IMG/VR virus record: IMGVR_UViG_3300022744_000004
Location: 1 to 64,000 of that record
From: a virus
Length of the DNA: 64,000 bases
Strand: one strand, 5' to 3'
The notes beneath the pieces were generated by a model. It ran no database searches. It was given only the letters and a program-made list of their open reading frames with translations, and was not told where the DNA came from. How positions within the stretch are numbered: position 1 is the stretch's first letter; each line of letters starts with the position of its first letter. This document shows, in pieces, positions 1 through 64,000 of the stretch. Made by a program: the position numbers and the translations under genes.

Positions 1-235
1 TGCTGACGTGCGGCCACTCCAGCAACAGCAGTTGCCAGTCGATGGGGCGAACCATCTCGGTGCCTACGATGTGGTTGACCACAGGGTGTAGGTCGAACGC
101 GTGGGTGATACTAAGCCACCATTTGTGTGGGCCGTAGGCGTAGGTATCCGTCTCGACAAAATACTGATAGCGGTTGGCGCGGTTGATGGCGCGAGCAGCT
201 TGTGCCCAAATAGTTGGGAAGGAACGATCTTTCAT
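1..235 (-). CDS. Hypothetical small phage protein (3' end beyond window)
   Basis: The gene starts at an ATG preceded by the GGAGATTGACATG signature used by many leftward genes here, and stays open to the left edge, giving at least 78 residues. It is rich in aromatic residues and has an Arg-Ala-Ile-Asn-Arg-x-Asn-x-Tyr stretch near residue 15 that resembles the Arg-Thr-Ile-Asn-Arg-x-Asn-x-Tyr start of the 71-residue gene at 2.7 kb. The two may share a small module. No family recognised. It is the last visible gene of the left accessory cluster and lies just downstream of a two-hairpin intergenic element. Confidence 0.6.
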   Translation of the reverse strand, partial: MKDRSFPTIWAQAARAINRANRYQYFVETDTYAYGPHKWWLSITHAFDLHPVVNHIVGTEMVRPIDWQLLLLEWPHVS

Positions 236-268
236 GTCAATCTCCAAGGGGTCTATGCCCCGATAGTT

Positions 269-285
269 GCCGGTAGCCGACCGGC
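269..285. repeat. Second-family hairpin, copy 1
   Basis: Arms GCCGGT and ACCGGC enclose the loop AGCCG. It sits 7 bp from the first TAGGGACA palindrome, in the leader of the next leftward gene. A counterpart with a near-identical loop lies at 1294-1312, in the same order relative to its palindrome. Confidence 0.6.
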
Positions 286-292
286 GCGGTGG

Positions 293-317
293 CGGTAGGG
301 ACAAATTGTCCCTACCG
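293..317. repeat. TAGGGACA palindrome, copy 1
   Basis: Perfect 12-bp arms (CGGTAGGGACAA and its complement) around a single central A. It lies between the stop of the 58-residue gene and the start of the leftmost gene. It is the first of six related palindromes confined to the first 3.7 kb. There is no clear U-tract, so this is not a textbook intrinsic terminator; it could be an operator, RNA-processing hairpin or anti-termination site. Confidence 0.8.
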
Positions 318-341
318 TGCGCTCTTAGCGGCGCTTAAAAA

Positions 342-353
342 TCATGACTGCTG
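342..353 (-). repeat. CAGCAGTCATGA 12-mer, copy 1
   Basis: Reads CAGCAGTCATGA on the leftward strand. The exact 12-mer recurs at 1344, 2627 and 45385, always in the same orientation. Here it lies between a stop codon and the TAGGGACA palindrome. Confidence 0.6.
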
Positions 354-359
354 GGCGTG

Positions 360-536
360 CTACTCCCAGTCGTTCTGTTCTTCTTCCCACTCACGCTCGT
401 ACCGATCTTCCCAGTACGCATCGACGTGCGCGGAATGAAGCGTTTCTTGCAGTGCATCGTATTGCTCATCGTCGTCCAGTATGCGAGGCATACTGGCGAG
501 GGCAAGCAGGTTTGCGATGAAGGCTTTGCTGGTCAT
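360..536 (-). CDS. Hypothetical acidic protein
   Basis: A 58-residue protein. The ATG overlaps the upstream stop in ATGA, the usual coupling in this cluster, which favours this start over longer upstream forms. The second half is strongly acidic and ends in a Glu/Asp/Trp-rich stretch, a pattern seen in DNA-mimic and host-takeover proteins; that similarity is compositional only. No family recognised. It is third in a coupled group with the DUF2591-like gene and the 62-residue gene. Confidence 0.6.
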   Translation of the reverse strand: MTSKAFIANLLALASMPRILDDDEQYDALQETLHSAHVDAYWEDRYEREWEEEQNDWE

Positions 537-721
537 ACCTGCACCCCAATCATCATCCCTGCTGCCGCATAGCAACGGGCCAGTTCGGGGCGCACGTTGC
601 GCCAGTTCCCTACCCTGTCCTTCACCTGCCACGAGTTGTAGCGATGCGAGAAGCGCAGGTAGCGTCCGTCTTTGAGGGTGACGGAGTTCACGCGGTACGT
701 GGGTTTACGGTCGGCGGTCAC
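533..721 (-). CDS. Hypothetical small protein, GTG start
   Basis: A 62-residue basic protein starting at GTG inside the stop of the upstream DUF2591-like gene (GTGA overlap). It is rich in Arg, Tyr and Trp with short beta-prone segments and could bind nucleic acid, but no family is recognised. Its own stop overlaps the next ATG, so it is translationally coupled on both sides. Confidence 0.6.
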   Translation of the reverse strand: MTADRKPTYRVNSVTLKDGRYLRFSHRYNSWQVKDRVGNWRNVRPELARCYAAAGMMIGVQV

Positions 722-1041
722 AGCAACTCCTTCGGCACATCAACCTCGTCGCCCAGCTTGGATGCAACGTAGCAACGCATGGCCGCCCGTAGCGCAGTGT
801 CGCCACTGACCATGTAGCGCGGTTCGTCGTCATAGTTTTGGCTTGACCAAGAGAGCCACACGCCATCAGATTCAATCTCAATGCACAGCTTCTCCCGCTC
901 AATGATCGGGCCACCTTGTGCCCAGTCGCGGGAGTATTGGAGAAATTCTTTAACCTCGTTTCCGTAGGCGTTGACTCTCGGCCCCTCGCACTTCGCCACC
1001 GCCCAATCAAGTGCGGCACCTGTTAGTCTGTTTGTTTTCAT
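718..1041 (-). CDS. DUF2591 / NinX-like phage protein
   Basis: A 107-residue protein with features of the DUF2591 (NinX-like) family: a start with Leu-Thr-Gly-Ala-Ala-Leu-Asp-Trp-Ala-Val-Ala, a central Trp-Ala-Gln-Gly-Gly-Pro-Ile-Ile segment, and a C-terminus with Ala-Met-Arg-Cys-Tyr-Val-Ala-Ser-Lys-Leu-Gly. The family is common in early operons of phages infecting Proteobacteria; its function is unknown. The start has a strong GGAGATTGACATG context. Length is normal. It heads a coupled three-gene group. Family call is confident, role is not. Confidence 0.8.
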   Translation of the reverse strand: MKTNRLTGAALDWAVAKCEGPRVNAYGNEVKEFLQYSRDWAQGGPIIEREKLCIEIESDGVWLSWSSQNYDDEPRYMVSGDTALRAAMRCYVASKLGDEVDVPKELL

Positions 1042-1051
1042 GTCAATCTCC

Positions 1052-1264
1052 TTAGTGAATGGATGCTTCGTCGTACATATCGGGCAGCTCGCTTGCGTCT
1101 ACCCATGCCTCGCGGGCGATGGCGTCCTCCAGCCACGCCTTGATGCGCTCCTCTGTTGGCATCATGCCTATCGTCACGACGATACCGTCGATGACTACCG
1201 CGCCTATGTAGGCGTTGTTCTCCTCGCTCCAGCCATAGCGCGGCTGCGGTGTGTTTGCTCTCAT
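1052..1264 (-). CDS. Hypothetical protein
   Basis: A 70-residue protein with the GGAGATTGACATG start context. It is mixed alpha/beta with an acidic C-terminal half. Its leader holds the second copy of the two-hairpin element. No family recognised. Confidence 0.6.
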   Translation of the reverse strand: MRANTPQPRYGWSEENNAYIGAVVIDGIVVTIGMMPTEERIKAWLEDAIAREAWVDASELPDMYDEASIH

Positions 1265-1293
1265 GTCAATCTCCTATTAACGTACTAACGTAA

Positions 1294-1312
1294 TGCCAGT
1301 GGCCGACTGGCA
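1294..1312. repeat. Second-family hairpin, copy 2
   Basis: Arms TGCCAGT and ACTGGCA enclose GGCCG. The loop matches copy 1 at four of five bases although the stem bases differ, so base pairing is kept while sequence changes. It lies 5 bp from the TAGGGACA palindrome. Confidence 0.6.
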
Positions 1313-1317
1313 GCGGG

Positions 1318-1336
1318 TAGGGACAATGTGTCCCTA
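1318..1336. repeat. TAGGGACA palindrome, copy 2
   Basis: TAGGGACA-ATG-TGTCCCTA with perfect 8-bp arms. It is 28 bp past the stop of the 279-residue gene and about 50 bp before the next start, alongside a second-family hairpin. Confidence 0.8.
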
Positions 1337-1343
1337 GTTCGAT

Positions 1344-1355
1344 TCATGACTGCTG
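1344..1355 (-). repeat. CAGCAGTCATGA 12-mer, copy 2
   Basis: Exact copy on the leftward strand, 7 bp from the palindrome, between the stop of the 279-residue gene and the palindrome, as in copy 1. Confidence 0.6.
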
Positions 1356-1364
1356 ATGGGCGTG

Positions 1365-2204
1365 TCAGGCCCACTGAGGCGGCAGCCACACACGTTCTTC
1401 ATCAGGCGTGAGACGCGCGGCGGGCGGGTTGTTGTCCGCCTCGCGCAGCCGCTGCACCATCGGCGTGGGGCACAGCAAGCGCCAGTCCTTGGGCAGTTTG
1501 ACGTGGGCAGTGACAGCGCCTGATGTGCGCGTGTCGAGTTCTTTCAGTGCAGCCGAGGTGGCCGCAAGCTGGAGCGCAGAGTAGGGCGTCTCGGCCCATG
1601 TGTACTGACCGTCCGCCTTGGACTTGTCACAGCGGTGTAGCTCACGGTGCTCGATGATCGTGGCCTTCAGGGTGTTGGCTGCGTTGCGTATGGCCGCGCG
1701 ATCTGCGTCCGTGATGAACGGCGTGAACTGCTTACCCTTGTGCGTGGGGCGCTCACGATAGTAGGCGGCCACCGTTTCAAGCAAGGCATCACGCTCGGCA
1801 GGATCAATCCACGTCCACCATGCGTTCGCACGACATTCGGCCAGCAGTGGGCGGTCAGTCTCGGCCCGGCGTTTGTTGGTGGCGGCCCGGCGTTCTTCCA
1901 AGTCCTTGGGCTGCACTGGCTCGCCATCCTCCAGCAGGAGGCGTGATGCCTCTTCGATCTTGTCGATGGCCTTTTGTATTAGCACTGTGTATGCCTCGTA
2001 CATAGGCTCGGTAGGCTGTCCCGCACGCTTGGGGCGATTGGATGTGATGCTTGTACGTACTGCCTTTGCGCTGTTGAGCAGGGTGGCCCATGCGGTGGCA
2101 GGTTCTACACGGCGCTTGCGTGCCGTGGCGTAGGCGTTGATAACGGCCTCTGTAGTGTGGGGCGACACACCATGCGATAGCATGATGTCACGAAGAACGG
2201 TCAT
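1365..2204 (-). CDS. Hypothetical helical protein
   Basis: A 279-residue protein with no recognised family. The ATG is preceded by TTTGGAGTCCTTT, a good ribosome binding site; an in-frame extension of 31 residues runs into the noncoding gap and has no such site. It is rich in Ala, Arg and Glu, mostly helical, with a Trp-Trp-Thr-Trp cluster near the middle and a C-terminus rich in Pro and Trp. It is the largest gene of the left cluster and lies directly downstream of the 405-bp palindromic gap, whose leftward promoter activity would serve it. Confidence 0.65.
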   Translation of the reverse strand: MTVLRDIMLSHGVSPHTTEAVINAYATARKRRVEPATAWATLLNSAKAVRTSITSNRPKRAGQPTEPMYEAYTVLIQKAIDKIEEASRLLLEDGEPVQPKDLEERRAATNKRRAETDRPLLAECRANAWWTWIDPAERDALLETVAAYYRERPTHKGKQFTPFITDADRAAIRNAANTLKATIIEHRELHRCDKSKADGQYTWAETPYSALQLAATSAALKELDTRTSGAVTAHVKLPKDWRLLCPTPMVQRLREADNNPPAARLTPDEERVWLPPQWA

Positions 2205-2326
2205 AAAGGACTCCAAAAGTAAAGTTAGGTAGTACGTACTATACCTGCAAATTAGACATTCCGTTGGTATACGGGCATTTCTGCGTAGTACAGGCAAGGG
2301 GTTTGGGGTACAAAACCCTTATGTGA

Positions 2327-2338
2327 CAAGGACTTAGC
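2327..2338. repeat. Left arm of 12-bp inverted repeat
   Basis: CAAGGACTTAGC, exact reverse complement of the arm at 2497-2508. The two arms bracket the AT-rich core. Confidence 0.75.
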
Positions 2339-2403
2339 CGGGTCGCATAGCCGCAAACCACGGTTTCAGAAAAAACACACACACACCTACACATAGTATG
2401 TGT

Positions 2404-2421
2404 ATGTATATGCATATACAT
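2404..2421. repeat. 18-bp perfect palindrome
   Basis: ATGTATATG followed directly by its reverse complement, centred at 2412/2413 within the AT-rich core. It could extrude as a cruciform or bind a dimeric protein. Confidence 0.75.
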
Positions 2422-2496
2422 GGTGTTAGTAATACATACATACTCTCTCATATATATCTGTATTAAGTATATGTGTGTGTAGGGCGGCGTGAAATC

Positions 2497-2508
2497 GCTA
2501 AGTCCTTG
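2497..2508. repeat. Right arm of 12-bp inverted repeat
   Basis: GCTAAGTCCTTG, partner of the arm at 2327-2338. Confidence 0.75.
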
Positions 2509-2590
2509 ATTTCATTAGGAAAACGCCTTGGAGTATGTCGCCTGTACTGGTGCCAATACGCTAGTACACCTGTGGCGTGCTTCCGGTATG

Positions 2591-2615
2591 TACTAGGGAC
2601 TAATTGTCCCTAGTA
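2591..2615. repeat. TAGGGACA palindrome, copy 3
   Basis: Ten-base arms TACTAGGGAC and GTCCCTAGTA around TAATT. The TAG stop of the 71-residue gene falls inside the right arm, so the element overlaps coding sequence. Confidence 0.8.
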
Positions 2616-2825
2616 AGAAAAGCGAATCATGACTGCTGCGCGGCTGCGCTTGTACGTAATACGTACGTCACCAAAGTAGTGGGTCTGGTATGTGCCGCCG
2701 CAACGGGTTGCAGCAACGGGTGGGTTGAGCGAGTCGGCTATCTCACGGGCCTCGCGTTCGGACTGCAGCTTGGCAAGGATGCCGAGGTAGTGGTTGCTGC
2801 GGTTGATGGTGCGTAGTTGTGTCAT
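2610..2825 (-). CDS. Hypothetical small protein
   Basis: A 71-residue basic protein with the GGAGATTGACATG start context. It begins with an Arg-Thr-Ile-Asn-Arg-Ser-Asn-x-Tyr segment like one in the leftmost gene, followed by a helix and a beta-rich C-terminus. The repeated CAGCAGTCATGA 12-mer and the third palindrome encode its last residues and stop, so its C-terminus may have been shaped by the repeat. No family recognised. Confidence 0.6.
   Translation of the reverse strand: MTQLRTINRSNHYLGILAKLQSEREAREIADSLNPPVAATRCGGTYQTHYFGDVRITYKRSRAAVMIRFSY
2627..2638 (-). repeat. CAGCAGTCATGA 12-mer, copy 3
   Basis: Exact copy, here inside the 3' end of the 71-residue gene and 11 bp from palindrome copy 3. 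Confidence 0.6.
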
Positions 2826-2841
2826 GTCAATCTCCTAGAGG

Positions 2842-2860
2842 TAGGGACAATGTGTCCCTA
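2842..2860. repeat. TAGGGACA palindrome, copy 4
   Basis: TAGGGACA-ATG-TGTCCCTA with 8-bp arms, only about 17 bp upstream of the start of the 71-residue gene, so it could cover that ribosome binding site region. Confidence 0.8.
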
Positions 2861-2955
2861 GGGTTATGGGCAAGTCGCCCCCGATGCCCTGCACGCAAGG
2901 CACGGAGAGTTGGTTGTCACACGGGTTCTGTTACGGGTCGCGCGACTGTGACAAG

Positions 2956-3114
2956 TCACAGGTTGTGCAGCTTGGCATCACGGTATGCGATGAGCATGGC
3001 GCGTGCCTCGTCCTTGTAGTGCCGCGTCTCTGCGCCCTGTGCCCGCCAGAAGCGGAACGAACGCATGGCTTTGCGAAACATCTTGCGATAGAAGATGGTG
3101 CGGGTTGTCAGCAT
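2956..3114 (-). CDS. Hypothetical small basic protein
   Basis: A 52-residue protein with a GGAGAATCTC ribosome binding site before ATG. It is strongly basic (many Arg and Lys) with aromatic residues through the first half, consistent with a short helical nucleic-acid or RNA polymerase binder, but no family is recognised. Its stop overlaps a small palindrome (CTGTGA-CAAG-TCACAG). Confidence 0.55.
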   Translation of the reverse strand: MLTTRTIFYRKMFRKAMRSFRFWRAQGAETRHYKDEARAMLIAYRDAKLHNL

Positions 3115-3230
3115 GAGATTCTCCAAAATACACCGTAGGGAAAAGGAATGGGCGATGATGGGGGCGTGGTGCTGCGAAACCCGCCAGCCCCCATCGAACG
3201 TGAGCGCTCACTAACATATACAGCGCAAGA

Positions 3231-3255
3231 TACTAGGGACATTGTGTCCCTAGTA
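3231..3255. repeat. TAGGGACA palindrome, copy 5
   Basis: Eleven-base arms TACTAGGGACA and TGTCCCTAGTA around TTG. It starts one base past the stop of the 140-residue gene. Confidence 0.8.
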
Positions 3256-3256
3256 A

Positions 3257-3679
3257 TTAGATGGCAGCCTTGATGTCAGTCTTAGTCCAGCCCTGAGCCA
3301 TCAACTCTGCAACGATGGTTGCCATGTACTCTTTCAGCGCCTTCTGGTCAGCGCTCAGCTTCTTGCCAGCCTTGGTCACCTCGCCAGTCTGCTCGGCAAC
3401 AGCGCCATAGTCCGGGTCTGTATAGCGCATCATGCGGGACACCGCCTTCTTGAATGCGCTGTCCTGCGCAGGCTTGCCATTCTCTGTAACCTGCTTGCGA
3501 TACTCTGGCTTCTTGGCAAGCAAGGCAACTTGGATGTACTCGCGGGCAGTGTCCGCGTCGAGTTGCTCGGCTGCACGATAGGCCCGCACCTTTGCACAGG
3601 CATCATCGAAGGATAGGAACCCGTCAACCATCTGGTTGATAGCGGTAGTGATAGCGTTGACTTGGATAGCGATAGACAT
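3257..3679 (-). CDS. Hypothetical early protein
   Basis: A 140-residue, mostly helical protein with no recognised family. GGAGTTTTTACT precedes the ATG. It has an N-terminal helix, a Lys-rich middle and a C-terminal helical end with a Trp-Thr-Lys-Thr-Asp motif. It is the first gene of the left-going cluster, next to the divergent control region, with palindromes on both sides; that position suits an immediate-early gene. Confidence 0.65.
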   Translation of the reverse strand: MSIAIQVNAITTAINQMVDGFLSFDDACAKVRAYRAAEQLDADTAREYIQVALLAKKPEYRKQVTENGKPAQDSAFKKAVSRMMRYTDPDYGAVAEQTGEVTKAGKKLSADQKALKEYMATIVAELMAQGWTKTDIKAAI

Positions 3680-3710
3680 AGTAAAAACTCCTAAAGGATA
3701 GTGAAAAGCA

Positions 3711-3731
3711 CTAGGGACAATGTGTCCCTAG
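3711..3731. repeat. TAGGGACA palindrome, copy 6
   Basis: CTAGGGACA-ATG-TGTCCCTAG, 9-bp arms. It lies in the leader of the first leftward gene with no leftward gene upstream, so this copy cannot be a gene-end terminator; this argues for an operator or leader role. Confidence 0.8.
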
Positions 3732-3984
3732 CGATGGAATCGAACCCGATTTCCATGATTAAAGTATGCAAAACCGTGGTAATCGGGGGTATTTCAGGGG
3801 TCTGATGTCCCTAAATCGGGGGCTGGTTGACCCACCCCACCCCAACCCCCCAAGAAATGATGACCCTGTGCATCGCGCGTAAAACACTATTCCTCAACCG
3901 GCCTCCACACTTTGCTTAATTTTTAAGCTAGTACATACCAAAAATTTTTTGCAAAATTTTCCGACAAAAATTGTCAACTATTTG

Positions 3985-4021
3985 GGCAAAAAATAACCCC
4001 CAGACCTTGCGATCTGGGGGT
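3985..4021 (-). terminator. Leftward intrinsic terminator
   Basis: On the leftward strand a 9-bp stem ACCCCCAGA/TCTGGGGGT with an 8-base loop is followed by TATTTTTTG. This is a clear Rho-independent shape. It would stop antisense transcripts leaving the packaging genes before they enter the left cluster. On the rightward strand the same hairpin starts the structured leader of the terminase gene. Confidence 0.65.
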
Positions 4022-4026
4022 CAAGT

Positions 4027-4041
4027 CCGGGGGCAACCCGG
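4027..4041 (+). other. Leader hairpin upstream of terminase small subunit
   Basis: CCGGG-GGCAA-CCCGG, followed downstream by a GCCGTC/GACGGC pair (4041-4046 and 4068-4073) and a GGCGG/CCGCC stem (near 4095-4116). These form a chain of hairpins in the last 100 bases before the AAGGAGG site. Confidence 0.45.
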
Positions 4042-4129
4042 CCGTCAGGGAGATGACATAAAGCAAGACGGCTTGCGATGCCGTGGCGGAATGGTAACAT
4101 ACCGCCTATCACCCCGCAAGGAGGTTGCG

Positions 4130-4675
4130 ATGAAACCGTTGGAACATTTACTCAATCCTGACTTCGATGACTTCGAGGACATGGACACCACAGAACTGCT
4201 GGACGCACAGGCCACCACCGCCCACTGGCTCGACGCCGTGGACACCACCACAGTGGTGAGTGACAACCAGAAGGACGCCGCGCGGCAGGCGTTCGCCGCC
4301 GTGACAAACCCAGACCTGACGGACTCTGAAAAGAAAAAAGCCGTCGCCACGCTACGCGTGCCACAAGCTGTAAAACATCTTGCTGGGATGCTCAGTGAGT
4401 ACGACTGGGCCTACGTCGAGCAGGCCAAGGAGATGCGTGGCTATGTCGTAGCCAAGCTCCTCGAAGAGTCCAAACACCCCGACGCCCGCATTCGCCTGAA
4501 GGCCATTGAACTGCTGGGCAAGCTGACCGAGATCGGCTCCTTTACAGAACGTGTGGAAATCAAGAAAATCGACGCCACGACAGACGAGCTGCAAGAGCGC
4601 ATCCGCGCGAAGTTGGCTACGCTGATGCCGAAGGTGATTGAAGTGGAAACGGTTCAGTCCCGAGATGCAACTTAA
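4130..4675 (+). CDS. Terminase small subunit (putative)
   Basis: A 181-residue protein directly before the large terminase subunit, as in most tailed phages. AAGGAGG lies 5 bases before this ATG, which decides the start over an upstream in-frame ATG. The N-terminal half is acidic; the second half has an Ala-Arg-Ile-Arg-Leu-Lys-Ala-Ile-Glu-Leu-Leu-Gly-Lys segment and a helical, basic C-terminus like other phage small terminases, which recognise phage DNA and start packaging. The call rests on position and general features; no HTH motif is obvious. The 3' end overlaps the next gene. Confidence 0.65.
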   Translation: MKPLEHLLNPDFDDFEDMDTTELLDAQATTAHWLDAVDTTTVVSDNQKDAARQAFAAVTNPDLTDSEKKKAVATLRVPQAVKHLAGMLSEYDWAYVEQAKEMRGYVVAKLLEESKHPDARIRLKAIELLGKLTEIGSFTERVEIKKIDATTDELQERIRAKLATLMPKVIEVETVQSRDAT

Positions 4676-6188
4676 CGCGGACACGCTCACACCGCAGGAG
4701 ATCGACATCCTGCTGGCGGCACTGCCGACGCTACCGCGCGAGGAGCAGGAGCAGTTGCTGCTCGACCTTGACGAACTCGAACGCAAGATGGCCCGCGCGG
4801 GGGCCAAGGCAGACTTCCTGAAGTTCTGCCACTTCGTGTACCCCGGATTCAAGGAGGGGCCGCACCACCGGCACATGCGCCCACTGCTGCACAACGTGAA
4901 CTCCGGCACGGAATTGCGCATGACCGTCTCCATGCCACCCCGGTTCGGGAAGTCCGAGACAATCGCCTACCTGTTCGTGGCTTGGTACCTCGGTCACAAC
5001 CCCGGTCACCACATCATGATGGTGACGCACACGGCCGACCTGTCGGCTGATTTCGGCCGCAAGGTGCGGAACCTACTGGACAGTGATATTTACCATGAAG
5101 TTTTTCCTGACACCGTGGTGGCACGCGACAAAAGCGCGGCTTCAAACTGGTCTACTACACTTGGCGGAAAATATTTGGCTATCGGTATTGGGGCCAACGT
5201 TGCCGGACACGGAGCCCATCTACTTATCGGGGATGACTTGGTATCCGAACAAGCCGTCCTCGCTTCCGACCCTGATAAAACTTTCGCCCAAGCATGGGAG
5301 TACATGCAAGTCGGCCCCCTCCAGCGACTGATGCCGGGTGGGCGGATCATCATGATCGGCACCCGGTGGGGTAAAAAAGACCCAATCGGCCGCGCGTTGC
5401 AGTGGGCGGAGAACAATTCGGACTCCTTACCGTGGAATGAGGTGCGTTTTCCTGCAATTTTGCCCTCTGGAGCCTCACTTTGGCCCGAACAATGGCCCGT
5501 AGAACAACTTTTGGGGAAAAAAGCGGGCATGTTTCCTCAATTTTGGGCCGCGCAGTACATGCAGGAGCCGACTTCTGAGGAAGGAGCCATCGTCAAGCGC
5601 GAATGGTGGAAGATTTGGGACAAAGAAGACCCCCCGCCGTGCTCAATCATCCTGCATAGCTGGGATACGGCACACACCGCCAAGGAATCCGCCGACCCGA
5701 GCGGTGTTCAGAGCTGGGGAATCTTCTGGAACGAGAAAAACAACCGCGATGAGCTGATTTTGCTGGACGCGTGGACGGGCCGCAAGGAGTTTCCAGAGCT
5801 GAAGAAGTTCGCCTTGGACTATTACAAGGAGTGGAAGCCCGACCTGACCATCATTGAGAAGAAAGCGGCCGGTGCGCCGCTGATTCAGGAGTTCCGCGCG
5901 ATCGGCATCCCGGTGGGGGAGTACACGCCCAGCCGGGGAGCGGACAAACGCGCCCGGTTGAATTCGGTGGCGGACATTTTTGCGTCCGGCATGGTGTGGT
6001 GCCCTGACCGGCGCTGGGCGCACGCGGTGATGGACGAGATTGCGGAGTTCCCCAACGGCGAGCACGATGAAATGGTGGACTGCTGCTCGCAGGCGCTCAT
6101 GCGCTTTCGACAAGGCGGCCTCATCCGCCTACAATCCGACGATGATGGCGAGCCATTCGAGCGCCGCCGTAACCGCGCGTACTATTAA
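4665..6188 (+). CDS. terL: Terminase large subunit
   Basis: A 507-residue packaging motor and nuclease. Walker A is Pro-Pro-Arg-Phe-Gly-Lys-Ser (91-97) and Walker B Leu-Leu-Ile-Gly-Asp-Asp (186-191) in the N-terminal ATPase. The C-terminal RNase H-like nuclease shows Asp334 (Ser-Trp-Asp-Thr-Ala), Glu398 and Asp468/Asp472. This is the gp17-type arrangement (Terminase_6 family). The ATG chosen overlaps the preceding stop by 11 bases; an in-frame TTG nine codons upstream (4638), closer to AAGGTGA, is an alternative start. The motor pumps DNA through the portal encoded next. Confidence 0.93.
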   Translation: MQLNADTLTPQEIDILLAALPTLPREEQEQLLLDLDELERKMARAGAKADFLKFCHFVYPGFKEGPHHRHMRPLLHNVNSGTELRMTVSMPPRFGKSETIAYLFVAWYLGHNPGHHIMMVTHTADLSADFGRKVRNLLDSDIYHEVFPDTVVARDKSAASNWSTTLGGKYLAIGIGANVAGHGAHLLIGDDLVSEQAVLASDPDKTFAQAWEYMQVGPLQRLMPGGRIIMIGTRWGKKDPIGRALQWAENNSDSLPWNEVRFPAILPSGASLWPEQWPVEQLLGKKAGMFPQFWAAQYMQEPTSEEGAIVKREWWKIWDKEDPPPCSIILHSWDTAHTAKESADPSGVQSWGIFWNEKNNRDELILLDAWTGRKEFPELKKFALDYYKEWKPDLTIIEKKAAGAPLIQEFRAIGIPVGEYTPSRGADKRARLNSVADIFASGMVWCPDRRWAHAVMDEIAEFPNGEHDEMVDCCSQALMRFRQGGLIRLQSDDDGEPFERRRNRAYY

Positions 6189-6197
6189 GGAACCCGT

Positions 6198-8792
6198 ATG
6201 GCCTCAAATTCCATGACCGCCGCCCTTTCCCAAGCACCGTTGGGCCTGCAAGAAGACAGCATGACACCCGACGCCGAAGGCGGGATAACGATCATTTTGG
6301 CGGGTGAACCGGAGGAAGACCCCACCGCACCGGCTGAAAAAGGCGACTTCAATGAGAACTTGGCTGAAACGATTCCTGAATCGGATTTGCAGACCCTTTC
6401 CTCTGACCTGATGGACTTGTTTGACCAAGACGTGATGAGCCGCCGCGACTGGGTTGAGATGTTCGTCAAGGGGATGGAGGTGCTGGGGATGAAGTACGAG
6501 GAGCGCACCGAGCCTTGGTCGGGCGCGTGTGGCGTGTATTCCACGATCCTCACCGAAGCGGCAATACGGTTCCAAGCTGATACGATTCTTGAAACGTTTC
6601 CAGCCAAAGGCCCGGTGCTCACAGAGATCATCGGGGCACAGACACCGGAGAAGGAAGACGCGGCCGAGCGCGTGGCTGAAGACATGAACTTCCAGCTCAC
6701 CGAAGAGATGCCGGAGTTCCGCCCGGAGCACGAGAAGATGCTGTTCAACCTCGGGTTGGGCGGCGCGGCGTTCAAGAAGGTCTACTACGACCCGGCCAAA
6801 AAACGGCAAACGAGTGTGTTTGTGCAAGCCGAAGACATCATCCTGCCGTACGGTACGTCCGATGCGTTCACGGCAGAGCGCCTGACGCAGATGATGCGCA
6901 AGACCAAGAATGAGATCAAGCGGCTGCAGGCCGCCGGGTTCTACCGCGATGTGGACTTGGGCGAGCCGGTGATGTTCCACACGGACATCGAGAAGAAGAA
7001 AGCGGAAGAGCAAGGGTATACCCTGAATGAAGACGACCGCTTCCAGATTCTGGAGTTCCACGTTGACTACGTGCTGCCCGGCGGTGACAAGAAGGCTGGC
7101 TACACCGGTGAAGACGACGAGAACGCGTTGGCCCACCCGTACGTGGTGACTATCGAGCGCGGTACGTCCAAGGTGCTGGCGGTGCGCCGCAACTGGGACG
7201 AGTCCGACGACACATTCGCCAAGCGCCAGCACTTCGCCCAATATACATATATCCCCGGTTTTGGTGCATACGGCATCGGCCTGATCCATCTGATCGGCGG
7301 CTACGCTCGGGCAGGCACGTCGATCATTCGCCAGTTGGTGGACGCCGGTACCTTGTCCAACCTGCCCGGTGGTATGAAGACCCGTGGGCTGCGCACCAAG
7401 GGAGATGACACTCCGATCGCACCCGGTGAGTTCCGTGACGTGGACATCCCAAGTGGCACGCTGCGCGACAACATCATGCCGCTGCCATACAAAGAACCGA
7501 GCGCGGTTCTGGCCGGGCTGCTGGACAAGATCACCGACGAGGGCCGCCGTCTGGGGGCCATCGCTGACATGCAGATCAGCGATATGTCGAGTCAGGCACC
7601 GGTAGGCACCACGCTGGCACTGCTGGAGCGCCAGCTCAAGACGATGACAGCCGTGCAGGCGCGTGTGCACTTCAGCTTCAAGCAGGAGTTGAAGCTCCTG
7701 AAGGCAATCATCCGCGACTATACCCCCAAAGAATACAGCTTCGACCCGCAGGAAGGCGACCGCAAAGCCAAGCAGGCCGACTACGACATGGTGGATGTCA
7801 TACCGGTCAGCGATCCGAACAGTGCCACAATGGCGCAGCGGATCATGCAGTACCAAGCCGCTATCCAGTTGGCCCAAGGCGCTCCCCAGATTTATAACCT
7901 GCCCAAGCTGCACCGCCAGATGCTGGAGGTGCTGGGCATCAAGAACGCCGAAGAGCTGGTGCCGACCGATGACGACCAGTTGCCGCGCGACCCGGTATCG
8001 GAGAATATGTCGCTGATCACGGGCAAGCCGACAAAGGCGTTCATCGCCCAAGATCACGATGCCCACATTGCCGTGCACAGCAGCATGATGCAAGACCCAA
8101 TGGTGATGGCACAGTTGGGGCAAAACCCGATGGCCCAGCAGATTCAGGCCGCCATAATGGCGCACATCGCTGAGCACTTGGCGTTCCAATACCGTGTCAA
8201 ACTGCAAGAGCAGTTGGGTGCTACGCTGCCCGCCCCGGATACGGAGATGGAGCCGCAGATCGAAGCGCAAGTGTCCAAGTTGATGGCGCAGGCCGCTGTG
8301 CAGCTCTTGCAGCAGCACCAAGCACAGGCCGCACAACAGCAGGCACAACAGCAAGCCCAAGACCCGATCATTCAGATGCAGATGCAGGAACTGCAGATCA
8401 AGAAGCAGGATGCCGACACCAAAGCCATGAAGGCAAAGGGCGACCTGCAACTCAAAGCGCAAGAACTGCAGATGAAGATGGGGCAACAAGCGCCGCAGGA
8501 GACGCCAGAAATGGTAGCCCAGCGCCACGCGCAAGAGCTTGCTGCACAGCAGCAAGAGCAGCAACAACTGGCACAAAAGCACGCACAAGAGTTGGAAATG
8601 GCACAACAGGCTCATCTGGCGAGCCTGCAGCAGCAAGGACAACAGCACGCGCTGAACCTGCACACCAACGCGCAGACCGCTTCGCAAAAAGCCTTGCACG
8701 CGCAGGCTGCCCACGAGGCCCGGCTCGAACAGATGAAAGCAGCGGCCGCCGCTGCGGCCAAGGCTAAACCAGCACCGAAAAAGGCTGAATGA
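6198..8792 (+). CDS. Portal protein
   Basis: An 864-residue portal, large for the class and typical of podovirus-like and environmental phages. It follows terL with AAGGAACCCGT before ATG. The early region contains Trp-Ser-Gly-Ala-Cys-Gly-Val-Tyr and a Gly-Leu-Gly-Gly-Ala-Ala-Phe-Lys-Lys-Val-Tyr segment near residue 185, seen in these portals. Roughly the last 170 residues are extremely Gln/Ala-rich and helical, probably a barrel or coiled-coil extension reaching into the head. Twelve copies should form the DNA channel. The family call rests on position, size and sequence character. Confidence 0.85.
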   Translation: MASNSMTAALSQAPLGLQEDSMTPDAEGGITIILAGEPEEDPTAPAEKGDFNENLAETIPESDLQTLSSDLMDLFDQDVMSRRDWVEMFVKGMEVLGMKYEERTEPWSGACGVYSTILTEAAIRFQADTILETFPAKGPVLTEIIGAQTPEKEDAAERVAEDMNFQLTEEMPEFRPEHEKMLFNLGLGGAAFKKVYYDPAKKRQTSVFVQAEDIILPYGTSDAFTAERLTQMMRKTKNEIKRLQAAGFYRDVDLGEPVMFHTDIEKKKAEEQGYTLNEDDRFQILEFHVDYVLPGGDKKAGYTGEDDENALAHPYVVTIERGTSKVLAVRRNWDESDDTFAKRQHFAQYTYIPGFGAYGIGLIHLIGGYARAGTSIIRQLVDAGTLSNLPGGMKTRGLRTKGDDTPIAPGEFRDVDIPSGTLRDNIMPLPYKEPSAVLAGLLDKITDEGRRLGAIADMQISDMSSQAPVGTTLALLERQLKTMTAVQARVHFSFKQELKLLKAIIRDYTPKEYSFDPQEGDRKAKQADYDMVDVIPVSDPNSATMAQRIMQYQAAIQLAQGAPQIYNLPKLHRQMLEVLGIKNAEELVPTDDDQLPRDPVSENMSLITGKPTKAFIAQDHDAHIAVHSSMMQDPMVMAQLGQNPMAQQIQAAIMAHIAEHLAFQYRVKLQEQLGATLPAPDTEMEPQIEAQVSKLMAQAAVQLLQQHQAQAAQQQAQQQAQDPIIQMQMQELQIKKQDADTKAMKAKGDLQLKAQELQMKMGQQAPQETPEMVAQRHAQELAAQQQEQQQLAQKHAQELEMAQQAHLASLQQQGQQHALNLHTNAQTASQKALHAQAAHEARLEQMKAAAAAAAKAKPAPKKAE

Positions 8793-8992
8793 TGGACGAC
8801 AAAATTCTCCAGCTCCTCTTGCGTAAATTGGAGGAACGTATTGCTGGGATTGAACAAGCGCTGTCGTCGGGGTCGGCACCCGACTACGCAGCGTATCAAA
8901 ATTTGGTAGGGCAGGTTCGGGGTCTTGCTGCCGCCCAAATGGAAGTAACCGACCTCTTGCGTAGATTAAAGGAAGCCGAAAATGACGACTGA
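8789..8992 (+). CDS. Small hypothetical protein
   Basis: A 67-residue protein starting in the portal stop (ATGATG overlap) and ending across the start of the GroES-like gene. It is one helical hairpin with many Leu, Glu and Ala residues. Similar small helical proteins often sit between portal and scaffold in these phages. Function unknown; a head assembly role is an inference from position. Confidence 0.65.
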   Translation: MMDDKILQLLLRKLEERIAGIEQALSSGSAPDYAAYQNLVGQVRGLAAAQMEVTDLLRRLKEAENDD

Positions 8993-9383
8993 GTTCAACG
9001 TCGCTGCTGTAGACCTGTCCGGGGTGCTGAACACCTCGGCAGAGGAAAAGGCAAAACAACTGCCCGATCCTGCCACTTACCACCTCCTGTGCGTACTGCC
9101 GGAGGCCGATGACAAGTACGATAGCGGGCTGATCAAAGCGGACAAGACCGTCCAATTTGAAGAGCTGCTGTCCCCGGTGCTGTTCGTCTTGAAAGTTGGG
9201 CCTGATGCGTTCAAGGATGAGAAGCGATTCCCGTCTGGCCCCTCGTGCAAGATCGGTGATTTCGTCATCGTGCGCCCCAACACGGGCACGCGCATGAAGA
9301 TTCACGGTCGTGAATTTCGTTTGGTCAACGACGATTCCGTTGAAGCGGTTGTGCAAGACCCGCGCGGCATTTCCCGCGTTTAA
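8982..9383 (+). CDS. GroES-like co-chaperonin
   Basis: A 133-residue protein matching the Cpn10/GroES fold: after a 30-residue N-terminal extension come Tyr-His-Leu-Leu-Cys-Val-Leu-Pro, a glycine-containing segment (about 43-56, Ser-Gly-Leu-Ile) where GroES has its GroEL-binding mobile loop, then Val-Leu-Lys-Val-Gly-Pro, Lys-Ile-Gly-Asp-Phe-Val-Ile-Val, and Thr-Arg-Met-Lys-Ile-His-Gly-Arg-Glu-Phe. Its place between portal and scaffold/capsid suggests it pairs with host GroEL to fold the capsid protein, as T4 gp31 does. Fold call is good; partner is inferred. Confidence 0.78.
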   Translation: MTTEFNVAAVDLSGVLNTSAEEKAKQLPDPATYHLLCVLPEADDKYDSGLIKADKTVQFEELLSPVLFVLKVGPDAFKDEKRFPSGPSCKIGDFVIVRPNTGTRMKIHGREFRLVNDDSVEAVVQDPRGISRV

Positions 9384-9392
9384 GGAGGCATC

Positions 9393-10337
9393 ATGGCACA
9401 AGTTGAAAAGACTGAATTCGAGTTCCCCGACGAGGTGGAAAACAAGCAGCAGGCTACTCCGCCGGAGCCTGAACTGGAGATCGTTGACGATACCCCGGAG
9501 GCAGATCGCGGCCGCAAGCCCATGATCGACCCCCCGAAAGACCCTACCGACGAAGAGCTTAGTAAGTACGACGAGAGCGTCAAAAAACGCATCCAGCACT
9601 TCACCAAGGGCTATCACGAAGAACGCCGGGCAAAAGAAGCGGCACAGCGTGAGAAGGAAGAAGCCCTGCGACTGGCCCAAGTCGTTGTGGAAGAGAACAA
9701 AAAACTGCGTGGAACACTATCGGAAGGACAGACCGCGCTGTTGGAGCAGGCAAAGCGTGTGGTTGCCAGCGAGCTGGAGCAGGCCAAGCGCAGCTACAAG
9801 GAGGCGGCAGAATCTTTTGATTCCGAGGCAATGCTGGCCGCGCAAGAAGCGATGACGGTAGCAAAGATCAAGGCGGACAAAATTGAAAACTACCGTCCCA
9901 CGCCTTTACACCAGCCAGAAAATGAGGTACAAATCGCCCAGAGTCAGCAACCCGCTGCACAAGTTGACAACAATCTTGCCAAATGGCGTGATGAAAATCA
10001 GTGGTTTGGTGCCAACAAGCGGATGACCGCTTACGCACTCGGGGTGCATGAGGACTTGGTTAGTGAAGGCGTACCGGCTGGTAGCAAGCAGTATTACGAT
10101 CGACTGAATGCCGACCTCCGTGAACGCTTCCCTGAACAGTTTTCTGACAACGGAAATGGTAGCGATGCTGATGCGAACACTCAGCGCCGCTCAAATGTAG
10201 TAGCACCTGTGACCCGTAGTACAGCGCCCCGAAAAGTCGTACTTACGCAGTCGCAAGTAAATATCGCCAAGCGGCTCGGCGTTCCATTGGAACTGTACGC
10301 CCGTAAGGTTGCGGAAGAAATGAGGAATGTGAAATGA
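9393..10337 (+). CDS. Scaffold protein
   Basis: A 314-residue, highly charged protein with AAGGAGG before ATG. It has an acidic Pro-rich N-terminus, a long coiled coil (roughly 60-160) rich in Glu, Lys and Ala, and a basic C-terminus with a Gln-Ser-Gln-Val-Asn-Ile-Ala-Lys-Arg-Leu-Gly segment close to its end. This is the usual layout of phage scaffolding proteins, which guide capsid assembly and leave before packaging. It sits just before the head genes and overlaps the next gene in ATGA. Confidence 0.8.
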   Translation: MAQVEKTEFEFPDEVENKQQATPPEPELEIVDDTPEADRGRKPMIDPPKDPTDEELSKYDESVKKRIQHFTKGYHEERRAKEAAQREKEEALRLAQVVVEENKKLRGTLSEGQTALLEQAKRVVASELEQAKRSYKEAAESFDSEAMLAAQEAMTVAKIKADKIENYRPTPLHQPENEVQIAQSQQPAAQVDNNLAKWRDENQWFGANKRMTAYALGVHEDLVSEGVPAGSKQYYDRLNADLRERFPEQFSDNGNGSDADANTQRRSNVVAPVTRSTAPRKVVLTQSQVNIAKRLGVPLELYARKVAEEMRNVK

Positions 10338-10792
10338 CGGAACAAACTCGACAACCACGTAGTCTGGACAAGCGCGAAACAACCGAGCGTGCCAAATCAT
10401 GGGCACCGCCTGCGCTCCTGCCTGATCCGACTCCCGAGCCGGGCTTTACTTTCCGTTGGATTCGTCTGAGTACGCTCAACAATGACGACCCAATGAACAT
10501 TTCTGCAAAACTGCGTGAAGGTTGGGAGCCTGTGAAGGCATCCGCCCATCCCGAACTGGGCCTGTACAGCAGCGGCGGTAAAAACGACCGCTTCCCTGAC
10601 AGCGTAGTTGTGGGTGGACTGATGTTGTGCAAAATCCCGGCCGAGTTCATGGAACAGCGTTCTGCGTACTATCGGAACCAAACCGATAACCAGATGGCGT
10701 CCGTGGATAACAACTTCATGCGCGAGAATGATCCGCGTATGCCTCTCTTCAGTGAGAAGCGTAGCAGCGTGACATTCGGACGCGGGTCTTAA
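10334..10792 (+). CDS. Hypothetical head-region protein
   Basis: A 152-residue protein coupled to scaffold (ATGA overlap). It has a Pro-rich, charged N-terminus, then a compact domain with Trp-Glu-Pro-Val and Leu-Cys-Lys-Ile-Pro, and ends in an Asn/Arg-rich tail. Such proteins are regular members of scaffold-capsid cassettes in related phages. Function unknown. Confidence 0.65.
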   Translation: MTEQTRQPRSLDKRETTERAKSWAPPALLPDPTPEPGFTFRWIRLSTLNNDDPMNISAKLREGWEPVKASAHPELGLYSSGGKNDRFPDSVVVGGLMLCKIPAEFMEQRSAYYRNQTDNQMASVDNNFMRENDPRMPLFSEKRSSVTFGRGS

Positions 10793-10806
10793 CAAAGGAG
10801 TCTTAA

Positions 10807-11430
10807 ATGGCATCAGTGTCTTCTCCCTATGGCCTGAAGCCGGTATCGCTTACCGGTGGTCAGTCCTACGCGGGTTCTGTCCGCGAAATCAAGCTGTCTA
10901 CGAACAATACCGCTGGTTTGTTCAACGGCGACATTATCCAGCTCACCGCTGCTGGCAACCCCCAAGCCCTGACCGCCACCATCACCACCGGTACTACCGC
11001 TGGCGTTGTGGGTGTGATGACCGGCTGCCGCTACACTTTGCCCACCACAGGTCAGTCGATCTGGGCACAGTACGTTCCGGCCAACGCCATTACCAACGGC
11101 TACACCAACGTGTACATCTACGTTGCTGATGACTACGATCTGGTCATGCAAGTCCAAGGCTCCGCAGCCTTCGGTACGCTGACCAACGGTGCTGCTGGCG
11201 CTGTCGGCAAGAACGTGGCTCTGGGTAACTTCAGTGCTGGTTCCACCGCAACTGGTAACTCCGCAGTCAACGCTGTGGTTGGTACCAACGGTGCTTCGCT
11301 GGCTTCTACCGCCACCTTGGCAATGCGTATCATCGGTATCGTCCCCGGTACTGAAAACGATACATTCCCAGAACTGCTGGTTCGTTGGAACAGCGGTGCG
11401 CATTCCTACAACCTCGCTACTGGCGTCTAA
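10807..11430 (+). CDS. Head decoration / structural protein (putative)
   Basis: A 207-residue, low-charge protein rich in Gly, Ala, Thr, Asn and Val, with the start Ser-Ser-Pro-Tyr-Gly-Leu-Lys-Pro-Val typical of a family encoded immediately before the major capsid protein in many environmental phages. It has a strong AAAGGAGTCTTAA ribosome site. Codon use is like the capsid gene, suggesting high expression. A minor head or decoration role is inferred from position and composition. Confidence 0.7.
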   Translation: MASVSSPYGLKPVSLTGGQSYAGSVREIKLSTNNTAGLFNGDIIQLTAAGNPQALTATITTGTTAGVVGVMTGCRYTLPTTGQSIWAQYVPANAITNGYTNVYIYVADDYDLVMQVQGSAAFGTLTNGAAGAVGKNVALGNFSAGSTATGNSAVNAVVGTNGASLASTATLAMRIIGIVPGTENDTFPELLVRWNSGAHSYNLATGV

Positions 11431-11443
11431 GGAGTAAAGCAAA

Positions 11444-12355
11444 ATGGCTATTTCACGTTCGCAACTCCTGAAGGAACTGCTGCCCGGTTTGAACGCTCTG
11501 TTCGGTCTGGAGTACGCCCGCTACGGCGAAGAGCACAAGGAAGTCTACGACATCGAGACTTCCGAGCGTTCTTTTGAAGAAGAAACCAAGCTGGCCGGTT
11601 TCGGCGCGGCCCCTGTCAAGAGCGAAGGTTCCGCCATCGCTTACGACAACGCGCAAGAAGCATGGACTGCACGTTACACCCACGAAACCATCGCAATGGG
11701 TTTCTCCATCACTGAAGAAGCGGTGGAAGACAACCTGTACGATAGCCTGTCTGCACGTTACACCAAGGGCTTGGCTCGCGGTATGGCGTACACCAAGCAA
11801 GTCAAGGGTGCCTATGTGCTGAACAACGGCTTCGCTGGTGGCCCCACCTACGGTGACGGTCAGGTTCTGTTCTCGACAGCCCACCCGCTGGTCAACGGTG
11901 CTACCAACAGCAACCGTCCCGCAACCGGTGTTGACCTGAACGAAACCTCGTTGGAAAACGCTGTGATCCAGATCGCTGCGTGGACTGATGAGCGCGGTCT
12001 GCTGATCGCCGCTAAGCCCAAGAAGCTGGTGATCCCGCCTGCTCTGATGTTCGTTGCTACTCGTCTGCTGGAAACCAACCTGCGTGTTGGCACTACCGAC
12101 AACGACATCAACGCCATCAAGAACAACGGCTCGATCCCCGATGGATACACCGTCAACCACTTCTTGACAGACACCAACGCTTGGTTCCTGATCACTGATG
12201 TGCCCAACGGCCTGAAACACTTCGTTCGTACCCCCATGTCTACCGGAATGGACGGTGACTTTGATACAGGGAACGTTCGCTACAAGGCTCGTGAGCGCTA
12301 CTCGTTTGGCGTGAGCGATCCGTTAGGAGTTTATGGCAGTCCCGGTTCGTTCTAA
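11444..12355 (+). CDS. Major capsid protein (Mu gpT-like)
   Basis: A 303-residue protein with the features of the Mu gpT-like major head family: an N-terminus with Glu-His-Lys-Glu-Val-Tyr-Asp-Ile-Glu and Phe-Glu-Glu-Glu-Thr segments, a central Phe-Ser-Ile-Thr-Glu-Glu-Ala region, Phe-Ser-Thr-Ala-His-Pro-Leu near 145-151, and Leu-Val-Ile-Pro-Pro before a helical stretch. The HK97 fold is expected. It follows scaffold and is the last gene before a strong terminator, as for a highly expressed capsid gene. Confidence 0.88.
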   Translation: MAISRSQLLKELLPGLNALFGLEYARYGEEHKEVYDIETSERSFEEETKLAGFGAAPVKSEGSAIAYDNAQEAWTARYTHETIAMGFSITEEAVEDNLYDSLSARYTKGLARGMAYTKQVKGAYVLNNGFAGGPTYGDGQVLFSTAHPLVNGATNSNRPATGVDLNETSLENAVIQIAAWTDERGLLIAAKPKKLVIPPALMFVATRLLETNLRVGTTDNDINAIKNNGSIPDGYTVNHFLTDTNAWFLITDVPNGLKHFVRTPMSTGMDGDFDTGNVRYKARERYSFGVSDPLGVYGSPGSF

Positions 12356-12371
12356 GCCCTAGTGCTTTGAG

Positions 12372-12398
12372 AAAGCCACCTTCGGGTGGCTTTTTTCA
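12372..12398 (+). terminator. Intrinsic terminator after capsid gene
   Basis: AAGCCACC-TTCG-GGTGGCTT followed by a run of T. It is a textbook Rho-independent terminator with a stable TTCG tetraloop, 17 bases past the capsid stop. Confidence 0.9.
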
Positions 12399-12498
12399 TT
12401 ACTGCGTGCTATATTGCTGCATCCGGGTTTTCCGGTGCCTCAGACTGTCCCGGCAGACTTTCCTACGAGACTGAAGCACCTCAACGTAGGAGTTATTC

Positions 12499-12987
12499 AT
12501 GGCTACTTCCACCACCCAATCCGCATGGCGTTCGTTCGGCGGCGACACAACCAAGACCGCCTATGCTGGCGACATGCTGATGGTCGCTGAGTTCTACATG
12601 CCCAGCACCCAGCAGACTGCCAATACGGCCGTCCAGATCGGCGCAAGCAATACCAACCCGGTGGTTCTGCCCGCTGGCGCTGAAGTTGCGTTCTTCGACA
12701 TCAAGCCCGCTGTGACCGGCGGCACCACGCCTACCCTGAACTTGGGCCTGCGCGTCAACGCCACCGGTACTAACACCGCTACCGCTCTGGGCAATGCAGT
12801 CCCCTCCGTGTCCACCGCTGCCGTGGTGAACATCGCTTCGGCAACTGCCGGTGCCAACATTGGCGCGGCGCTGAGCACCACTTCCCTGATGACCCTGACG
12901 GGCGCACTGACCGGTGCGCCTACTGGCGGTTCTCTGACCGGTCACCTGTACTACTACGTTCCTAACGGCGGCGCAGCTACAGCTTAA
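12499..12987 (+). CDS. Virion structural protein (putative)
   Basis: A 162-residue, Thr/Ala/Gly/Asn-rich, almost charge-free protein that looks all-beta. GTAGGAG precedes the ATG. It is the first gene after the capsid terminator, so it needs its own promoter or read-through; none is obvious in the 100-base gap. A decoration or head-fibre role is plausible from composition and place. Confidence 0.65.
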   Translation: MATSTTQSAWRSFGGDTTKTAYAGDMLMVAEFYMPSTQQTANTAVQIGASNTNPVVLPAGAEVAFFDIKPAVTGGTTPTLNLGLRVNATGTNTATALGNAVPSVSTAAVVNIASATAGANIGAALSTTSLMTLTGALTGAPTGGSLTGHLYYYVPNGGAATA

Positions 12988-13000
12988 TTAGGAGCCTGAC

Positions 13001-13339
13001 ATGGCACAACCCGTACGTGTGACGGTGGGGTCGGCAACGACCTCCAATGTCATTCCCCTCGACAACTACCGTACGCCGTTCAACATCGGCATCGGGTGTG
13101 CTTTGTCTGCTGGTGCGTCCCTGACGTACAAGGTGCAGTACACCTACGATGATGTGCAAGCGGCTACGTTCAATGCCTCTACGGCAACGTGGTTTGACCA
13201 CGCCACGCTGGCGGCAAAGACGACATCGGCTGACGGTAATATCGTCGTGCCAGTGACGGCTATTCGCCTGAACGTAACACTCTACACCTCTGGCACTGTC
13301 ACCATGACCGTGATCCAAGCAGGTATGTCTGGAGAATAA
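13001..13339 (+). CDS. Virion protein, beta-rich (putative)
   Basis: A 112-residue, beta-rich protein with many Thr and Val, including Asn-Val-Ile-Pro-Leu-Asp and a C-terminal Val-Thr-Met-Thr-Val-Ile-Gln-Ala-Gly strand. It resembles small head or capsid-surface proteins found between capsid and connector genes. It has an AGGAGCCTGAC site. No family recognised. Confidence 0.65.
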   Translation: MAQPVRVTVGSATTSNVIPLDNYRTPFNIGIGCALSAGASLTYKVQYTYDDVQAATFNASTATWFDHATLAAKTTSADGNIVVPVTAIRLNVTLYTSGTVTMTVIQAGMSGE

Positions 13340-13341
13340 CG

Positions 13342-13857
13342 ATGGCTGACATGGCATCAATCAAACTGTTCCATTCGATGCTGACGCCCATCATGGAGGC
13401 CATTCCACAGGTGGTCGAAATGCTGGAGAAGAAGGCCGACATGGATCGCACGATGGCCGCCTATCAGGCAGACATCGAAAAGGCCAAGGCCGAAGTGCAG
13501 AAGGCGTACGACGAGGCTGACCGCCGTATCACTGAGCAGAACGGTGTGATTACCGGCCTGCTGGATCAGCAGGAAGCCCTACGTGCCGAGATCGAGCGCA
13601 CCCGAACCAAGCTGGCTGCTGATCAGGAGGCCGCCGCTGACGCCGCTGCCGCTGCCAAGTACGCCGCTGACGCGGCCGTAATTGAGCACAACGCCCGCGC
13701 AAACCAAGCTGAACTGCAGGCTAAAGAGCGTATCGAGGCGGTGGAAGCCGACGCTGCTGCCCGCGCGGCTGAGCTGGAGAAGTCGATTGCCGAGCTGACC
13801 AACCGCGAAGCACTGGCACAGAAGGCTTTGGACAAGCTGCGCGAAAAGCTGGGGTAA
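13342..13857 (+). CDS. Coiled-coil structural protein (putative)
   Basis: A 171-residue protein predicted to be almost entirely helical: Ala, Glu, Lys and Gln dominate from about residue 25 to the end, with clear heptad spacing. It may form a long trimeric or dimeric rod. It lies two bases past the preceding gene and three before the next. Role unknown; a head-fibre stalk or assembly factor would fit. Confidence 0.7.
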   Translation: MADMASIKLFHSMLTPIMEAIPQVVEMLEKKADMDRTMAAYQADIEKAKAEVQKAYDEADRRITEQNGVITGLLDQQEALRAEIERTRTKLAADQEAAADAAAAAKYAADAAVIEHNARANQAELQAKERIEAVEADAAARAAELEKSIAELTNREALAQKALDKLREKLG

Positions 13858-13860
13858 GGT

Positions 13861-14199
13861 GTGTCTACCAGCGGTGTAACCTATGTCCAAGGGCTGGACA
13901 GCGGTAACTACGAGTTCACCCATGTGGTGGCTACCGTTACTGCTTCCGGTGACACCGTTGTGTACACCCCGTCCGCAGGCAAGCGCATCCGGGTCTATTG
14001 GTCGTATGCCATCACTGACCCCGGCTCCTCGGCGTCTCCGCTGATCAAGATCATCCTTGGCGGCACCGAGAAGTTCCGGGTCTATGCGCTGAGCAAGCGC
14101 CAGCAGATGACAGGGCCGGTGGACGGCACATTGGTCGTAAACTTGAGTGTGGCCGCGTCTGTCGCAGTGACTTTTGTCTTGGAGGAGGTCGGAGCATGA
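13861..14199 (+). CDS. Small beta-rich virion protein (putative)
   Basis: A 112-residue protein starting at GTG just after the coiled-coil gene. It has a C1q/TNF-like feel (strands with Tyr-Thr-Pro-Ser-Ala-Gly-Lys-Arg-Ile-Arg-Val-Tyr) and could cap the rod made by its neighbour, but no family is certain. The stop overlaps the next ATG. Confidence 0.6.
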   Translation: MSTSGVTYVQGLDSGNYEFTHVVATVTASGDTVVYTPSAGKRIRVYWSYAITDPGSSASPLIKIILGGTEKFRVYALSKRQQMTGPVDGTLVVNLSVAASVAVTFVLEEVGA

Positions 14200-14366
14200 T
14201 CGAATTGGTAGGCGAGAAGGCAGAACTCCGGTTCACGTTGGAGATCACGCGTGCGGACACTGGCAAGGTGGAGACGTACGAAATGGTGGGTCACTCCGAC
14301 CCGGAAGAACTAAAGAAACTTTTAGGAGAACATCTTGGCAGTAACACACTCGACAGCGGCGCGTAA
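14196..14366 (+). CDS. Small hypothetical protein
   Basis: A 56-residue protein with GGAGGAGGTC before ATG and an ATGA overlap with the preceding gene. It is mostly beta with an acidic Leu-rich C-terminal helix. Its last 32 bases overlap the following TTG-started gene, and its 3' end carries that gene's AGGAG site. Function unknown. Confidence 0.65.
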   Translation: MIELVGEKAELRFTLEITRADTGKVETYEMVGHSDPEELKKLLGEHLGSNTLDSGA

Positions 14367-14724
14367 CGCCGCAACGGATGCCGTCACGGCCCTGATCGGC
14401 GCGTCCGGCAAACTGGCGTTCCGCCTGACCGGTACGGTAGCCGCACCGGGTACGGTTGTCGCCACCCTGTCCTTGTCGGCCACGGCGTTTGGTGCCTCGG
14501 CAACCGGTACAGCCACGGCCAACGCGATCACCAGCGACACCAACGCAACCGGTAACGCGTCCCCTGTAGCAACCGCTACGCTGCAGACCTCTGCCGGTAC
14601 TGTTGTGATCCACTGCGCTGTGGCTGCGTCGGCGTCCGACATTAACATGACCAACGGCCTGACAGTGGCTGCGGGCGATACCGTTTCCTGCTCTTCCCTG
14701 ACCTACACTGCACTGAGCGCATAA
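14335..14724 (+). CDS. Structural protein, low complexity (TTG start)
   Basis: A 129-residue protein rich in Ala, Thr, Ser and Val, with a TTG start preceded by TTAGGAGAACATC. It is almost free of charged residues and beta-prone, like its neighbours. It overlaps the 56-residue gene, implying translational coupling. A decoration or fibre-linked role is inferred. Confidence 0.65.
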   Translation: MAVTHSTAARNAATDAVTALIGASGKLAFRLTGTVAAPGTVVATLSLSATAFGASATGTATANAITSDTNATGNASPVATATLQTSAGTVVIHCAVAASASDINMTNGLTVAAGDTVSCSSLTYTALSA

Positions 14725-14725
14725 C

Positions 14726-16357
14726 ATGGCAGATAACACCCTACTCAATCTCGGTACGGGTGGAGACACTATCCGTGACATTGATAAAGGCGCGGGCATA
14801 AAGTCGCAGGTAGTTGTCCTCGACGTAGGGGGTTCTGGCACTGAGTCCTTGGTGACCCTTGCAAACCCGCACCCTGTTCAGAACGCGGCAACGTACTTCA
14901 TCTTCTCGGCCAACGGGGTCAACTCCAGCACCACGCAGCTTGCTGCCGCCGCTACATTCACCGGCACCGTTGAGTCGATCCAGAGCCAGCAGACCATCTC
15001 TGTCCTGCTGACCAGCGATCAGCCGGGTACGTTGCATTTGATCCAGTACATTGATGCAGGCGGCACAAAGGTATGTAACGACTTCACCGAGAATATTGCG
15101 GCCAACGTCCCGTTCAGCGAGGCATACACCGCCAACGGTAACTACTTCAAAGCCACGTTCATCAACAACGGAGCGAGTGCAACCACTACATTCAACCTAA
15201 ACGTAGCATACGGAACACTGCCTTCCGTATCAAGTCTTGGTAATGGACTTACCTCCCTGAACGAAGTCAACGGCGTGAACTTCACGCTGGGCCAGAAGGC
15301 GATGACGGCCAGCTTGCCGGTCGTTATTTCGTCTGATCAGTCGGCAATTACAGCTATTGATCCGATGGTCGGGGCTACGTATAACGTAGCTGGTGTTATT
15401 GCCATCAACACGATACTGCTGACTATTGATTGTTCAACGGATGCTGCCGTGTCTATCCAGTGCGTTAGCATGGGTACGTCCGGTGTGGTTACGCCGGAAT
15501 GGTCAAACGACAACGCGACATGGGTTGCCGCTACAACTCTTGATGCACAAACGGGCCTTGAAATAACGACTATTTCGGCTGCGGGCCTGTGGTCAACCCA
15601 CGTAGTTGCTAGGTATCTACGCCTACGGTTGAGTACCGCTACGACTGCCGGTACAACAACCTTCAGTGTCCAAGCTATCGCTTATCCAGTAGGTGCGAGC
15701 AACCCACAGTTGGTGATCAATCCTACTGCTGCTAACTTGCTGACGCAGGTGTCCAACACGACAGGTACGGCTTCCCTCTTTGTGCAGGGTGCTGCTGCGT
15801 CTGCTGCGACTATCGCAGGTAACCCTGTGCTGATGGGCGGTACGTTCACGACTACGCTGCCCACGGTAACAACCGGACAGGCGGTAAACGTGCAGACTAC
15901 TGCGCGTGGCGAACAGCTTGTAGCAATCAGTTCTGGTGCCACTGCTGTAGCAGTAAAAGCTGCGTCTACTGCCGTTGCAGCTACTGATCCTGCACTGACA
16001 GTGGGTATCTCGCCAAACATGACCGTCACGGCCAGCGCCATTAACAGCGCGGCTACGACGAACGCCACTTCTGTCAAGGCTACAGCGGGTACGGTGTTCA
16101 GCATCACGGCAAGCAATACCGGCGCGGCGGCTGCGTTCGTCAAGTTCTACAATTTGGCTACAGCCCCGACAGTCGGTACGAGCGTTCCAGTGATCACGTT
16201 GAGCATCCCAGCTTCGGGCACCGTGAATGTACCGTTCGGGCCTTTTGGCTATCGTTTTGCCACAGGCATTGCGCTGGCGATTACCAACCTTGCAGCAGAT
16301 ACTGACGCAACCGCAGTCGCTGCGGCACAGGTCAAGGTGCTGACTAGCTACAACTAA
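14726..16357 (+). CDS. Large beta-rich structural protein (putative)
   Basis: A 543-residue protein. The first 110 residues carry charge and aromatic residues and may be the folded base; the rest is Thr/Ala/Val/Ser-rich with recurring short strands, as in phage fibre or decoration proteins. The start follows the preceding stop by one base. No catalytic motif is visible. Probably part of a head fibre or baseplate-like assembly with its neighbours. Confidence 0.65.
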   Translation: MADNTLLNLGTGGDTIRDIDKGAGIKSQVVVLDVGGSGTESLVTLANPHPVQNAATYFIFSANGVNSSTTQLAAAATFTGTVESIQSQQTISVLLTSDQPGTLHLIQYIDAGGTKVCNDFTENIAANVPFSEAYTANGNYFKATFINNGASATTTFNLNVAYGTLPSVSSLGNGLTSLNEVNGVNFTLGQKAMTASLPVVISSDQSAITAIDPMVGATYNVAGVIAINTILLTIDCSTDAAVSIQCVSMGTSGVVTPEWSNDNATWVAATTLDAQTGLEITTISAAGLWSTHVVARYLRLRLSTATTAGTTTFSVQAIAYPVGASNPQLVINPTAANLLTQVSNTTGTASLFVQGAAASAATIAGNPVLMGGTFTTTLPTVTTGQAVNVQTTARGEQLVAISSGATAVAVKAASTAVAATDPALTVGISPNMTVTASAINSAATTNATSVKATAGTVFSITASNTGAAAAFVKFYNLATAPTVGTSVPVITLSIPASGTVNVPFGPFGYRFATGIALAITNLAADTDATAVAAAQVKVLTSYN

Positions 16358-16360
16358 ACC

Positions 16361-17233
16361 ATGTTACTCGCCCTACAGAACCTCATCAATCTGAGGCCGG
16401 GTGGGGGCGCAGTAACGCATGACACCTCTGGGGCTTTAGTAGGCCAAGGTGCGTCGGTTGTCGGCTCTGCCGCGCGGTTCCGTGCGTTTGCTACTTCAGG
16501 GGTACTGACCGGCCAAGGTTCCGCAATCGTCGGCTCCGCCGCACGCACGCGCGTGCATGACGCCCCCGGCGCACTGGTTGGCCCCGGTGCGGTGATTGTC
16601 GGTACTGCGGTATACAACGCCAAGCATACAACTACTGGCACACTGACTGGCCCCGGCTCCGCGATCGTCGGCTCCGCTACACGGTTCCGTACCTTTGGCG
16701 CGTCCGGTACGCTGACAGGCCAAGGCTCCACAATCGTTGGCGCGGCCAACCACGGTGTCGGCCCAGTTACGCATGACGGCACAGGTGCGCTAGTAGGACA
16801 GGGGTCGGCCGTAGTAGGCGCAGCAAACCGCGTACACCTGTTCGATGCCACTGGTGCCCTGATCGGCCAGCTTGGCGCAGTCGTAGGTTCCGCTGCACGG
16901 TTCCGCGCAATGGGAAGTTCTGGCGCACTGACAGGCCAAGGCTCCATAATCGTCGGTTCTGCTGCGCGGATCGGCGGCCCGGTGCCGCACGATACTTCTG
17001 GCGCTCTGGTGAGCCAAGGCAGCTCTATTGTCGGCGCGGCCGCCCGCTTCCGTGTACACCCCACAACCGGTGCTCTCATTGGCGCAGTATCTACTATTGT
17101 TGGTACAGCCTCGCACACCAATGCCAGCGGCTATCCAGACCCTTCCGATGTGCGGATCGGCGTTGTGTACGGCCCCGGCGGCATATATACCGGCACATTG
17201 GTGCCTAAAAAGCTGTTTGTGTTTGACGATTAA
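16361..17233 (+). CDS. Ten-repeat Gly-rich structural protein
   Basis: A 290-residue protein of about ten imperfect repeats of 23 residues (26 in two of them) following the pattern Gly-x-Leu-x-Gly-x-Gly-x-x-Ile/Val-Val-Gly-x-Ala. Each would give paired strands and a turn, as in a beta-solenoid or trimeric fibre. The non-repeat C-terminus contains Tyr-Pro-Asp-Pro-Ser-Asp-Val-Arg and Tyr-Gly-Pro-Gly-Gly-x-Tyr-Thr-Gly-Thr, a segment seen at the end of other phage structural proteins. ATG follows the previous stop directly. Likely a spike, fibre or head-surface protein. Confidence 0.7.
   Translation: MLLALQNLINLRPGGGAVTHDTSGALVGQGASVVGSAARFRAFATSGVLTGQGSAIVGSAARTRVHDAPGALVGPGAVIVGTAVYNAKHTTTGTLTGPGSAIVGSATRFRTFGASGTLTGQGSTIVGAANHGVGPVTHDGTGALVGQGSAVVGAANRVHLFDATGALIGQLGAVVGSAARFRAMGSSGALTGQGSIIVGSAARIGGPVPHDTSGALVSQGSSIVGAAARFRVHPTTGALIGAVSTIVGTASHTNASGYPDPSDVRIGVVYGPGGIYTGTLVPKKLFVFDD
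16430..17125 (+). repeat. In-gene tandem repeats (about 69 bp, ten units)
   Basis: DNA basis of the 23-residue protein repeats; units have diverged at third positions, so the array is old rather than a recent slippage product. Confidence 0.6.
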
Positions 17234-17278
17234 CCCATGAACAGTACAATGTCAACGTCTTCGTGCTTGGAGTAGCCC

Positions 17279-17635
17279 ATGCCATCAAAATCAGCAGCAC
17301 AAGCCCGCCTTATGGCTGCGGTGGCGCACTCTCCTTCTTTTGCGAAGAAGGTAGGTATTTCCCAATCGGTTGGTAAAGATTTCAATCAGGCCGACAAGGG
17401 CCGCAAGTTCAAAGAAGGTGGTATCACTATGGCTAAAAAACCGTTCCCGTTCGAGAAGTCCGGCAAGGATGTTGAACCCAAAGGCATGAAGGAAGGCTCC
17501 AAGAAAGAGGAAGCCTTCGACAAGAAGCAAATGGCTTTTGCCAAGGGCGGTTTTGTCGCCAAGGCTGACGGTATTGCCCAGCGCGGTAAGACCCAAGCTA
17601 AGCAGATCGGCATGAAGCGCGGCGGAAAGTGCTAA
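17279..17635 (+). CDS. Lys/Gly-rich small protein, possible in-frame fusion
   Basis: A 118-residue, very basic protein. Residues 1-45 (start Pro-Ser-Lys-Ser-Ala-Ala-Gln-Ala-Arg-Leu-Met-Ala-Ala-Val) match a small family common in such phages. It then continues from Met51-Ala-Lys-Lys into a second Lys/Gly-rich part ending in Arg-Gly-Gly-Lys-Cys. An in-frame ATG at the junction is preceded by GAAGGTGG, so a shorter product may also be made. Function unknown; head-associated DNA contact is possible from charge. Confidence 0.6.
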   Translation: MPSKSAAQARLMAAVAHSPSFAKKVGISQSVGKDFNQADKGRKFKEGGITMAKKPFPFEKSGKDVEPKGMKEGSKKEEAFDKKQMAFAKGGFVAKADGIAQRGKTQAKQIGMKRGGKC

Positions 17636-17776
17636 ATGCGTGGAAGTCGCGGGATGGGTGACATTAACCCATCCAAAATGCCCAAGGGCAAGACACAACC
17701 CCGCCGGGACAACACTGCTTTTACGCAGTATGCCAAAGGCGGAAAAGTGAAGCCGCAACCAAAGCCTAAGAAATGA
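17636..17776 (+). CDS. Small basic protein
   Basis: A 46-residue protein whose ATG touches the preceding TAA. It is highly basic with Gly, Pro and Lys, and its Ala-Lys-Gly-Gly-Lys motif echoes the preceding gene. Its stop overlaps the next ATG. It fits the same class of small basic virion-region proteins; function unknown. Confidence 0.65.
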   Translation: MRGSRGMGDINPSKMPKGKTQPRRDNTAFTQYAKGGKVKPQPKPKK

Positions 17777-18465
17777 CTACATCCGGCACAACTGCATTCA
17801 ACCTCGACTTCGCTGAGATCGCAGAAGAGGCATGGGAACGTGCCGGTAAAGAGATGCGTTCTGGCTACGACTTGCGCACAGCCCGCCGGTCGATGAACCT
17901 GCTCACCATTGAGTGGCAGAGCCGGGGCATCAATATGTGGACGATTGACGAAGGTCAGATTCCCCTCGTACAAGGAACCGCAACCTATGATTTGCCTGCT
18001 GACACCATTGATCTTCTGGATCATGTTATCCGAACAGGTAGCGGCAATACTTCTACTCAGACCGATCTGACGATCACGCGCATCAGCGTCTCGACTTACT
18101 CCAGCATCCCGAACAAGCTGACTCAGGCGCGGCCGATCCAGCTCTACGTGCAGCGACTGCGCGATGCACCGAAGGTCACCGTGTGGCCCACCCCGGATCA
18201 GAGCAGCTACTACGTCCTGAACTACTGGCGGTTGCGCCGCGTGCAAGACGCGGGCGCTGGTGCCGAGACGCCGGACGTGCAGTTTCGCTTTCTGCCCGCG
18301 CTGGTGGCCGGGCTGGCGTACCACTTGGCCGTCAAGACGCCGGAGCTGATGGATCGCGTGGGTATGCTCAAACAGATGTACGACGAGGCGTTCGACAACG
18401 CCGCCGGTGAAGACCGCGAGAAGGCCGCCATCCGCTTCGTCCCCCGTCAGCAGTTCATCAGCTAG
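17773..18465 (+). CDS. Head-tail connector / tail protein (putative)
   Basis: A 230-residue protein. The N-terminus has Ala-Trp-Glu-Arg-Ala-Gly and an Arg-Ser-Met-Asn-Leu-Leu-x-x-Glu-Trp-Gln helix, with Trp-Pro-Thr-Pro and Tyr-Tyr-Val-Leu-Asn-Tyr-Trp further on, then a helical Phe-Leu-Pro-Ala-Leu-Val-Ala-Gly-Leu-Ala-Tyr region. This pattern is seen in podovirus connector or tail-tube proteins encoded near the adaptor. It starts within the previous stop. Exact place in the tail is inferred. Confidence 0.65.
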   Translation: MTTSGTTAFNLDFAEIAEEAWERAGKEMRSGYDLRTARRSMNLLTIEWQSRGINMWTIDEGQIPLVQGTATYDLPADTIDLLDHVIRTGSGNTSTQTDLTITRISVSTYSSIPNKLTQARPIQLYVQRLRDAPKVTVWPTPDQSSYYVLNYWRLRRVQDAGAGAETPDVQFRFLPALVAGLAYHLAVKTPELMDRVGMLKQMYDEAFDNAAGEDREKAAIRFVPRQQFIS

Positions 18466-18467
18466 TC

Positions 18468-18857
18468 ATGGCAAACCGCTTCTCATCCGGCAAGCACTCG
18501 ATTGCAGAGTGCGACCGCTGTGGACAGCGGTACAAGCTCAAACAGCTCAAAGAGTTGGTCATTAAGACCAAGCGGGTCAACATCTTGGTGTGCCCCGAGT
18601 GCTGGGAGCCAGACCACCCTCAGTTGATGTTGGGTACTTTTCCAGTCGAAGACCCGCAGGCAGTACGAAACCCCCGGCGTGACAACAGTTATCTGCAATC
18701 CGGCCTGCTGGCAAACGGACTGCCCGGCGAGGGCAGCCGCGACATCCAATGGGGTTGGGCACCGGTTGGCGGCGCGAGCGCAAACGCGTATGATCTGACA
18801 CCTAACAACCTTGTGGCGCGAACTTACGTTGGTGCCGTAACTGTAGTAACCACGTAG
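18468..18857 (+). CDS. Zinc-ribbon structural-region protein
   Basis: A 129-residue protein with two CxxC knuckles (Cys15/Cys18 and Cys42/Cys45), a typical zinc ribbon, and a C-terminal Pro/Asn-rich tail with a Trp-Gly-Trp-Ala-Pro-Val-Gly-Gly segment. Similar zinc-ribbon proteins accompany connector genes in related phages. Zinc binding is predicted from spacing only. Confidence 0.7.
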   Translation: MANRFSSGKHSIAECDRCGQRYKLKQLKELVIKTKRVNILVCPECWEPDHPQLMLGTFPVEDPQAVRNPRRDNSYLQSGLLANGLPGEGSRDIQWGWAPVGGASANAYDLTPNNLVARTYVGAVTVVTT

Positions 18858-18865
18858 GAGAAATT

Positions 18866-19060
18866 ATGGCTACCCAATCCCTGAAATCCTCAAAGACCGG
18901 CGACAGTAAGTACGAAGTACGCCCTGCCGGTAGTTTTGGTTCTGACAAGACACAAGCCATTATGAACGGCGGCACCGGCAGCAAGGGCGTATCGAACGAC
19001 CAGTTGAAAAAGCTGGGTCGCGGCCTCGCCCGCGCCGCTGGTAGCGGAAAGGCGTACTAA
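18866..19060 (+). CDS. Small protein, paralog A
   Basis: A 64-residue basic protein with a TAGGAGAAATT site. Its first 20 residues (Ala-Thr-Gln-Ser-Leu-Lys-Ser-Ser-Lys-Thr-Gly-Asp) closely match the next gene, indicating tandem duplication. The C-terminus is Gly/Arg-rich. Function unknown. Confidence 0.65.
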   Translation: MATQSLKSSKTGDSKYEVRPAGSFGSDKTQAIMNGGTGSKGVSNDQLKKLGRGLARAAGSGKAY

Positions 19061-19062
19061 TC

Positions 19063-19293
19063 ATGGCTACCGAATCCCTCCGCTCTACCAAGCCCGGTGA
19101 CGCCAAGTACAAGGCCCAGCCCGGCCCCAAGGCTCCGACCACACAACCCTCCTTGCAGATCAACGAGCTGGACGCCAGCACTGCATTCGTGGACAAGTCG
19201 AACCAGAAAGAGACGATCAAGACTTCTGGCGTTGTGACGCGCGGCAACGGCGCGGCAACCAAAGGACGTACCGCTCGCGGCCCGTTGGCGTAA
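19063..19293 (+). CDS. Small protein, paralog B
   Basis: A 76-residue protein sharing its N-terminus with the preceding gene (Ala-Thr-Glu-Ser-Leu-Arg-Ser-Thr-Lys-Pro-Gly-Asp) but differing after residue 22. It sits two bases after the preceding stop. Function unknown; both may be short virion or assembly proteins. Confidence 0.65.
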   Translation: MATESLRSTKPGDAKYKAQPGPKAPTTQPSLQINELDASTAFVDKSNQKETIKTSGVVTRGNGAATKGRTARGPLA

Positions 19294-19303
19294 GGAGTAG
19301 CAG

Positions 19304-19960
19304 GTGAACTACGCGGCGCTGGTGACAGCAATCCAAGACTATTGCGAGAACACGTTTGCTACGGCAGACATGAACGTGTTCATCGTTCAGGCAGAGCAAA
19401 GGATTTACAACGCTGTTCAGTTCCCCGCGCTGCGCAACATCTCCACTACGGCGCTGACTGCAAATAGCCGCTATCTGGATTGCCCGAGCGACTTCTTGGC
19501 GGTTGTGTCGTTTGCCGTCATTGACGGCACGGGTGCCTATACGTACCTGTTGAACAAGGACGAGAATTTCATCCGCGAGGCATACCCTACGCCAACTGCT
19601 ACCGGCGTACCTAAATACTACGCCCTGTTCGGCCCGCAAGCAAGTGTGCCTACAGAACTGCGGTTTGTTTTAGGCCCGACACCGGCAAGCGCATATTCGA
19701 CAGAGCTGCAGTATTTTTACTACCCTGAGTCCATCACGACTGTGGCCGGGGGACATACGTGGCTTGGCGACAATTTTGACTCCGTGCTATTGTATGGGGC
19801 GTTGGTGGAGGCGTATACATTCATGAAGGGCGAGCAGGACATGCAGCAGCTCTACGACACAAAGTTCAAGGAAGCCCTATTGCTTGCCAAGCGCCTTGGC
19901 GACGGTATGGAGCGCGGAGATATGTACCGCGACGGCGCACCTAAGCAGAAGGTGACCTGA
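19304..19960 (+). CDS. SU10-type adaptor protein
   Basis: A 218-residue protein with a GTG start after GGAGTAGCAG. The opening Tyr-Ala-Ala-Leu-Val-x-x-Ile-Gln-Asp-Tyr helix, a helix with Phe-Ile-Val-Gln-Ala-Glu-Gln-Arg-Ile, a Leu-Asp-Cys-Pro-Ser-Asp-Phe-Leu strand, and the Tyr-Phe-Tyr-Tyr-Pro-Glu-Ser-Ile segment fit the phage adaptor family of SU10-like podoviruses, which docks under the portal. The C-terminal helices carry many charged residues. Its neighbours are other connector genes. Confidence 0.75.
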   Translation: MNYAALVTAIQDYCENTFATADMNVFIVQAEQRIYNAVQFPALRNISTTALTANSRYLDCPSDFLAVVSFAVIDGTGAYTYLLNKDENFIREAYPTPTATGVPKYYALFGPQASVPTELRFVLGPTPASAYSTELQYFYYPESITTVAGGHTWLGDNFDSVLLYGALVEAYTFMKGEQDMQQLYDTKFKEALLLAKRLGDGMERGDMYRDGAPKQKVT

Positions 19961-20373
19961 TGAGCATCCAGACCCAGACCACAAGTTTCAAGGCGGAGTG
20001 CTGGCAAGCGGTACATAACCTGCTGACCGACACGCTGAAGATCGCGCTCTACACGGGCAACGCGACTTTGGACGCCAGCACAACAGCGTATACGACCAGC
20101 AATGAGGTTGTAGCTACCGGCTATACGGCTGGCGGCCAAGTGCTTACTGGCGTGACGCTCAGCACCGATGGCTACACCGTCTACGTGGACTTTTCTGACC
20201 CGACTTGGGCCGGATCGCTGACCGCCCGATACGCACTTATCTACAACGCCAGCAAAGCAAACCGCTCTGTGGCGGTGCTGGACTTCGGTGCTGACAAGAC
20301 CTCTGTGGTGGCGTTCACCATTCAACTCCCGGCGAACACGCCGACCACAGCGCTACTGCGATCATCCAATTAA
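19960..20373 (+). CDS. Tail/fibre-linked structural protein (putative)
   Basis: A 137-residue beta-rich protein overlapping the adaptor stop by one base. It has Lys-Ile-Ala-Leu-Tyr-Thr-Gly-Asn-Ala and Ala-Leu-Ile-Tyr-Asn-Ala-Ser-Lys-Ala-Asn segments, typical of a family encoded right before tail fibres in many podoviruses and siphoviruses. Probably a fibre attachment or head-tail connection piece; that role is inferred. Confidence 0.65.
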   Translation: MSIQTQTTSFKAECWQAVHNLLTDTLKIALYTGNATLDASTTAYTTSNEVVATGYTAGGQVLTGVTLSTDGYTVYVDFSDPTWAGSLTARYALIYNASKANRSVAVLDFGADKTSVVAFTIQLPANTPTTALLRSSN

Positions 20374-20382
20374 AGGTTCTCC

Positions 20383-21360
20383 ATGACAACTGCAGCTTCG
20401 GCACTACTAGGTCTTGCCCTACCAGTACAAGGAGAACTCTCTGGTACATGGGGTGACGTTGTAAACAACAGCATCACCAGCCTGCTGGACACGGCAGTGG
20501 CGGGGACAACCACGTTGTCCACTGATGCGGATGTAACCCTGACGGCCACAACGCTTGCGGCCAACCAAGCACGGTCAGCCATCCTCTACTGTAGCGGGGC
20601 GCGTACCGCACTGCGCACAATCACCGCTCCGGCATCCAGCAAGGCATACATCGTCATCAACGACACAACCGGCGGATTTGACGTGAAGCTGGTAGGTGTA
20701 GGCCCGACAACTGGCATCCTGATTGGCTATGGCCGCAGGGCACTGGTTGCATGGAACGGTACGGACTTTGTTCTGGTGGCCTCTGCCAACATCACCAGCC
20801 CGACAGGCTCCTTGGTAGGAACCTACGGCACCACAGCACAGCGAGACGCATCCCCTGTAGCGGGCTACATCCGGGGCAACTCCAGCACCAACTCAATGGA
20901 GTGGTACAACGGCTCTGCGTGGACTACGGTGGGCGGCGGCGCAACAGGTGCTGGTACAGATACGGCTTTCGTGGAGAACGACTGTGTGGTGACCACCAGC
21001 TACACGATTGGACAGAATGCGTTGGTAGCGGGCGTAACGGTTACCGTGGCAACCCCGGCAGTGTTTACACTGACCAACCACGGCTTTGTAGCAGGCCAGC
21101 AGATTCGCCTGACCACCACGGGCGCATTGCCTACGGGGCTGGATACCAGCACAGCGTACTACGTCATTGCCACTGGCCTGACCACATCGGCATTCCAAGT
21201 GTCTACCAGCTACGCCGGAACGGCAGTGAACACCTCCGGCACACAGTCTGGTGTGCATTCCGTTGGTAAGATCAAGAACGCAGAGTCAGCAGGGCCGTTG
21301 ACGGTGCTGGATTCCGCAGTAGTGACGATTCCGTCCGGTGCATCGTGGTCGATTGTTTAA
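20383..21360 (+). CDS. Tail fibre / appendage protein (putative)
   Basis: A 325-residue protein. The start, Ala-Ser-Ala-Leu-Leu-Gly-Leu-Ala-Leu-Pro-Val-Gln-Gly-Glu-Leu-x-Gly-Thr-Trp-Gly-Asp-Val-Val-Asn, is the well-known N-terminus of environmental phage tail-fibre proteins. The rest is Thr/Gly/Ser-rich, beta-prone and ends in a Val-Thr-Ile-Pro-Ser-Gly-Ala-Ser-Trp motif. It is the first of four fibre-like genes. A C-terminal trimeric receptor-contact domain is likely. Confidence 0.75.
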   Translation: MTTAASALLGLALPVQGELSGTWGDVVNNSITSLLDTAVAGTTTLSTDADVTLTATTLAANQARSAILYCSGARTALRTITAPASSKAYIVINDTTGGFDVKLVGVGPTTGILIGYGRRALVAWNGTDFVLVASANITSPTGSLVGTYGTTAQRDASPVAGYIRGNSSTNSMEWYNGSAWTTVGGGATGAGTDTAFVENDCVVTTSYTIGQNALVAGVTVTVATPAVFTLTNHGFVAGQQIRLTTTGALPTGLDTSTAYYVIATGLTTSAFQVSTSYAGTAVNTSGTQSGVHSVGKIKNAESAGPLTVLDSAVVTIPSGASWSIV

Positions 21361-21369
21361 GGATTTGAA

Positions 21370-22737
21370 ATGCCAACCACCATAAGCGGCTCCACTGGTA
21401 TTAACCAGACCACGTTTACAGCAACAACCCTGAACAGTTCGTCCGGTGCAATCAACGCCACTATCGGGGCAACTACGCCGAATACCGGGGCGTTTACTAC
21501 GCTGAGTGCGACTGGTAATACAACCATAGGAATCAATACAGGCAATCCCGTTGTAGCTATAAACGGGACTGGCGCTGGTAACGGTGGCGGGTACATAGCA
21601 TTCCAGAAGTTAGGGGTAGCGAAAGGATACGTCGGGATGTCCTCCGCAATCAATGGGGGAGGATCTACCTCTGATGATCTACTCCTGCTAAATGCGACAG
21701 GAACTAGTGCGGCAGCAGTTACCTCCACCGGCGTCTCCGTCATTGGTACGCTGAGTAGCACAGGCTACGGTACGTTCAAAGGCTTGCGTATCGGTACAGA
21801 CGGCACAAACGACATCTTCCAAAGCACTGGAGATCTGTACTACTCAGTTACCACTGGGTTTGCGCATAAGTGGGGCAACTCTACTGTCGGCACTCAAGCC
21901 ACCCTAGACGCCTCCGGCAACCTTGGCTTGGGTGTTACTCCGAGTGCGTGGTTTGCAAGCAATTCGTATAAAGCAATAGATTTTGGTTACGGAAACATTG
22001 CTTCTCAATCTGGTGCTGGCGGCGCGATGGAATGGTCGCAAGGTGTGTACCGTAATGCTGCTGGCACTTATGTGTATAAGAATGCGATTGCCGCAACAAT
22101 GATGCAGCAAAACGCAGGTGCAACTTATTGGATAACTTACACCGGAAACCTTGGCGCTGGAAATACGCCGACTGCGGCAAGCACAGCAATGACGCTGGAT
22201 GCCAGCGGGAATTTGCTGGTGGGGTCAATTGCTGCTGCTGGAACATCTGGCGGTGGCATAGCTGCACTAGGGCTTAACTCACAAATTACTTATAGGGCTT
22301 CTGGTGCCACCGCCGGTAAATTCAGGTTCACTGCCGCTGACACGTCAAACGCATTTTTGGTCTACAACAACAGCAACGTTGGAATGTATATGTCTGACGG
22401 AGCTACTGTCTGGACTGCTAACTCCGATGAACGTCTTAAAACTGACCTAATCCCAATCACTGATGCGCTTACCAAAGTGGCTTCATTGCGCACAGTAACG
22501 GGACGTTATAAGACGGATGAAGTTGGGGTTAGCCGCTCATTTCTTATTGCGCAAGATGTAATCAAGGTTTTACCAGAAGCCGTTAGCACTCATAAGTTGC
22601 CAAACGACGACACAGAGTATCTGGGGGTTGGTTACAGCGACCTTATCCCGCTTGCTCTGGCAGCTATCAAAGAGCAGCAAGCACAAATCCAATCCCTCCG
22701 TACCGAGTTCAACACCTACAAGGAACTACATCCATGA
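21370..22737 (+). CDS. Tail fibre with S74 intramolecular chaperone
   Basis: A 455-residue fibre. The shaft has Asn/Thr/Gly-rich repeats including a Thr-Pro-Asn-Thr-Gly-Ala-Phe-Thr-Thr-Leu-Ser-Ala motif. The C-terminus is an S74 peptidase/chaperone domain starting around residue 352 with Ser-Asp-Glu-Arg-Leu-Lys (cleavage usually occurs before the Ser), followed by a long helix. S74 domains trimerise the fibre and cut themselves off. The 3' end overlaps the next small gene. Confidence 0.88.
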   Translation: MPTTISGSTGINQTTFTATTLNSSSGAINATIGATTPNTGAFTTLSATGNTTIGINTGNPVVAINGTGAGNGGGYIAFQKLGVAKGYVGMSSAINGGGSTSDDLLLLNATGTSAAAVTSTGVSVIGTLSSTGYGTFKGLRIGTDGTNDIFQSTGDLYYSVTTGFAHKWGNSTVGTQATLDASGNLGLGVTPSAWFASNSYKAIDFGYGNIASQSGAGGAMEWSQGVYRNAAGTYVYKNAIAATMMQQNAGATYWITYTGNLGAGNTPTAASTAMTLDASGNLLVGSIAAAGTSGGGIAALGLNSQITYRASGATAGKFRFTAADTSNAFLVYNNSNVGMYMSDGATVWTANSDERLKTDLIPITDALTKVASLRTVTGRYKTDEVGVSRSFLIAQDVIKVLPEAVSTHKLPNDDTEYLGVGYSDLIPLALAAIKEQQAQIQSLRTEFNTYKELHP

Positions 22738-22901
22738 ACGACCAAACCGTAACCCTTACCCTGTCCGTAAACGAAGTCAACGCTGTACTTGCTGGCCTTG
22801 GTCAGTTACCATTGGCGCAGGTGATTGAGGTGTTTACACGCATCAAATCCGAAGCTGAAAAGCAGTTGAACCCCGTGCAGCAAGTGCCTGCTGGAGACTA
22901 A
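22734..22901 (+). CDS. Small fibre-linked protein
   Basis: A 55-residue protein in an ATGA overlap with the fibre gene. It has a short strand pair followed by a helix, and the Val-Asn-Glu-Val-Asn-Ala-Val-Leu-Ala-Gly-Leu-Gly segment seen in small proteins next to phage tail fibres. It may assist fibre assembly or attachment; that is inferred from position. Confidence 0.7.
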   Translation: MNDQTVTLTLSVNEVNAVLAGLGQLPLAQVIEVFTRIKSEAEKQLNPVQQVPAGD

Positions 22902-22903
22902 TC

Positions 22904-23821
22904 ATGGCTGGAAAAGTAGTTGTCAACGTTGCGCAGCTTGGGGATAGCTCCACTGCTACCCAGAACTTCTCGCTACAGAGCAATGTAGACGGGACGATGA
23001 AGCTGGCCCGTGGCAACTACGGAGCCACCACTGCGGATATTTTGAATATTGATGCCAGTGGCAGTTTGGGCGTAAGCGTTACTCCAAGTGCATGGGGTGG
23101 AAACTACAAGGCATTAGAAATTCTGTACGGAGGCATTGCTGCAACAAATGCTGGCTCCGCAAATACAGAGGTAGTGCATAACGCGTATTACAGCGGGACA
23201 AACTGGATCGCTAAGTACACAGGCGGATATGGCGGGCGTTACGCGTCTGGGGACGGCGGCCATGCGTGGTACATATCAAATACCACAACAACGGCAGGTA
23301 ACCCAATCACCTTCACGCAAGCACTGACGCTGAATTCCAACGGAGTCCTTGCACTTCAAGGTGGAAACACAAGCGCAACCGGCGTAGGCATCGCCTTCCC
23401 CGCAACCCAAGTAGCATCTTCAGACGCCAACACGCTGGACGATTATGAAGAGGGTACTTGGACTCCTTCTCTTGGCGGAACGGCAACATATACTATCCAG
23501 CAAGGCACGTATACAAAAATCGGGAATGTGGTGTATGTCAGTGGAAAAATTACCGTAAATGCTATCGGAACAGGATCGACTACAACAATTAGCGGCCTCC
23601 CATTCGTAGCAAACGCTGTCGCCGCGTATAACGGACGCGGTTCTGTTGGCTACTACAGTTCGCTTGCAACTGCGGTAACGCGTATCAACTGCGAAGTTGC
23701 TAATAACACTTCAACAATGTCATTTCTTACCAATACCGCGGCAGCAGTAACCGCGAACGCAGCAGACCCTATCTTTAATACGGGAACGCGCGTTGACTTT
23801 TCATGCCAATATATTGTCTAA
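22904..23821 (+). CDS. Tail fibre, second type
   Basis: A 305-residue fibre-like protein without S74. The second half contains Leu-Asp-Asp-Tyr-Glu-Glu-Gly-Thr-Trp-Thr-Pro followed by Tyr-Thr-Lys-Ile-Gly-Asn-Val-Val-Tyr-Val-Ser-Gly-Lys, a recognisable C-terminal beta domain of phage fibres. A Gly-Val-Thr-Pro-Ser-Ala-Trp segment resembles one in the preceding fibre. Probably a second receptor-binding appendage or the tip of a multi-protein fibre. Confidence 0.8.
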   Translation: MAGKVVVNVAQLGDSSTATQNFSLQSNVDGTMKLARGNYGATTADILNIDASGSLGVSVTPSAWGGNYKALEILYGGIAATNAGSANTEVVHNAYYSGTNWIAKYTGGYGGRYASGDGGHAWYISNTTTTAGNPITFTQALTLNSNGVLALQGGNTSATGVGIAFPATQVASSDANTLDDYEEGTWTPSLGGTATYTIQQGTYTKIGNVVYVSGKITVNAIGTGSTTTISGLPFVANAVAAYNGRGSVGYYSSLATAVTRINCEVANNTSTMSFLTNTAAAVTANAADPIFNTGTRVDFSCQYIV

Positions 23822-23830
23822 GGAATCATC

Positions 23831-24043
23831 ATGGCAACACTAACCGAACAACGCGTACTCAAACAAGTTGCCGTTCTGCCCGCGCAGAGCGCAGTCAACG
23901 TGCAGTGGGCGAACCAAATCCTGAAGGACGGCGTACTGCTGACCGAAACGTTTGAACGCAAAGCATATACCGCTGACCAGAAGGCTGAGTTTGAGGCCGA
24001 AGTGGAAGGCGCAGCTAACTACATCACGGCGCTGGGCTGGTAA
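23831..24043 (+). CDS. Small fibre-linked protein
   Basis: A 70-residue protein with a short beta start and a charged helix ending in Tyr-Ile-Thr-Ala-Leu-Gly-Trp. It lies between two fibre genes, like the 55-residue gene, and may be a small fibre assembly factor. The AAGGAATCATC site supports the start. Confidence 0.7.
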   Translation: MATLTEQRVLKQVAVLPAQSAVNVQWANQILKDGVLLTETFERKAYTADQKAEFEAEVEGAANYITALGW

Positions 24044-24066
24044 GCTGCTAATCAAGGAGAACCCGC

Positions 24067-25137
24067 GTGACCACTTCGATAATTTCCGTCAATAGCACCA
24101 CCAGCAAAGTGCAGGTGGGAGGTGTTGATGCGTTCAGCTTCACCACATCAGCGATGACCATTCCATCGTTGGTCACCAGCGCGATCAACTCCACCCCGAT
24201 AGGCGCAACCACCCCCTCAACGGGTGCGTTTACTACGCTGAGTGCGAGTGGAACAACGACACTTGCAAGTGTTTCTGGTTCTGGTTCTACGGTTGTTGTT
24301 GGCGGAAGTCCTACGAATGACAACGTTGCAAAGATTCAGTTAGTCACTAGCACCGTAGCTAAAAACTGGCAGATTTCATCGAACAACTATGTCGGCTCAA
24401 ACCTAGAATTCACACCGTCTACTGCGGGTGGAGGTAGCACATTCACTACCCCGGTAATGGTGTTGAGCAGCACCGGCCTCTCCGTCACTGGTACTACCAC
24501 AACCAACGGAGCAAACACGCAGCTAATTGCTGGAGAGCTTGACTCTAGCACCACGTTCATTCAGTCAAAGAATTCTGGCGGAACGGCTAAGGCATTGGCG
24601 TTTTACGGCTCTTCTGAGTATGGACGGTTTGCTGCCACCGGTGATTTGCTATTAGGCAATACAGCCGATTCAGGGTCCATAGCGCAAGGATTTACGTTCG
24701 CGGTTGGTGGCGGTTCGCTGATGGCTACAGGTCATGCAAGCGGTACTGCTTCTGGAACAGCATACGCATACTTTGATTACAACTCTTCAGTGATTGGCTC
24801 TATCACCCAATCCGGTACAACCGCAGTCCTATACAACACCACTTCCGACTACCGACTGAAAACGGTTATCGCACCTGTTTCCGGTGCTGGCGCTCGTATC
24901 GACGCACTTAATCCTGTCGAGTACGAATGGAAGGCAGACGGTACACGCACTCGCGGTTTTCTTGCTCACGAATTCCAATCGGTGTACGCGCAGTCTGTCA
25001 ACGGTACAAAAGACGCTGTGGACGCTGACGGAAACCCTGTCTATCAATCCATGCAAGCCGGTAGCTCTGAAGTCATTGCCGACTTGGTAGCAGAGATTAA
25101 ATCACTTCGCGCCCGCCTAGCCGCAGCAGGTCTTTAA
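24067..25137 (+). CDS. Tail fibre with S74 intramolecular chaperone, second copy
   Basis: A 356-residue fibre with a GTG start after AAGGAGAACCCGC. Near residues 45-60 it repeats the Thr-Pro-Ser-Thr-Gly-Ala-Phe-Thr-Thr-Leu-Ser-Ala motif of the 455-residue fibre. The C-terminus is an S74 domain beginning near residue 260 with Ser-Asp-Tyr-Arg-Leu-Lys and containing Phe-Leu-Ala-His-Glu. The pair likely arose by duplication of shaft and chaperone with a different receptor portion between. Confidence 0.86.
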   Translation: MTTSIISVNSTTSKVQVGGVDAFSFTTSAMTIPSLVTSAINSTPIGATTPSTGAFTTLSASGTTTLASVSGSGSTVVVGGSPTNDNVAKIQLVTSTVAKNWQISSNNYVGSNLEFTPSTAGGGSTFTTPVMVLSSTGLSVTGTTTTNGANTQLIAGELDSSTTFIQSKNSGGTAKALAFYGSSEYGRFAATGDLLLGNTADSGSIAQGFTFAVGGGSLMATGHASGTASGTAYAYFDYNSSVIGSITQSGTTAVLYNTTSDYRLKTVIAPVSGAGARIDALNPVEYEWKADGTRTRGFLAHEFQSVYAQSVNGTKDAVDADGNPVYQSMQAGSSEVIADLVAEIKSLRARLAAAGL

Positions 25138-25146
25138 GGAGCCACC

Positions 25147-25335
25147 ATGAAAACCCTACTTATCGCACTCACGGTTTTATCCCTATCCGGCTGCGCTGGC
25201 CTATCTGCTTGGGTGACTACCAATCAGGTAGCAATCGGGCAAGTAGCACTTGTGGCAGGTGCTGTGGCTGCTGTGGAATCTGCTGGTGCGAATGCGCTGG
25301 CTATCAAGAACGAATTGGAGCAACCTCAGAAATGA
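25147..25335 (+). CDS. Small lipoprotein of lysis cassette
   Basis: A 62-residue protein with an AAGGAGCCACC site. A signal peptide ends in the lipobox Leu-Ser-Gly-Cys (Cys16), so it should be lipidated. The short mature part is Ala/Val-rich and helical. It is the first gene of the lysis cassette and could be an outer-membrane spanin-like subunit, but it lacks the proline-rich signature of typical Rz1. The stop overlaps the next ATG. Confidence 0.65.
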   Translation: MKTLLIALTVLSLSGCAGLSAWVTTNQVAIGQVALVAGAVAAVESAGANALAIKNELEQPQK

Positions 25336-25568
25336 ACGAGTACCAAAACCTGATCAACATCGTGGGTGGTGCGGCCTTGTCTGTCATGGGTTGGTTTGCC
25401 CGTGAACTGTGGGCAGCAGTAAACGACCTGAAGCGCGATCTTGGCAAGCTGCGCGAAGAACTCCCCAAAACCTACGTCACACGCGAGGACTTCAAATCCG
25501 ATGTGAAAGACATTAAGGAGATGCTGGGAAAGATTTTTGATCGCTTGGAAAACAAGGTAGACAAATAA
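25332..25568 (+). CDS. Membrane-anchored coiled-coil protein
   Basis: A 78-residue protein with one transmembrane helix near residues 8-27 and a charged coiled coil to the C-terminus. The layout fits an inner-membrane spanin-type subunit, pairing with the preceding lipoprotein. It starts in ATGA overlap with that gene and its TAA shares a base with the next ATG. Confidence 0.7.
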   Translation: MNEYQNLINIVGGAALSVMGWFARELWAAVNDLKRDLGKLREELPKTYVTREDFKSDVKDIKEMLGKIFDRLENKVDK

Positions 25569-25984
25569 TGGAACTGTCCGTAGTTCGCTTCATGTGCGGT
25601 GCCGAATGCACCATTGGTGAACTGCTGGTTGACGGCGAGCATGAGTGCTGGACGCTGGAAGACGTTGTGCGCCCGAACGGTGAAAAAGTCTTTGGAGAAA
25701 CGGCAATCCCTTATGGACGTTATCGTGTGGTGGTTACTCATAGCAATCGTTTTCAACGTGATCTGCCTTTGGTATGTGATGTACCGAATTTTTCCGGAAT
25801 CAGGATTCATCCCGGAAACCTCGCAACCCAAACGGAAGGGTGCCTGCTCGTTGGAAGAGGACATACGGGAAGCTCTGTCACCGAGTCACGACTCGCCTTC
25901 GACACCCTCTTCCCCAAAATACGGGATGCCATCGACAAGGGTGAAGAAGTCTGGATTACCTACAGCAGTGGAGATGTGGGATGA
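25568..25984 (+). CDS. DUF5675 protein, candidate murein-active enzyme
   Basis: A 138-residue protein of the DUF5675 family, often found near phage lysis genes. It has Cys-Thr-Ile-Gly-Glu-Leu-Leu early, Thr-Ala-Ile-Pro-Tyr-Gly-Arg-Tyr, then Ile-His81-Pro-Gly-Asn and, ten residues on, Glu-Gly91-Cys92-Leu-Leu-Val-Gly. The His and Gly-Cys spacing resembles the catalytic pair of YkuD L,D-transpeptidases. No signal peptide is seen. In this cassette it is the only candidate for the cell-wall enzyme; that role is inferred, not shown. Confidence 0.7.
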   Translation: MELSVVRFMCGAECTIGELLVDGEHECWTLEDVVRPNGEKVFGETAIPYGRYRVVVTHSNRFQRDLPLVCDVPNFSGIRIHPGNLATQTEGCLLVGRGHTGSSVTESRLAFDTLFPKIRDAIDKGEEVWITYSSGDVG

Positions 25985-26067
25985 ACCGCACAACTAAAGC
26001 CGTTCTGATCGCCTGCACGTTAGTGTGGGCGTTTGTGCTTTGGAGCACAAAACATGGCGCTCCCTAA
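25981..26067 (+). CDS. Tiny membrane protein
   Basis: A 28-residue peptide in ATGA overlap with the preceding gene. Basic N-terminus, one hydrophobic segment (about residues 8-21) and a short Lys/His tail: the shape of a minimal single-span holin, antiholin or lysis regulator. Its end overlaps the next gene by 14 bases. Confidence 0.6.
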   Translation: MNRTTKAVLIACTLVWAFVLWSTKHGAP

Positions 26068-26278
26068 AGCCGAAAATGTACTGGCACAGATTGACTTGCA
26101 AGACCCCCGCATAACGGAGCTTGAAGCCGTAGGGTTAGCAAAAATCCTTGCCAAACGCGAACAGTATGTGCGGCAGGGGCGAAACGAAGAAGCGCATGGG
26201 GCGGGCACCGCCGCGTGGATTATGTGGCTGGAGCTTACGCAGGGCCGTAAGTACATCACGAACTGGGGTGAACTATGA
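26054..26278 (+). CDS. Hypothetical helical protein of lysis cassette
   Basis: A 74-residue, soluble, helical protein; the ATG has TGGAGC 8 bases upstream. An in-frame TTG seven codons earlier is a weaker alternative. It has charged helices, a Gln-Gly-Arg segment and ends in Trp-Gly-Glu-Leu. The stop overlaps the holin start. Function unknown. Confidence 0.65.
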   Translation: MALPKAENVLAQIDLQDPRITELEAVGLAKILAKREQYVRQGRNEEAHGAGTAAWIMWLELTQGRKYITNWGEL

Positions 26279-26796
26279 ACTGGATCGACGTACTCAAATC
26301 TCTGGCCCCCACGGTTGCATCCGCTGCGCTCGGCCCGCTGGGGGGAATGGCGGTATCTGCGCTGGGTAAGGTGTTCGGTGTGGACAACGCCACGCAGCAG
26401 GACGTAGCCAAAATCTTCCAAGATAACCAGCTAAAGCCGGAAGACTTGGCAAAGCTGCGTCAGCTAGAGATTGAGTTCAAACAGCACGAGATGGACAACG
26501 GGTTCAAGTTTGCCGAGCTTGAGTTCAAAGACCGCGACTCCGCGCGGAACATGGCTATCCAGACGCACAGTATCACCCCCAGCTTGCTGACTTGGTTGAT
26601 CGTCCTGATCACGCTCACAGCCGAAGGTTTGCTGCTGTTCCACGCCATGCCAGCCAACGCAGACCCTATCATTATTGGGCGTGTTCTGGGTACAATGGAT
26701 TCCGCGCTTATCATGGTTCTGGGCTTTTGGTTCGGCTCCAACTCCAACAGTCAGCGTAAGACCGAGCTGCTGGCGCAGGCTCAGCCAACCAAATAG
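26275..26796 (+). CDS. Holin (3-TM GTA-type)
   Basis: A 173-residue protein of the three-segment holin family (GTA_holin_3TM-like). A Gly/Ala-rich amphipathic or membrane segment lies at 13-36, a charged linker follows, and two strong transmembrane helices lie near 103-124 and 132-154, with a polar Gln/Lys-rich C-terminus. It would form the lesion that triggers lysis. It is the last lysis gene before the stabilisation protein. Confidence 0.82.
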   Translation: MNWIDVLKSLAPTVASAALGPLGGMAVSALGKVFGVDNATQQDVAKIFQDNQLKPEDLAKLRQLEIEFKQHEMDNGFKFAELEFKDRDSARNMAIQTHSITPSLLTWLIVLITLTAEGLLLFHAMPANADPIIIGRVLGTMDSALIMVLGFWFGSNSNSQRKTELLAQAQPTK

Positions 26797-26804
26797 GATG
26801 CGCC

Positions 26805-28679
26805 ATGCCCTTAAAAAAGCTGCAGTTTAAGCCCGGCGTAAACCGGGAGAACACCCGATACACCAATGAAGGCGGGTATTTTGAGTCGGACAAGGTACGG
26901 TTCCGCCAAGGTACTCCCGAGAAAATTGGCGGTTGGGTGCGTACTTCTGCAAATACATTTCTTGGAGTGTGCCGCTCGCTTTTCCAATGGGTGACGCTGG
27001 CCCAGTTCCGCTATACCGGTGTCGGCACCAACCTGAAGTTCTACATCGAGTCCGGCACGGCTTACTATGACGTAACCCCATTACGTACAACGGTCACGCT
27101 GGCGGCTAACCCCTTCCGGGCAACGCTTGGGTCTTCGGTGATTACCGTTACGGCGGCTGCACACGGTGCGCTGGATGGTGCGTTTGTGACATTCTCCGGG
27201 GCTGCGGGCCTTGGCGGCAACATCACTGCAACGGTGCTCAATAAGGAGTACCAGCTCACCTATGTGGGCGTGAACACCTACACCATTACCGTGGCAGCCA
27301 CCGCTATCGCAGCGGACGTTACTGGCTCGCCGGGTGGCGGCGCGGCGGTGTCTGCGGCCTACCAGATCAACCCCGGATACGCCTCTACCGTTGCGGTTGT
27401 CGGCTGGGGTGCGGGTAACTGGGGCTACGGCACATGGGGCTTTGGGCAAACCGCCGTGGAGAAGCTGCGCCTCTGGACGCAGTGCAACTTTGGCGAGAAC
27501 CTACTGTTCAACCCCCGCTACGGCGCGATTTACTACTGGACGGCCTCGGGCGGCCTGTCCGCGCGAGCTGTGAACATCACATCGCTTCCCGGCGCATCTG
27601 ATCCGCCGGTAGTGGCACTCAATGTTGTAGTGTCGGATGTGTCCCGGTTTGTCATTGCATTCGGTACCAACACCATTGGCTCAGCCGTGCAAGACCCGAT
27701 GTACATCCGCTGGTCGGATCAAGAGTCGGTGACCATGTGGACACCAGCGGCCACAAACCAAGCGGGCGGCATCCGCCTGTCGCACGGCTACGAGATCGTA
27801 GCTACCCTGCAGACCCGGCAGGAAATTTTGATCTGGACAGACTCGTCCATGTATTCCATGCAGTACGTCGGCTACCCAGCGGTGTGGAGTGTGCAGTTGC
27901 TGGCCGACGCCATCACGATCATCAGCCCCAACGCGCAAGCAGTGGCGGCCGGGGTTACCTACTGGATGGGCGTGGACAAGTTCTACAAGTACGACGGCCA
28001 CGTCTCTACGTTGCGCTGCGACTTGCGCCAGTTCATATTTTCCGACATCAACCAGCAGGAGGCGTACCAAATCTTTGGCGCGACTAACGAGGGGTTTAAC
28101 GAAATCTGGTGGTTCTATTGCACATCAGGCTCGACAACGGTGAATCGGTACGTTGTGTACAACTACGTTGAGGATGCGTGGTACTACGGCTCGATGGCAC
28201 GTACGGCTTGGCTGGACTCCGGTGTTACTACACAACCTATCGCTGCAACCTACAGTCAGAACATCGTCACCCATGAAACGGGGCTGGACGATAACGAGTC
28301 CGGTGTCCCGCAGCCGATCGACGCCTACATTGTCACTTCGGAATTTGATATTGATGACGGCCACAACTTTGGCTTCGTGTGGCGGCTGATCCCAGACATG
28401 ACGTTCGACGGCTCGACAAATGCAGCCCCTACAGCCACCATGACGCTCATGCCGATGCAGAACTCTGGCTCTGGCTACAACAACCCTATGTCGGTGGCTG
28501 GCTCGGCAAGCGGCAGTGTGGTGCGTACCTCCACGGTTACCATCGAGCAGTTCACCGGGCAGTTGTACATCCGCGTGCGCGGGCGGCAGATGGCGTTCAA
28601 GATCGAGACTAACCAGCTCGGTACAACGTGGCAGCTTGGTGCCCCACGTATCGACATCCGACCTGACGGTCGCCGGTAG
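26805..28679 (+). CDS. Phage stabilisation / tail nozzle protein (putative)
   Basis: A 624-residue protein. The start, Phe-Lys-Pro-Gly-Val-Asn-Arg-Glu-Asn-Thr-Arg-Tyr, and the early Phe-Arg-x-Gly-x-Pro-Glu-Lys-Ile-Gly-Gly-Trp motif are hallmarks of the large podovirus tail proteins related to P22 gp10-like stabilisation or nozzle proteins. An inserted Thr/Val/Gly-rich domain (about 90-195) interrupts this, then Trp-Gly-x-Gly-x-Trp-Gly repeats and a long beta-rich region follow. It likely closes the tail channel. Confidence 0.75.
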   Translation: MPLKKLQFKPGVNRENTRYTNEGGYFESDKVRFRQGTPEKIGGWVRTSANTFLGVCRSLFQWVTLAQFRYTGVGTNLKFYIESGTAYYDVTPLRTTVTLAANPFRATLGSSVITVTAAAHGALDGAFVTFSGAAGLGGNITATVLNKEYQLTYVGVNTYTITVAATAIAADVTGSPGGGAAVSAAYQINPGYASTVAVVGWGAGNWGYGTWGFGQTAVEKLRLWTQCNFGENLLFNPRYGAIYYWTASGGLSARAVNITSLPGASDPPVVALNVVVSDVSRFVIAFGTNTIGSAVQDPMYIRWSDQESVTMWTPAATNQAGGIRLSHGYEIVATLQTRQEILIWTDSSMYSMQYVGYPAVWSVQLLADAITIISPNAQAVAAGVTYWMGVDKFYKYDGHVSTLRCDLRQFIFSDINQQEAYQIFGATNEGFNEIWWFYCTSGSTTVNRYVVYNYVEDAWYYGSMARTAWLDSGVTTQPIAATYSQNIVTHETGLDDNESGVPQPIDAYIVTSEFDIDDGHNFGFVWRLIPDMTFDGSTNAAPTATMTLMPMQNSGSGYNNPMSVAGSASGSVVRTSTVTIEQFTGQLYIRVRGRQMAFKIETNQLGTTWQLGAPRIDIRPDGRR

Positions 28680-28681
28680 GC

Positions 28682-29323
28682 ATGACAACCCGCCGCGTAC
28701 CGCTCGTAAAGTCCCCTGCGCTTGCGCAGGTGCCGGACGAGTATGAGTCAACGCCATTCAACCGGATCGTCAATACCCTTCGGCTGTACTTCAACCAAGT
28801 GGATGCGGCCTTCAGTACCTTGCTGGGTACGCGCGGCGGGAGAATCTTGAACAACCCCTATGGGGCTTTCAGTAACTCGGCAACGCAGTCGCTTGCGGCC
28901 GCCAGCACCCCCTACGTGGTTGTTCTGAACACCACGGACTATGGAAACGGAGTTACGCTTGCCTCAAACAAGATGACCGTTGCACAGGACGGTATCTATA
29001 ATTGCCAGTTCAGCTTGCAGTTTGAGAACACAACCGCGCAGATCATAGATGCGTGGGTTTGGATACGTAAAAACGGGGCCGATGTGGCGGGTACCGCTAG
29101 TACATGGGCGGTAGTGGCATCCCACGGCGGCACCAACGGATACGCAATCGGCGCGTGCAATTTCTTTGTCAATTTGGTGGCGAACGACTATATTGAGCTG
29201 ATTGTTGCAGCCGACGCCACAGGACTTAATATCGAGGCTTATACGAACGCTACGCTCCCCTTTGTGCGGCCAAGCGTTCCGTCCTCAGTAGTAACATTAT
29301 CTTTTGTGTCCGCACCAACATGA
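28682..29323 (+). CDS. Structural protein with C1q/TNF-like C-terminus (putative)
   Basis: A 213-residue protein with a short basic helical N-terminus, then a compact beta domain (from about residue 65) containing Asp-Gly-Ile-Tyr-Asn-Cys-Gln-Phe-Ser and repeated Val-Ala/Val-Asn strands, as in C1q-like jelly rolls of phage proteins. Trimeric surface or tail attachment is likely. It begins two bases after the preceding TAG. Confidence 0.65.
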   Translation: MTTRRVPLVKSPALAQVPDEYESTPFNRIVNTLRLYFNQVDAAFSTLLGTRGGRILNNPYGAFSNSATQSLAAASTPYVVVLNTTDYGNGVTLASNKMTVAQDGIYNCQFSLQFENTTAQIIDAWVWIRKNGADVAGTASTWAVVASHGGTNGYAIGACNFFVNLVANDYIELIVAADATGLNIEAYTNATLPFVRPSVPSSVVTLSFVSAPT

Positions 29324-29349
29324 TGCCGACCTTTTTTCAGGAGTAGCTT

Positions 29350-30651
29350 ATGCCCGGTGGTGGAGGACGTTATCAGGACGGTACACCCGCTACGCCCGCG
29401 GCGCAGGCGGAAGCTGCTCGCAAGGCTTACGGGACTTCCCTGTTCAAGGCATCCTACGATCAGGTCGAGGAGCTACGTAAGCAGTACACCTCAGGCGGAG
29501 GACGAAACCGCGACTTCGATAGCGTAGGGTTTAACAGCGCAGTTGCCGCGCTGAACGCCAACGCCATGCAGGCGTACTTGAACTCGGAGCCGATCAAAAA
29601 TCTGCTTGGTAGCGGTAGTGTCACAACCCAGTACGGCCAAATTGACGGCCGCAATGGTATGCGGGACGACAGGTCTAACATTACCGGCTTCGTGCGCGAC
29701 AACCATGATGGGACGTTTACGCAGTTCGATATCGCCGGGAAACAGGGCGCAACCTACCGCCCATCCTCTGGTGGCGGTTTGTTCGGTGGAATTGGCGACT
29801 TCATCAGCGGCCTTGGTAGCGCCGCAAGTGATATTGTCTCCGGCGTAAGCAAAGCCGTCGCAGAGAACCCAATCGGGCAGGCCGCCATCACAGCTATTGC
29901 TGCGGCCAACGGCATTGACCCCGCCACAACTGCGGCCATACTGGGTGTGAACCAAACGTCTCAGCACGGTGATGTTGGCGCGGGGCTTACTACTGGGTTA
30001 GTTTCTTACGGACTTGGTAACGCAGTGAATGCGCTAAGCCCAGCCACTACAACAGCCGCCACTGCCGCGCCGGAAAGCGCGGAGCCGTTTATCACTGGTG
30101 GCACGCACATTGCCGATTCTGCCGGGGTGTTTCCTGCAGAAGCAACGACTTCATTGTCTGACGTACTACCGAAGTCAGTGGTTTCTGGCATTGAAAAAGG
30201 CGTGGGTTCTGCTATTGGCAAAACGATCGGCCTGCCTGTAGACACGCTGACAAAACTGGCAAATGGCGACTTCAGCGGGCTTGTTGACTCCGCCATTACT
30301 GGAACAACCGCAAAGACCGTATCAGACATCATTACCGGCGGCCCTAAGTCCAGCCCTACCGGCCCTACCGGCCCTACCGGCCCTACCGGCCCTACCGGCA
30401 CTGTACCTACGGGTACTACCACTGCGCCTGCAACGCCGCCAGCCCCGACAAATGATGCATACCGGCAGTTCATGATGATGCAGATGATGCAGCAGCCGGA
30501 ACAGCAAGCGCAGCCTGTTCAAACCCCACTTGTGGACATAAAATCCACGGTAAACCCGTTCGGTACGCTTGACAATCCGTTTTCAAGACACCCCGTGCAA
30601 GCAAGTTCAGGTGGCTCGATTGAAGACCTAATCCACCTGTTAAGGAGATAA
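29350..30651 (+). CDS. Internal virion protein with collagen-like GPT run (putative)
   Basis: A 433-residue protein starting at ATG after CAGGAGTAGCTT. A Gly-rich N-terminal portion is followed by an Ala/Gly/Thr-rich middle, then a short collagen-like run of five Gly-Pro-Thr triplets near residue 340, and a Gln/Met-rich tail with Gly-Gly-Ser-Ile-Glu. It is followed by three larger genes in the same operon, a layout typical of internal or ejection proteins. Role inferred from position. Confidence 0.65.
   Translation: MPGGGGRYQDGTPATPAAQAEAARKAYGTSLFKASYDQVEELRKQYTSGGGRNRDFDSVGFNSAVAALNANAMQAYLNSEPIKNLLGSGSVTTQYGQIDGRNGMRDDRSNITGFVRDNHDGTFTQFDIAGKQGATYRPSSGGGLFGGIGDFISGLGSAASDIVSGVSKAVAENPIGQAAITAIAAANGIDPATTAAILGVNQTSQHGDVGAGLTTGLVSYGLGNAVNALSPATTTAATAAPESAEPFITGGTHIADSAGVFPAEATTSLSDVLPKSVVSGIEKGVGSAIGKTIGLPVDTLTKLANGDFSGLVDSAITGTTAKTVSDIITGGPKSSPTGPTGPTGPTGPTGTVPTGTTTAPATPPAPTNDAYRQFMMMQMMQQPEQQAQPVQTPLVDIKSTVNPFGTLDNPFSRHPVQASSGGSIEDLIHLLRR
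30352..30397 (+). repeat. Tandem 9-bp repeat (GGCCCTACC) encoding Gly-Pro-Thr
   Basis: Five near-perfect copies, with no synonymous drift, so this microsatellite is likely recent and slippage-prone. Confidence 0.8.
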
Positions 30652-30654
30652 GCT

Positions 30655-32718
30655 ATGGCAAAGGTGCCCTACACCTACATCACGTATGATGAAAACGGCG
30701 ATCCCGTACAGAATACGGACTACTACGACGACGGCACCCCTGACGAGCAGGCGGCTCCATATAACTGGGGAACCATCGGCGCACCGCTTACTGGTGAGCA
30801 GGTAACTGGGGGCAGCGCGAACAACCCATCGCCGCCCAATATTCCGGGCACCAATCCAAATGCATACGCGCCTACCGAGGGCACCACTTCCGGCGGTGGT
30901 TACTCTGGAATTTCTGACATTTCCGGCGATACCAGCACAAGCGCGGGGGCTAAGCCAAGCTCTTGGGACAATGTGCTCAACTACTTGAAGACAGACGGCA
31001 AGTACGACCCCAAGAAAATCGCTGGTATTGCTACGGCTATCGGCGGTATTGACGCCCTAACTGGCGGCAATCTGAACAAATTTTTGAGCAGTTCCACAGG
31101 TCAGCCAGTAGGCTACCTCGGCGGTATTCCCAAGTACGAAGTGTCGCGCGAGCGCAAAGCAATGCCCAAACTGTCCACAGCCGATATTCTCAGCGGAGGC
31201 GCACAAAGCCGCGACTACTTTGGTGATACTAAGTATGTGAAGGCCGCCGGTGGTGGCTTGATGCCCGGAGATATTGGTGTTGGTTACGCAGCAGGCGGCC
31301 GAACAGGACGCTATCTTCAAGGTGCCACGGACGGCATGGCTGACGATCTGCCTGCGCATATCGACGGCAACCAGCCCGCCGCACTGAGTCATGGCGAGTT
31401 TGTCATTCCTGCTGATGTGGTATCCCATCTTGGCAATGGCAACTCCGATGCTGGGGCCAAGAAGCTTTACGCCATGATGGACAAGATTCGTATGGCACGC
31501 ACCGGCACCAAGAAGCAAGGCAAGCAGATCAACCCCGACAAATTTATGCCGGGCGGATTGGCAAAGCTGGCTGCGGGTGGTGGCGTTCGCGGGTTTGCTG
31601 CTGGCGGTGATACTACGACTGTACCTACGGGTGCCAACGGCATAGAGTCCAGCCTATCCAACTGGGCCGGGCCGTATGTTACTGACATGCTGGGCAAGGC
31701 AGATGCACTGGCATCCAAGCCGTATGAAGCATACCAAGGAACCCTTTCTGCCGGTGCATCCGACTTGCAAAAGCAAGGGTTCCAGCAAGCCTCCGGTCTA
31801 TCCACTCCCGCTTCCATCGGGCAGTCAGCAGCAACCGCCGGGAACATTGCGTCCAAAGCGCAAGGGCTCAGCTATAGCCCGACATCTTTTGGGAACCAAT
31901 TCACCGCTCCCGGCGCGTATCAGGCCAGCAACATAACTGCAGGCAACTTCGATACCTCGGCTGCCCAGAAGTACATGAACCCCTACCTAGCTGCGGCGTT
32001 GAACCCGCAGTTGGACGAGCTGCGCCGTCAGTCGCAGATCACACAAATGGGTAATGATGCCAAGATGGTCGGTGCGGGCGCGTTTGGCGGCGATCGCCAA
32101 GCCCTGTTGACTTCGGAAAATCAGCGCAACATGCTGAACTCTATGGAGTCGGCATTGGGTACTGGCTATAAGAATGCGTACGATGCAGCGACTGCCCAAT
32201 TCAACGCGGATCAAAACCGTGGCGTGGATGTACAAAAGGCCAACGAGCAGTCCCGCCAGTTTGGCGCTGGACAAGCAATGACAGGGGCGCAGTCCACTGC
32301 ACAGTACGGTCTTGCAGCCCAGCAGGCAGCCGAGCAGTCCAAACAATTCGGGGCCAACTATGGGTTACAAGGACTCAACACCGCTCTGCAAGCTACACAG
32401 ACGCAAGGCAATATGGGCGTACAGCAGAACCAAGCAGGCATCAACAACCTCGACGCCTTGATGAAGGCAGGTAGCACACAGCGCGATATTACGCAGCAGG
32501 GTATTACCGCAGACATCAACGCGTTCAACGAAGCCCGCGACAACCCATACAAGATGCTGCAGTTCAAACAGTCTATGCTCCAAGGGCTGCCGATCACGGC
32601 ACAACAGTACAACCAAGCACAGCCGTCCCTCATGCAGCAGCTCGCGGGTATGGGCGCTACCGGTGCACAGATTTCTGACTTCCTCAACGCAATCAGCGGC
32701 AACGTGAAAAAGCCTTAA
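30655..32718 (+). CDS. Large internal virion protein (putative)
   Basis: A 687-residue protein with AAGGAGATAAGCT before ATG. It has an acidic Pro/Gly-rich N-terminus. A central domain (about 190-330) is rich in Gly-Gly with a Gly-Glu-Phe-Val-Ile-Pro-Ala-Asp segment, a motif shared with several tail and ejection proteins. The C-terminal half is Ala/Gln-rich and helical with repeated Gln-Gln-x-Ala patterns. No enzyme motif. Probably part of an injected or core assembly. Confidence 0.65.
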   Translation: MAKVPYTYITYDENGDPVQNTDYYDDGTPDEQAAPYNWGTIGAPLTGEQVTGGSANNPSPPNIPGTNPNAYAPTEGTTSGGGYSGISDISGDTSTSAGAKPSSWDNVLNYLKTDGKYDPKKIAGIATAIGGIDALTGGNLNKFLSSSTGQPVGYLGGIPKYEVSRERKAMPKLSTADILSGGAQSRDYFGDTKYVKAAGGGLMPGDIGVGYAAGGRTGRYLQGATDGMADDLPAHIDGNQPAALSHGEFVIPADVVSHLGNGNSDAGAKKLYAMMDKIRMARTGTKKQGKQINPDKFMPGGLAKLAAGGGVRGFAAGGDTTTVPTGANGIESSLSNWAGPYVTDMLGKADALASKPYEAYQGTLSAGASDLQKQGFQQASGLSTPASIGQSAATAGNIASKAQGLSYSPTSFGNQFTAPGAYQASNITAGNFDTSAAQKYMNPYLAAALNPQLDELRRQSQITQMGNDAKMVGAGAFGGDRQALLTSENQRNMLNSMESALGTGYKNAYDAATAQFNADQNRGVDVQKANEQSRQFGAGQAMTGAQSTAQYGLAAQQAAEQSKQFGANYGLQGLNTALQATQTQGNMGVQQNQAGINNLDALMKAGSTQRDITQQGITADINAFNEARDNPYKMLQFKQSMLQGLPITAQQYNQAQPSLMQQLAGMGATGAQISDFLNAISGNVKKP

Positions 32719-32731
32719 CCAGCAGTAAGCC

Positions 32732-34516
32732 ATGAACACACTACCTTCCCCCCAAGGAATTGCTGCCGCCTACCAAGGCAACCCGCAGCCGCTGCAACAA
32801 AAAGTCCAGAAGCAAGGCGCTGGCCCACAAGGGCTGCCTAACGATCTGGTTGACGCGTTGGCGTTACAAATGGTCTTGCAGCAACAGACTGCTGCAAAGA
32901 ATCAACTCGCTATGCAGCAAGGCGGGCAGAAGCCGGACATCGTGAGTCAGTTGCGCGATCAGGCGGTTGGTAACGCACGCAGCGACATCCAGCAGAAGCT
33001 GGGTGCGCAGGCGCAACAAGCACAACAGCAGCAAGGGCTGCAGGCGCTGGCGCAGCAGGGTGGCGCTCCGCAAAGTGGTGGCGTTGATCATCTGCCTTCT
33101 GGTGTCGGCCAGCACCTAGCTGGCGGCGGGATTGTGGCGTTTAGCGGGGAAGACGAAGATCAAGTTGTTGACGGCGACACCTCGCAGTTGTCAAAAGACT
33201 GGCAGGCGTTCACCAAGCCGTACGACACGGCCAAAGGGGAGCGGGCAGCGGAAGAGAAGCGTATCAATGCCATAGCGCAGGCCGCACGCGACCAGCGAGC
33301 ATTGGAAGAAGCACAGCAAAAAGCCGCAGACACGGCTGCCGGGCCGTTGGGCTACGCCTTCTCCCCCGCATCGCAATACAAGGATGCGCAGTACGTGCTG
33401 CAGAACCTAAAAGGATCGCGCAACTACGACAACGAAACCAAGCGTGGCATCGCTGCGCTTGCAGACGCCGCGAGCACTGCACCGGCGGTGGATGACCGCA
33501 CTCGCCGCACCCCGTCTTTGTACCGGTCGGACGCAGCCTCCCCCAACGCAGAAGCACAACGTGCGCTATCTCTGTACATGGCGAAGCACCCGGAAGCTGC
33601 CGGTGGCCCGATGGCGGTAAGTGGGCAAGCAGCCCCCGGCGCGGGTTCGTCACACCTGTCTCCGGCCGACTCCAAGTTCACACAGGACTACCAGAAGATT
33701 CTGTTGCAACAGTTGGGGGCAGACCCGCTTGCCTCGCAAAACCGCGCCGCCGACTACGAGCGTACTACGGTCGGCGCACAGCCTATTCTTGACGAGCAGA
33801 AACAACGGGCGCTTGCGCTGCAGCAACTGCAAGAGCAGCAAAAAGGGTTGCGTAACCCGACGTACGAGTTCTTGCGCGGTATTGCCGAAAGCCGTCCCGG
33901 CTGGGGTGGTATGGGTATGCAGATGCTGGGCGGCGCAAACCGCTACAGTGATGCTAAGACCAAGTGGGGCGCGGAAGATGTCACGAACCAAGAGGGCATC
34001 GACAAACTGTTGAACGCAGTGGGCACAGCCCAAATCGCCGCAAATACAGGCGTTGCCAAGGCTGGGCAACAAGGCTACTCCGACGCAGCCCGCCTGCTTG
34101 GCACGGCGCTTACCGCCGGTGCCAGCGAGTCTGGGCGCATCGAAAGCGCTGCACAACGTGCCGAAGCTGCGCGGTACGCCGCTGATGAGCGCCTGCAAGC
34201 AATGCGCGAGCGCATGGCAAATGCCGCAAACACGAGTCAAGCTGCCAAGGCCGCCGAGATCCGCGCACAAGCGCAGGAGACTGTGGCTGTCATGCGCGAC
34301 CTGACGACAGAACTGGACAAGATTGATCCGGGCATGGCGATGGCTGACAAGAATCTTGCCGCACGCCGCACCGCACTGCAAAATGAGATCGGTATGTGGC
34401 GCTCGCACTTGGCAAAACTACACGGGGTGTCCGCCGATTCTGGCGCCGGGGCAGCAGGTGGCGCAAAACCGTCCATGAAATACAATCCGCAGACTGGAAA
34501 ACTAGAGGCCATTTAG
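32732..34516 (+). CDS. Large helical internal virion protein (putative)
   Basis: A 594-residue protein, Gln/Ala-rich and mostly helical, with long coiled-coil stretches (especially 40-130 and 330-560) and a C-terminus ending in Tyr-Asn-Pro-Gln-Thr-Gly-Lys-Leu-Glu. That ending is common in phage ejection proteins. It lies between the 687- and 2818-residue proteins and likely joins them in the head core. Confidence 0.65.
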   Translation: MNTLPSPQGIAAAYQGNPQPLQQKVQKQGAGPQGLPNDLVDALALQMVLQQQTAAKNQLAMQQGGQKPDIVSQLRDQAVGNARSDIQQKLGAQAQQAQQQQGLQALAQQGGAPQSGGVDHLPSGVGQHLAGGGIVAFSGEDEDQVVDGDTSQLSKDWQAFTKPYDTAKGERAAEEKRINAIAQAARDQRALEEAQQKAADTAAGPLGYAFSPASQYKDAQYVLQNLKGSRNYDNETKRGIAALADAASTAPAVDDRTRRTPSLYRSDAASPNAEAQRALSLYMAKHPEAAGGPMAVSGQAAPGAGSSHLSPADSKFTQDYQKILLQQLGADPLASQNRAADYERTTVGAQPILDEQKQRALALQQLQEQQKGLRNPTYEFLRGIAESRPGWGGMGMQMLGGANRYSDAKTKWGAEDVTNQEGIDKLLNAVGTAQIAANTGVAKAGQQGYSDAARLLGTALTAGASESGRIESAAQRAEAARYAADERLQAMRERMANAANTSQAAKAAEIRAQAQETVAVMRDLTTELDKIDPGMAMADKNLAARRTALQNEIGMWRSHLAKLHGVSADSGAGAAGGAKPSMKYNPQTGKLEAI

Positions 34517-34517
34517 T

Positions 34518-37500
34518 ATGTCGTACCTTGTCGCGCTCCCCGATGGAACGAACGCAGAATTTCCTGACAACGTAACACCGGAGGAGGCGGCGAAGGTAAT
34601 TGCGCGACAGTTTCCCCCGGTACAAAAGGCCGAACCCAGCACGCTGAAGACCGTTGGCAGCAATCTGTTGGGCGGTGTTGCCGAGGCAGGACTCGGCTTT
34701 GGCGCGGCGGTGTCGCCGTCCGAAGACCTGACTAAATACCTCGACAAAAAGCGCGAGGAAGTGCGTCAGTGGCAAAAGGAAAATGGTGGTGACACGCTGG
34801 CCGGTATGGCAGCCTCTGGCGCGGGCACTATGGCCCCCGCGCTTGGTATCGAAGCGCTGGGCGCTGCGGCTGCCCCCGTCACCGGGGGCGCTTCGCTGTT
34901 GTTGGCAAACCTAGCCAACGCTGGGTTCTTTGGCATCCCCGCGTTCCGTGACACCTACAACGCCCAAAAAGAAGCCGGTGCGTCAACCGGTGTGGCGCTG
35001 CAGCACGCCTTTGCGGAAGCCGGTATGGCTACCATCGGCGGGAAGATCATCGGCTCCGGCGGCAAGATTTTGCCCAAGGCGCTGCAGGTCGGTGAAGGTG
35101 TGCTTGGCAAGATGGGTATGGCCGCTGCCGAAGGCGCGGTTTTTCCCGAAGCCAGCCGCTTGCTGGAGAAGAGTATTGACTTTGCCAACCAGAGGGAGAA
35201 CGACAAGTCGTTGTTCGTTGACCCAAAGGAAGCCGCCGCAGGCGCACTGTCGTTTGCCGGGTTGCGCGGTGTGCACCATGCGATGGAAGCGCCCCAGCGT
35301 GCCGAAGCCGCGAAGCAGCAGGCCGCAGCAGCCGCAGAAGCCAAGCGGCAAGAAGAGTTAAACGCCCCCACCCCTTACTCGGAGCTGACGCAGCCGACCG
35401 AGATGGATGTCAGCCCGGCCCGGCCCACCAACGAACAGCTCTGGGCGCAGCACGACGAGGCGGAAGCTGCCAAGGTGCAAGCCGCTGCCGACCGCGCCGC
35501 TGCCAAAGCGGCGGGTGACTATGATGCTGTACTGCGGCATACAGCCACGTTCAAAGAGCAGGAAGCGTTGCAGCAAAGCATCTTGCAAAACCCGGAGCTG
35601 GGGAAAAAGCCGGAGGCCGTCGCCGCTCCTGTCGAACAGACAGAAGATCAGCTACAAGCACGTCTTGCATGGCTGCACGGCGACCCCAAAGCCAAGGGCG
35701 CTGCCAAGAAGGGCCAGATCGACAAGGCGTGGGATGAAAAGCGCATGGATGACCATGACGCGCTTGTACAAGAAGCTGCCGACATTCAGTCCAAACTGAA
35801 CGAGCTGCAGACGGAGCGCGAAGCCCAGCGCAACGTGCCCACGGCAACCGAAGTCATGGAGTCCGGCGAGCAGGCGGCCCCGCTTCGCCGTACTGTGGCG
35901 GAGCAGATTGCCGAATTCAAAGAGCGGCAGGCGCGTCAAGACGCTGAAGCCGCGCGGGTAAAAGCAGAACAAGATGATCTGCAAGCGCAGCGCAACGCAC
36001 CGACCGCTACTGAAGTAATGGAGTCTGGCGAGAAGCCTGTGACGCGCCCGACAAAAACAGAGGGCGAGCAGTGGTTGCAAGAGCGCCGCACCGGTACCGA
36101 GATCGAGACAACCCAGCGCCAAGCCGCAGGGCGCGGGCCGATTGGTGACCAACATACTTTGCCTGTTGGCGAGCCGGAGCGCCTTCGTACGAACACGGCC
36201 ACACGCGATTCCCTCCTTGCCGATCTGAAGGCCGAGCAGGACAACGAAGCGAAAATCCGCAACACACTGCAGGCGGCACAAGCCTCTCGCGACAGCGATA
36301 CCGTGCGGCTGCAACAGAGCCTGCTGGACTCCAGCCGGGAAAAACAACGCGAAGTCATTGAACGCCTGAAGGGTTTCCGTGGCCGCAACAAGCCTGAGCA
36401 GAACGAAGCTGGCACCGCCCTGCAAGAGCAGTGGGGTATCGGCAAGACCGAAGGCGTGCAAGCCGCGCAAGATCGCGCCGCAGAAGGCACTCCGCTCATG
36501 GCGCATCGTGCCGAAGCCGCAGAGCGCGGCGAGCAGGGGCCGTACGTCCCCCTACCCTACTTGGAAGAGCAAATCCGCGCACTACCGCGCGACCTTCCTG
36601 CCGAGCAGCAGGCACTTGTGCAACGCCTGTCGGACAACTTGAAGGCGTTTTCTGCCGACCCAAACCGCGCCGAAATGGCGGCCGAGTGGATTCACGGCCT
36701 GCGCACCCGGCGTGCCACGCGCCCGGTAGCTGATGAAGTGAATGCCGATGTCGGGCGCAGCCGCGAGATCGCGAACGAGCTGGATCGGCTGGAGCAGGGC
36801 AAGCGGTCGGACGAAGGCCCGGCGCAGGGCGAGATGTTCTCTGGCGAGCACGGGCGTGGGCAAATCTTCTCCACCCCGGCCGAGATGCTGCGCTACCTCG
36901 GCGGCAACGTGCTCAGCAAGCTGCGCCAATCGCTGGGGCTTACCGGCGACACAGCACAGCGCAACATGCGCCGTGTGGAGAAGCTGCAACGCCGCATCGA
37001 CAAGCTGGAAGAGAACATCCGTGCAGAGCAGGAGAAGTACGACTCCGTTGCCAAGCAGCGCGATGCCGCCGAAGAGGCGCACAAACAGAGCCTGCGCGAT
37101 GCCCGCAATTTTCCCGGCGTCACGTTGCGCGACACCGCCGCAGACGCCGCACACGAAGCCGCGCTGGAACGCCTGAACGCAGTCAAGGCAAAGCTCGATG
37201 CCGAGCTGGAGCCGCTGCGTGGCGAGATGCGTGATGTGCAGGCCAAGCTGAAACGCACACTTGACTACTACACGGAGCTGAGTGGCTCTATTGCCGACAA
37301 CAGCACCATGCTGTTTCGCCACGGCGATCCGTCAATGGCGCTTAATGCCCAAGCACTGAAAGTTGCTGTCGAGCGTTTGAAGGAATTGTCCGATCTTCCC
37401 GCCACAAAGGAAAATTTTGAGGCGCAGGTTGAGCAGTTCGGCGTGGCCGACACGCTGAAACAGCGTATGCAGCTCCCGCGTGAGAAAACAGAGGCGGAGT

Positions 37501-40500
37501 TTTCTCTCGCAAACAAACAAAACCGCGAAGCCACCAAGAAAAATTGGGACGATATGCGGGCGCAGCAGCGCATTGTCTCGGAACTGTCGCAGCGGTTCGA
37601 GCGCATGTACACAGGCAACGACCCCCTTGTGGCTCGCCTGCTTGGTGAAAACCGTTTGATGCAAGAGCGGCTGTCCAAGGTGATGGATCATGCCGTCGAG
37701 CTTGGCCGTGCACTGGATCAGGCCGACACCAAGCTGCGCTCTAGCCCTGAGTTCAAGCGCATCTTGCGCGGCCAAAAACGCAGCACTGCTGTGCGTGGCA
37801 GCCAAGAGTTTGCAGATGTTGAACGCACCCGCGCAGAAGCCGAAGCCGCTGCAACCAAGGCCGAAGCCGCCCGCGCCACCGGGCTGAACAAGAAAGTCAA
37901 GCTGCGTGCATGGCAGCTCCGGCGTCTCAACAAACTGCACGGCCCGGCACGCGAAGCGTATATCAAGGCTATGCAGGGGTTGAACGAGCGCCTTGGTACC
38001 GCCAAGGCAAAAGTGTCCGAGCTGCTGGACTCGGTGCAACGTGCGCGTGATGAGCGCACACTGCAGTTGGAAGAAACCCAGCATGACCGCGAAGAGCGCG
38101 ATGCTGCGGAACGCAAGGCCGGTAATGAGCGCGGCTGGCAGCCGGAAGAGCTGCCCGAGTACATGCGCCAAGGCGACAGCCGCGTTGTGTCTTTTGAGAA
38201 GCAGCGCAAGATGCGCAACTTCCTCGCTGACCACGAGGCAAATGATGCCGAAATGAAGGAGCAGATCGACAACCTCGACGCCGCGCTCGCGCGTGAGGGT
38301 GTTAGCGAAGAAGACAAGAAAAAGCTCACCCAAGCGCGGAACAATCTGCGTTCGGATCGCTCCGAAGCCAAGGCGACCAAAGAGCGGTATCAGGCGGTGC
38401 TGGACGCCAGCACCGGCAAGATCGAGAAGCTGGATGAGAAACTGACGGCGCAGGCAAAAAATGTTGCTCGCTTGCAGGCAGAGTTCGATGCGACCGACAA
38501 AAAAGCATCTGATTACACCAGCCGCCGCGACGAACTCAAAAAGCAAAAGAACATTCTTGAAGAGCTGCAAGAAACACGGCGGCTCGCGCGTGGTATCGAA
38601 ACCAGCGAAATCGGCGTTAGCTGGAATGCCGAAGGCAAGCGGTACACCGCAGAAGAGTGGGCCAAGTTGTCCGACTCAGAACGCGCTGATGTTGCTATGA
38701 AGCGCCGGGGCTTCGACCCAGAAGAAGCCACCATTCGGTATGCCGAGATTGAAGACCAGCTCGACACCGAGACAAACCGCCGCGAGCGCGTGAAGCTGCT
38801 GCGCGAGCGTAACCGCCTGTCCATGCAGTTGACCGGCCGTATGCCCGAACGCAAGATCGGCCCGTACTACAAGAAAGAAACTGTCAGCTCTCGTATGCGT
38901 GCGGGCACCCCTGAAAGTGCTGAGCTGTCCAACAAGGGCGTCAGCGATACGCAGAACCCCATCCAGCAAGGTGGCAAGCCGCGTGAGAACAACCGCACCT
39001 TTGGCAAGGGCGAGATCAAGAAGTCAAACAAGATCGCCAAGACAATGGCTGACGTTGTAGCTGAAAAGCGCATGAGCGCCCAAGAACAGCATGACATGGC
39101 CGTCCAGTCAGCCGATGAGAAGCAGGCCGCATTGAAGGCAGCAAAACAACGGTTGAACGATGCGCGTGGAAAGGTCAGCGTGGATGAGTTCAAGGTGCTG
39201 CAGAAGCGCCTAGAAAACGCCATTGTTGAACGCAATCTGGCTAACAGCGAAGTGATACGTACCACGAAAGCGCTGGACGAAGGAGCCATTGCAAAAGAGG
39301 TTTCTAGCAGCGCCTTGGAAGACCGCAACAAGGAAGAGATTGCAGCAAGCAACGCTGCTGCAGCCGCCTTTAAGGGCAAGAAAACTGTCGAACAGCCTGT
39401 CGAGCGTCCGTCCGAAGCGCCCAAGAAAAAGGGGCGTAAGAAAGCCGCCCCCGAAAAGAAAGAACCGTCTGCTATTGATGACTGGGAAAACGGGCTTGAC
39501 ACCCCGCAGGATGAAGAAGTCTGGAACGACATGGATCACAACATCCTGTTCCGCTCCGATTCCAAAGCCCCGGCGGGCATGGATAAGGGTGACGTGCAAA
39601 AGGTCGTGGATGAGACAACCAAGGGCTGGAAGAACGCCCCCGAAGTTGTTGTCGTACAGAACGAGTCTGAGCTGCCCCTGCGCATCCAAGGCCGCATCCG
39701 CTTGCACAAAGAAAATGGCGCACAACGCGTGCCGGGGCTGCACGATAGCAAGTCCGGCAAGGTTTACCTGATCGCGGACGATGTGCGCGGTGCGCACGAT
39801 GCCCAGCTCACTGTGATGCACGAGATTGCAGGTCACCGTGGCTTGCGCGGCCTGTTGGGTGACGCCTACAACGAAACCATGCAGCGGCTGGCCGCTGGCA
39901 ACAAGGACGTTGCCGAGAAAGCCCGCCAGCAGATGGAGAAAGACCCGAACATCACGCATGAGGTTGCGGTCGAAGAAGTGCTGGCCGACATGGCAGAAAC
40001 CAACCCAGAGTACAGCGCCGTCAAGCGTTTCTTCTACGCCGTCAAGGCCGCGCTGTTCAAGGCGTTTGGTATCAAGCACGTCAGCGATGGCGAAGTGCGC
40101 CAGATCGTGGCAAATGCCCGCCGCTTCATTGAACGCGGGCCGGGCGGTGGCGGAGGCGGTGGGGGCGGAAGCGATGTGCTCTACCGTAGCAAACCTGCCC
40201 AAAACGCTGCCGAAGCCTTCGGTCGCCAATATACCGATGAGCGCGGTAAGCTGGCGAAACTGAACGCATCCAAGTCCCATCTGGGGCTTGCGGTCGAGCA
40301 GGCTGTAGTGGATATGCGTGCCTCACTGCGCCGGGCGCTCATGCTGGGCGACAAAAAGCTGGGCACGCAGGCGCTCTACGACCTGTCCAACACCGACGAT
40401 CTGACCAGTATGGTGCGGGCTGTACTGTCCAACGGTGGGTTCAAGATCACCAAGGACGCGAAAAACTACGATCAGGTAACCTCCGGCCATTCCGCTTCGT

Positions 40501-42974
40501 TTGTTGACGTGACCAAGGCCATCAGCGATATCCCCGGCGGTGACGCCCGCGCCAAGACCAATACGTTCTACGGCGGCATGATGGCGTTGCGCGGCATGAA
40601 GGTAGGCTGGGACAAGCTGAACTTCAAAGACCCGGTGCAGGCCGAGAAAGACGGTCGCGCGGCACTCGCGGCCATCAACGCTGACCCCAAGATGAAAGCC
40701 GCGTTCGACAAGGCCAAGGACACGTACAACGAGTTCAATCGCGGGCTGGTGCAGTTCGCCAAGGATACCCACGCATTACCGGAAGCCGTGGCAAACGCCA
40801 TGCTTGCCGACAAGGAGTACGTACCGTTCTACCGCGTCAACGGCGACTCGATTGACGTCTTGATGCCTGACGGCCACCCAATCTCGCTTGGCGACATTCG
40901 CAGCCAACCGTTCCTGCACTCGCTTGTTGGCGGCGACCAGAAGCTCATGCCGTTTGAAGACGCCGCATTCAAGAACGCTGGTGTGCTTACCGGCCTTGCC
41001 ATGCGCAACCTGTCCAGCAAGCGGATCGCCTACGCGCTGCAAGACCTTGGCTCCAAGGCCGGTGTCATGCAGATTCAACGCGGCAAGGGTGGTGCCGGGC
41101 AGGACGTGATGCGCTTCCGCCAAGCCCCGATGCGCCCTACGGGCGAAAAACTGCAAGAGCTGAATAAGGCCATTGCCGAAAAAATGGAACAACGCGAGGC
41201 CGCAGAGAAGGCGTTGGACAACGGGGGCAGTGCGGCGCAAGTAAAAGAACTGGAGCGCACAAAAGCGGAACTTGACGCGCTGCTTGCAAAACGCAACGGT
41301 TCGGACGACGATGGCTGGCGGCACATTGTGATCGACACCAAGGGCACCGCTGCCGAATACATCCCAACCGAGCTGTTGGCACAAAGCGTTGCCGGTTCCT
41401 ACGCCACGCTACCGTCATTCCTGAAGGTGGCTGGTTGGGCCAGCGACATCCTGCGCTCGGGTGTGACCCGTATGCCAACGTACCTCGTTTCGCAGGCCAT
41501 CAAAGACCCATTCAACGCGGCGATGCTAGGCAACCTGAAGGCCAACCCTGTGGCAGCCGCCATCAAGACGATTGGCAACTTCACCGGTAATCTGACTGGC
41601 AAGAGCGCGGATGCGCAGGCGCTGGCAAAGATGGGTGTGCTGCACAGCCAAGTGTTCAACGGTACACCGGAGGACATGAAAAAGGTGTACATGCAAATCG
41701 CCGGTAAGAATCAAGGCGCGTTCTCACGCTTTATGGCCGGACTGGATCACGCCGCCATGACCGCTGACGCTGCCACGCGCGAGCAGCACTACCGCGATGT
41801 GCTCAACTCCGGCGGCTCCGAAGTCGAGGCTGCGCTGGGTGCCCGCGAAATGCAGAACTTTACCAAGCGCGGTTCGTCCAGCACGATGCAGATGATCACC
41901 CGCATGATCCCGTTCTTCAACGCCCAGATTCAGGGCTTGAACGTCATGGCGAAGTCTGCCCAAGGCAAGATGGGCACCAGCGAGTTGCTGGACTCCAAGA
42001 ACAAATTCTACGCACGCGCTATGGGGTTGGCTGGCATGGCGTTCACCTATGCCATGATTATGGAAGACGACCCTGATTGGCAAAAGATGTCGCTGCGCGA
42101 CAAGGTGAATTACATTCACTTCCCCAAGTGGCTCAGCCCCACGGACGAGCCGCTGCGCTTCCCCGCTCCGTTTGAAACAGGCATGGCGTTCTACTCGCTG
42201 CCGGTGGCTATTGTGGAGTCCATGCGCAATGACTTTTCGCCAGAAGACTGGAAGACTGTACGCGAGTTGTTTGCCAACCAGTTGCCGGGCAACGGCAGCA
42301 TCATGCCTCAGTTGTTCAAAGGTACGTACGATGTCAGCCGCAACTACAACAGCGGCACCGGTATGCCTATCGAGCCAAAGGGCATGGAACACTTGTCGCC
42401 GGAGGAACGCTACAACCAACGCACCACGGAGGCCGCCAAGGCGATGTCCAAGCATCTCGTTGACATGGGTGTGAAGCTGTCACCGATGCAGATCGAGTAT
42501 CTGTCCAACGCCTATCTGGGCCAGTTCCCACAAGCTGTTGCCACGATGACTAACCAAGCGTTTGCGGACGCCAGCAAGGGCGAGAAGCCTACCGGCCATG
42601 CTTCCGACACACCGTTGATCGGGCGTTTCTTCCAAGGCAAGCGTACTAACGATGATGTGTCGCACGTCTATGAGCAGGCCAACGCTTCTATTGAAGCCAA
42701 GGACACCTACACGAAGAAGCTGAAAGACGGTCGCTCGGCTGAAGCTCTGGCGTACTTTGAGCAGCACAAGAAGGACATCGCGCTTGCACCGGCTATGCAG
42801 AAGTTCCAGACTGCCCTGCGTAATCTTGCCAAGGCGGAACAGGCCGTCACAAACTCCCCTGATATGTCAGGTGCCGACAAGCAGGAAAAACTGGATCGGC
42901 TGCGCGAAGCCAAGCAAACTATTGCGAAGCAGTATCGGGCGGCGGTTCAGAATGTCGGGGCGGCTTTACAGTAA
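34518..42974 (+). CDS. Giant polyvalent internal protein with metallopeptidase and LPD38-like domain
   Basis: A 2818-residue protein. It opens with a short beta-helical domain (Leu-Pro-Asp-Gly-Thr then Val-Thr-Pro-Glu-Glu-Ala) typical of large injected proteins and a Gly/Ala-rich hydrophobic stretch near 95-150. A very long Glu/Lys/Arg/Ala coiled-coil region (roughly 200-1640) includes a duplicated 15-residue segment at 437 and 491. A zincin domain follows, with His1768-Glu-Ile-Ala-Gly-His1772-Arg-Gly (MPTase-PolyVal type). A Gly-run linker at about 1874 leads to an LPD38-like C-terminal region. It is probably packed in the head and delivered with DNA; the peptidase may act on host or virion proteins. 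Confidence 0.82.
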   Translation: MSYLVALPDGTNAEFPDNVTPEEAAKVIARQFPPVQKAEPSTLKTVGSNLLGGVAEAGLGFGAAVSPSEDLTKYLDKKREEVRQWQKENGGDTLAGMAASGAGTMAPALGIEALGAAAAPVTGGASLLLANLANAGFFGIPAFRDTYNAQKEAGASTGVALQHAFAEAGMATIGGKIIGSGGKILPKALQVGEGVLGKMGMAAAEGAVFPEASRLLEKSIDFANQRENDKSLFVDPKEAAAGALSFAGLRGVHHAMEAPQRAEAAKQQAAAAAEAKRQEELNAPTPYSELTQPTEMDVSPARPTNEQLWAQHDEAEAAKVQAAADRAAAKAAGDYDAVLRHTATFKEQEALQQSILQNPELGKKPEAVAAPVEQTEDQLQARLAWLHGDPKAKGAAKKGQIDKAWDEKRMDDHDALVQEAADIQSKLNELQTEREAQRNVPTATEVMESGEQAAPLRRTVAEQIAEFKERQARQDAEAARVKAEQDDLQAQRNAPTATEVMESGEKPVTRPTKTEGEQWLQERRTGTEIETTQRQAAGRGPIGDQHTLPVGEPERLRTNTATRDSLLADLKAEQDNEAKIRNTLQAAQASRDSDTVRLQQSLLDSSREKQREVIERLKGFRGRNKPEQNEAGTALQEQWGIGKTEGVQAAQDRAAEGTPLMAHRAEAAERGEQGPYVPLPYLEEQIRALPRDLPAEQQALVQRLSDNLKAFSADPNRAEMAAEWIHGLRTRRATRPVADEVNADVGRSREIANELDRLEQGKRSDEGPAQGEMFSGEHGRGQIFSTPAEMLRYLGGNVLSKLRQSLGLTGDTAQRNMRRVEKLQRRIDKLEENIRAEQEKYDSVAKQRDAAEEAHKQSLRDARNFPGVTLRDTAADAAHEAALERLNAVKAKLDAELEPLRGEMRDVQAKLKRTLDYYTELSGSIADNSTMLFRHGDPSMALNAQALKVAVERLKELSDLPATKENFEAQVEQFGVADTLKQRMQLPREKTEAEFSLANKQNREATKKNWDDMRAQQRIVSELSQRFERMYTGNDPLVARLLGENRLMQERLSKVMDHAVELGRALDQADTKLRSSPEFKRILRGQKRSTAVRGSQEFADVERTRAEAEAAATKAEAARATGLNKKVKLRAWQLRRLNKLHGPAREAYIKAMQGLNERLGTAKAKVSELLDSVQRARDERTLQLEETQHDREERDAAERKAGNERGWQPEELPEYMRQGDSRVVSFEKQRKMRNFLADHEANDAEMKEQIDNLDAALAREGVSEEDKKKLTQARNNLRSDRSEAKATKERYQAVLDASTGKIEKLDEKLTAQAKNVARLQAEFDATDKKASDYTSRRDELKKQKNILEELQETRRLARGIETSEIGVSWNAEGKRYTAEEWAKLSDSERADVAMKRRGFDPEEATIRYAEIEDQLDTETNRRERVKLLRERNRLSMQLTGRMPERKIGPYYKKETVSSRMRAGTPESAELSNKGVSDTQNPIQQGGKPRENNRTFGKGEIKKSNKIAKTMADVVAEKRMSAQEQHDMAVQSADEKQAALKAAKQRLNDARGKVSVDEFKVLQKRLENAIVERNLANSEVIRTTKALDEGAIAKEVSSSALEDRNKEEIAASNAAAAAFKGKKTVEQPVERPSEAPKKKGRKKAAPEKKEPSAIDDWENGLDTPQDEEVWNDMDHNILFRSDSKAPAGMDKGDVQKVVDETTKGWKNAPEVVVVQNESELPLRIQGRIRLHKENGAQRVPGLHDSKSGKVYLIADDVRGAHDAQLTVMHEIAGHRGLRGLLGDAYNETMQRLAAGNKDVAEKARQQMEKDPNITHEVAVEEVLADMAETNPEYSAVKRFFYAVKAALFKAFGIKHVSDGEVRQIVANARRFIERGPGGGGGGGGGSDVLYRSKPAQNAAEAFGRQYTDERGKLAKLNASKSHLGLAVEQAVVDMRASLRRALMLGDKKLGTQALYDLSNTDDLTSMVRAVLSNGGFKITKDAKNYDQVTSGHSASFVDVTKAISDIPGGDARAKTNTFYGGMMALRGMKVGWDKLNFKDPVQAEKDGRAALAAINADPKMKAAFDKAKDTYNEFNRGLVQFAKDTHALPEAVANAMLADKEYVPFYRVNGDSIDVLMPDGHPISLGDIRSQPFLHSLVGGDQKLMPFEDAAFKNAGVLTGLAMRNLSSKRIAYALQDLGSKAGVMQIQRGKGGAGQDVMRFRQAPMRPTGEKLQELNKAIAEKMEQREAAEKALDNGGSAAQVKELERTKAELDALLAKRNGSDDDGWRHIVIDTKGTAAEYIPTELLAQSVAGSYATLPSFLKVAGWASDILRSGVTRMPTYLVSQAIKDPFNAAMLGNLKANPVAAAIKTIGNFTGNLTGKSADAQALAKMGVLHSQVFNGTPEDMKKVYMQIAGKNQGAFSRFMAGLDHAAMTADAATREQHYRDVLNSGGSEVEAALGAREMQNFTKRGSSSTMQMITRMIPFFNAQIQGLNVMAKSAQGKMGTSELLDSKNKFYARAMGLAGMAFTYAMIMEDDPDWQKMSLRDKVNYIHFPKWLSPTDEPLRFPAPFETGMAFYSLPVAIVESMRNDFSPEDWKTVRELFANQLPGNGSIMPQLFKGTYDVSRNYNSGTGMPIEPKGMEHLSPEERYNQRTTEAAKAMSKHLVDMGVKLSPMQIEYLSNAYLGQFPQAVATMTNQAFADASKGEKPTGHASDTPLIGRFFQGKRTNDDVSHVYEQANASIEAKDTYTKKLKDGRSAEALAYFEQHKKDIALAPAMQKFQTALRNLAKAEQAVTNSPDMSGADKQEKLDRLREAKQTIAKQYRAAVQNVGAALQ

Positions 42975-43152
42975 ACAGCACGCCCAGCATACCGTTGTAC
43001 GCCCCCACCCTTGCACGGATGGGGGCGGCACTACCCAACACCTTCTTGCCCTGTTTGATGCCTGCCGTGGCGAGTAGCCACGGCTGCAGGGACGCCACGA
43101 AGAACGACTCGCCCGGCTTACACCGGTGCCACGGCAACGTCAGGCGGTTCAA
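42919..43152 (-). CDS. Small protein overlapping two genes (TTG start)
   Basis: A 77-residue protein. The TTG start has GGAGACGAAGCACG upstream and lies inside the end of the primase gene; the 3' end overlaps the last 56 bases of the giant virion gene on the opposite strand. Residues 12-22 (Lys-Pro-Gly-Glu-Ser-Phe-Phe-Val) and Gly-Met-Leu-Gly-Val-Leu-Phe-Thr match a small family seen in other phages beside replication genes, which supports it being real. Function unknown. Confidence 0.55.
   Translation of the reverse strand: MNRLTLPWHRCKPGESFFVASLQPWLLATAGIKQGKKVLGSAAPIRARVGAYNGMLGVLFTVKPPRHSEPPPDTASQ
43000..43027. other. Hairpin between convergent blocks
   Basis: An 8-bp stem CGCCCCCA/TGGGGGCG with a 12-base loop, placed where rightward and leftward blocks meet. 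There is no T-run on either strand, and it lies inside the 77-residue gene, so a terminator role is uncertain. Confidence 0.3.
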
Positions 43153-46090
43153 CGTGCTTCGTCTCCATAGTGATCTTCAGGCACAGCACGCGCATCGCAG
43201 GCCCACCGGTATGCGCCAGCAAGTCCTTACGCACGGGCGGCCCGACCGACACGCCGGGGATATTGCCCAGCTCGCGCTCGAAGTCCAGATAGCTGTAGCC
43301 GATGGCGGCGCAGTGGATTTTGAGCAGCTTGATTTCGATGTAGTAGTCGCTGTAGCCCGGCGCGATCTCGTACTCGATGCGCCCCCGCACGGCTGACTTG
43401 GTGCGGGTGGCTGGCTGCACAAGGTGCGACAGGTTGAACTTCTGGGCGGCGCTGCAGTCAATCATCACGAAGTTGCCGACGAACTCGCGGGTGTAGGCGT
43501 TCAGCACATCCAGCGCGTCAGACATATTGGACTTGATCACGGAGCGCATGTCCTTGACCAGCCCGTGCAGGAAATTGAAGATCGGCTTGACCGGCACGTT
43601 CAGGATGTTCGCGTATTTGGGGCCGAGCAGGATGGCCGCAGTGATGATGGACACGATGCCATATATCCAGAAGCGCTCGTTGTCATCCGCCTTAGTTTCT
43701 TCACGCCAGTTCTTCTCGACCCAGCGGAACACCTCTTCTGCGGTGTCCATATTCTTCTGCAACCACCGAATCCACTTGCGCCCGGCAATGCCGTAGTTGT
43801 CGTTGATCAGTTTGATTGTTTCGCTTTCCTCGGGCGTCCACTTGATCTTCCAGTTCGCTGGCAGCTTCCACTCGATTACCCGGCGGGCCTCGCCCAGCGA
43901 TGTGTGCTCCCGTGCCCCCATCATGGCTTCCAACTGCGGGTCGTTGGAGGAGATCATGCTGAAGGACTTCCATGTGCAGTTCTGCGTGATCTCGGCGTTG
44001 CCTGAGTTCGACCCCTTGACCTTGTGCGCTCCGTGGCCGAAGTCGTACACGAAGTTGGGTAGCCACTCGCCCTTGGACTTGCGGTTCTTGTCGGTCACTT
44101 CATCGACGTGCATGTGCAGGCTGTGCAGCATACCGGCCCGCTGCATCATGGTTGTCTCGGAGGTCTTGTTGCCGACCATCATGCCCTTGGGGTGGCCCCA
44201 CACCGAGTTCGCCATGAACGATGCCAGCGTCTTGCCAGCGCCCGACTCCTTGCCGCACAGGTGGAAGGTTATGGCGTCTGCGCCGTCCGGTGCGAAGCGC
44301 ATCAATGGTGAGGCAAACCCGATCAGGCCCGCCGACACATGGCCCCACATCAGCGGCGTGGTGGATGCCTTCTTGATCATCATCTCAAACACACGCCGCC
44401 AGTTCTCGAAGGTGCCGCGCGGCAGCGTGGCGTCGATCACGTTTTCAAGGCGCTCGGACTTGTAGGTGTAGTCGTGCGCTTCTCCCTTGGGGCTATACAC
44501 CGTGTCGCCCACGGCGAAGGAGTCGTCATACTGCCAGCCCAGATGGGGCGGCACATTGACGTGCTTGCCGGTGCTACTAGCTTCCGACACGCAGGCGCGG
44601 ACATACGCCGCCAGATATGAATCGCAACCAGCCCCGCCAACAGCGACCACGTTGTTCTTGGCGAGCACTTTGGTGATTTCCTTGGATGCGCCCATCGTGT
44701 CTGTCGGCACTCCAAAGGAGTAGAAGACGTTATTCTTCACAGCAACAAACTCTGCTGTGTACTGCGGGCCGTCACTGAACATACGCGTCATAAAGAAGTC
44801 GTAGTTCGTGAGCATGATAAGCGTGGGAGGTTCGTTGGGTTTGTCCGACTGTTTCTCGTAATAGAGGCCGCCGTTTTGTCCGAAAGAAAAGCCGCGTGGT
44901 GGCTTCGGACGGATATAGCTCTGTTGGGGTTCTGGCAACTCGGCATCAGTCTGGGGCGCATACTGGACGACTGTCTCTTCTTCCACCGTCTTGACCACAC
45001 GCCCCAGCGCCAATGGGTTTGTGATCTTGCCTTTGTGTGGGCAGCCATCGCAGCCGCCTTCGTTCTCGGACTCAATCGCCAAGCAGGAGTACGGCCCCTT
45101 GATGGCGTTGAGCTTGGTGTTCATCCGATCGTAGTCGTACGGGTGCAAGTCGCTCAGTATCTTGGATGCCTTGGCTGAGTCTTCGCAATACTTTGCTATG
45201 GACAACCATGCACGCCAGAACGGCTCCATGCCGTCATCACTGGCCCGGTCGATGTAGGCTGACAACTGCGGGCACCCGGTGCCCTGCGAGGTGCGCACCA
45301 TGATGTTCTTGAAGTACGTGACGTTGTTGCCTGCCATCGCCTTTGCGATTGGCGACATCTCGGTGCTGGGCCGCTTGCCGGGAATCATGACTGCTGTGCT
45401 TGTTTGCTTGGGCACTGGGGCGGCGTGCTCGCTCAGGCAGGCGGCGATGGCCTCCAGATCAAACACACCCCCACGCTGGCGCAGAACGACCTCCTTGGGG
45501 TCGCCATACTTCCAGTTGCTGGTGCCCGGCGTGCGCAGCACACGCGCGGCATCGGACGTGACCTTCTCATCAATCGGAAAGCCGAACGCCTTGGCAGCAC
45601 GCTTCAATGCCACCGCCACGGGCCGCCATGCCTCGATAGGCACGTCTTCGCGCAGGGGGAAGTACACATGCACGCCTCCGCCGGAGTCAACCAGCCACGG
45701 CATTCCTAGCGCATTGAGGTCGGTCTTTTGCAGGAACGCGTGCAACTGCTCCACAGCCGCCCGCTTGCTGGCAAACGACTTCTCCTTCCAGTGTGCTGGT
45801 ACGAGCGTGTCATTGACCATCTTCTCTTCGACCCACTCCTTGCCGCAGTCCAGATCGAGAAACAACGCCCGCATGTAGCGGGCGCTGGTGGCTTCTCTGG
45901 TGCCGCTATCGTCAAAGGTAGCGAGCGCGTGGAATACGTTGAGGCGCTGGGAGCTGAAGTTGAGCGCCGTTGCGTACAGATTGTCGATGTCGTCTACAAA
46001 TACCTGCTTGAAGGGCTTGCCGTTGCGCAGTGTGAATACGCAATACTTCCCTGTAGTCGGCAGCACCGCCGACAGAAAATCCAAAGCCAT
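43118..46090 (-). CDS. Primase-helicase (AEP primase fused to SF3/DUF927-like helicase)
   Basis: A 990-residue replication protein. The N-terminal archaeo-eukaryotic primase has Phe-Leu-Asp79-Leu-Asp81-Cys-Gly, then Ser-Gly-Gly-Gly-Val-His-Val-Tyr (136-143) and Arg-Thr-Pro-Gly-Thr-x-Asn. A middle region with Cys-x-x-Cys may bind zinc. The C-terminal helicase has a Walker A near 615 (Gly-Lys-Glu-Ser-Gly-Ala-Gly-Lys-Thr). It should prime and unwind DNA for the family A polymerase encoded upstream. The start has the GGGGATGACATG signature. It carries copy 4 of the CAGCAGTCATGA 12-mer in its coding region. Confidence 0.85.
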   Translation of the reverse strand: MALDFLSAVLPTTGKYCVFTLRNGKPFKQVFVDDIDNLYATALNFSSQRLNVFHALATFDDSGTREATSARYMRALFLDLDCGKEWVEEKMVNDTLVPAHWKEKSFASKRAAVEQLHAFLQKTDLNALGMPWLVDSGGGVHVYFPLREDVPIEAWRPVAVALKRAAKAFGFPIDEKVTSDAARVLRTPGTSNWKYGDPKEVVLRQRGGVFDLEAIAACLSEHAAPVPKQTSTAVMIPGKRPSTEMSPIAKAMAGNNVTYFKNIMVRTSQGTGCPQLSAYIDRASDDGMEPFWRAWLSIAKYCEDSAKASKILSDLHPYDYDRMNTKLNAIKGPYSCLAIESENEGGCDGCPHKGKITNPLALGRVVKTVEEETVVQYAPQTDAELPEPQQSYIRPKPPRGFSFGQNGGLYYEKQSDKPNEPPTLIMLTNYDFFMTRMFSDGPQYTAEFVAVKNNVFYSFGVPTDTMGASKEITKVLAKNNVVAVGGAGCDSYLAAYVRACVSEASSTGKHVNVPPHLGWQYDDSFAVGDTVYSPKGEAHDYTYKSERLENVIDATLPRGTFENWRRVFEMMIKKASTTPLMWGHVSAGLIGFASPLMRFAPDGADAITFHLCGKESGAGKTLASFMANSVWGHPKGMMVGNKTSETTMMQRAGMLHSLHMHVDEVTDKNRKSKGEWLPNFVYDFGHGAHKVKGSNSGNAEITQNCTWKSFSMISSNDPQLEAMMGAREHTSLGEARRVIEWKLPANWKIKWTPEESETIKLINDNYGIAGRKWIRWLQKNMDTAEEVFRWVEKNWREETKADDNERFWIYGIVSIITAAILLGPKYANILNVPVKPIFNFLHGLVKDMRSVIKSNMSDALDVLNAYTREFVGNFVMIDCSAAQKFNLSHLVQPATRTKSAVRGRIEYEIAPGYSDYYIEIKLLKIHCAAIGYSYLDFERELGNIPGVSVGPPVRKDLLAHTGGPAMRVLCLKITMETKHVEPPDVAVAPV
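45385..45396 (-). repeat. CAGCAGTCATGA 12-mer, copy 4
   Basis: Exact copy within the primase gene, same orientation as the three left copies but 43 kb away, without the palindrome. Confidence 0.55.
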
Positions 46091-46102
46091 GTCATCCCCT
46101 AA

Positions 46103-46390
46103 CTAGATCAAAAGCAAGGGTGGAATATACGCCTTCGCGCCCTGCAATTCCACGATTTCTTCTTCTGTTCCTGTGCGCAACTTGTGGATAAGTGCCTGCA
46201 CATGAGCCTTATACGCCTTCGACACTTCGGCCCCGGCAAACCAGTTGTAAACCGTGGCGCGTGACGCGCCGGTAATAGTGGCGATCTGTTGGACAGACAG
46301 CCCTTTTGATACAGCGAGTTTGGCTAAGCGTGTCCCCTGTCCTTGGGAAGCCTGCTTAGCCAACCGCTTCGTTTTGAAGTGGTAACCCAT
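46103..46390 (-). CDS. HTH DNA-binding protein
   Basis: A 95-residue protein with a clear helix-turn-helix at about residues 31-51 (Val-Gln-Gln-Ile-Ala-x-x-Thr-Gly-Ala-Ser-Arg-Ala-Thr-Val-Tyr-Asn-Trp). The basic N-terminus may help DNA contact. It is coupled to the tiny membrane gene upstream and sits just before the primase. It could be a transcription regulator of this operon or a replication initiator helper; an XRE/Cro-like fold is likely. Confidence 0.75.
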   Translation of the reverse strand: MGYHFKTKRLAKQASQGQGTRLAKLAVSKGLSVQQIATITGASRATVYNWFAGAEVSKAYKAHVQALIHKLRTGTEEEIVELQGAKAYIPPLLLI

Positions 46391-46391
46391 G

Positions 46392-46502
46392 TCATTTGTG
46401 TCCGCTGCGACCTACAGATTTACCGATGAAGTAGCCAATGGATAGACACCCAATGGCTACCACAAAGACACCCAACAGGAGAAGGATGTCAATGATAATC
46501 AT
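46392..46502 (-). CDS. Tiny membrane protein
   Basis: A 36-residue peptide in ATGA overlap with the lipoprotein gene. One hydrophobic helix at about 3-26 is followed by a basic tail (Lys-Ser-Val-Gly-Arg-Ser-Gly-His-Lys). Its stop lies in the TGACATG before the HTH gene. Pairing with the lipoprotein suggests envelope targeting; function unknown. Confidence 0.6.
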   Translation of the reverse strand: MIIIDILLLLGVFVVAIGCLSIGYFIGKSVGRSGHK

Positions 46503-46909
46503 TTTGCAATCTTGGGGATAGGGAACGGCACTTTGCTGGTTTCTTGGCAGCGCCCGTCATCCCCGGCGTAGGACTTGGTTGCGAACTCCTGATCCGTCAG
46601 ACAGCCCACTGCACCGGACACCGTGCTGCACTTCAGCCCGAGCTTGTTGGCCGGGTTGTCCTTGCTGACCAGCTTCACGCTGGCCCAACCGTCGCCCTGC
46701 GGGCAGTCTGGTGTCATGCTGGAGTCAGTCTGCGCGACGATGGCAGTGTTGGCGTACTGCGGGTTTGCTGCACGATATCCTTGGGCGTTCCACTCAGCGT
46801 TGGCCTTGCCTTGGGTGCGTGCCGTCTCCAGCGTGTCAAAAGAAACTTCTTCCTTCTTGCAGGCGCTCAGTGCGGCGGCGGCGATGATGATTGCGATTGT
46901 GTATTTCAT
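46499..46909 (-). CDS. Cysteine-rich lipoprotein
   Basis: A 136-residue protein with a signal peptide and lipobox Leu-Ser-Ala-Cys17 followed by Lys-Lys, a lipoprotein signature. The mature part has four more cysteines (in Asp-Cys-Pro, Lys-Cys-Ser, Gly-Cys-Leu, Arg-Cys-Gln contexts), consistent with two disulfides in the periplasm. An early-expressed phage lipoprotein next to a tiny membrane protein is a classic layout for superinfection exclusion, but that role is only inferred. The start has the GGGACTGACATG signature. Confidence 0.7.
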   Translation of the reverse strand: MKYTIAIIIAAAALSACKKEEVSFDTLETARTQGKANAEWNAQGYRAANPQYANTAIVAQTDSSMTPDCPQGDGWASVKLVSKDNPANKLGLKCSTVSGAVGCLTDQEFATKSYAGDDGRCQETSKVPFPIPKIAK

Positions 46910-46918
46910 GTCAGTCCC

Positions 46919-47188
46919 TTAAAAAGTTGTTGGTTGTGCGATGCCGCGAATAACGGCCATGAAGCCTTGCTGCAGTTCTGTTGCGCCGATGCTGATCCAG
47001 CGCTGATCCAGCGTGGGTGTGCCGTCATTCAGTACGCACGGGCCTTCGACTTGCGACATAGGCATCTTGCGCAGCTTGGCGATGTACGCGCCGCACTGCT
47101 CTGCAAGCGCCTTGCCCTCGTTCATGAGGTCAATCTCAATCTGGGTGAGATCGCGGTAGCCTTTGATTTTCTGATGTTGGTTGTCCAT
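46919..47188 (-). CDS. Hypothetical protein
   Basis: An 89-residue protein; the start chosen follows GGAGAATGACATG, and an ATG four codons earlier would place this site inside the gene. It has an N-terminal helix with Asp-Leu-Thr-Gln-Ile-Glu-Ile-Asp-Leu-Met-Asn-Glu and a later Gln-Arg-Trp-Ile-Ser-Ile-Gly-Ala-Thr-Glu-Leu-Gln-Gln-Gly-Phe segment, which resembles small Mu/lambda-type phage proteins acting on DNA metabolism (DUF7681-like). Family uncertain. Confidence 0.6.
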   Translation of the reverse strand: MDNQHQKIKGYRDLTQIEIDLMNEGKALAEQCGAYIAKLRKMPMSQVEGPCVLNDGTPTLDQRWISIGATELQQGFMAVIRGIAQPTTF

Positions 47189-47204
47189 GTCATTCTCCAT
47201 TGGT

Positions 47205-47297
47205 TAAAAAGGTGGGTGGCCCCGGTCTATACGCGCTTTCCACGAGAGGCGCGTGGTGTACCAGCCCTGATCCTTTTACGGATTCGGGCCACCCGAA
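47205..47297 (-). ncRNA. Structured leftward RNA element or multibranch terminator
   Basis: On the leftward strand a 9-bp outer stem GGGTGGCCC/GGGCCACCC (47286-47294 with 47214-47222) encloses about 63 bases with smaller stems, including ATCC/GGAT and CCACG-7 bases-CGTGG, and is followed by ACCTTTTT. It lies just past the SSB-like gene. It may be a branched terminator or stable small RNA. A tRNA was considered but no T-arm or U33 is present. Confidence 0.5.
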
Positions 47298-47301
47298 AAA
47301 A

Positions 47302-48297
47302 TTACTCGTCGTCCCACTCGGCCAAGGTCTTGGCAACGCCGTTGGCGGGCGCTGCGGCAGCGGCCTTCACAGGTGTAGCCTTGACTACCGGCTCAGCGGT
47401 TTCGCCTTCGTCATCCTCTGCGGGCAGCGGAGCGGGTTTGGCCTTGGCTGCCTTCTTCGCAGGTGCGGGTGCTGGGGCTTCGTCTTCCTCTTCCGGCTCG
47501 GGCGCAGGAGCGGCCTTGGTCTTAGCCTTGGGCGGTGCGCCCTCCATACCGAAGCCAGCGGGAGCCGCAGGCTGCACGCCGTCCTGCTGCGATACCGTCA
47601 TGGTGATCGCACTGATAGCTTCAGGCGAAGCGCCCTTCTCGCTGGTGGTGGCGAACTCGTCGTCGGTCAGCCAGCGCATGGGCTTGAAGAACAGCTTGGG
47701 CACCGGAGCCTTGGTGTCGAACTTCATGCGGGTGATCAGCATGGTGGGGTCAACGCCTTGGGCGATCAGGTTGCGGGCATAGTCCTGCAGCGGACGGTTC
47801 TCGCCATCGGCCTTGCCGAAGATCGAAGTGGCGGCCAGCGTGAGCTGCATCACATCACCTTCCATATCGTTTGCCAACACGACAGCCAAGCGCTGGCTGA
47901 AGCGGCAGGCACGCGAGTCGCCTTGACCGGAACCCTTCACGTTCTGCGGGCACTGAGCGCAGTTGGCGCACTGCGGTGCCTTGATGCTGGCATCGGGCTT
48001 GTCGCCGTCAGCAGACCAGCAGGTGGGTGCGGTTGCCTGACCTTCCACATAGGTGCCAACGTAATAAGTGCGCGACACCTTGGGTGCGGTGTTGACGATG
48101 ACCACATCCAGATAGCGGTCTTCGATGGATGCGACCTCCTTGCCATTGGCAATCAGACGGAACACGCCGCCCTTGATGGAGATGCGCTTACCGGATTGAC
48201 CGCCGCCACCAGCGAGGGCTTTGGCTGCGTCAGAGATAACGCCCTTACGTGCAAAGGCAGGGAGTTGTGCGGGGTTGAAAATAGCTACGTTGCTCAT
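47302..48297 (-). CDS. Single-stranded DNA-binding-like protein (putative)
   Basis: A 331-residue protein with a compact N-terminal domain (1-240) and a long Pro/Ala/Lys/Glu-rich linker ending in an acidic tail Glu-Trp-Asp-Asp-Glu, the hallmark of SSB-type proteins that recruit partners. Cys93, Cys110, Cys113, Cys116 and Cys131 could bind zinc. It lies between replication genes. Start: AGAGGAAATC ATG. SSB role is inferred from tail and context; sequence is unlike E. coli SSB. Confidence 0.65.
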   Translation of the reverse strand: MSNVAIFNPAQLPAFARKGVISDAAKALAGGGGQSGKRISIKGGVFRLIANGKEVASIEDRYLDVVIVNTAPKVSRTYYVGTYVEGQATAPTCWSADGDKPDASIKAPQCANCAQCPQNVKGSGQGDSRACRFSQRLAVVLANDMEGDVMQLTLAATSIFGKADGENRPLQDYARNLIAQGVDPTMLITRMKFDTKAPVPKLFFKPMRWLTDDEFATTSEKGASPEAISAITMTVSQQDGVQPAAPAGFGMEGAPPKAKTKAAPAPEPEEEDEAPAPAPAKKAAKAKPAPLPAEDDEGETAEPVVKATPVKAAAAAPANGVAKTLAEWDDE

Positions 48298-48311
48298 GAT
48301 TTCCTCTAGGG

Positions 48312-48779
48312 TTACTTACGGGGTTTGGTCACACTAACTTCAAGCTCGGACATGGTGTTCAGTCCGGGCGGTACGAGTCCGGGGTTCTTTTCCAAGAACT
48401 CGGACATATTGCGTTGCGCGATGCGCTTCTCCAGCAGGAAGCCTGCATCGTTATCGTGAATGAAACGGTACATCGCATCCCAATCCTGCGCATAGAAGCG
48501 CATGGTGGTCTTCAACGTAACCGTACCAAAGTTGGTCTTCATACCCGTGCCGCCAGCAGCACGAAGGATGTCCTTCATTGCGCCTGCGACTTCGGCTTGT
48601 TGACCTTTAAGGCGTGCATCTTCTGTCTCGAACAGGCGCGTCAGTTCAGCACGCTTGTCACGGATTTTGACGTACACCTTCGTCAGACGATCCATCGTCA
48701 CGCCAGTCTCCGCGATGTCAGCGACATCTTTGTAGACCGCGATCTGCTGGTCGGTTGTCAGTTCATCTTCATCTTTCAT
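48312..48779 (-). CDS. Hypothetical replication-region protein
   Basis: A 155-residue protein with an acidic start, a helical middle with Gly-Gly-Thr-Gly and a beta/alpha C-terminus containing Phe-Tyr-Ala-Gln-Asp-Trp and Asn-Met-Ser-Glu-Phe-Leu-Glu-Lys-Asn-Pro, then Leu-Val-Pro-Pro-Gly-Leu-Asn-Thr. This pattern recurs in phage proteins next to SSB or recombination genes. Function unknown. A TATAAT promoter candidate lies upstream. Confidence 0.65.
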   Translation of the reverse strand: MKDEDELTTDQQIAVYKDVADIAETGVTMDRLTKVYVKIRDKRAELTRLFETEDARLKGQQAEVAGAMKDILRAAGGTGMKTNFGTVTLKTTMRFYAQDWDAMYRFIHDNDAGFLLEKRIAQRNMSEFLEKNPGLVPPGLNTMSELEVSVTKPRK

Positions 48780-48807
48780 ATGTCACTCCAATTTTTGTTG
48801 TGGTGTG

Positions 48808-48837
48808 ATTATACACACTTTGTCCAGTTCTTTACAA
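48808..48837 (-). promoter_or_regulatory. Sigma-70-type promoter candidate (leftward)
   Basis: On the leftward strand TTGTAA is followed by an 18-base spacer and a perfect TATAAT. The transcript would start about 20 bases before the GGAGTGACATATG start of the 155-residue gene. It sits in the AT-rich 67-base gap after the helicase gene. Confidence 0.55.
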
Positions 48838-48846
48838 ATTATTTTT

Positions 48847-50409
48847 TCATTTGTTGATCCCCAGTTCTTCGTCAAACATCTCGGTGAGAAGCGTATGGTC
48901 GTTGACGCGGGCGTCCATAGCTTTGAACATCTTCTTCTCGATGGGGCTGCTCTCGATGTGGATCACAGTCACCTTGTCAGAGGTCTGCCCCTTGCGGTCG
49001 GCACGGGCGATAGCTTGCGTGTACAACTCCACTGACATGAGCGGGCCGAAGAACACCACCGTGTCGGCAGCGGTCAGCGTGATACCGTGCGCCGTTGCCT
49101 GCGCCTGCATGACCATGACGTTGGGGCTGTCGGTGTTCTGAAACGCATTGATCAGCTCGCCGCGCTTGCTGGCCGTCACGCCACCGTGGATCACGCCCAC
49201 GTTATGCCCGGCCTTGGTCAGGTACTCTTCGATGGCGCTGATGCTGGAGCGGTACGTGGCGAAGATGATGACCTTGCGGTTTGTCTCCTCCAAGATTTCC
49301 GACAGCAGCTTCATGCGCGGGCTGGCATCGAACACTACCACTTCGCCATCTTCCGAGTACACGCCACCGCAACTGATCTGCAACAGCTTGTTCACGACAG
49401 CCGCCTTGTTCACGGCGCTGATCACTTGGCCTGCGGCCACCACCAGCATCTCGTTCTTGATCTTGTCGTAATACTTCTGCTGCATCGGTGTGAGCGGCAC
49501 TTCGCGTGTGGTCTTCAACACGGGCGGCAGATCGAGGCAGTCCTTCTTGGAGAAACGTATCGCCGGTTGCAGTGCGTTGAACACCAAGTCTTTGGCGTTG
49601 GGCTTGGGTGCCCACTTGAACATCGTGATCTTGTTCATCACCTTGTCGCGCCACGCTGTGAGGTAGTTCGGCACGGCGCTGGGGTTCACCAGCTTCGCCA
49701 GCCCATACGCATTTACCGGCGACTGTGCAGCCGGTGTGCCTGTCATCATCCACAGGAACGTATCGGGGCGAAGAATCTTCGCCAACGTCTTCCAACGCTT
49801 GGTGGTAGGCAGCGCGTAGGCGTTGGCCTCGTCCACGATGATGAGGTCGAAGCGACCGTCAGCAATGATGTCGTCGGCCACCAAGTTCAGCCCATCGTAG
49901 TTGATGATCACGAACTCGTAGTTGCCCCGCACCATCTCTGCACGGCGCGATGCCTGCGCATGGTGGGCCACGATGGCGCTGCGATGGATGATGCTGTTGT
50001 TGATGTCGCCCATCCATGCCGAGTGCATGATGGACAGTGGGCAGATGATGAGCACGCGCCGGATTTCGCCACGGTTCATCAGGTAGTCTGCCGCCCACAA
50101 AGAGCTAATCGTCTTTGCGGTGCCGGGGTCGTTGAACACGAATGCACGGCGGTGCATGGTGAGGAACCCAGCGGTTACCTTCTGGTGCGCCATCGGCTTG
50201 TACCGGCCCGGCCAGTTGTACTTGCGCTCAATGGGCGAGGGTATATCTTTGAAACCCAAGTTCTTCAAGACCCGTGCTTCGTCAAGACCCCAATACACCA
50301 TGACCTCATATCCACCTTGGACTGGGGTAACGTGGTGCTTGGGAATAATCTTGAACTTGCCGGGATCGCGCACGCGAAAACGCAGTGCGGTGTTATCCAC
50401 AACTTCCAT
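48847..50409 (-). CDS. SNF2/DEAD-type helicase
   Basis: A 520-residue superfamily 2 helicase. The Walker A region reads Asn-Asp-Pro-Gly-Thr-Ala-Lys-Thr (93-100), with Ala where Gly is usual. Motif II is Val-Asp-Glu-Ala-Asn (192-196), then Gly-Thr-Pro (motif III) and a second RecA domain ending in Ala-Ile-Ala-Arg-Ala-Asp-Arg-Lys-Gly-Gln (motif VI). This is the SNF2-like form found in phage replication operons. It may remodel replication forks or displace proteins. AAGGAAG precedes ATG. Confidence 0.85.
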   Translation of the reverse strand: MEVVDNTALRFRVRDPGKFKIIPKHHVTPVQGGYEVMVYWGLDEARVLKNLGFKDIPSPIERKYNWPGRYKPMAHQKVTAGFLTMHRRAFVFNDPGTAKTISSLWAADYLMNRGEIRRVLIICPLSIMHSAWMGDINNSIIHRSAIVAHHAQASRRAEMVRGNYEFVIINYDGLNLVADDIIADGRFDLIIVDEANAYALPTTKRWKTLAKILRPDTFLWMMTGTPAAQSPVNAYGLAKLVNPSAVPNYLTAWRDKVMNKITMFKWAPKPNAKDLVFNALQPAIRFSKKDCLDLPPVLKTTREVPLTPMQQKYYDKIKNEMLVVAAGQVISAVNKAAVVNKLLQISCGGVYSEDGEVVVFDASPRMKLLSEILEETNRKVIIFATYRSSISAIEEYLTKAGHNVGVIHGGVTASKRGELINAFQNTDSPNVMVMQAQATAHGITLTAADTVVFFGPLMSVELYTQAIARADRKGQTSDKVTVIHIESSPIEKKMFKAMDARVNDHTLLTEMFDEELGINK

Positions 50410-50480
50410 GATCTTCCTTAACAGTGATGTACCTCCAACGCTATGCAGATGGAGGCCGCTTGCCGCGACTACGGCTTACT

Positions 50481-50996
50481 TCATTCTACTGCTTTCGCAG
50501 TTCCGTGCAAGGGGTGGTATTCAAACTTAACTTCAGCAGCTTTTCTGGCAGCGACCGCTTCTTCGTATGTCTTAAATGTACCAAGCCAAACACGCTTCGC
50601 ATCATGGCTTATATATGCACGCCATGCGTACCCCCGATTGAAGACACCGGGGTGCCCAGTAGTATTGTTGTCGTTCATGCGCCTATTCCGCATGTTTACA
50701 CTACGCGTGGCAGTCCGTAGGTTGCTGAGTACGTTGTTGGTACTGCAACCGTCTATGTGATCTATCTCTTCGGGAATTTCATCGTGCACAAGCTGCCAGA
50801 TAAGACGGTGCGCGGAGTAGTTATGCCCTTTGTAGAACACAACAACGTACGGCTTCCCGTGCTTTACCGCAACGCAGCCTGCTTCGTGCCCCGCAAACCT
50901 GCGGTCAAAAGACGGAAGCCCTCTAGGTAGCCATACTAGCTGTCCAGACGTACTGTCATAGCGTAACAATGTGCGTAGTATTTCGGTAGGTATCAT
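50481..50996 (-). CDS. HNH-AP2 homing-type endonuclease
   Basis: A 171-residue protein. An HNH_3-type nuclease core at about 60-100 has His63, the Ile-Asp-His-Ile-Asp-Gly motif (His80, Asp82) and Asn88/Asn92. An AP2 DNA-binding domain follows (about 114-155) with Gly-Val-x-Trp, Trp-Arg-Ala and Trp-Leu-Gly-Thr-Phe. This fusion is typical of free-standing phage homing endonucleases. It lacks the TGACATG start signature of its neighbours and is followed by a 71-base gap, fitting a selfish insertion between helicase and nuclease genes. Confidence 0.85.
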   Translation of the reverse strand: MIPTEILRTLLRYDSTSGQLVWLPRGLPSFDRRFAGHEAGCVAVKHGKPYVVVFYKGHNYSAHRLIWQLVHDEIPEEIDHIDGCSTNNVLSNLRTATRSVNMRNRRMNDNNTTGHPGVFNRGYAWRAYISHDAKRVWLGTFKTYEEAVAARKAAEVKFEYHPLHGTAKAVE

Positions 50997-50997
50997 G

Positions 50998-51270
50998 TTA
51001 CTTGTCCACTGGAACCTTGTAGCCCTTGACGCCTTTGCGCCAGTCCCGGTTGGCTTTTTCACTTTCAATTTTTGTATTCCCCGGTACTGTCTTGCCGCCG
51101 CTATCCAGCGCCTTGATGTGGGCGACATCCTTGCCATCGCCCTTGCGCACCTTGCCCGCCTTCATGGCCTGATAGCGAGCCTTGTTTGCTTCCTCCCGCG
51201 CTTCGATGCGCTCGGGACTCTTCTGGTACTTAGCCATGTAGGCAAGTTTTGCTGGCGATGACTTAGGCAT
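50998..51270 (-). CDS. Small HNH-like basic protein
   Basis: A 90-residue basic protein. The C-terminal half has Asp-Val-Ala-His-Ile-Lys-Ala-Leu-Asp-Ser-Gly-Gly, then Asn-Thr-Lys-Ile-Glu-Ser-Glu-Lys-Ala-Asn-Arg-Asp-Trp, which resembles an HNH nuclease metal-binding fold. The N-terminal half is a Lys/Arg-rich helix. It overlaps the PD-(D/E)XK gene stop by one base. Nuclease activity is a hypothesis. Confidence 0.6.
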   Translation of the reverse strand: MPKSSPAKLAYMAKYQKSPERIEAREEANKARYQAMKAGKVRKGDGKDVAHIKALDSGGKTVPGNTKIESEKANRDWRKGVKGYKVPVDK

Positions 51271-51935
51271 TAGACCCTCCGGCCGTTGTATTCACAGGCG
51301 ATGCACGGGCAGTGCTTGCGGCACAGTCCCGAGGACTTTGCGTTCCACACATTATGGTGGAGCGAGGCATCCAGTTTAGCAACTCTCTCGCGCCATTTCC
51401 ACCACAACGTGGCCTGCATGTCCTTGTTCACGCGGTACTTGCGCACGGTGTCGCGCAGCACGAACAGCAAACCGCCCGATACCTGCTTCACATTGGGGAA
51501 GTGCTCGAAGATGAGCAGCGACATCAACATGAGCTGGTCGGTGTCAGGGTACTTGTCGGAGCCGGACTTGTAATCGAACACGCGAGCGGTGTAGTTCTCC
51601 TCGTCCACGATCACCAAGTCGGCAATGCCGCGCACCCAGTAGTCAGGGTCTTTGAAGTCGCACACCGTGCGGTCTTCGCGCACAGCCATCTCCAGCTCGG
51701 GGTACTTCTTGCCCGGCATTGCCGCCAGCATGTCCAGCGTGGGCTGCAGGAACTTGAACTCATCCGTCAGCGGCGTGCCGTTCAGGATGAACTCTTCCGC
51801 AGCCGCGTGCAAGCGTGTGCCGTAGATGGTGGCGTCCGTCTCCTCACGCGGGTAGAGCTTGAGGATTTTGGTTTCGTAATACTGGCGCGGGCATGTCTCG
51901 TATGCCTTGATGCCAGAGTAGCTGTGTTGTGCCAT
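51270..51935 (-). CDS. Cas4/AddB-like PD-(D/E)XK nuclease with Fe-S cysteines
   Basis: A 221-residue nuclease. Cys15 (Tyr-Glu-Thr-Cys-Pro-Arg-Gln) and a C-terminal cluster (Cys205, Cys209, Cys211, Cys214) suggest the 4Fe-4S arrangement of Cas4 and AddB. The catalytic set is His43, Asp106 (Gly-Ile-Ala-Asp-Leu) and Asp121-Tyr-Lys123-Ser-Gly. It likely trims DNA ends in recombination or replication, or aids DNA degradation. The start uses AAGGAGTGACATG. Confidence 0.85.
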   Translation of the reverse strand: MAQHSYSGIKAYETCPRQYYETKILKLYPREETDATIYGTRLHAAAEEFILNGTPLTDEFKFLQPTLDMLAAMPGKKYPELEMAVREDRTVCDFKDPDYWVRGIADLVIVDEENYTARVFDYKSGSDKYPDTDQLMLMSLLIFEHFPNVKQVSGGLLFVLRDTVRKYRVNKDMQATLWWKWRERVAKLDASLHHNVWNAKSSGLCRKHCPCIACEYNGRRV

Positions 51936-51936
51936 G

Positions 51937-52242
51937 TCACTCCTTAAATTTTGCGGTGTCGATCATGTGCGTCAGTCGGCGGCTGAACGCTGTGACAAAC
52001 GCCTCGTCGTCCCAGAGCTTGTGCCCCATGTCGTACAGGATACAGTGAGTTACCTCATGCCAGAACGTCTCATTGGTACCCAGCACACCTGTCTCGCTGC
52101 GCGGCTTACCCTTCCATGTGGTCGAGATTTTCATCACGCCACTGTCGAGGTAGGTCACGCCGTAACGCTTTTTGCCTAAGTCTGGTTTGAGCTGCACAGT
52201 GTACAGCGTCGAACCGATTTTGATTTCACTTGGTATCTTCAT
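51937..52242 (-). CDS. Small HExxH metallopeptidase-like protein
   Basis: A 101-residue protein with His62-Glu-Val-Thr-His66-Cys-Ile-Leu in a helix, a zincin motif (SprT/ImmA-like size), preceded by a small beta sheet and followed by a short helical part. It lies between a nuclease and the polymerase. It may cleave a protein in replication, or be a DNA-protein crosslink protease. The third zinc ligand is not obvious. The start is GGGATGACATG. Confidence 0.75.
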   Translation of the reverse strand: MKIPSEIKIGSTLYTVQLKPDLGKKRYGVTYLDSGVMKISTTWKGKPRSETGVLGTNETFWHEVTHCILYDMGHKLWDDEAFVTAFSRRLTHMIDTAKFKE

Positions 52243-52243
52243 G

Positions 52244-54244
52244 TCATCCCTTCGCAAGTCCATACCGTTTGTTGTACCCAACGTCCGCATTGAGCGGGAT
52301 GCCGGGCATCCACTTGGGCACCTGAATCATTTGCTCCTTGATCCAAGCGCTCCCCTCCGCTGCGCCAGCCTCTGGCACCAGCACGAGTCCTTCGTCATGC
52401 ACTGTCCCCTTCACAGGGAAGCGCTTCTGCACGCGCAACAGGCCGTCCGTCATCACGATGCGGGCCAGTCCTTGCGTGGTGTTGTTCGCCAGCAAACCAG
52501 CGTACAGCTTCTTGCGCAGCTTGCCGGTGCTGAATGAATACTGCACACGACCCTTCTCATCCTTCTCTTCCTTGATGTCGCGGTAATACATCCGCATCCC
52601 GTTGACCATCTCGATCTCGCCCTTGCGGAACGTGAGCACGCCCTTGTGGTTGTACTCGTTGCCTTCGATCAGGCTGTGCACGATGAGGTTGCCCAGCAAC
52701 TCCCAATAGCCTGCTACCGGGTGTGCCGCTGCGCGGTACTTGTCGATGATGGCCTTGGCTGCAAGGCAGTGGATCAGCAGCTCTTCATCGGTGCAGGTGT
52801 GGGCTATCTTCTCCATCTTCTTCAGGTTCTCGCCGTTGCTGATGAAGGCGCTGACCTGATTGCCGGTCACACCCAACTGCTTGGCATCGGCCTTGGTGTA
52901 GCGTTGCGGCGGCGCACCGAGGAAGCCTGTCAGGAGCTGCCCAGCGAACGAGGCCCAGCCAAGCTGATACCCAGCGCCCAACAACGCGGACTTCGCGCTC
53001 TGACGCAGCAGCGGGTGGCTCTCTTTGGTCAAGCCGGGGATGCTGAACATCGTTGCGCCAAACGTAGCATAGGGATCGCCACCGGCACGGAAGATGTCAA
53101 GCATCTCATCGTAGTCCGACAGCCACGCCAGCACACGCGGCTCAATCTGTGACAAGTCACCAGCGCAGATCACATAACCATCCGGTGCCATGATCGACTT
53201 ACGCAGGAACGAGCCGCGCTTCATGTTCTGCATGTTGATGTTGCCGGTGGCAGCGTACCGTCCAGTACCCGCGCCGTAGTAGTGCAGTGGCACCGGCAGG
53301 CAACCGCGCTTGGAGATGTCGATGAACCGCTGTGCGCGTGTGCGCTCCAGTGTGGACTTCACCTTCAGGCGGGCTTCGCACATCAGGGCGGCGTCTTCGT
53401 TGTCGCCGTTGAGCAGTGCTTGGAACAGCGCATCTGTCTTGGCAAACGCATAGGTCAGCTTGCCGGTTGTCTTGCTCACCTTCTGCGGCGGCTCGATGCC
53501 GAGGCTGCGCAGTACATCAGCAAACATATCGTTGCTTGCCAGTTGGGTAGGCTCCACGCTCACCTTCGTCAGCGCAGCGGCCAGCTTGTCGTTCTCCTCC
53601 ACCAGCGCCTTCTCCAACAGCTCCCGATCCAGCTCGAACTCCGGCTCGGTGAACATACGCAGGGTCATGTCGATCAGGCGCAGCTCCTTGGTGGGGTATG
53701 ACCCGGCGGTGCTGCCGTCGGGGAACACACGCATCAGCAGCTTGCCGAAAATCTGTTCGCACAAGTACACGTCATGCTTGCAGTATTCGGCCAGTTCTTT
53801 TTCAGTCTGCGCATCAAGCTCGCGCAGCCCATCGGTGCTGTACACAGCGCGACCCTTGGGCGGGTAGCCATAGGCTTCGGCCAGTTTCGCTAAGCTGTTA
53901 CCGGCTTCACTTCCACGCATAGCGCGGGCCATTGATAGCGTGTCGAAGATGAAGCATGGGTTGACGCCGTAACGCAGGGACAGGATGCCCACGTCGAACA
54001 TGGCGTTGTGCCCCACCACCGCAGTCTTAGTCCAGTCGTACATCGACAGAATCTTTGGCAACTCTGCGTAGGTGTACCACTGCGTCTTCGTGTCTGCTCC
54101 GACTTCGTGGATGCAGGCACCGTGGGCGTGGAAGCGGTCATCACGGATGTACTCCTCGGTTGTCATCTTGCTGAGCGTGTATTCCTTTGAGTCCCAAAAG
54201 GTTTCAAAGTCGATACACAGGATTGTCTTATACGGTTGTGCCAT
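52244..54244 (-). CDS. Family A DNA polymerase with 3'-5' exonuclease
   Basis: A 666-residue polymerase. The exonuclease domain has Asp12-Phe-Glu14 (Ile-Asp-Phe-Glu-Thr) and later His/Asp motifs, including Asp158. The polymerase domain has motif A with Asp363 (Ala-Gly-Asp-Leu-Ser-Gln-Ile-Glu), motif B (Arg414 to Gly-Tyr at 425-426, with Lys418) and motif C Val-His616-Asp617-Glu618. Length matches short phage PolA enzymes. It copies the genome with the primase-helicase and SSB-like protein. Confidence 0.95.
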   Translation of the reverse strand: MAQPYKTILCIDFETFWDSKEYTLSKMTTEEYIRDDRFHAHGACIHEVGADTKTQWYTYAELPKILSMYDWTKTAVVGHNAMFDVGILSLRYGVNPCFIFDTLSMARAMRGSEAGNSLAKLAEAYGYPPKGRAVYSTDGLRELDAQTEKELAEYCKHDVYLCEQIFGKLLMRVFPDGSTAGSYPTKELRLIDMTLRMFTEPEFELDRELLEKALVEENDKLAAALTKVSVEPTQLASNDMFADVLRSLGIEPPQKVSKTTGKLTYAFAKTDALFQALLNGDNEDAALMCEARLKVKSTLERTRAQRFIDISKRGCLPVPLHYYGAGTGRYAATGNINMQNMKRGSFLRKSIMAPDGYVICAGDLSQIEPRVLAWLSDYDEMLDIFRAGGDPYATFGATMFSIPGLTKESHPLLRQSAKSALLGAGYQLGWASFAGQLLTGFLGAPPQRYTKADAKQLGVTGNQVSAFISNGENLKKMEKIAHTCTDEELLIHCLAAKAIIDKYRAAAHPVAGYWELLGNLIVHSLIEGNEYNHKGVLTFRKGEIEMVNGMRMYYRDIKEEKDEKGRVQYSFSTGKLRKKLYAGLLANNTTQGLARIVMTDGLLRVQKRFPVKGTVHDEGLVLVPEAGAAEGSAWIKEQMIQVPKWMPGIPLNADVGYNKRYGLAKG

Positions 54245-54482
54245 GTTTGTCCTTCATGTCGTTGTAGCGCACCTCTACTGCGAGTAGCATGTTGTTCATT
54301 ATTTCAATGCGGTCTTTTACAAGTGGCGGGTCTGTTTCATCCCAGTCCACGCGCAGCATGTTGTAGCCAAGTAGTGCATCACGCACCACGCTGAAGTTGT
54401 CGCGTCCATCGATGCGAAAATGCCCGCACAGGATGCCTTGCGGCAGCCGTGCGTCGGCACTGATGTACCACGTAACTTTCAC
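54228..54482 (-). CDS. Hypothetical small protein (GTG start)
   Basis: An 84-residue protein starting at GTG in overlap with the preceding stop. It has a beta-strand-rich start with Tyr-Ile-Ser-Ala-Asp and a Met/Glu/Asn-rich helical end. It overlaps the polymerase start by 17 bases. No family recognised. Confidence 0.6.
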   Translation of the reverse strand: MKVTWYISADARLPQGILCGHFRIDGRDNFSVVRDALLGYNMLRVDWDETDPPLVKDRIEIMNNMLLAVEVRYNDMKDKHGTTV

Positions 54483-54733
54483 TGCACCACCTCGGGCGTG
54501 TCTGCGTAGAAGCGGCGGCCAATAGCCTGCGCTGTTGCCAGCATCGGGCCGACGATGAACTGGTTGCCGCAGGACATCAGCATGGCTTGTCCACCACCAT
54601 CTTCGTCGTACACGACGATCATCGCGCCGCGCTCGCTGCTGATGGTGCGCACCGCTGCACTGGCGATAGCCAGCACCGTGTGCTGCTCCTCTTCGCTTAG
54701 GGCGAGGAGTTGTGTTTTGAATTCATCTTCCAT
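54479..54733 (-). CDS. Hypothetical small protein
   Basis: An 84-residue protein after GGAAATGACATG. An acidic helical N-terminus is followed by a beta hairpin with Ile-Val-Val-Tyr-Asp-Glu-Asp-Gly-Gly-Gly and a helix with Gly-Pro-Met-Leu-Ala-Thr-Ala. Related small proteins occur near phage polymerases. Function unknown. Confidence 0.6.
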   Translation of the reverse strand: MEDEFKTQLLALSEEEQHTVLAIASAAVRTISSERGAMIVVYDEDGGGQAMLMSCGNQFIVGPMLATAQAIGRRFYADTPEVVQ

Positions 54734-55029
54734 GTCATTTCCTTGATTAGTTCTATGAGGTCGCACAGTTCTTCCAAATTGTTTTCGCGGGCCACAAAAG
54801 CCAGCCCGCCTGATTCTTCGATCATCTGCATCTCGCGCTCTTGCAGCGCGGTTGGTTTGCCCTTACCAGCCTTGCACTCGATTGCCAAGAAGCGCCCGCT
54901 GGGGCAGGCGATGATGTCTGGTATCCCGGCGCGGCCGTAGCCAACGCCGGGCGGCATGAAGTAGTAGATGCCCCGCTCAACGAGCAGGCGCTTCACCGCT
55001 GTCTTGACTTTCGACTCAGGCGTTGCCAT
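54697..55029 (-). CDS. VRR-NUC nuclease
   Basis: A 110-residue stand-alone VRR-NUC domain: Gly-Ile-Pro-Asp38-Ile-Ile, Ala-Ile-Glu51-Cys-Lys53 and Gln63, the catalytic set of this PD-(D/E)XK family. It probably cuts branched or replication intermediates. An upstream TTG is an alternative start. The 3' end overlaps the next gene by 37 bases. Confidence 0.88.
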   Translation of the reverse strand: MATPESKVKTAVKRLLVERGIYYFMPPGVGYGRAGIPDIIACPSGRFLAIECKAGKGKPTALQEREMQMIEESGGLAFVARENNLEELCDLIELIKEMTWKMNSKHNSSP

Positions 55030-55537
55030 TTGCAATCTTCACTACGTGGCGGGCCTGATGTACTGCGTCATCGAGCGCGTTGTGCTTCACGCCTTCAAAC
55101 GGGTCGGCCTCAATGTGTTTGTACAAAGCCTTCACCGTGCGGTAGCAGCGGTCGCCCCAATAGGGCCAAGGCTTATCCAGCTTGATTGCCCGATACGCGC
55201 TGTCGAGCAGTACGTTGTCAAACGTAGCGCCGTTACCCCACAGGCACGCCCCCTTGGGGAACCAGCCGCAGAAGTCGTGCAGCGCATCGTGCAACGCGTC
55301 ACCCTTTTGGGTGAACACATGACGCGCATCGGCGCTCTGGTTCATCCACCACTCCACCGTGGACACGTCCATCGTCAAGCCTGCGCGTACACAAGACTGT
55401 GCATCAATGCGCCGGTAGAAGGTGCTGATCACGCCACCTTCATTGAACTGGGCTGCGCCCAGAGAAATGATCACAGAGCCGGGCGCAGTGCCCAGCGTCT
55501 CCAGATCAACCATTACGTGCATTCCGTCCAGTTTCAT
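55016..55537 (-). CDS. DEDD 3'-5' exonuclease (Rv2179c-like)
   Basis: A 173-residue exonuclease. Motifs are Val-Asp11-Leu-Glu13-Thr-Leu-Gly, Asn-Gly-Ala-Thr-Phe-Asp107, and His152-Asn-Ala-Leu-Asp156-Asp-Ala at the end, fitting the DEDDh family (Rv2179c-like). It may degrade RNA or DNA ends during replication or host RNA turnover. Its start overlaps the upstream gene. Confidence 0.88.
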   Translation of the reverse strand: MKLDGMHVMVDLETLGTAPGSVIISLGAAQFNEGGVISTFYRRIDAQSCVRAGLTMDVSTVEWWMNQSADARHVFTQKGDALHDALHDFCGWFPKGACLWGNGATFDNVLLDSAYRAIKLDKPWPYWGDRCYRTVKALYKHIEADPFEGVKHNALDDAVHQARHVVKIANGNA

Positions 55538-55721
55538 CGTCCATCTCCTGTAAAAGTCTTTTCAAATAAACCGCTTGGTCGAGGCATTCCTCGTAGGCGT
55601 GTTGCACCCATTGGCGCTGTGTCAGCTTGTTTCCTGCCAATGTAGTGCCGTACTTCTTGATGCCCATCTGCTGGCGGTAGCGGATGTCAACGCACACAAG
55701 GGCTTCGGTGTCTTCGATCAT
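55506..55721 (-). CDS. Small MazG-like or nucleotide-metabolism protein (putative)
   Basis: A 71-residue protein with an Ile-Arg-Tyr-Arg-Gln-Gln-Met-Gly-Ile-Lys-Lys-Tyr-Gly-Thr stretch and a helix His-Ala-Tyr-Glu-Glu-Cys-Leu-Asp-Gln-Ala-Val-Tyr-Leu-Lys. This is a recurrent small phage protein with MazG-like helices. Enzyme activity is not established. Confidence 0.65.
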   Translation of the reverse strand: MIEDTEALVCVDIRYRQQMGIKKYGTTLAGNKLTQRQWVQHAYEECLDQAVYLKRLLQEMDDETGRNARNG

Positions 55722-55891
55722 TTCCAGTCGTCCTGATGTTTGCGAAGCTCTTTCATCGCGTCACGCAAGTCCAGCCTGACTTGCTCCAACGCATTGCGCA
55801 GCTCGATGTTCTGAAGGTATTGCTCCAGCGCATACTTGGCGAGGGTGTCAGTCTGCCAAGCTGCGAAGTTGGGTACGTCACTGTCTTTCAT
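55718..55891 (-). CDS. Small helical protein
   Basis: A 57-residue, coiled-coil-like protein rich in Leu, Glu and Lys, in ATGA overlap on both sides. It has no recognised family. Confidence 0.6.
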   Translation of the reverse strand: MKDSDVPNFAAWQTDTLAKYALEQYLQNIELRNALEQVRLDLRDAMKELRKHQDDWK

Positions 55892-56094
55892 TTGGGTGCC
55901 CTCATTGGTGTGGAAGCACGAAGATACACCGAGTCGCTGGTGATGTAGGTCGGGCGCGGCTCCAGCCGAGACTGGTTGGCCGAGCGCGTCGAGTTCGCTC
56001 CTGTGAAGTTCTGGGCTGACCTCCAGTTGCCAGTGGTGAAGATAGACGGCTTGCCCTGCCAGTTGAACGGTGAACATTGGTCTTTGTCTTTCAT
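55888..56094 (-). CDS. Hypothetical small protein
   Basis: A 68-residue protein with many Asn, Ser, Thr and Arg and a Trp pair near its start, no family recognised. ATGA overlaps on both sides support it, though its composition is unlike the other helical neighbours. Confidence 0.5.
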   Translation of the reverse strand: MKDKDQCSPFNWQGKPSIFTTGNWRSAQNFTGANSTRSANQSRLEPRPTYITSDSVYLRASTPMRAPK

Positions 56095-56303
56095 GCGATG
56101 TCGAACGCCTTCTTGGTGGTCGCACGGATGTTGGCGATGATCTTCAAGCCACGGTCTTCCTGAATCCCCTCCTTGAAGCGGTAGGTTGCGCTGCCGTTTT
56201 TGATCACCACGGGATTGTTGCGGGCCTCCGCAAAGGAGGGCTGCGATGCGGCTTTGATAGCCGCCACCAACTCCTCCCGGTTGTGTACTTCATAGGTAAG
56301 CAT
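56091..56303 (-). CDS. Hypothetical small protein
   Basis: A 70-residue protein with GGAGAAGT before ATG. It has a helix-strand-strand-helix look, with Val-Val-Ile-Lys-Asn-Gly-Ser-Ala-Thr-Tyr-Arg-Phe and a basic C-terminus. No family recognised. Confidence 0.6.
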   Translation of the reverse strand: MLTYEVHNREELVAAIKAASQPSFAEARNNPVVIKNGSATYRFKEGIQEDRGLKIIANIRATTKKAFDIA

Positions 56304-56332
56304 ACTTCTCCAAGTTTGTAAAGTTTTGAACA

Positions 56333-56533
56333 TTATACATCATAGGGCTTCTTGGGCAATGGTGCCCAGTGCGTCCAGAACCGGGACTTACCATCCCATG
56401 TTCCATAGGCGGCGACACCACCAACACCGAGCAGTTGCAGCTTCACGCCTCGCGGCGTGTCCTTGGTGATGGGTATCCAGTAGTAGTCGGTCGCAACGGC
56501 GGCGGTCTTGTCGCGGTTAATTGTGTGCGTCAT
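56333..56533 (-). CDS. Hypothetical small protein
   Basis: A 66-residue protein with two Trp-rich beta segments (Tyr-Trp-Ile-Pro and Phe-Trp-Thr-His-Trp), overlapping the preceding gene by 17 bases. No family recognised. Confidence 0.6.
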   Translation of the reverse strand: MTHTINRDKTAAVATDYYWIPITKDTPRGVKLQLLGVGGVAAYGTWDGKSRFWTHWAPLPKKPYDV

Positions 56534-56798
56534 TCATACTCTCCGGTCGTGGGCAGTCGTCGTAACGCTTCATCTCTGCGGCGCACCACACCTGCGTTGC
56601 GTAGTGCTTGCGTGTGAGCTTCCAGCGATCAACGTAGAACAGCAGATTGTCATCCAGCGCAAACCGGATGGTGCTACGGGGAAACCCCGTTTCCTTCTCC
56701 AGCTCGTATGCAGTAAGACCGTCGCTGTCTTTGAGTGCGTCATACACGGCGCGTATGCACCGCTTGTAACGCTCAAGGCTGATAGGTGCTGCGCTCAT
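56517..56798 (-). CDS. Winged-helix-like DNA-binding protein
   Basis: A 93-residue protein. Residues 10-50 form helices with Leu-Thr-Ala-Tyr-Glu-Leu-Glu-x-Glu-Thr-Gly-Phe-Pro-Arg-Ser-Thr-Ile-Arg-Phe-Ala, a winged-HTH pattern used for DNA binding, followed by a hairpin (Asp-Asp-Asn-Leu-Leu-Phe-Tyr-Val-Asp). It could regulate early genes. It overlaps its neighbours in ATGA form. Confidence 0.7.
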   Translation of the reverse strand: MSAAPISLERYKRCIRAVYDALKDSDGLTAYELEKETGFPRSTIRFALDDNLLFYVDRWKLTRKHYATQVWCAAEMKRYDDCPRPESMNDAHN

Positions 56799-57007
56799 AG
56801 CTTCATGAACCCCGAGTCAGGTGGTGGGTACTCAGCATCGTCCAGCTCGAAGACGCGGCGGATTTCAGCGGGGTCGCTAGTGGTGCTGCCAGATGCGCCG
56901 TGCTTGTAGCCCCTGTCGTAAGCCTCTTTCAGCTTCTTATTGATGAACTCCACTTCAAGCTGTGTCCACTTCCATCCGTGGTCGGGGTGGTCAAATTCGC
57001 TGATCAT
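56795..57007 (-). CDS. Hypothetical small protein
   Basis: A 70-residue, charged, mostly helical protein with a Tyr-Lys-His-Gly-Ala-Ser-Gly segment and an acidic C-terminus. No family recognised. Confidence 0.6.
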   Translation of the reverse strand: MISEFDHPDHGWKWTQLEVEFINKKLKEAYDRGYKHGASGSTTSDPAEIRRVFELDDAEYPPPDSGFMKL

Positions 57008-57372
57008 TTCAATGCCTCCTTAATCGCAACCTTGATGTCATGCAGGTCGGGCTTGCCTTCCTGCCAGTGCGTCACACGATTCAGGAATGCCTGCACATGG
57101 AGCAGCAACTCGGTTGGGCCTTGGGGTGCTGCATATAGCGGCACGAATAGGAAGCCAACCTCTCCCAACGGCTTCTCTTTTATGAAGTGCATATTGTTGC
57201 TTCTGTGCATCCATGCCACCGGCTCCGCTTGCTCCTGCTTCATCTTCTCCAGCACAGCGGCTTCGATGGCGCGGGCGAGTTCACGGAGGGTTTCAAAGTT
57301 TGCCCCATAACCGCTGTTCGCAGCCATGATGCTGTCGTTTTTCCAAATGTCGTCGTCAGTGAGTAGGTTCAT
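57004..57372 (-). CDS. Ea22-like small protein (putative)
   Basis: A 122-residue protein. The start is preceded by GGAGAAATGAA. A Glu-Pro-Val-Ala-Trp-Met and Pro-Leu-Tyr-Ala-Ala-Pro-Gln pattern is common in early phage proteins of Burkholderiales and enterobacterial phages. An N-terminal helical part precedes it. Function unknown. Confidence 0.65.
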   Translation of the reverse strand: MNLLTDDDIWKNDSIMAANSGYGANFETLRELARAIEAAVLEKMKQEQAEPVAWMHRSNNMHFIKEKPLGEVGFLFVPLYAAPQGPTELLLHVQAFLNRVTHWQEGKPDLHDIKVAIKEALK

Positions 57373-57373
57373 T

Positions 57374-58138
57374 TCATTTCTCCAAGTCACGTAGTGGGCT
57401 TCCAGCAAGTCCTTTGGACTGCAACCACTTCAAACAGTCATTTGCTTTGGTCAAGTCCGGGTGGTCATCTTCAATGTGTCGGCGGCAGATGCGTACAAGG
57501 TTCCTAACCATCATCGCCAAGTCAGGCTCCGCTTGCTCCTGCCTTGGTGCTGGGCGGGTGTAAACGGCGTACATAGTCAGACTACCGTCCAGTTCGTCGC
57601 CAAACTTCGGTTTGATGGAACTCGCGTGATACACCGGCTTAGTACCACCATTAGGGCTGGGCCAGTTCACAATCCATCCGTGTGGAATGTCACGCACTGG
57701 CTCCTGCTTCAGCCGCTCAATCTCAGCATGTAAGTCACACTGATTACGCAGGTTCTCTTTCTGGTCGGCTTTCCATCCTTCAATCTCAGCCGCTTGGCTG
57801 CGGACACTCGCACACAAGTCGTGCATGAGTGAATCTGACTCCACTAACAGACTACGCAGCCGGTCGATCTCAGCCGCTTGATCTTCAAGTCGCTTCTCCA
57901 TGTGTACTAATGTCTGCGCGTCATACCCATACTGCTCTGGAAATCCGTTCTCCAAGCGGCGAACCAGATTGACAGGCCCATAGCCCTCGCTGTCGCAATG
58001 CGCGTCCCAGTGCTCTGTAATCTCAACCGCAGCGGCCATCATTACGGTGTGCAGGTTTTCAATCTCAGCAACTTGGCTTTTGCACTTGTCGCAGTCGTGC
58101 TGGACGCATCCAATGTGCGGAAAGTTTGCTTCGGTCAT
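57374..58138 (-). CDS. Coiled-coil protein with N-terminal Cys knuckle
   Basis: A 254-residue protein. Near the N-terminus Cys-x4-Cys-x2-Cys could bind zinc. A coiled coil runs through the middle, and a conserved Pro-His-Gly-Trp and Tyr-Ala-Val-Tyr-Thr-Arg-Pro-Ala-Pro segment lies near residue 200, followed by a helical tail. The related ending pattern in the next downstream gene hints at shared modules. Function unknown. Confidence 0.6.
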   Translation of the reverse strand: MTEANFPHIGCVQHDCDKCKSQVAEIENLHTVMMAAAVEITEHWDAHCDSEGYGPVNLVRRLENGFPEQYGYDAQTLVHMEKRLEDQAAEIDRLRSLLVESDSLMHDLCASVRSQAAEIEGWKADQKENLRNQCDLHAEIERLKQEPVRDIPHGWIVNWPSPNGGTKPVYHASSIKPKFGDELDGSLTMYAVYTRPAPRQEQAEPDLAMMVRNLVRICRRHIEDDHPDLTKANDCLKWLQSKGLAGSPLRDLEK

Positions 58139-58419
58139 ACGGATTCCTTCAGATTGCGGATAGCTTCAGCGCATTCTTTGTAGCGCCCGTTCTGCCCGTT
58201 TACATTGATCATCTGCATCTGTGCTTCACACACCTTCGCAGCTTCTTCATACGCATCACGGATTGCTTGGCGCATCTGGGATTCGGTGTACATGAACTCT
58301 TTATCAGGGGCGGCGGAACCCATCACTTTCCAACTACTGCCGCTCCCGTTGTCACGGTAGTCCCATCCGTAGCCGTCATAGTTGAGACGGAACGCTTCTG
58401 GCTCTGGTAACTTAATCAT
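58135..58419 (-). CDS. Hypothetical early protein
   Basis: A 94-residue protein with GGAGGAAGC before ATG. An N-terminal Tyr/Trp/Asp-rich portion is followed by a long charged helix with Met-Arg-Gln-Ala-Ile-Arg-Asp-Ala-Tyr-Glu-Glu-Ala and Cys-Glu-Ala-Gln, typical of phage proteins of unknown role. Overlaps neighbours in ATGA form. Confidence 0.6.
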   Translation of the reverse strand: MIKLPEPEAFRLNYDGYGWDYRDNGSGSSWKVMGSAAPDKEFMYTESQMRQAIRDAYEEAAKVCEAQMQMINVNGQNGRYKECAEAIRNLKESV

Positions 58420-58760
58420 GCTTCCTCCTTCGGTGTAAATTTCTCGGTGCCTTCTACCTTCACGCAGTAGGAACTCCACTTCCACGGTGGGGTGTCCATG
58501 TTGCTTCCATGCCAGCACATAGTCCCGCGCTTGGTGGGGCCAGATACACTTCCGGGTTCTGACTCGGTGAACTCAACAGTCCACAGCCCCTGCACAATAT
58601 CTTTTGGCTTGATGCGGTACTTGCTACCAGTCAGCAGACCATGCACCACAGTAGTGTCTTTCCACCTGTTGTCGTAGTCTTTGCGCTGGACTGTCGCACC
58701 ATCAACAAAGGCTTGGATAAGGGGCAACAACTCTGCCCATTCTGCACGCGATCCGCTCAT
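58416..58760 (-). CDS. Hypothetical early protein
   Basis: A 114-residue protein with a helical start and a beta-rich middle (Trp-Lys-Asp-Thr-Thr-Val, Tyr-Arg-Ile-Lys-Pro-Lys-Asp) and a Trp-Lys-Trp motif near its end. It resembles small phage proteins with a DUF551-type sheet, but the match is not certain. Confidence 0.6.
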   Translation of the reverse strand: MSGSRAEWAELLPLIQAFVDGATVQRKDYDNRWKDTTVVHGLLTGSKYRIKPKDIVQGLWTVEFTESEPGSVSGPTKRGTMCWHGSNMDTPPWKWSSYCVKVEGTEKFTPKEEA

Positions 58761-58972
58761 ACATCCACCCATTCTTGCGAGTACGCATCCCACGCCACAC
58801 GCTTGACTTCTGCAAGGTGGTGGCTCTCAATGATTTGGTCATCCAGCGGGTAGCCCAGCTTGTAAAAGCTGTGCGGCGCTACGTGAAGAATCCCAGTGCC
58901 CTCTCCGGGTTGGAGTTCAATCAAGATGTGCTGGCGACCATCCTTCAATGTCTTGGTGTGTAAGTGTTTCAT
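58757..58972 (-). CDS. Hypothetical small protein
   Basis: A 71-residue protein with a beta start (Gly-Arg-Gln-His-Ile-Leu-Ile-Glu-Leu), His and Tyr in the middle and a Trp-rich end. No family recognised. Overlaps its neighbours in ATGA form. Confidence 0.6.
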   Translation of the reverse strand: MKHLHTKTLKDGRQHILIELQPGEGTGILHVAPHSFYKLGYPLDDQIIESHHLAEVKRVAWDAYSQEWVDV

Positions 58973-59217
58973 ATCGGAAGACTCCTCAACAAGTTAGCTG
59001 TAACCATGCACACGTACTTCTGACCCTTCTCATCGACCATCACCAGATCGACCGTCGCATTACCATCCACTGTGCCTTTATCCACCACCACAACCTTGTC
59101 GATCTCAATCGGCAGAAAGATAGGCGGGCGGTAGAAAAAGCCACGCTTAGTGGCGTCATGTGCATCCTCACACAGATGCACCTCAAGGGTTGTGTTTACT
59201 CCAAATTGCGGCATCAT
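58969..59217 (-). CDS. Hypothetical small protein
   Basis: An 82-residue, all-beta looking protein with Pro-Pro-Ile-Phe-Leu-Pro-Ile-Glu-Ile and Asp-Leu-Val-Met-Val-Asp-Glu-Lys. The ATG overlaps the stop of the 31-residue membrane gene. No family recognised. Confidence 0.6.
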   Translation of the reverse strand: MMPQFGVNTTLEVHLCEDAHDATKRGFFYRPPIFLPIEIDKVVVVDKGTVDGNATVDLVMVDEKGQKYVCMVTANLLRSLPI

Positions 59218-59309
59218 TTACTCCAATCCAACAGGTACACGAGGAAGACGATGGGTGCGCCGATCAGGCCAAGCGTCCACGTCACGGCATAGAAAACACG
59301 TTCAATCAT
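59214..59309 (-). CDS. Tiny single-span membrane protein
   Basis: A 31-residue peptide with one transmembrane helix (about residues 5-27) and ends Met-Ile-Glu-Arg and Asp-Trp-Ser-Lys. It lies in ATGA overlaps on both sides, which supports it as a real gene. Function unknown; it may act on the host inner membrane. Confidence 0.6.
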   Translation of the reverse strand: MIERVFYAVTWTLGLIGAPIVFLVYLLDWSK

Positions 59310-60052
59310 TTCGATGTCTCCTTATTCACAAAGTACCCACGGATCGCCACCTCCATGTTGCTCGTGCCGCCGGTCACACGGCGCAGGTTGGCGCTGTAGG
59401 TCTTCAGCATCTGGTCGGTGTGGTGCCCTGAGTGGCGTGTGTGCAGGAACACAACCTCGCAGTTGTCAGCGATAGCACGCAGCCGCCCCTTGTCGTCGCC
59501 ATCGTTCCAGAAGCGGATGTCCAGTGACCCGCCGAACTTCTCCTGCAGTGCCCCGGCTTGCTGCGGCAGAAGGCCCACAACGCCGATGACAGGCTTGTAG
59601 GAGCGCGGAGCTGGGGTAGGTGCTGCCTCGGGCAGAACTACTGCCACAGGGGCCGGAGCGGGCAGCGTGAGGTGTGCCGCAGGCGTGACACCGGCCAGCG
59701 CAGCGGGCAGCTTGGCCTTGACCTTCTGCACCAGCGCGGCCACCAGCCCCTCGGCCATGCTCTCCACTAACGCATCCAGACTGATGTTCGGCTGTGAGGA
59801 TACGTATTCTTTCTGCTTAGGTTCACGAGGCTTGGGTTTGTCGAACGTCTTGCCGGTCAGCGACCAGCGCAGGATGGGCCGGTTGGACAGGCTGCGGCCC
59901 GCCTCTGTGGACACCGCTATGCCCTTGTCCCGCAGCCCACACAGCCGGGCTGCGATGTCGCTGTTGACTAAGCCTGTCGCTTTTGCGATGTCGGCCACCA
60001 GCGCATCGGGATGCGACTGGAGGTATTCATGGATCACTTTTGCTTTACTCAT
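59306..60052 (-). CDS. Winged-helix protein with DUF2325-like C-terminal domain
   Basis: A 248-residue protein. Residues 1-70 look like a winged helix (Ala-Lys-Ala-Thr-Gly-Leu-Val-Asn-Ser-Asp-Ile-Ala). A Pro/Ala-rich linker of about 60 residues follows, then a C-terminal domain (about 165-240) with Val-Ile-Gly-Val-Val-Gly, Leu-Arg-Ala-Ile-Ala-Asp and His-Thr-Arg-His-Ser-Gly-His-His-Thr, similar to DUF2325. That domain is found with tellurium, defence and regulatory genes. Strong RBS AAAGGAGAAG before ATG. Function inferred only. Confidence 0.7.
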   Translation of the reverse strand: MSKAKVIHEYLQSHPDALVADIAKATGLVNSDIAARLCGLRDKGIAVSTEAGRSLSNRPILRWSLTGKTFDKPKPREPKQKEYVSSQPNISLDALVESMAEGLVAALVQKVKAKLPAALAGVTPAAHLTLPAPAPVAVVLPEAAPTPAPRSYKPVIGVVGLLPQQAGALQEKFGGSLDIRFWNDGDDKGRLRAIADNCEVVFLHTRHSGHHTDQMLKTYSANLRRVTGGTSNMEVAIRGYFVNKETSK

Positions 60053-60053
60053 C

Positions 60054-60203
60054 TCACTTCTCCTTTGGTATGTCACGCCATTCGCCACCGCCCCATGCGA
60101 TAGCATCCACTTCTGCCGGTGAGTAGCGCAGCAAGGAGGGCTGAACCCACCACTGCTGCAGCACACCGTCCTTACTCCACTGCAATAAATTTGTCGGAAT
60201 CAT
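60054..60203 (-). CDS. Small Trp-rich protein
   Basis: A 49-residue protein with Leu-Gln-Trp-Ser-Lys-Asp and Gln-Gln-Trp-Trp-Val-Gln motifs and an acidic C-terminal stretch with Trp-Gly-Gly-Gly-Glu-Trp. ATG overlaps the upstream stop, and the start coincides with the fifth, 11-of-12 copy of the repeated 12-mer. Its ending carries the AAAGGAGAAG site of the next gene. No family recognised. Confidence 0.6.
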   Translation of the reverse strand: MIPTNLLQWSKDGVLQQWWVQPSLLRYSPAEVDAIAWGGGEWRDIPKEK

Positions 60204-60211
60204 GACTGCTC
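60200..60211 (-). repeat. CAGCAGTCATGA-like 12-mer, copy 5 (11 of 12)
   Basis: GAGCAGTCATGA on the leftward strand; here ATGA is the start/stop overlap between two genes. Confidence 0.45.
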
Positions 60212-60415
60212 CAGTTGAATACGGGTTTCCCACATCTTGCGCATCGTCAGTTTGAACTTGTCCCGCTGCTTCTTGCTCATCGAATCAGCCGGGAACTCGT
60301 AGCGATCCAGCACGCGTTTAGTCATGTTGCTACCGGAGTATGCGATGTCGTCAAGATTACGCACCACCGCAACCCACTTCTTCTCGAAGAAGAATCCAGT
60401 TACTTTGATTTTCAT
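60200..60415 (-). CDS. Hypothetical small basic protein
   Basis: A 71-residue basic protein with Lys-Lys-Trp-Val-Ala-Val-Val-Arg-Asn-Leu and a Lys/Arg-rich helix with Met-Arg-Lys-Met-Trp. The ATG overlaps the upstream stop. No family recognised. A nucleic-acid-binding role is possible from charge. Confidence 0.6.
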   Translation of the reverse strand: MKIKVTGFFFEKKWVAVVRNLDDIAYSGSNMTKRVLDRYEFPADSMSKKQRDKFKLTMRKMWETRIQLEQS

Positions 60416-60873
60416 TTCTTGGGCCAGCCGAGTTTGCACAGGTCTGCTGCCACATCCATGAGCGCGGGCACATTCTTGTTGGGCTGCGCCTCAGTCGGGT
60501 AATACTTCTTGAACTCAGGCAGGCGGTCGTGCAGTTGCTTCAGCGTGGTGCATGCGTGGACAGCCATGCTCAACTTGTTGTGTGCTTTGCTGCGCACGTT
60601 CTGCTCTTCCTTGTAGACGGCGATGACCTTATCCACGTCCGCATCGCCCACGATGAAGTCCTGCCCGCGCCGATCCGTGTTGATGTCGTAGCTTGCCAGC
60701 CACTGCTTGCACAGCGCCTTGGGCCGCACGGCGTACAGCTCTTGTGCCTCTTTCGACATAGCCGCCACGAGCTTTTGCTGCACCTCCTTGATGCGGACAT
60801 TCTCATCTACACGGGGTACGTCTGCCATGATGGCTTTGACGATTGCTTCTTTCTGGTACTTAACGAGTTTCAT
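60412..60873 (-). CDS. Nmad5-like protein (nucleotide-modification-associated)
   Basis: A 153-residue protein whose start (Leu-Val-Lys-Tyr-Gln-Lys-Glu-Ala-Ile-Val-Lys-Ala-Ile-Met-Ala-Asp-Val-Pro) and following helices fit Nmad5, a family linked by genome context to hypermodified phage bases. It has an Arg/Lys-rich middle and a C-terminal Asp-Leu-Cys-Lys-Leu-Gly-Trp. GGAGAGATGATATG precedes it. Family call is moderate; no base-modifying enzyme is visible in this window. Confidence 0.55.
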   Translation of the reverse strand: MKLVKYQKEAIVKAIMADVPRVDENVRIKEVQQKLVAAMSKEAQELYAVRPKALCKQWLASYDINTDRRGQDFIVGDADVDKVIAVYKEEQNVRSKAHNKLSMAVHACTTLKQLHDRLPEFKKYYPTEAQPNKNVPALMDVAADLCKLGWPKK

Positions 60874-60888
60874 ATCATCTCTCCTTGG

Positions 60889-61764
60889 TTAAAACTTGAA
60901 CTTGCTCAGGATGGTGTTGGTAGCCACGCGCACCTCTTCGCGTTTGATCGGGTCATCACGCAGTGTGACCACCGTCACGCCTGTCAGCGCAGACTCCAGC
61001 GCCTTGCGTGCCTCACCCAGCACCGGGTCGCCCGTGACGTTGTAGTCACGCACAAGGTCGCACAGCTCGAAGGCACTGGACACCAGTGTCTCGGTGAACC
61101 GGCGGCTCTTGTCCTCGCCGTTCTTGTCCTTCTCGGTCACAAGGCGGTCGGCCATGCGGCGCAGGTGGCCCACGAAACGCTCGGTCACGTCAGCCATAGC
61201 CTTGTTGAGTCGCGCGTTGCTGGTCGCCTCCAGTCGTGCACGCAGCTCGTCCTGCGCTTGGTTGCCGATGTCCACACGGATGTCGCCAGCGGCAGGCACC
61301 GGGATGTAGTCGCACGACATAGCGAACTTGTGGCGAATCTCGCTGGCCGAGGGGAACTCGGAGCGGTCGAACATATCACCCAGCGCCATTGCCTGCGCCG
61401 TGATGAGTGTCGGGTACAGGTTCACGAAGTCGTCAACCAGCAGATTGAACCTGCTCTTGTAGTCCTCGATGCGGGTGTCGAACTTGGGCAAACGTGCTGT
61501 GATGATCAGTCGCTGGCCTGCGTCAGACCACGGCGTTGTGTTCTCATACACATAGGTGCGAGCCTCACCCACCAGCGAGCCGATTGCCTCCAGCTCACCA
61601 CGACCACTTAGTAGATTCTTGTTCACCCGCGCCGCCCCTTTGCTGGCAGCCCCGGAAGAGACCACAACCTGCTCGCTCTTCTTTTTGTCTAGTTTGCGGG
61701 CTGTCCACACACTAGCATTGAACTCGCAAAGCATTGCAACGGAATTCAAATTGAAGTTGCTCAT
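60889..61764 (-). CDS. DUF3150 protein
   Basis: A 291-residue protein of the DUF3150 family, which usually accompanies MoxR/CobS-like AAA+ ATPases and VWA proteins. It has a Phe-Asn-Ala-Ser-Val-Trp-Thr-Ala-Arg-Lys-Leu-Asp-Lys start, a central helical region with Arg-Leu-x-Lys-Phe-Asp, and charged C-terminal helices. Start GGAGAGATGACATG. Likely a helical adaptor of an ATPase complex. Confidence 0.75.
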   Translation of the reverse strand: MSNFNLNSVAMLCEFNASVWTARKLDKKKSEQVVVSSGAASKGAARVNKNLLSGRGELEAIGSLVGEARTYVYENTTPWSDAGQRLIITARLPKFDTRIEDYKSRFNLLVDDFVNLYPTLITAQAMALGDMFDRSEFPSASEIRHKFAMSCDYIPVPAAGDIRVDIGNQAQDELRARLEATSNARLNKAMADVTERFVGHLRRMADRLVTEKDKNGEDKSRRFTETLVSSAFELCDLVRDYNVTGDPVLGEARKALESALTGVTVVTLRDDPIKREEVRVATNTILSKFKF

Positions 61765-61779
61765 GTCATCTCTCCTTAG

Positions 61780-62085
61780 TTAAATCCACTTTTCCAAAGG
61801 CCGCGCATCACATCCGTACTTAACGGACGCTATATCAGCCAACCACTGCGCCGCCTCACGGCGGTTGCATCCATCGGTGAAAGCGGCAGCGTATGCCTTC
61901 GTCTGTATTGCCTCCACAAGTCGTTGCCCGAAGGCATCAACCACATCTATGAAGCGCTCGTTGTTTTCGTTGAGTGATGCCGTAACGAGTACGTGTAGCG
62001 GCGCGACAACCACATCTTCTGCTGCGTAGAAAGTCACTTTACGCAGCGCGTGCGGGCCTCGTATGATGTCAAGTATCTTCTTCAT
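61780..62085 (-). CDS. Hypothetical protein
   Basis: A 101-residue protein with GGAGAGATGACATG. Beta-rich N-terminal half, then helices with Asp-Gly-Cys-Asn-Arg-Arg-Glu-Ala-Ala-Gln-Trp-Leu. It sits inside the DUF3150/VWA module. No family recognised. Confidence 0.6.
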   Translation of the reverse strand: MKKILDIIRGPHALRKVTFYAAEDVVVAPLHVLVTASLNENNERFIDVVDAFGQRLVEAIQTKAYAAAFTDGCNRREAAQWLADIASVKYGCDARPLEKWI

Positions 62086-62098
62086 GTCATCTCTCCTG

Positions 62099-62353
62099 TT
62101 AAGAAATATAAATATTTGGGGTGTTCTGCACCCACTGCTTTTTGATGGCTTGTAGGGCCATAGATTCGATAATCCCTCGATTCTGGTACAGCAGTTGCTG
62201 CACGATGGGTGACGTACCGGGTTGGTTCTGCATGATCTTGTTAAGTTCATCAGTGACCACGGCGCGTATCAACTCGACTACTTGCTTTCGCAGGTCTGCC
62301 TCTTCGTCAGCGTGCACCAGAGCCGCTTCGATATATGTGTTAGGTGCGTCCAT
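62099..62353 (-). CDS. Hypothetical protein
   Basis: An 84-residue helical protein with many Glu, Gln and Ala residues and an Arg-Gly-Ile-Ile-Glu-Ser-Met-Ala-Leu-Gln end. It ends with an Asn-Ile-Tyr-Ile-Ser tail. It is part of the DUF3150/VWA module by position. Confidence 0.6.
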   Translation of the reverse strand: MDAPNTYIEAALVHADEEADLRKQVVELIRAVVTDELNKIMQNQPGTSPIVQQLLYQNRGIIESMALQAIKKQWVQNTPNIYIS

Positions 62354-62920
62354 CTACCCCACCCTCCGTTGATTGAGCGCTTCCATGTAGGTACGTGCCA
62401 TCTCGTTGATCTCCTTCCCGTTGTACTCTTCCACATCAAGGTACAGGTGGATTTCCAGCGCCTTGTCCCACTTGCTCTCGAACTGCACATGCCAATTCTC
62501 GCGTGCAACTAAGCGTTGGAACTCGGTTACCTTTGCCCCGGCCCAATCCGCAGGCAACTCCTTGTTGTTCAGGTACAGCACACCGAACTCCGGCACGAAG
62601 TCCATCAGTCCTTGCGCCTGCGTAGCTGCCTGCGTGTATTGGTTTTGTTGCAACAACGCGTTCTGGTAGATACTACTGGTGCTGGACGCATTGACCAGCC
62701 CGTTGCTGACACCAAGCTGCCCCATACCAATGCCCGTTGTCAGTGTCTGTCCCAAGATACTGTTCATCATGTCGTTGTCCATGTCATATTTCCTTTCTTC
62801 GTAATATCGTCTGATCTCTTCTGCGCGTCGGAAGTCTCCTACCATCAGCGCTCCGTCGTAGGCTTCCTTGCACACGCGCTCGAACCTGTCCAACACCTGC
62901 GTTTTTGCTATCGCCATCAC
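62354..62920 (-). CDS. Module protein, paralog 1, with possible internal start
   Basis: A 188-residue protein. The first 46 residues form a charged helical hairpin. After Met47-Asp-Asn-Asp-Met, residues 100-188 have Glu-Phe-Gln-Arg-Leu-Val, Asn-Trp-His-Val-Gln-Phe, Ala-Arg-Thr-Tyr-Met-Glu-Ala-Leu-Asn-Gln-Arg-Arg-Val. That C-terminal half matches the next gene. An in-frame ATG at residue 47 has the GGAAATATGACATG signature, so a second, shorter product may be made. It belongs to the DUF3150/VWA module. Confidence 0.65.
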   Translation of the reverse strand: MMAIAKTQVLDRFERVCKEAYDGALMVGDFRRAEEIRRYYEERKYDMDNDMMNSILGQTLTTGIGMGQLGVSNGLVNASSTSSIYQNALLQQNQYTQAATQAQGLMDFVPEFGVLYLNNKELPADWAGAKVTEFQRLVARENWHVQFESKWDKALEIHLYLDVEEYNGKEINEMARTYMEALNQRRVG

Positions 62921-63330
62921 TCGACCCTCCTCATGTTGAGTGTCATCATGTACACCTGCGCTGCCTGCTCGACTTCATCACGCGTGTGCTTCTCATCGAG
63001 CCACAAGGTGAACTCGTGGATGCGGGCTGGCTGCCCGTCAACGGTGGCGAAAAAGAACTGCACTGTGTAGCCCTTCGTCCAGTTCGTCTTGCGTACCACG
63101 AACTCCGTCAGCTCGCGCCCATACCACTCCTTGCTCATGTCCCATTCGGCACCGCCCGCTGTCGCACGGATGAGCTTGCCTTGGAGCAGGGGCACCAAGC
63201 TGTTGCCGTTCATGGCGGCTGCTGCTGCCATCTGATCGCCGGGGGAAATCCACGGCGGCCTATTCATTGTTGCCATAAGATTCCCCATTGCATCAAAGAT
63301 AGAGATGCGGTCGATTTCGAGATGTTGCAC
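62917..63330 (-). CDS. Module protein, paralog 2 (GTG start)
   Basis: A 137-residue protein from GTG after GGAGGTGTGAT. It shares the C-terminal pattern of the preceding gene (Leu-Thr-Glu-Phe, Thr-Asn-Trp, Gln-Phe-Phe, Ala-Gln-Val-Tyr-Met-Met-Thr-Leu-Asn-Met-Arg-Arg-Val). Longer in-frame starts extend into the VWA gene, but their protein looks like its shadow. Duplication next to a VWA gene suggests both are partners or substrates of that complex. Confidence 0.65.
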   Translation of the reverse strand: MQHLEIDRISIFDAMGNLMATMNRPPWISPGDQMAAAAAMNGNSLVPLLQGKLIRATAGGAEWDMSKEWYGRELTEFVVRKTNWTKGYTVQFFFATVDGQPARIHEFTLWLDEKHTRDEVEQAAQVYMMTLNMRRVE

Positions 63331-63331
63331 A

Positions 63332-64000
63332 TCACACCTCCTCGATGCGCAGCAGCTTGCCCCGGATGGGGCGGAAGTTGGTGTTGCCGCAGATGCCCCA
63401 TAAGACATTCCCCGGCGCAACTTCATACTTCGCTTCCACGTACCCGTCACTCAGGTAGATCGTCGCCTTGGGCTTGTACCGCTTGTCGCGGATGTAGCCC
63501 GCAACGCAGGACACAGTGGTTCCCCCTCCGCCTCGTGGGTGCATGAGCTTGGCGATGTTGGCGTAGTCCTTGGGCGTGAACACCTGATCACCTGCCACAC
63601 GCGTATCCCACCACAGCACGCGCACGCGCTCGGGCTGCATCTGCTGTGCGATGCGGGCAATCTCACCGAACACGATTGGGTACAACCCGTGCATGGATGC
63701 CGAGGTATCGCACGCCACGATCAACTCACCTGTCGCCTCACTGAAGCGGCTCGGCATGATGATGTCCAGCGGCAACAGCCTGCGGTTGGGCGGCACAAAT
63801 CGTGACTGGTCATCACCCTCGCATATCTCAGCGATGAACTTGCGCAGCGGGCCACGCCAGTCTGTCTTGCGCTCACGGAATCCCGACAGTGCGTTGTCAC
63901 CGGGGGCGGTGCCACGCATCTGCTGCAACTGCTCGGCCACGACAGCGCCTTGCGCCACGGCATCCTCGATGCGCGTCTTCAGGTCTTTGCCATCGGCGGC
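63332..64000 (-). CDS. CobT-like VWA protein (5' end beyond window)
   Basis: A partial protein of at least 222 residues, open at the right edge. The C-terminal VWA-like domain has Val-Ala-Cys-Asp-Thr-Ser-Ala-Ser-Met (the MIDAS Asp-x-Ser-x-Ser), then Trp-Trp-Asp-Thr, Gly-Gly-Gly-Gly-Thr-Thr and a Leu-Ser-Asp-Gly-Tyr motif, as in CobT and DUF2201-type proteins. These work with MoxR/CobS AAA+ ATPases. With DUF3150 nearby, a chaperone-like ATPase module is expected, its ATPase lying outside the window. Confidence 0.82.
   Translation of the reverse strand, partial: AADGKDLKTRIEDAVAQGAVVAEQLQQMRGTAPGDNALSGFRERKTDWRGPLRKFIAEICEGDDQSRFVPPNRRLLPLDIIMPSRFSEATGELIVACDTSASMHGLYPIVFGEIARIAQQMQPERVRVLWWDTRVAGDQVFTPKDYANIAKLMHPRGGGGTTVSCVAGYIRDKRYKPKATIYLSDGYVEAKYEVAPGNVLWGICGNTNFRPIRGKLLRIEEV

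What the first reader, a model, noticed from the sequence alone, without database searches (positions are those of the whole stretch)
293..3731. Six palindromes built on TAGGGACA-N3-TGTCCCTA confined to the left 3.7 kb
Six copies (293, 1318, 2591, 2842, 3231, 3711) lie at gene ends or leaders, one overlapping a stop codon. Arm lengths run from 8 to 12 bp, with extra matched bases added outward (for example TAC...GTA), which suggests the pairing is selected. No U-tract follows, and copy 6 has no upstream leftward gene, so a simple terminator role is unlikely. I saw no copy in the structural or replication blocks. Candidate roles: operator for a phage repressor or anti-repressor, RNA-processing or anti-termination site.
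Basis: partly seen in the sequence, partly recalled or inferred. Interest (0 to 1): 0.75.

Follow-up and report, generated by a model that had tools for sequence, protein, structure and literature searches.

The report
Phage-specific operator set with cognate gene
Six identical palindromes near one end of this virus are most likely DNA docking sites for a small, previously undescribed early phage protein encoded between two of them, and across dozens of related phages the recognition half of that protein and its docking sites change together.

Summary
The six TAGGGACA-N3-TGTCCCTA palindromes are real (0.13 matches expected by chance; none elsewhere in the 70,157-base genome). They belong to a lineage-wide system. 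About 35 of 80 relatives sharing the terminase carry 3-10 palindromes per phage left of terL; arms are nearly constant within a phage, spacers vary, and arm sequence differs between phages. The terL-proximal copy lies in the leader of the first leftward gene ("gene 1", window 3257-3679) and another directly follows its stop. Gene 1 is an undescribed family (no Pfam, PHROG, PDB-fold or isolate-phage match). Palindrome sequence tracks gene 1's N-terminal domain (partial Mantel r=0.27, p=0.0002), not its C-terminus, TerL or TerS; natural domain swaps show the same. Flank pairing does not exceed within-phage shuffling and arm mutations are mostly uncompensated, so these look like dsDNA operators for a dimer, not hairpins. 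Best explanation: gene 1 makes a dimeric, autoregulated DNA-binding protein acting inside transcribed early DNA, probably as an RNA-polymerase roadblock. Binding partner: supported by covariation, untested. Roadblock: inferred. Closest known: cluster A stoperators and the unexplained Corndog palindromes.

The parts
3711..3731 (.). Site 6, leader site of gene 1: CTAGGGACA-ATG-TGTCCCTAG, 52 nt before the gene 1 ATG
3231..3255 (.). Site 5, directly after the gene 1 stop codon: TACTAGGGACA-TTG-TGTCCCTAGTA
2842..2860 (.). Site 4, directly before the ribosome-binding site of the gene at 2610-2825
2591..2615 (.). Site 3, overlaps the stop of the gene at 2610-2825; centre TAATT; in relative G001 the centre differs (TAACT on the transcript strand)
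1318..1336 (.). Site 2, between the genes at 1365-2297 and 1052-1264
293..317 (.). Site 1, 12-bp arms, between the gene ending at 360 and the gene starting at about 235; in G001 the same place holds CGGTTAACGCTGTTAACCG instead
3257..3679 (-). Gene 1, 140 aa, proposed palindrome-binding protein; AF2 all-helical N-domain (residues 3-87, pLDDT about 90) plus C-terminal helices; family of 54 loci
3763..3768 (-). Weak candidate -10 box (CATACT) of the gene 1 promoter; most relatives have a clear extended -10 (TGnTATAAT) about 30-44 nt upstream of the site, the window's own box is poor
   Evidence: sequence; relatives
2956..3126 (-). Small leftward gene between sites 5 and 4
   Evidence: ORF
2610..2825 (-). 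Small leftward gene between sites 4 and 3
   Evidence: ORF
1365..2297 (-). Leftward gene between sites 3 and 2; only 52% identical in G001 although flanks beyond the sites are nearly identical
360..1264 (-). Operon of small leftward genes between sites 2 and 1 (1052-1264, 718-1041, 533-721, 360-632)
   Evidence: ORFs
46103..46390 (-).

Best explanation
The palindromes are two-fold symmetric double-stranded DNA operators for a dimer of the gene 1 product (window 3257-3679), the first gene expressed leftward from the early block. The N-terminal helical domain of gene 1 reads the half-site; the C-terminal part does something else. The sites lie inside transcribed DNA: one about 25-35 bp downstream of the start of transcription of gene 1 (deduced from relatives with a clear -10 box), one right behind its stop, the rest at gene junctions of the early block. 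The most likely action is to obstruct elongating host RNA polymerase, giving negative autoregulation of gene 1 and shut-off of the early genes. Specificity changes fast: gene 1 N-domain and the sites switch together, leaving fossil sites of the former type. Shown here: presence, distribution, symmetry without site-level pairing, and covariation with the gene 1 N-domain. Inferred: physical binding, dimerisation, roadblock action, timing.
For: Six sites, none elsewhere in the genome. Relatives carry phage-specific palindrome families at the same place, up to 10 per phage against usually 0-2 (4 at most) in shuffles, with spacers varying. A family palindrome is in the gene 1 leader in 31 and within about 85 nt after its stop in 40 of 54 loci (my count). 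Partial Mantel: palindrome similarity with gene 1 N-term given TerL r=0.27 p=0.0002; C-term p=0.33; TerL p=0.63. TerS, the neighbour on the other side, p=0.33, while gene 1 N given TerS stays p=0.0002. Automated family calling: r=0.24 p=0.0004; sites beyond 250 nt from gene 1 only, r=0.17 p=0.008. Natural swaps: L141/L126 TerL 0.99, N unrelated, palindromes differ; L153/window N 0.80, C unrelated, palindromes differ by one pair; L107/L109 C 0.78, N unrelated, palindromes differ; L115/L141 N 0.37, C 0.01, same palindrome. Fossil and tandem sites in L141 and L143. Flank pairing 293 vs 306 shuffled; 48 one-arm variants vs 4 two-sided. Extended -10 upstream of the leader site, median 38 nt. No integrase in 18 records.
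Against: No binding or expression data. Gene 1 has no recognisable DNA-binding motif and no PDB fold match; the AF2 models are monomers with pTM 0.56-0.60. The Mantel correlation is modest (about 0.17-0.28). Near-identical palindromes occur with unrelated N-domains (window, L001, L027), so the mapping is not one to one. Spacers vary by one in a few phages (L078, L087), unusual for a rigid dimer. The gene 1 family was gathered by iterated HMM search and some members are very divergent. In Pag-Yong1 sites also lie in the late block and in coding DNA, which fits early shut-off less well. The window's own promoter box is weak.
Confidence: 0.6

Rival explanations
1. The sites are bound by the gene 1 product, but for a purpose other than blocking transcription, such as genome compaction, marking of phage DNA, replication or packaging.
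For: In the isolate Pag-Yong1, 37 near-matching sites (17 perfect by my count) are spread over the whole 65-kb genome, some inside late genes. Cluster O authors judged transcription regulation unlikely for their similar repeats (PMC4351075).
Against: In the window lineage the sites are confined to the early block and to gene junctions, and the one most tightly placed sits about 30-44 nt behind a promoter -10 box.
Confidence: 0.2
2. The palindromes are RNA hairpins between genes (processing, stability or antitermination sites).
For: They lie in transcribed gaps directly behind stop codons, and some copies have longer arms. A true covarying hairpin does lie beside two of them.
Against: Flank pairing equals within-phage shuffling, A-C mismatches on the transcript strand (87) outnumber G-U (37) just as in shuffles (86 and 38), and arm variants are mostly uncompensated. 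Stem sequence is constant while the spacer varies. No Rfam match above a gathering score; only 3 of 33 post-gene-1 sites precede an intrinsic terminator by a strict rule.
Confidence: 0.08
3. The sites are operators of another regulator, such as the HTH protein at 46103-46390.
For: That HTH protein is present in 8 of 10 compared records.
Against: Its recognition helix is nearly constant while the palindromes differ completely; palindromes track gene 1 N-domain instead.
Confidence: 0.07
4. They are recombination linkers that let early genes be exchanged as cassettes, kept alike by gene conversion.
For: Between G000 and G001 the gene between sites 3 and 2 is replaced (52% identity) with breakpoints near the sites.
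Against: Spacers differ between copies in one genome while arms are constant, which conversion would not leave; covariation with gene 1 N-domain is unexplained.
Confidence: 0.05

Closest known systems
Stoperators of cluster A mycobacteriophages (L5-type repressor; PMC9283540, PMC6550527)
   Same: Many short repressor sites in intergenic transcribed DNA, phage-specific sequence that diverges together with the repressor, proposed stop of elongation.
   Different: Stoperators are 13-bp asymmetric sites bound by a monomer with an HTH plus a stoperator domain, oriented with transcription, in temperate phages. Here the sites are symmetric, the protein has no HTH signal and no integrase was found.
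17-bp repeats TGTTCGG-N3-CCGAACA of cluster O mycobacteriophages (Corndog; PMC4351075)
   Same: Dyad-symmetric sites, constant arms, variable 3-nt centre, concentrated in a leftward block, many intergenic, not obviously temperate.
   Different: No cognate protein or function known there; about one third of sites are in coding regions. Here a cognate gene is proposed from covariation.
SAS/ESAS of cluster K mycobacteriophages (PMC3203893; details from my own knowledge)
   Same: Repeated leader element with an inverted repeat upstream of starts; the window also repeats GGAGATTGACATG before four genes.
   Different: Sites here are as often behind stops as before starts, and the sequence differs per phage.
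N4 virion RNA polymerase hairpin promoters (own knowledge)
   Same: Short stem with 3-nt loop in the early region of a 70-kb phage.
   Different: No RNA polymerase of the T7 type found (weak test as its controls did not ring); the largest protein carries only LPD38; stems, not loops, are conserved.
Roadblocking C protein of the Kpn2I restriction-modification system (PMC6237814, abstract only)
   Same: Small protein reported to affect transcription of its own gene by acting as an elongation roadblock.
   Different: Different protein family and a restriction-modification system, not a phage-wide site set.

Membership tests
Cluster A stoperator system | asymmetric site oriented with transcription | tested here: not met
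   sites are two-fold symmetric
Cluster A stoperator system | repressor with N-terminal HTH | tested here: not met
   gene 1 has no HTH by Pfam or fold search
Cluster A stoperator system | many sites in transcribed intergenic DNA, phage-specific and diverging with the regulator | tested here: met
Cluster A stoperator system | stops transcription elongation | not testable with these tools
   needs reporter or RNA-seq
Cluster O (Corndog) type repeats | dyad-symmetric arms with variable short centre, many copies per genome | tested here: met
   comparison text
Cluster O (Corndog) type repeats | same site sequence TGTTCGG-N3-CCGAACA | tested here: not met
   half-sites listed
RNA hairpin element | pairing conserved beyond sequence (compensatory changes, G-U on transcript strand) | tested here: not met
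Intrinsic terminator | U-tract after the stem | tested here: not met
   sequence; a strict terminator stem with T-run follows only 3 of 33 post-gene-1 sites
N4-type hairpin promoter | phage single-subunit RNA polymerase encoded | tested here: inconclusive
   PF00940 absent but control genomes did not ring either; LPD38 only in the 2818-aa protein
Temperate-phage repressor/operator | integrase or prophage state | tested here: not met
   no tyrosine integrase in 18 records; only four MAG contigs among genomes; serine integrases not searched

The most novel reading that the evidence does not exclude
Virulent phages of this lineage use a new fold of DNA-binding protein (gene 1) with a swappable recognition domain and a genome-borne site set that re-tunes together, forming heterotypic 'immunity groups' without lysogeny: early gene 1 protein of the first phage silences the early genes of a superinfecting phage of the same site type.
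Probability: 0.2. Interest if true: 0.9.

Novelty: new variant of a known kind. Interest (0 to 1): 0.74.

Why it matters
Dispersed dyad sites in phages that do not seem to be temperate (Corndog) have stayed unexplained because nothing pointed to the binding protein. Here sequence covariation over dozens of phages, with natural domain swaps, points to one small protein family without a known DNA-binding fold. That makes the question directly testable by a gel shift with matched and mismatched pairs. It could also yield a large set of orthogonal regulator-operator pairs.

Tried and rejected
RNA hairpin with selected pairing: rejected by shuffle and compensation counts. N4-like hairpin promoter: no support; the giant protein is LPD38 and the RNAP search is uninformative. 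HTH protein 46103 as binder: helix nearly invariant; HTH 56517: found with a good score in only two of ten relatives. Terminator directly behind the post-gene-1 site: seen by eye in several phages but only 3 of 33 by a strict rule, so dropped. tRNA-like T-arm at 3731-3757: ARAGORN finds no tRNA there. Rfam: nothing above gathering. First Mantel run used a TerL filter that removed too many loci; repeated with better filters and automated sites. Unrelated phages with 23-bp-spaced GGGACAAnTTGTCCC arrays (L009, L017, L020, L026) share the motif but no terL relationship was seen; not pursued. Host identification: only MAG contigs.
Full report
OBSERVATION. The six palindromes are present as described. 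A scan with up to three mismatches gives six matches in the 64 kb against 0.13 expected in shuffles. An exact scan of the whole 70,157-base record gives the five exact cores, all at the left end. Arms are 8 to 12 bp; copy 3 is imperfect at the centre.

LINEAGE. A viral-contig pattern scan returned 62 stretches. Several are relatives of the window phage: G001 (L031/L059, 69,211 bases, 6 copies), G002 (L007, 5 copies), L027 (4) and L001 (5), all beside the terminase genes. In the last three the outer pair of most copies is C..G instead of T..A. I then fetched 80 contigs encoding a TerL 50-83% identical. About 35 of them carry at least three copies of a repeated palindrome left of terL, with a different sequence in each phage: GGTTAGA-N3-TCTAACC, AAGTGTGAC-N5-GTCACACTT, GGGGGAGA-N2-TCTCCCCC, TGTTGAC-N5-GTCAACA, GGGACGGA-N2-TCCGTCCC and others. 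The maximum is ten per locus; shuffled controls usually give 0-2 and once 4. Within a phage the arms hold while the central bases vary. In the longer records examined, the main family is confined to this block. The cultured Planktothrix phage Pag-Yong1 (OL906435), of the same gene order, has 37 near-matching GGTTCAG-N1-CTGAACC sites over its whole genome.

GENE 1. The terL-proximal site is in the leader of the first leftward gene, window 3257-3679, and another site follows its stop codon. This gene is a divergent family found in 54 of 85 loci by iterated HMM search. By my count, a family palindrome is in the leader in 31 loci and within about 85 nt after the stop in 40. Pfam, PHROGs and isolate phage genomes give no convincing relative. 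AlphaFold2 gives all-helical models, pLDDT 82 and 85, pTM 0.56 and 0.60, without a PDB match (profile search).

COVARIATION. I compared pairwise similarity of palindromes, of the first 95 residues of gene 1, of its last 40 residues, and of TerL. With 43 non-redundant loci, palindrome similarity follows the N-terminal part given TerL (partial r=0.27, p=0.0002, the floor of 5,000 permutations). It does not follow the C-terminal part (p=0.33) or TerL (p=0.63). The small-terminase gene, on the other side of the leader site, shows nothing (p=0.33), and the gene 1 signal stays when TerS is controlled. Half-sites in that test were written by hand, so I repeated it with automated calling: r=0.24, p=0.0004, and r=0.17, p=0.008 when only sites more than 250 nt beyond gene 1 are used. 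That argues against simple linkage. Individual cases say the same. L153 and the window share TerL and N-domain but not the C-terminus, and their palindromes differ in one pair (TAAGGACA, TAGGGACA). L107 and L109 share the C-terminus but neither N-domain nor palindrome. L141 and L126 have nearly the same TerL, unrelated N-domains and different palindromes.

SWITCHING. L141 and L143 are about 90% identical over 4.8 kb of the late block and again just behind gene 1, but the palindrome behind gene 1 is GGGGGAGA-N2 in one and GAGGAC-N5 in the other. At a further shared place both phages carry both palindromes in tandem; the cognate one is intact and the other has lost the right spacing (L141 near 2621, L143 near 2725). 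L141 still holds two intact GAGGAC-N5 sites and L143 one intact GGGGAG site. G000 and G001 show a related exchange: two orthologous places hold TAGGGACA-type and GGTTAAC-type palindromes the other way round, although their gene 1 proteins are 96% identical; this remains unexplained.

DNA OR RNA. If hairpins were selected, bases outside the core should pair within a site more than between sites of the same phage. They do not: 293 Watson-Crick pairs observed against 306 after shuffling right flanks within each phage (35 phages, 156 sites). G-U and A-C mismatches are both at the shuffled level. Variants of the core are one-sided in 48 cases and two-sided with pairing in 4. This is the pattern of half-sites read by a dimer on double-stranded DNA. 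The window alone shows a slight, non-significant excess of pairing (p=0.12).

POSITION AND ACTION. A promoter with an extended -10 (TGnTATAAT-like) lies upstream of the leader site in most relatives, with its -10 ending a median 38 nt before the site (mean score 10.0 against 8.6 in shuffles). So the leader site is at about +25 to +35, where a bound protein would obstruct elongation rather than initiation. The window's own box is poor. The other sites are at gene junctions inside transcribed early DNA. From this I infer a roadblock that limits gene 1 and the early genes; this step has no direct evidence. No tyrosine integrase was found in 18 records and the only hits in bacterial genome assemblies are four MAG contigs, so the phages are probably virulent, which removes the usual lysogeny rationale. 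Superinfection control between virulent phages would explain the fast change of specificity, but is speculation.

RIVALS. The HTH protein at 46103-46390 is conserved in the lineage but its recognition helix hardly changes. Non-transcriptional use of the same sites remains possible, mainly because Pag-Yong1 has sites in late and coding DNA. A linker or recombination role is suggested by one exchanged gene between sites 3 and 2 but does not explain constant arms with variable centres.

KNOWN PARALLELS. Cluster A stoperators share dispersion and co-divergence but are asymmetric and bound by an HTH-containing monomer (PMC9283540, PMC6550527). The cluster O repeats are the closest in form; their authors predict a dimeric binder, find no function and doubt a transcription role (PMC4351075).

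LIMITS. Everything here is sequence comparison. Mantel tests use non-independent pairs and the correlations are modest. Near-identical palindromes occur with unrelated N-domains (window, L001, L027). Most relatives are metagenomic fragments without a known host.

Noticed in passing
window 269-285 and 1295-1311 (- strand); G000 record 67421-67437; G001 32300, 32764, 35608: A second hairpin GCC-N-GT-CGGCC-AC-N'-GGC lies about 5-11 nt downstream of three palindromes in each phage. N-N' is G-C, A-T or T-A, with compensatory double changes between orthologous copies, so unlike the main palindromes this one looks like a selected hairpin.
   Followed up: partly
G000 record near 67445 (outside the window) and G001 32737-32755: A single GGTTAACGCTGTTAACC palindrome sits where the other phage has a TAGGGACA palindrome, at two swapped orthologous places. 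Could be a fossil of an earlier specificity or a site of a second regulator.
   Followed up: partly
window 351, 1353, 2636, 45394, 60209 and record 67231 (- strand): The motif GCAGTCATGA occurs six times, all on the - strand, three of them shortly before a palindrome, some inside coding sequence.
   Followed up: no
window 235, 1041, 1264, 2825 (- strand starts): Four small genes share the leader GGAGATTGACATG, reminiscent of start-associated sequences of cluster K mycobacteriophages.
   Followed up: no
L141 reverse-complement 7765 and 8453; L143 reverse-complement 14173 and 14788: Two closely related phages each carry leftover operator sites of the other's specificity, some intact and some with changed spacer.
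   Followed up: partly
L009, L015, L017, L020, L026, L046, L056 and similar: Other phages, with no terL relationship seen, have tandem arrays with 23-bp period of GGGACAA-n-TTGTCCC-like palindromes, probably an operator array of another regulator.
   Followed up: no
window 46103-46390: Small HTH protein beside the DUF927 protein gene (43118-46090), conserved in 8 relatives with a nearly invariant helix TGA-RQTVYNW.
   Followed up: partly
OL906435 (Planktothrix phage Pag-Yong1), OQ594354, PP438419: Three records of 65,014 bases under different host names encode an identical first early protein; they may be the same phage.
   Followed up: no
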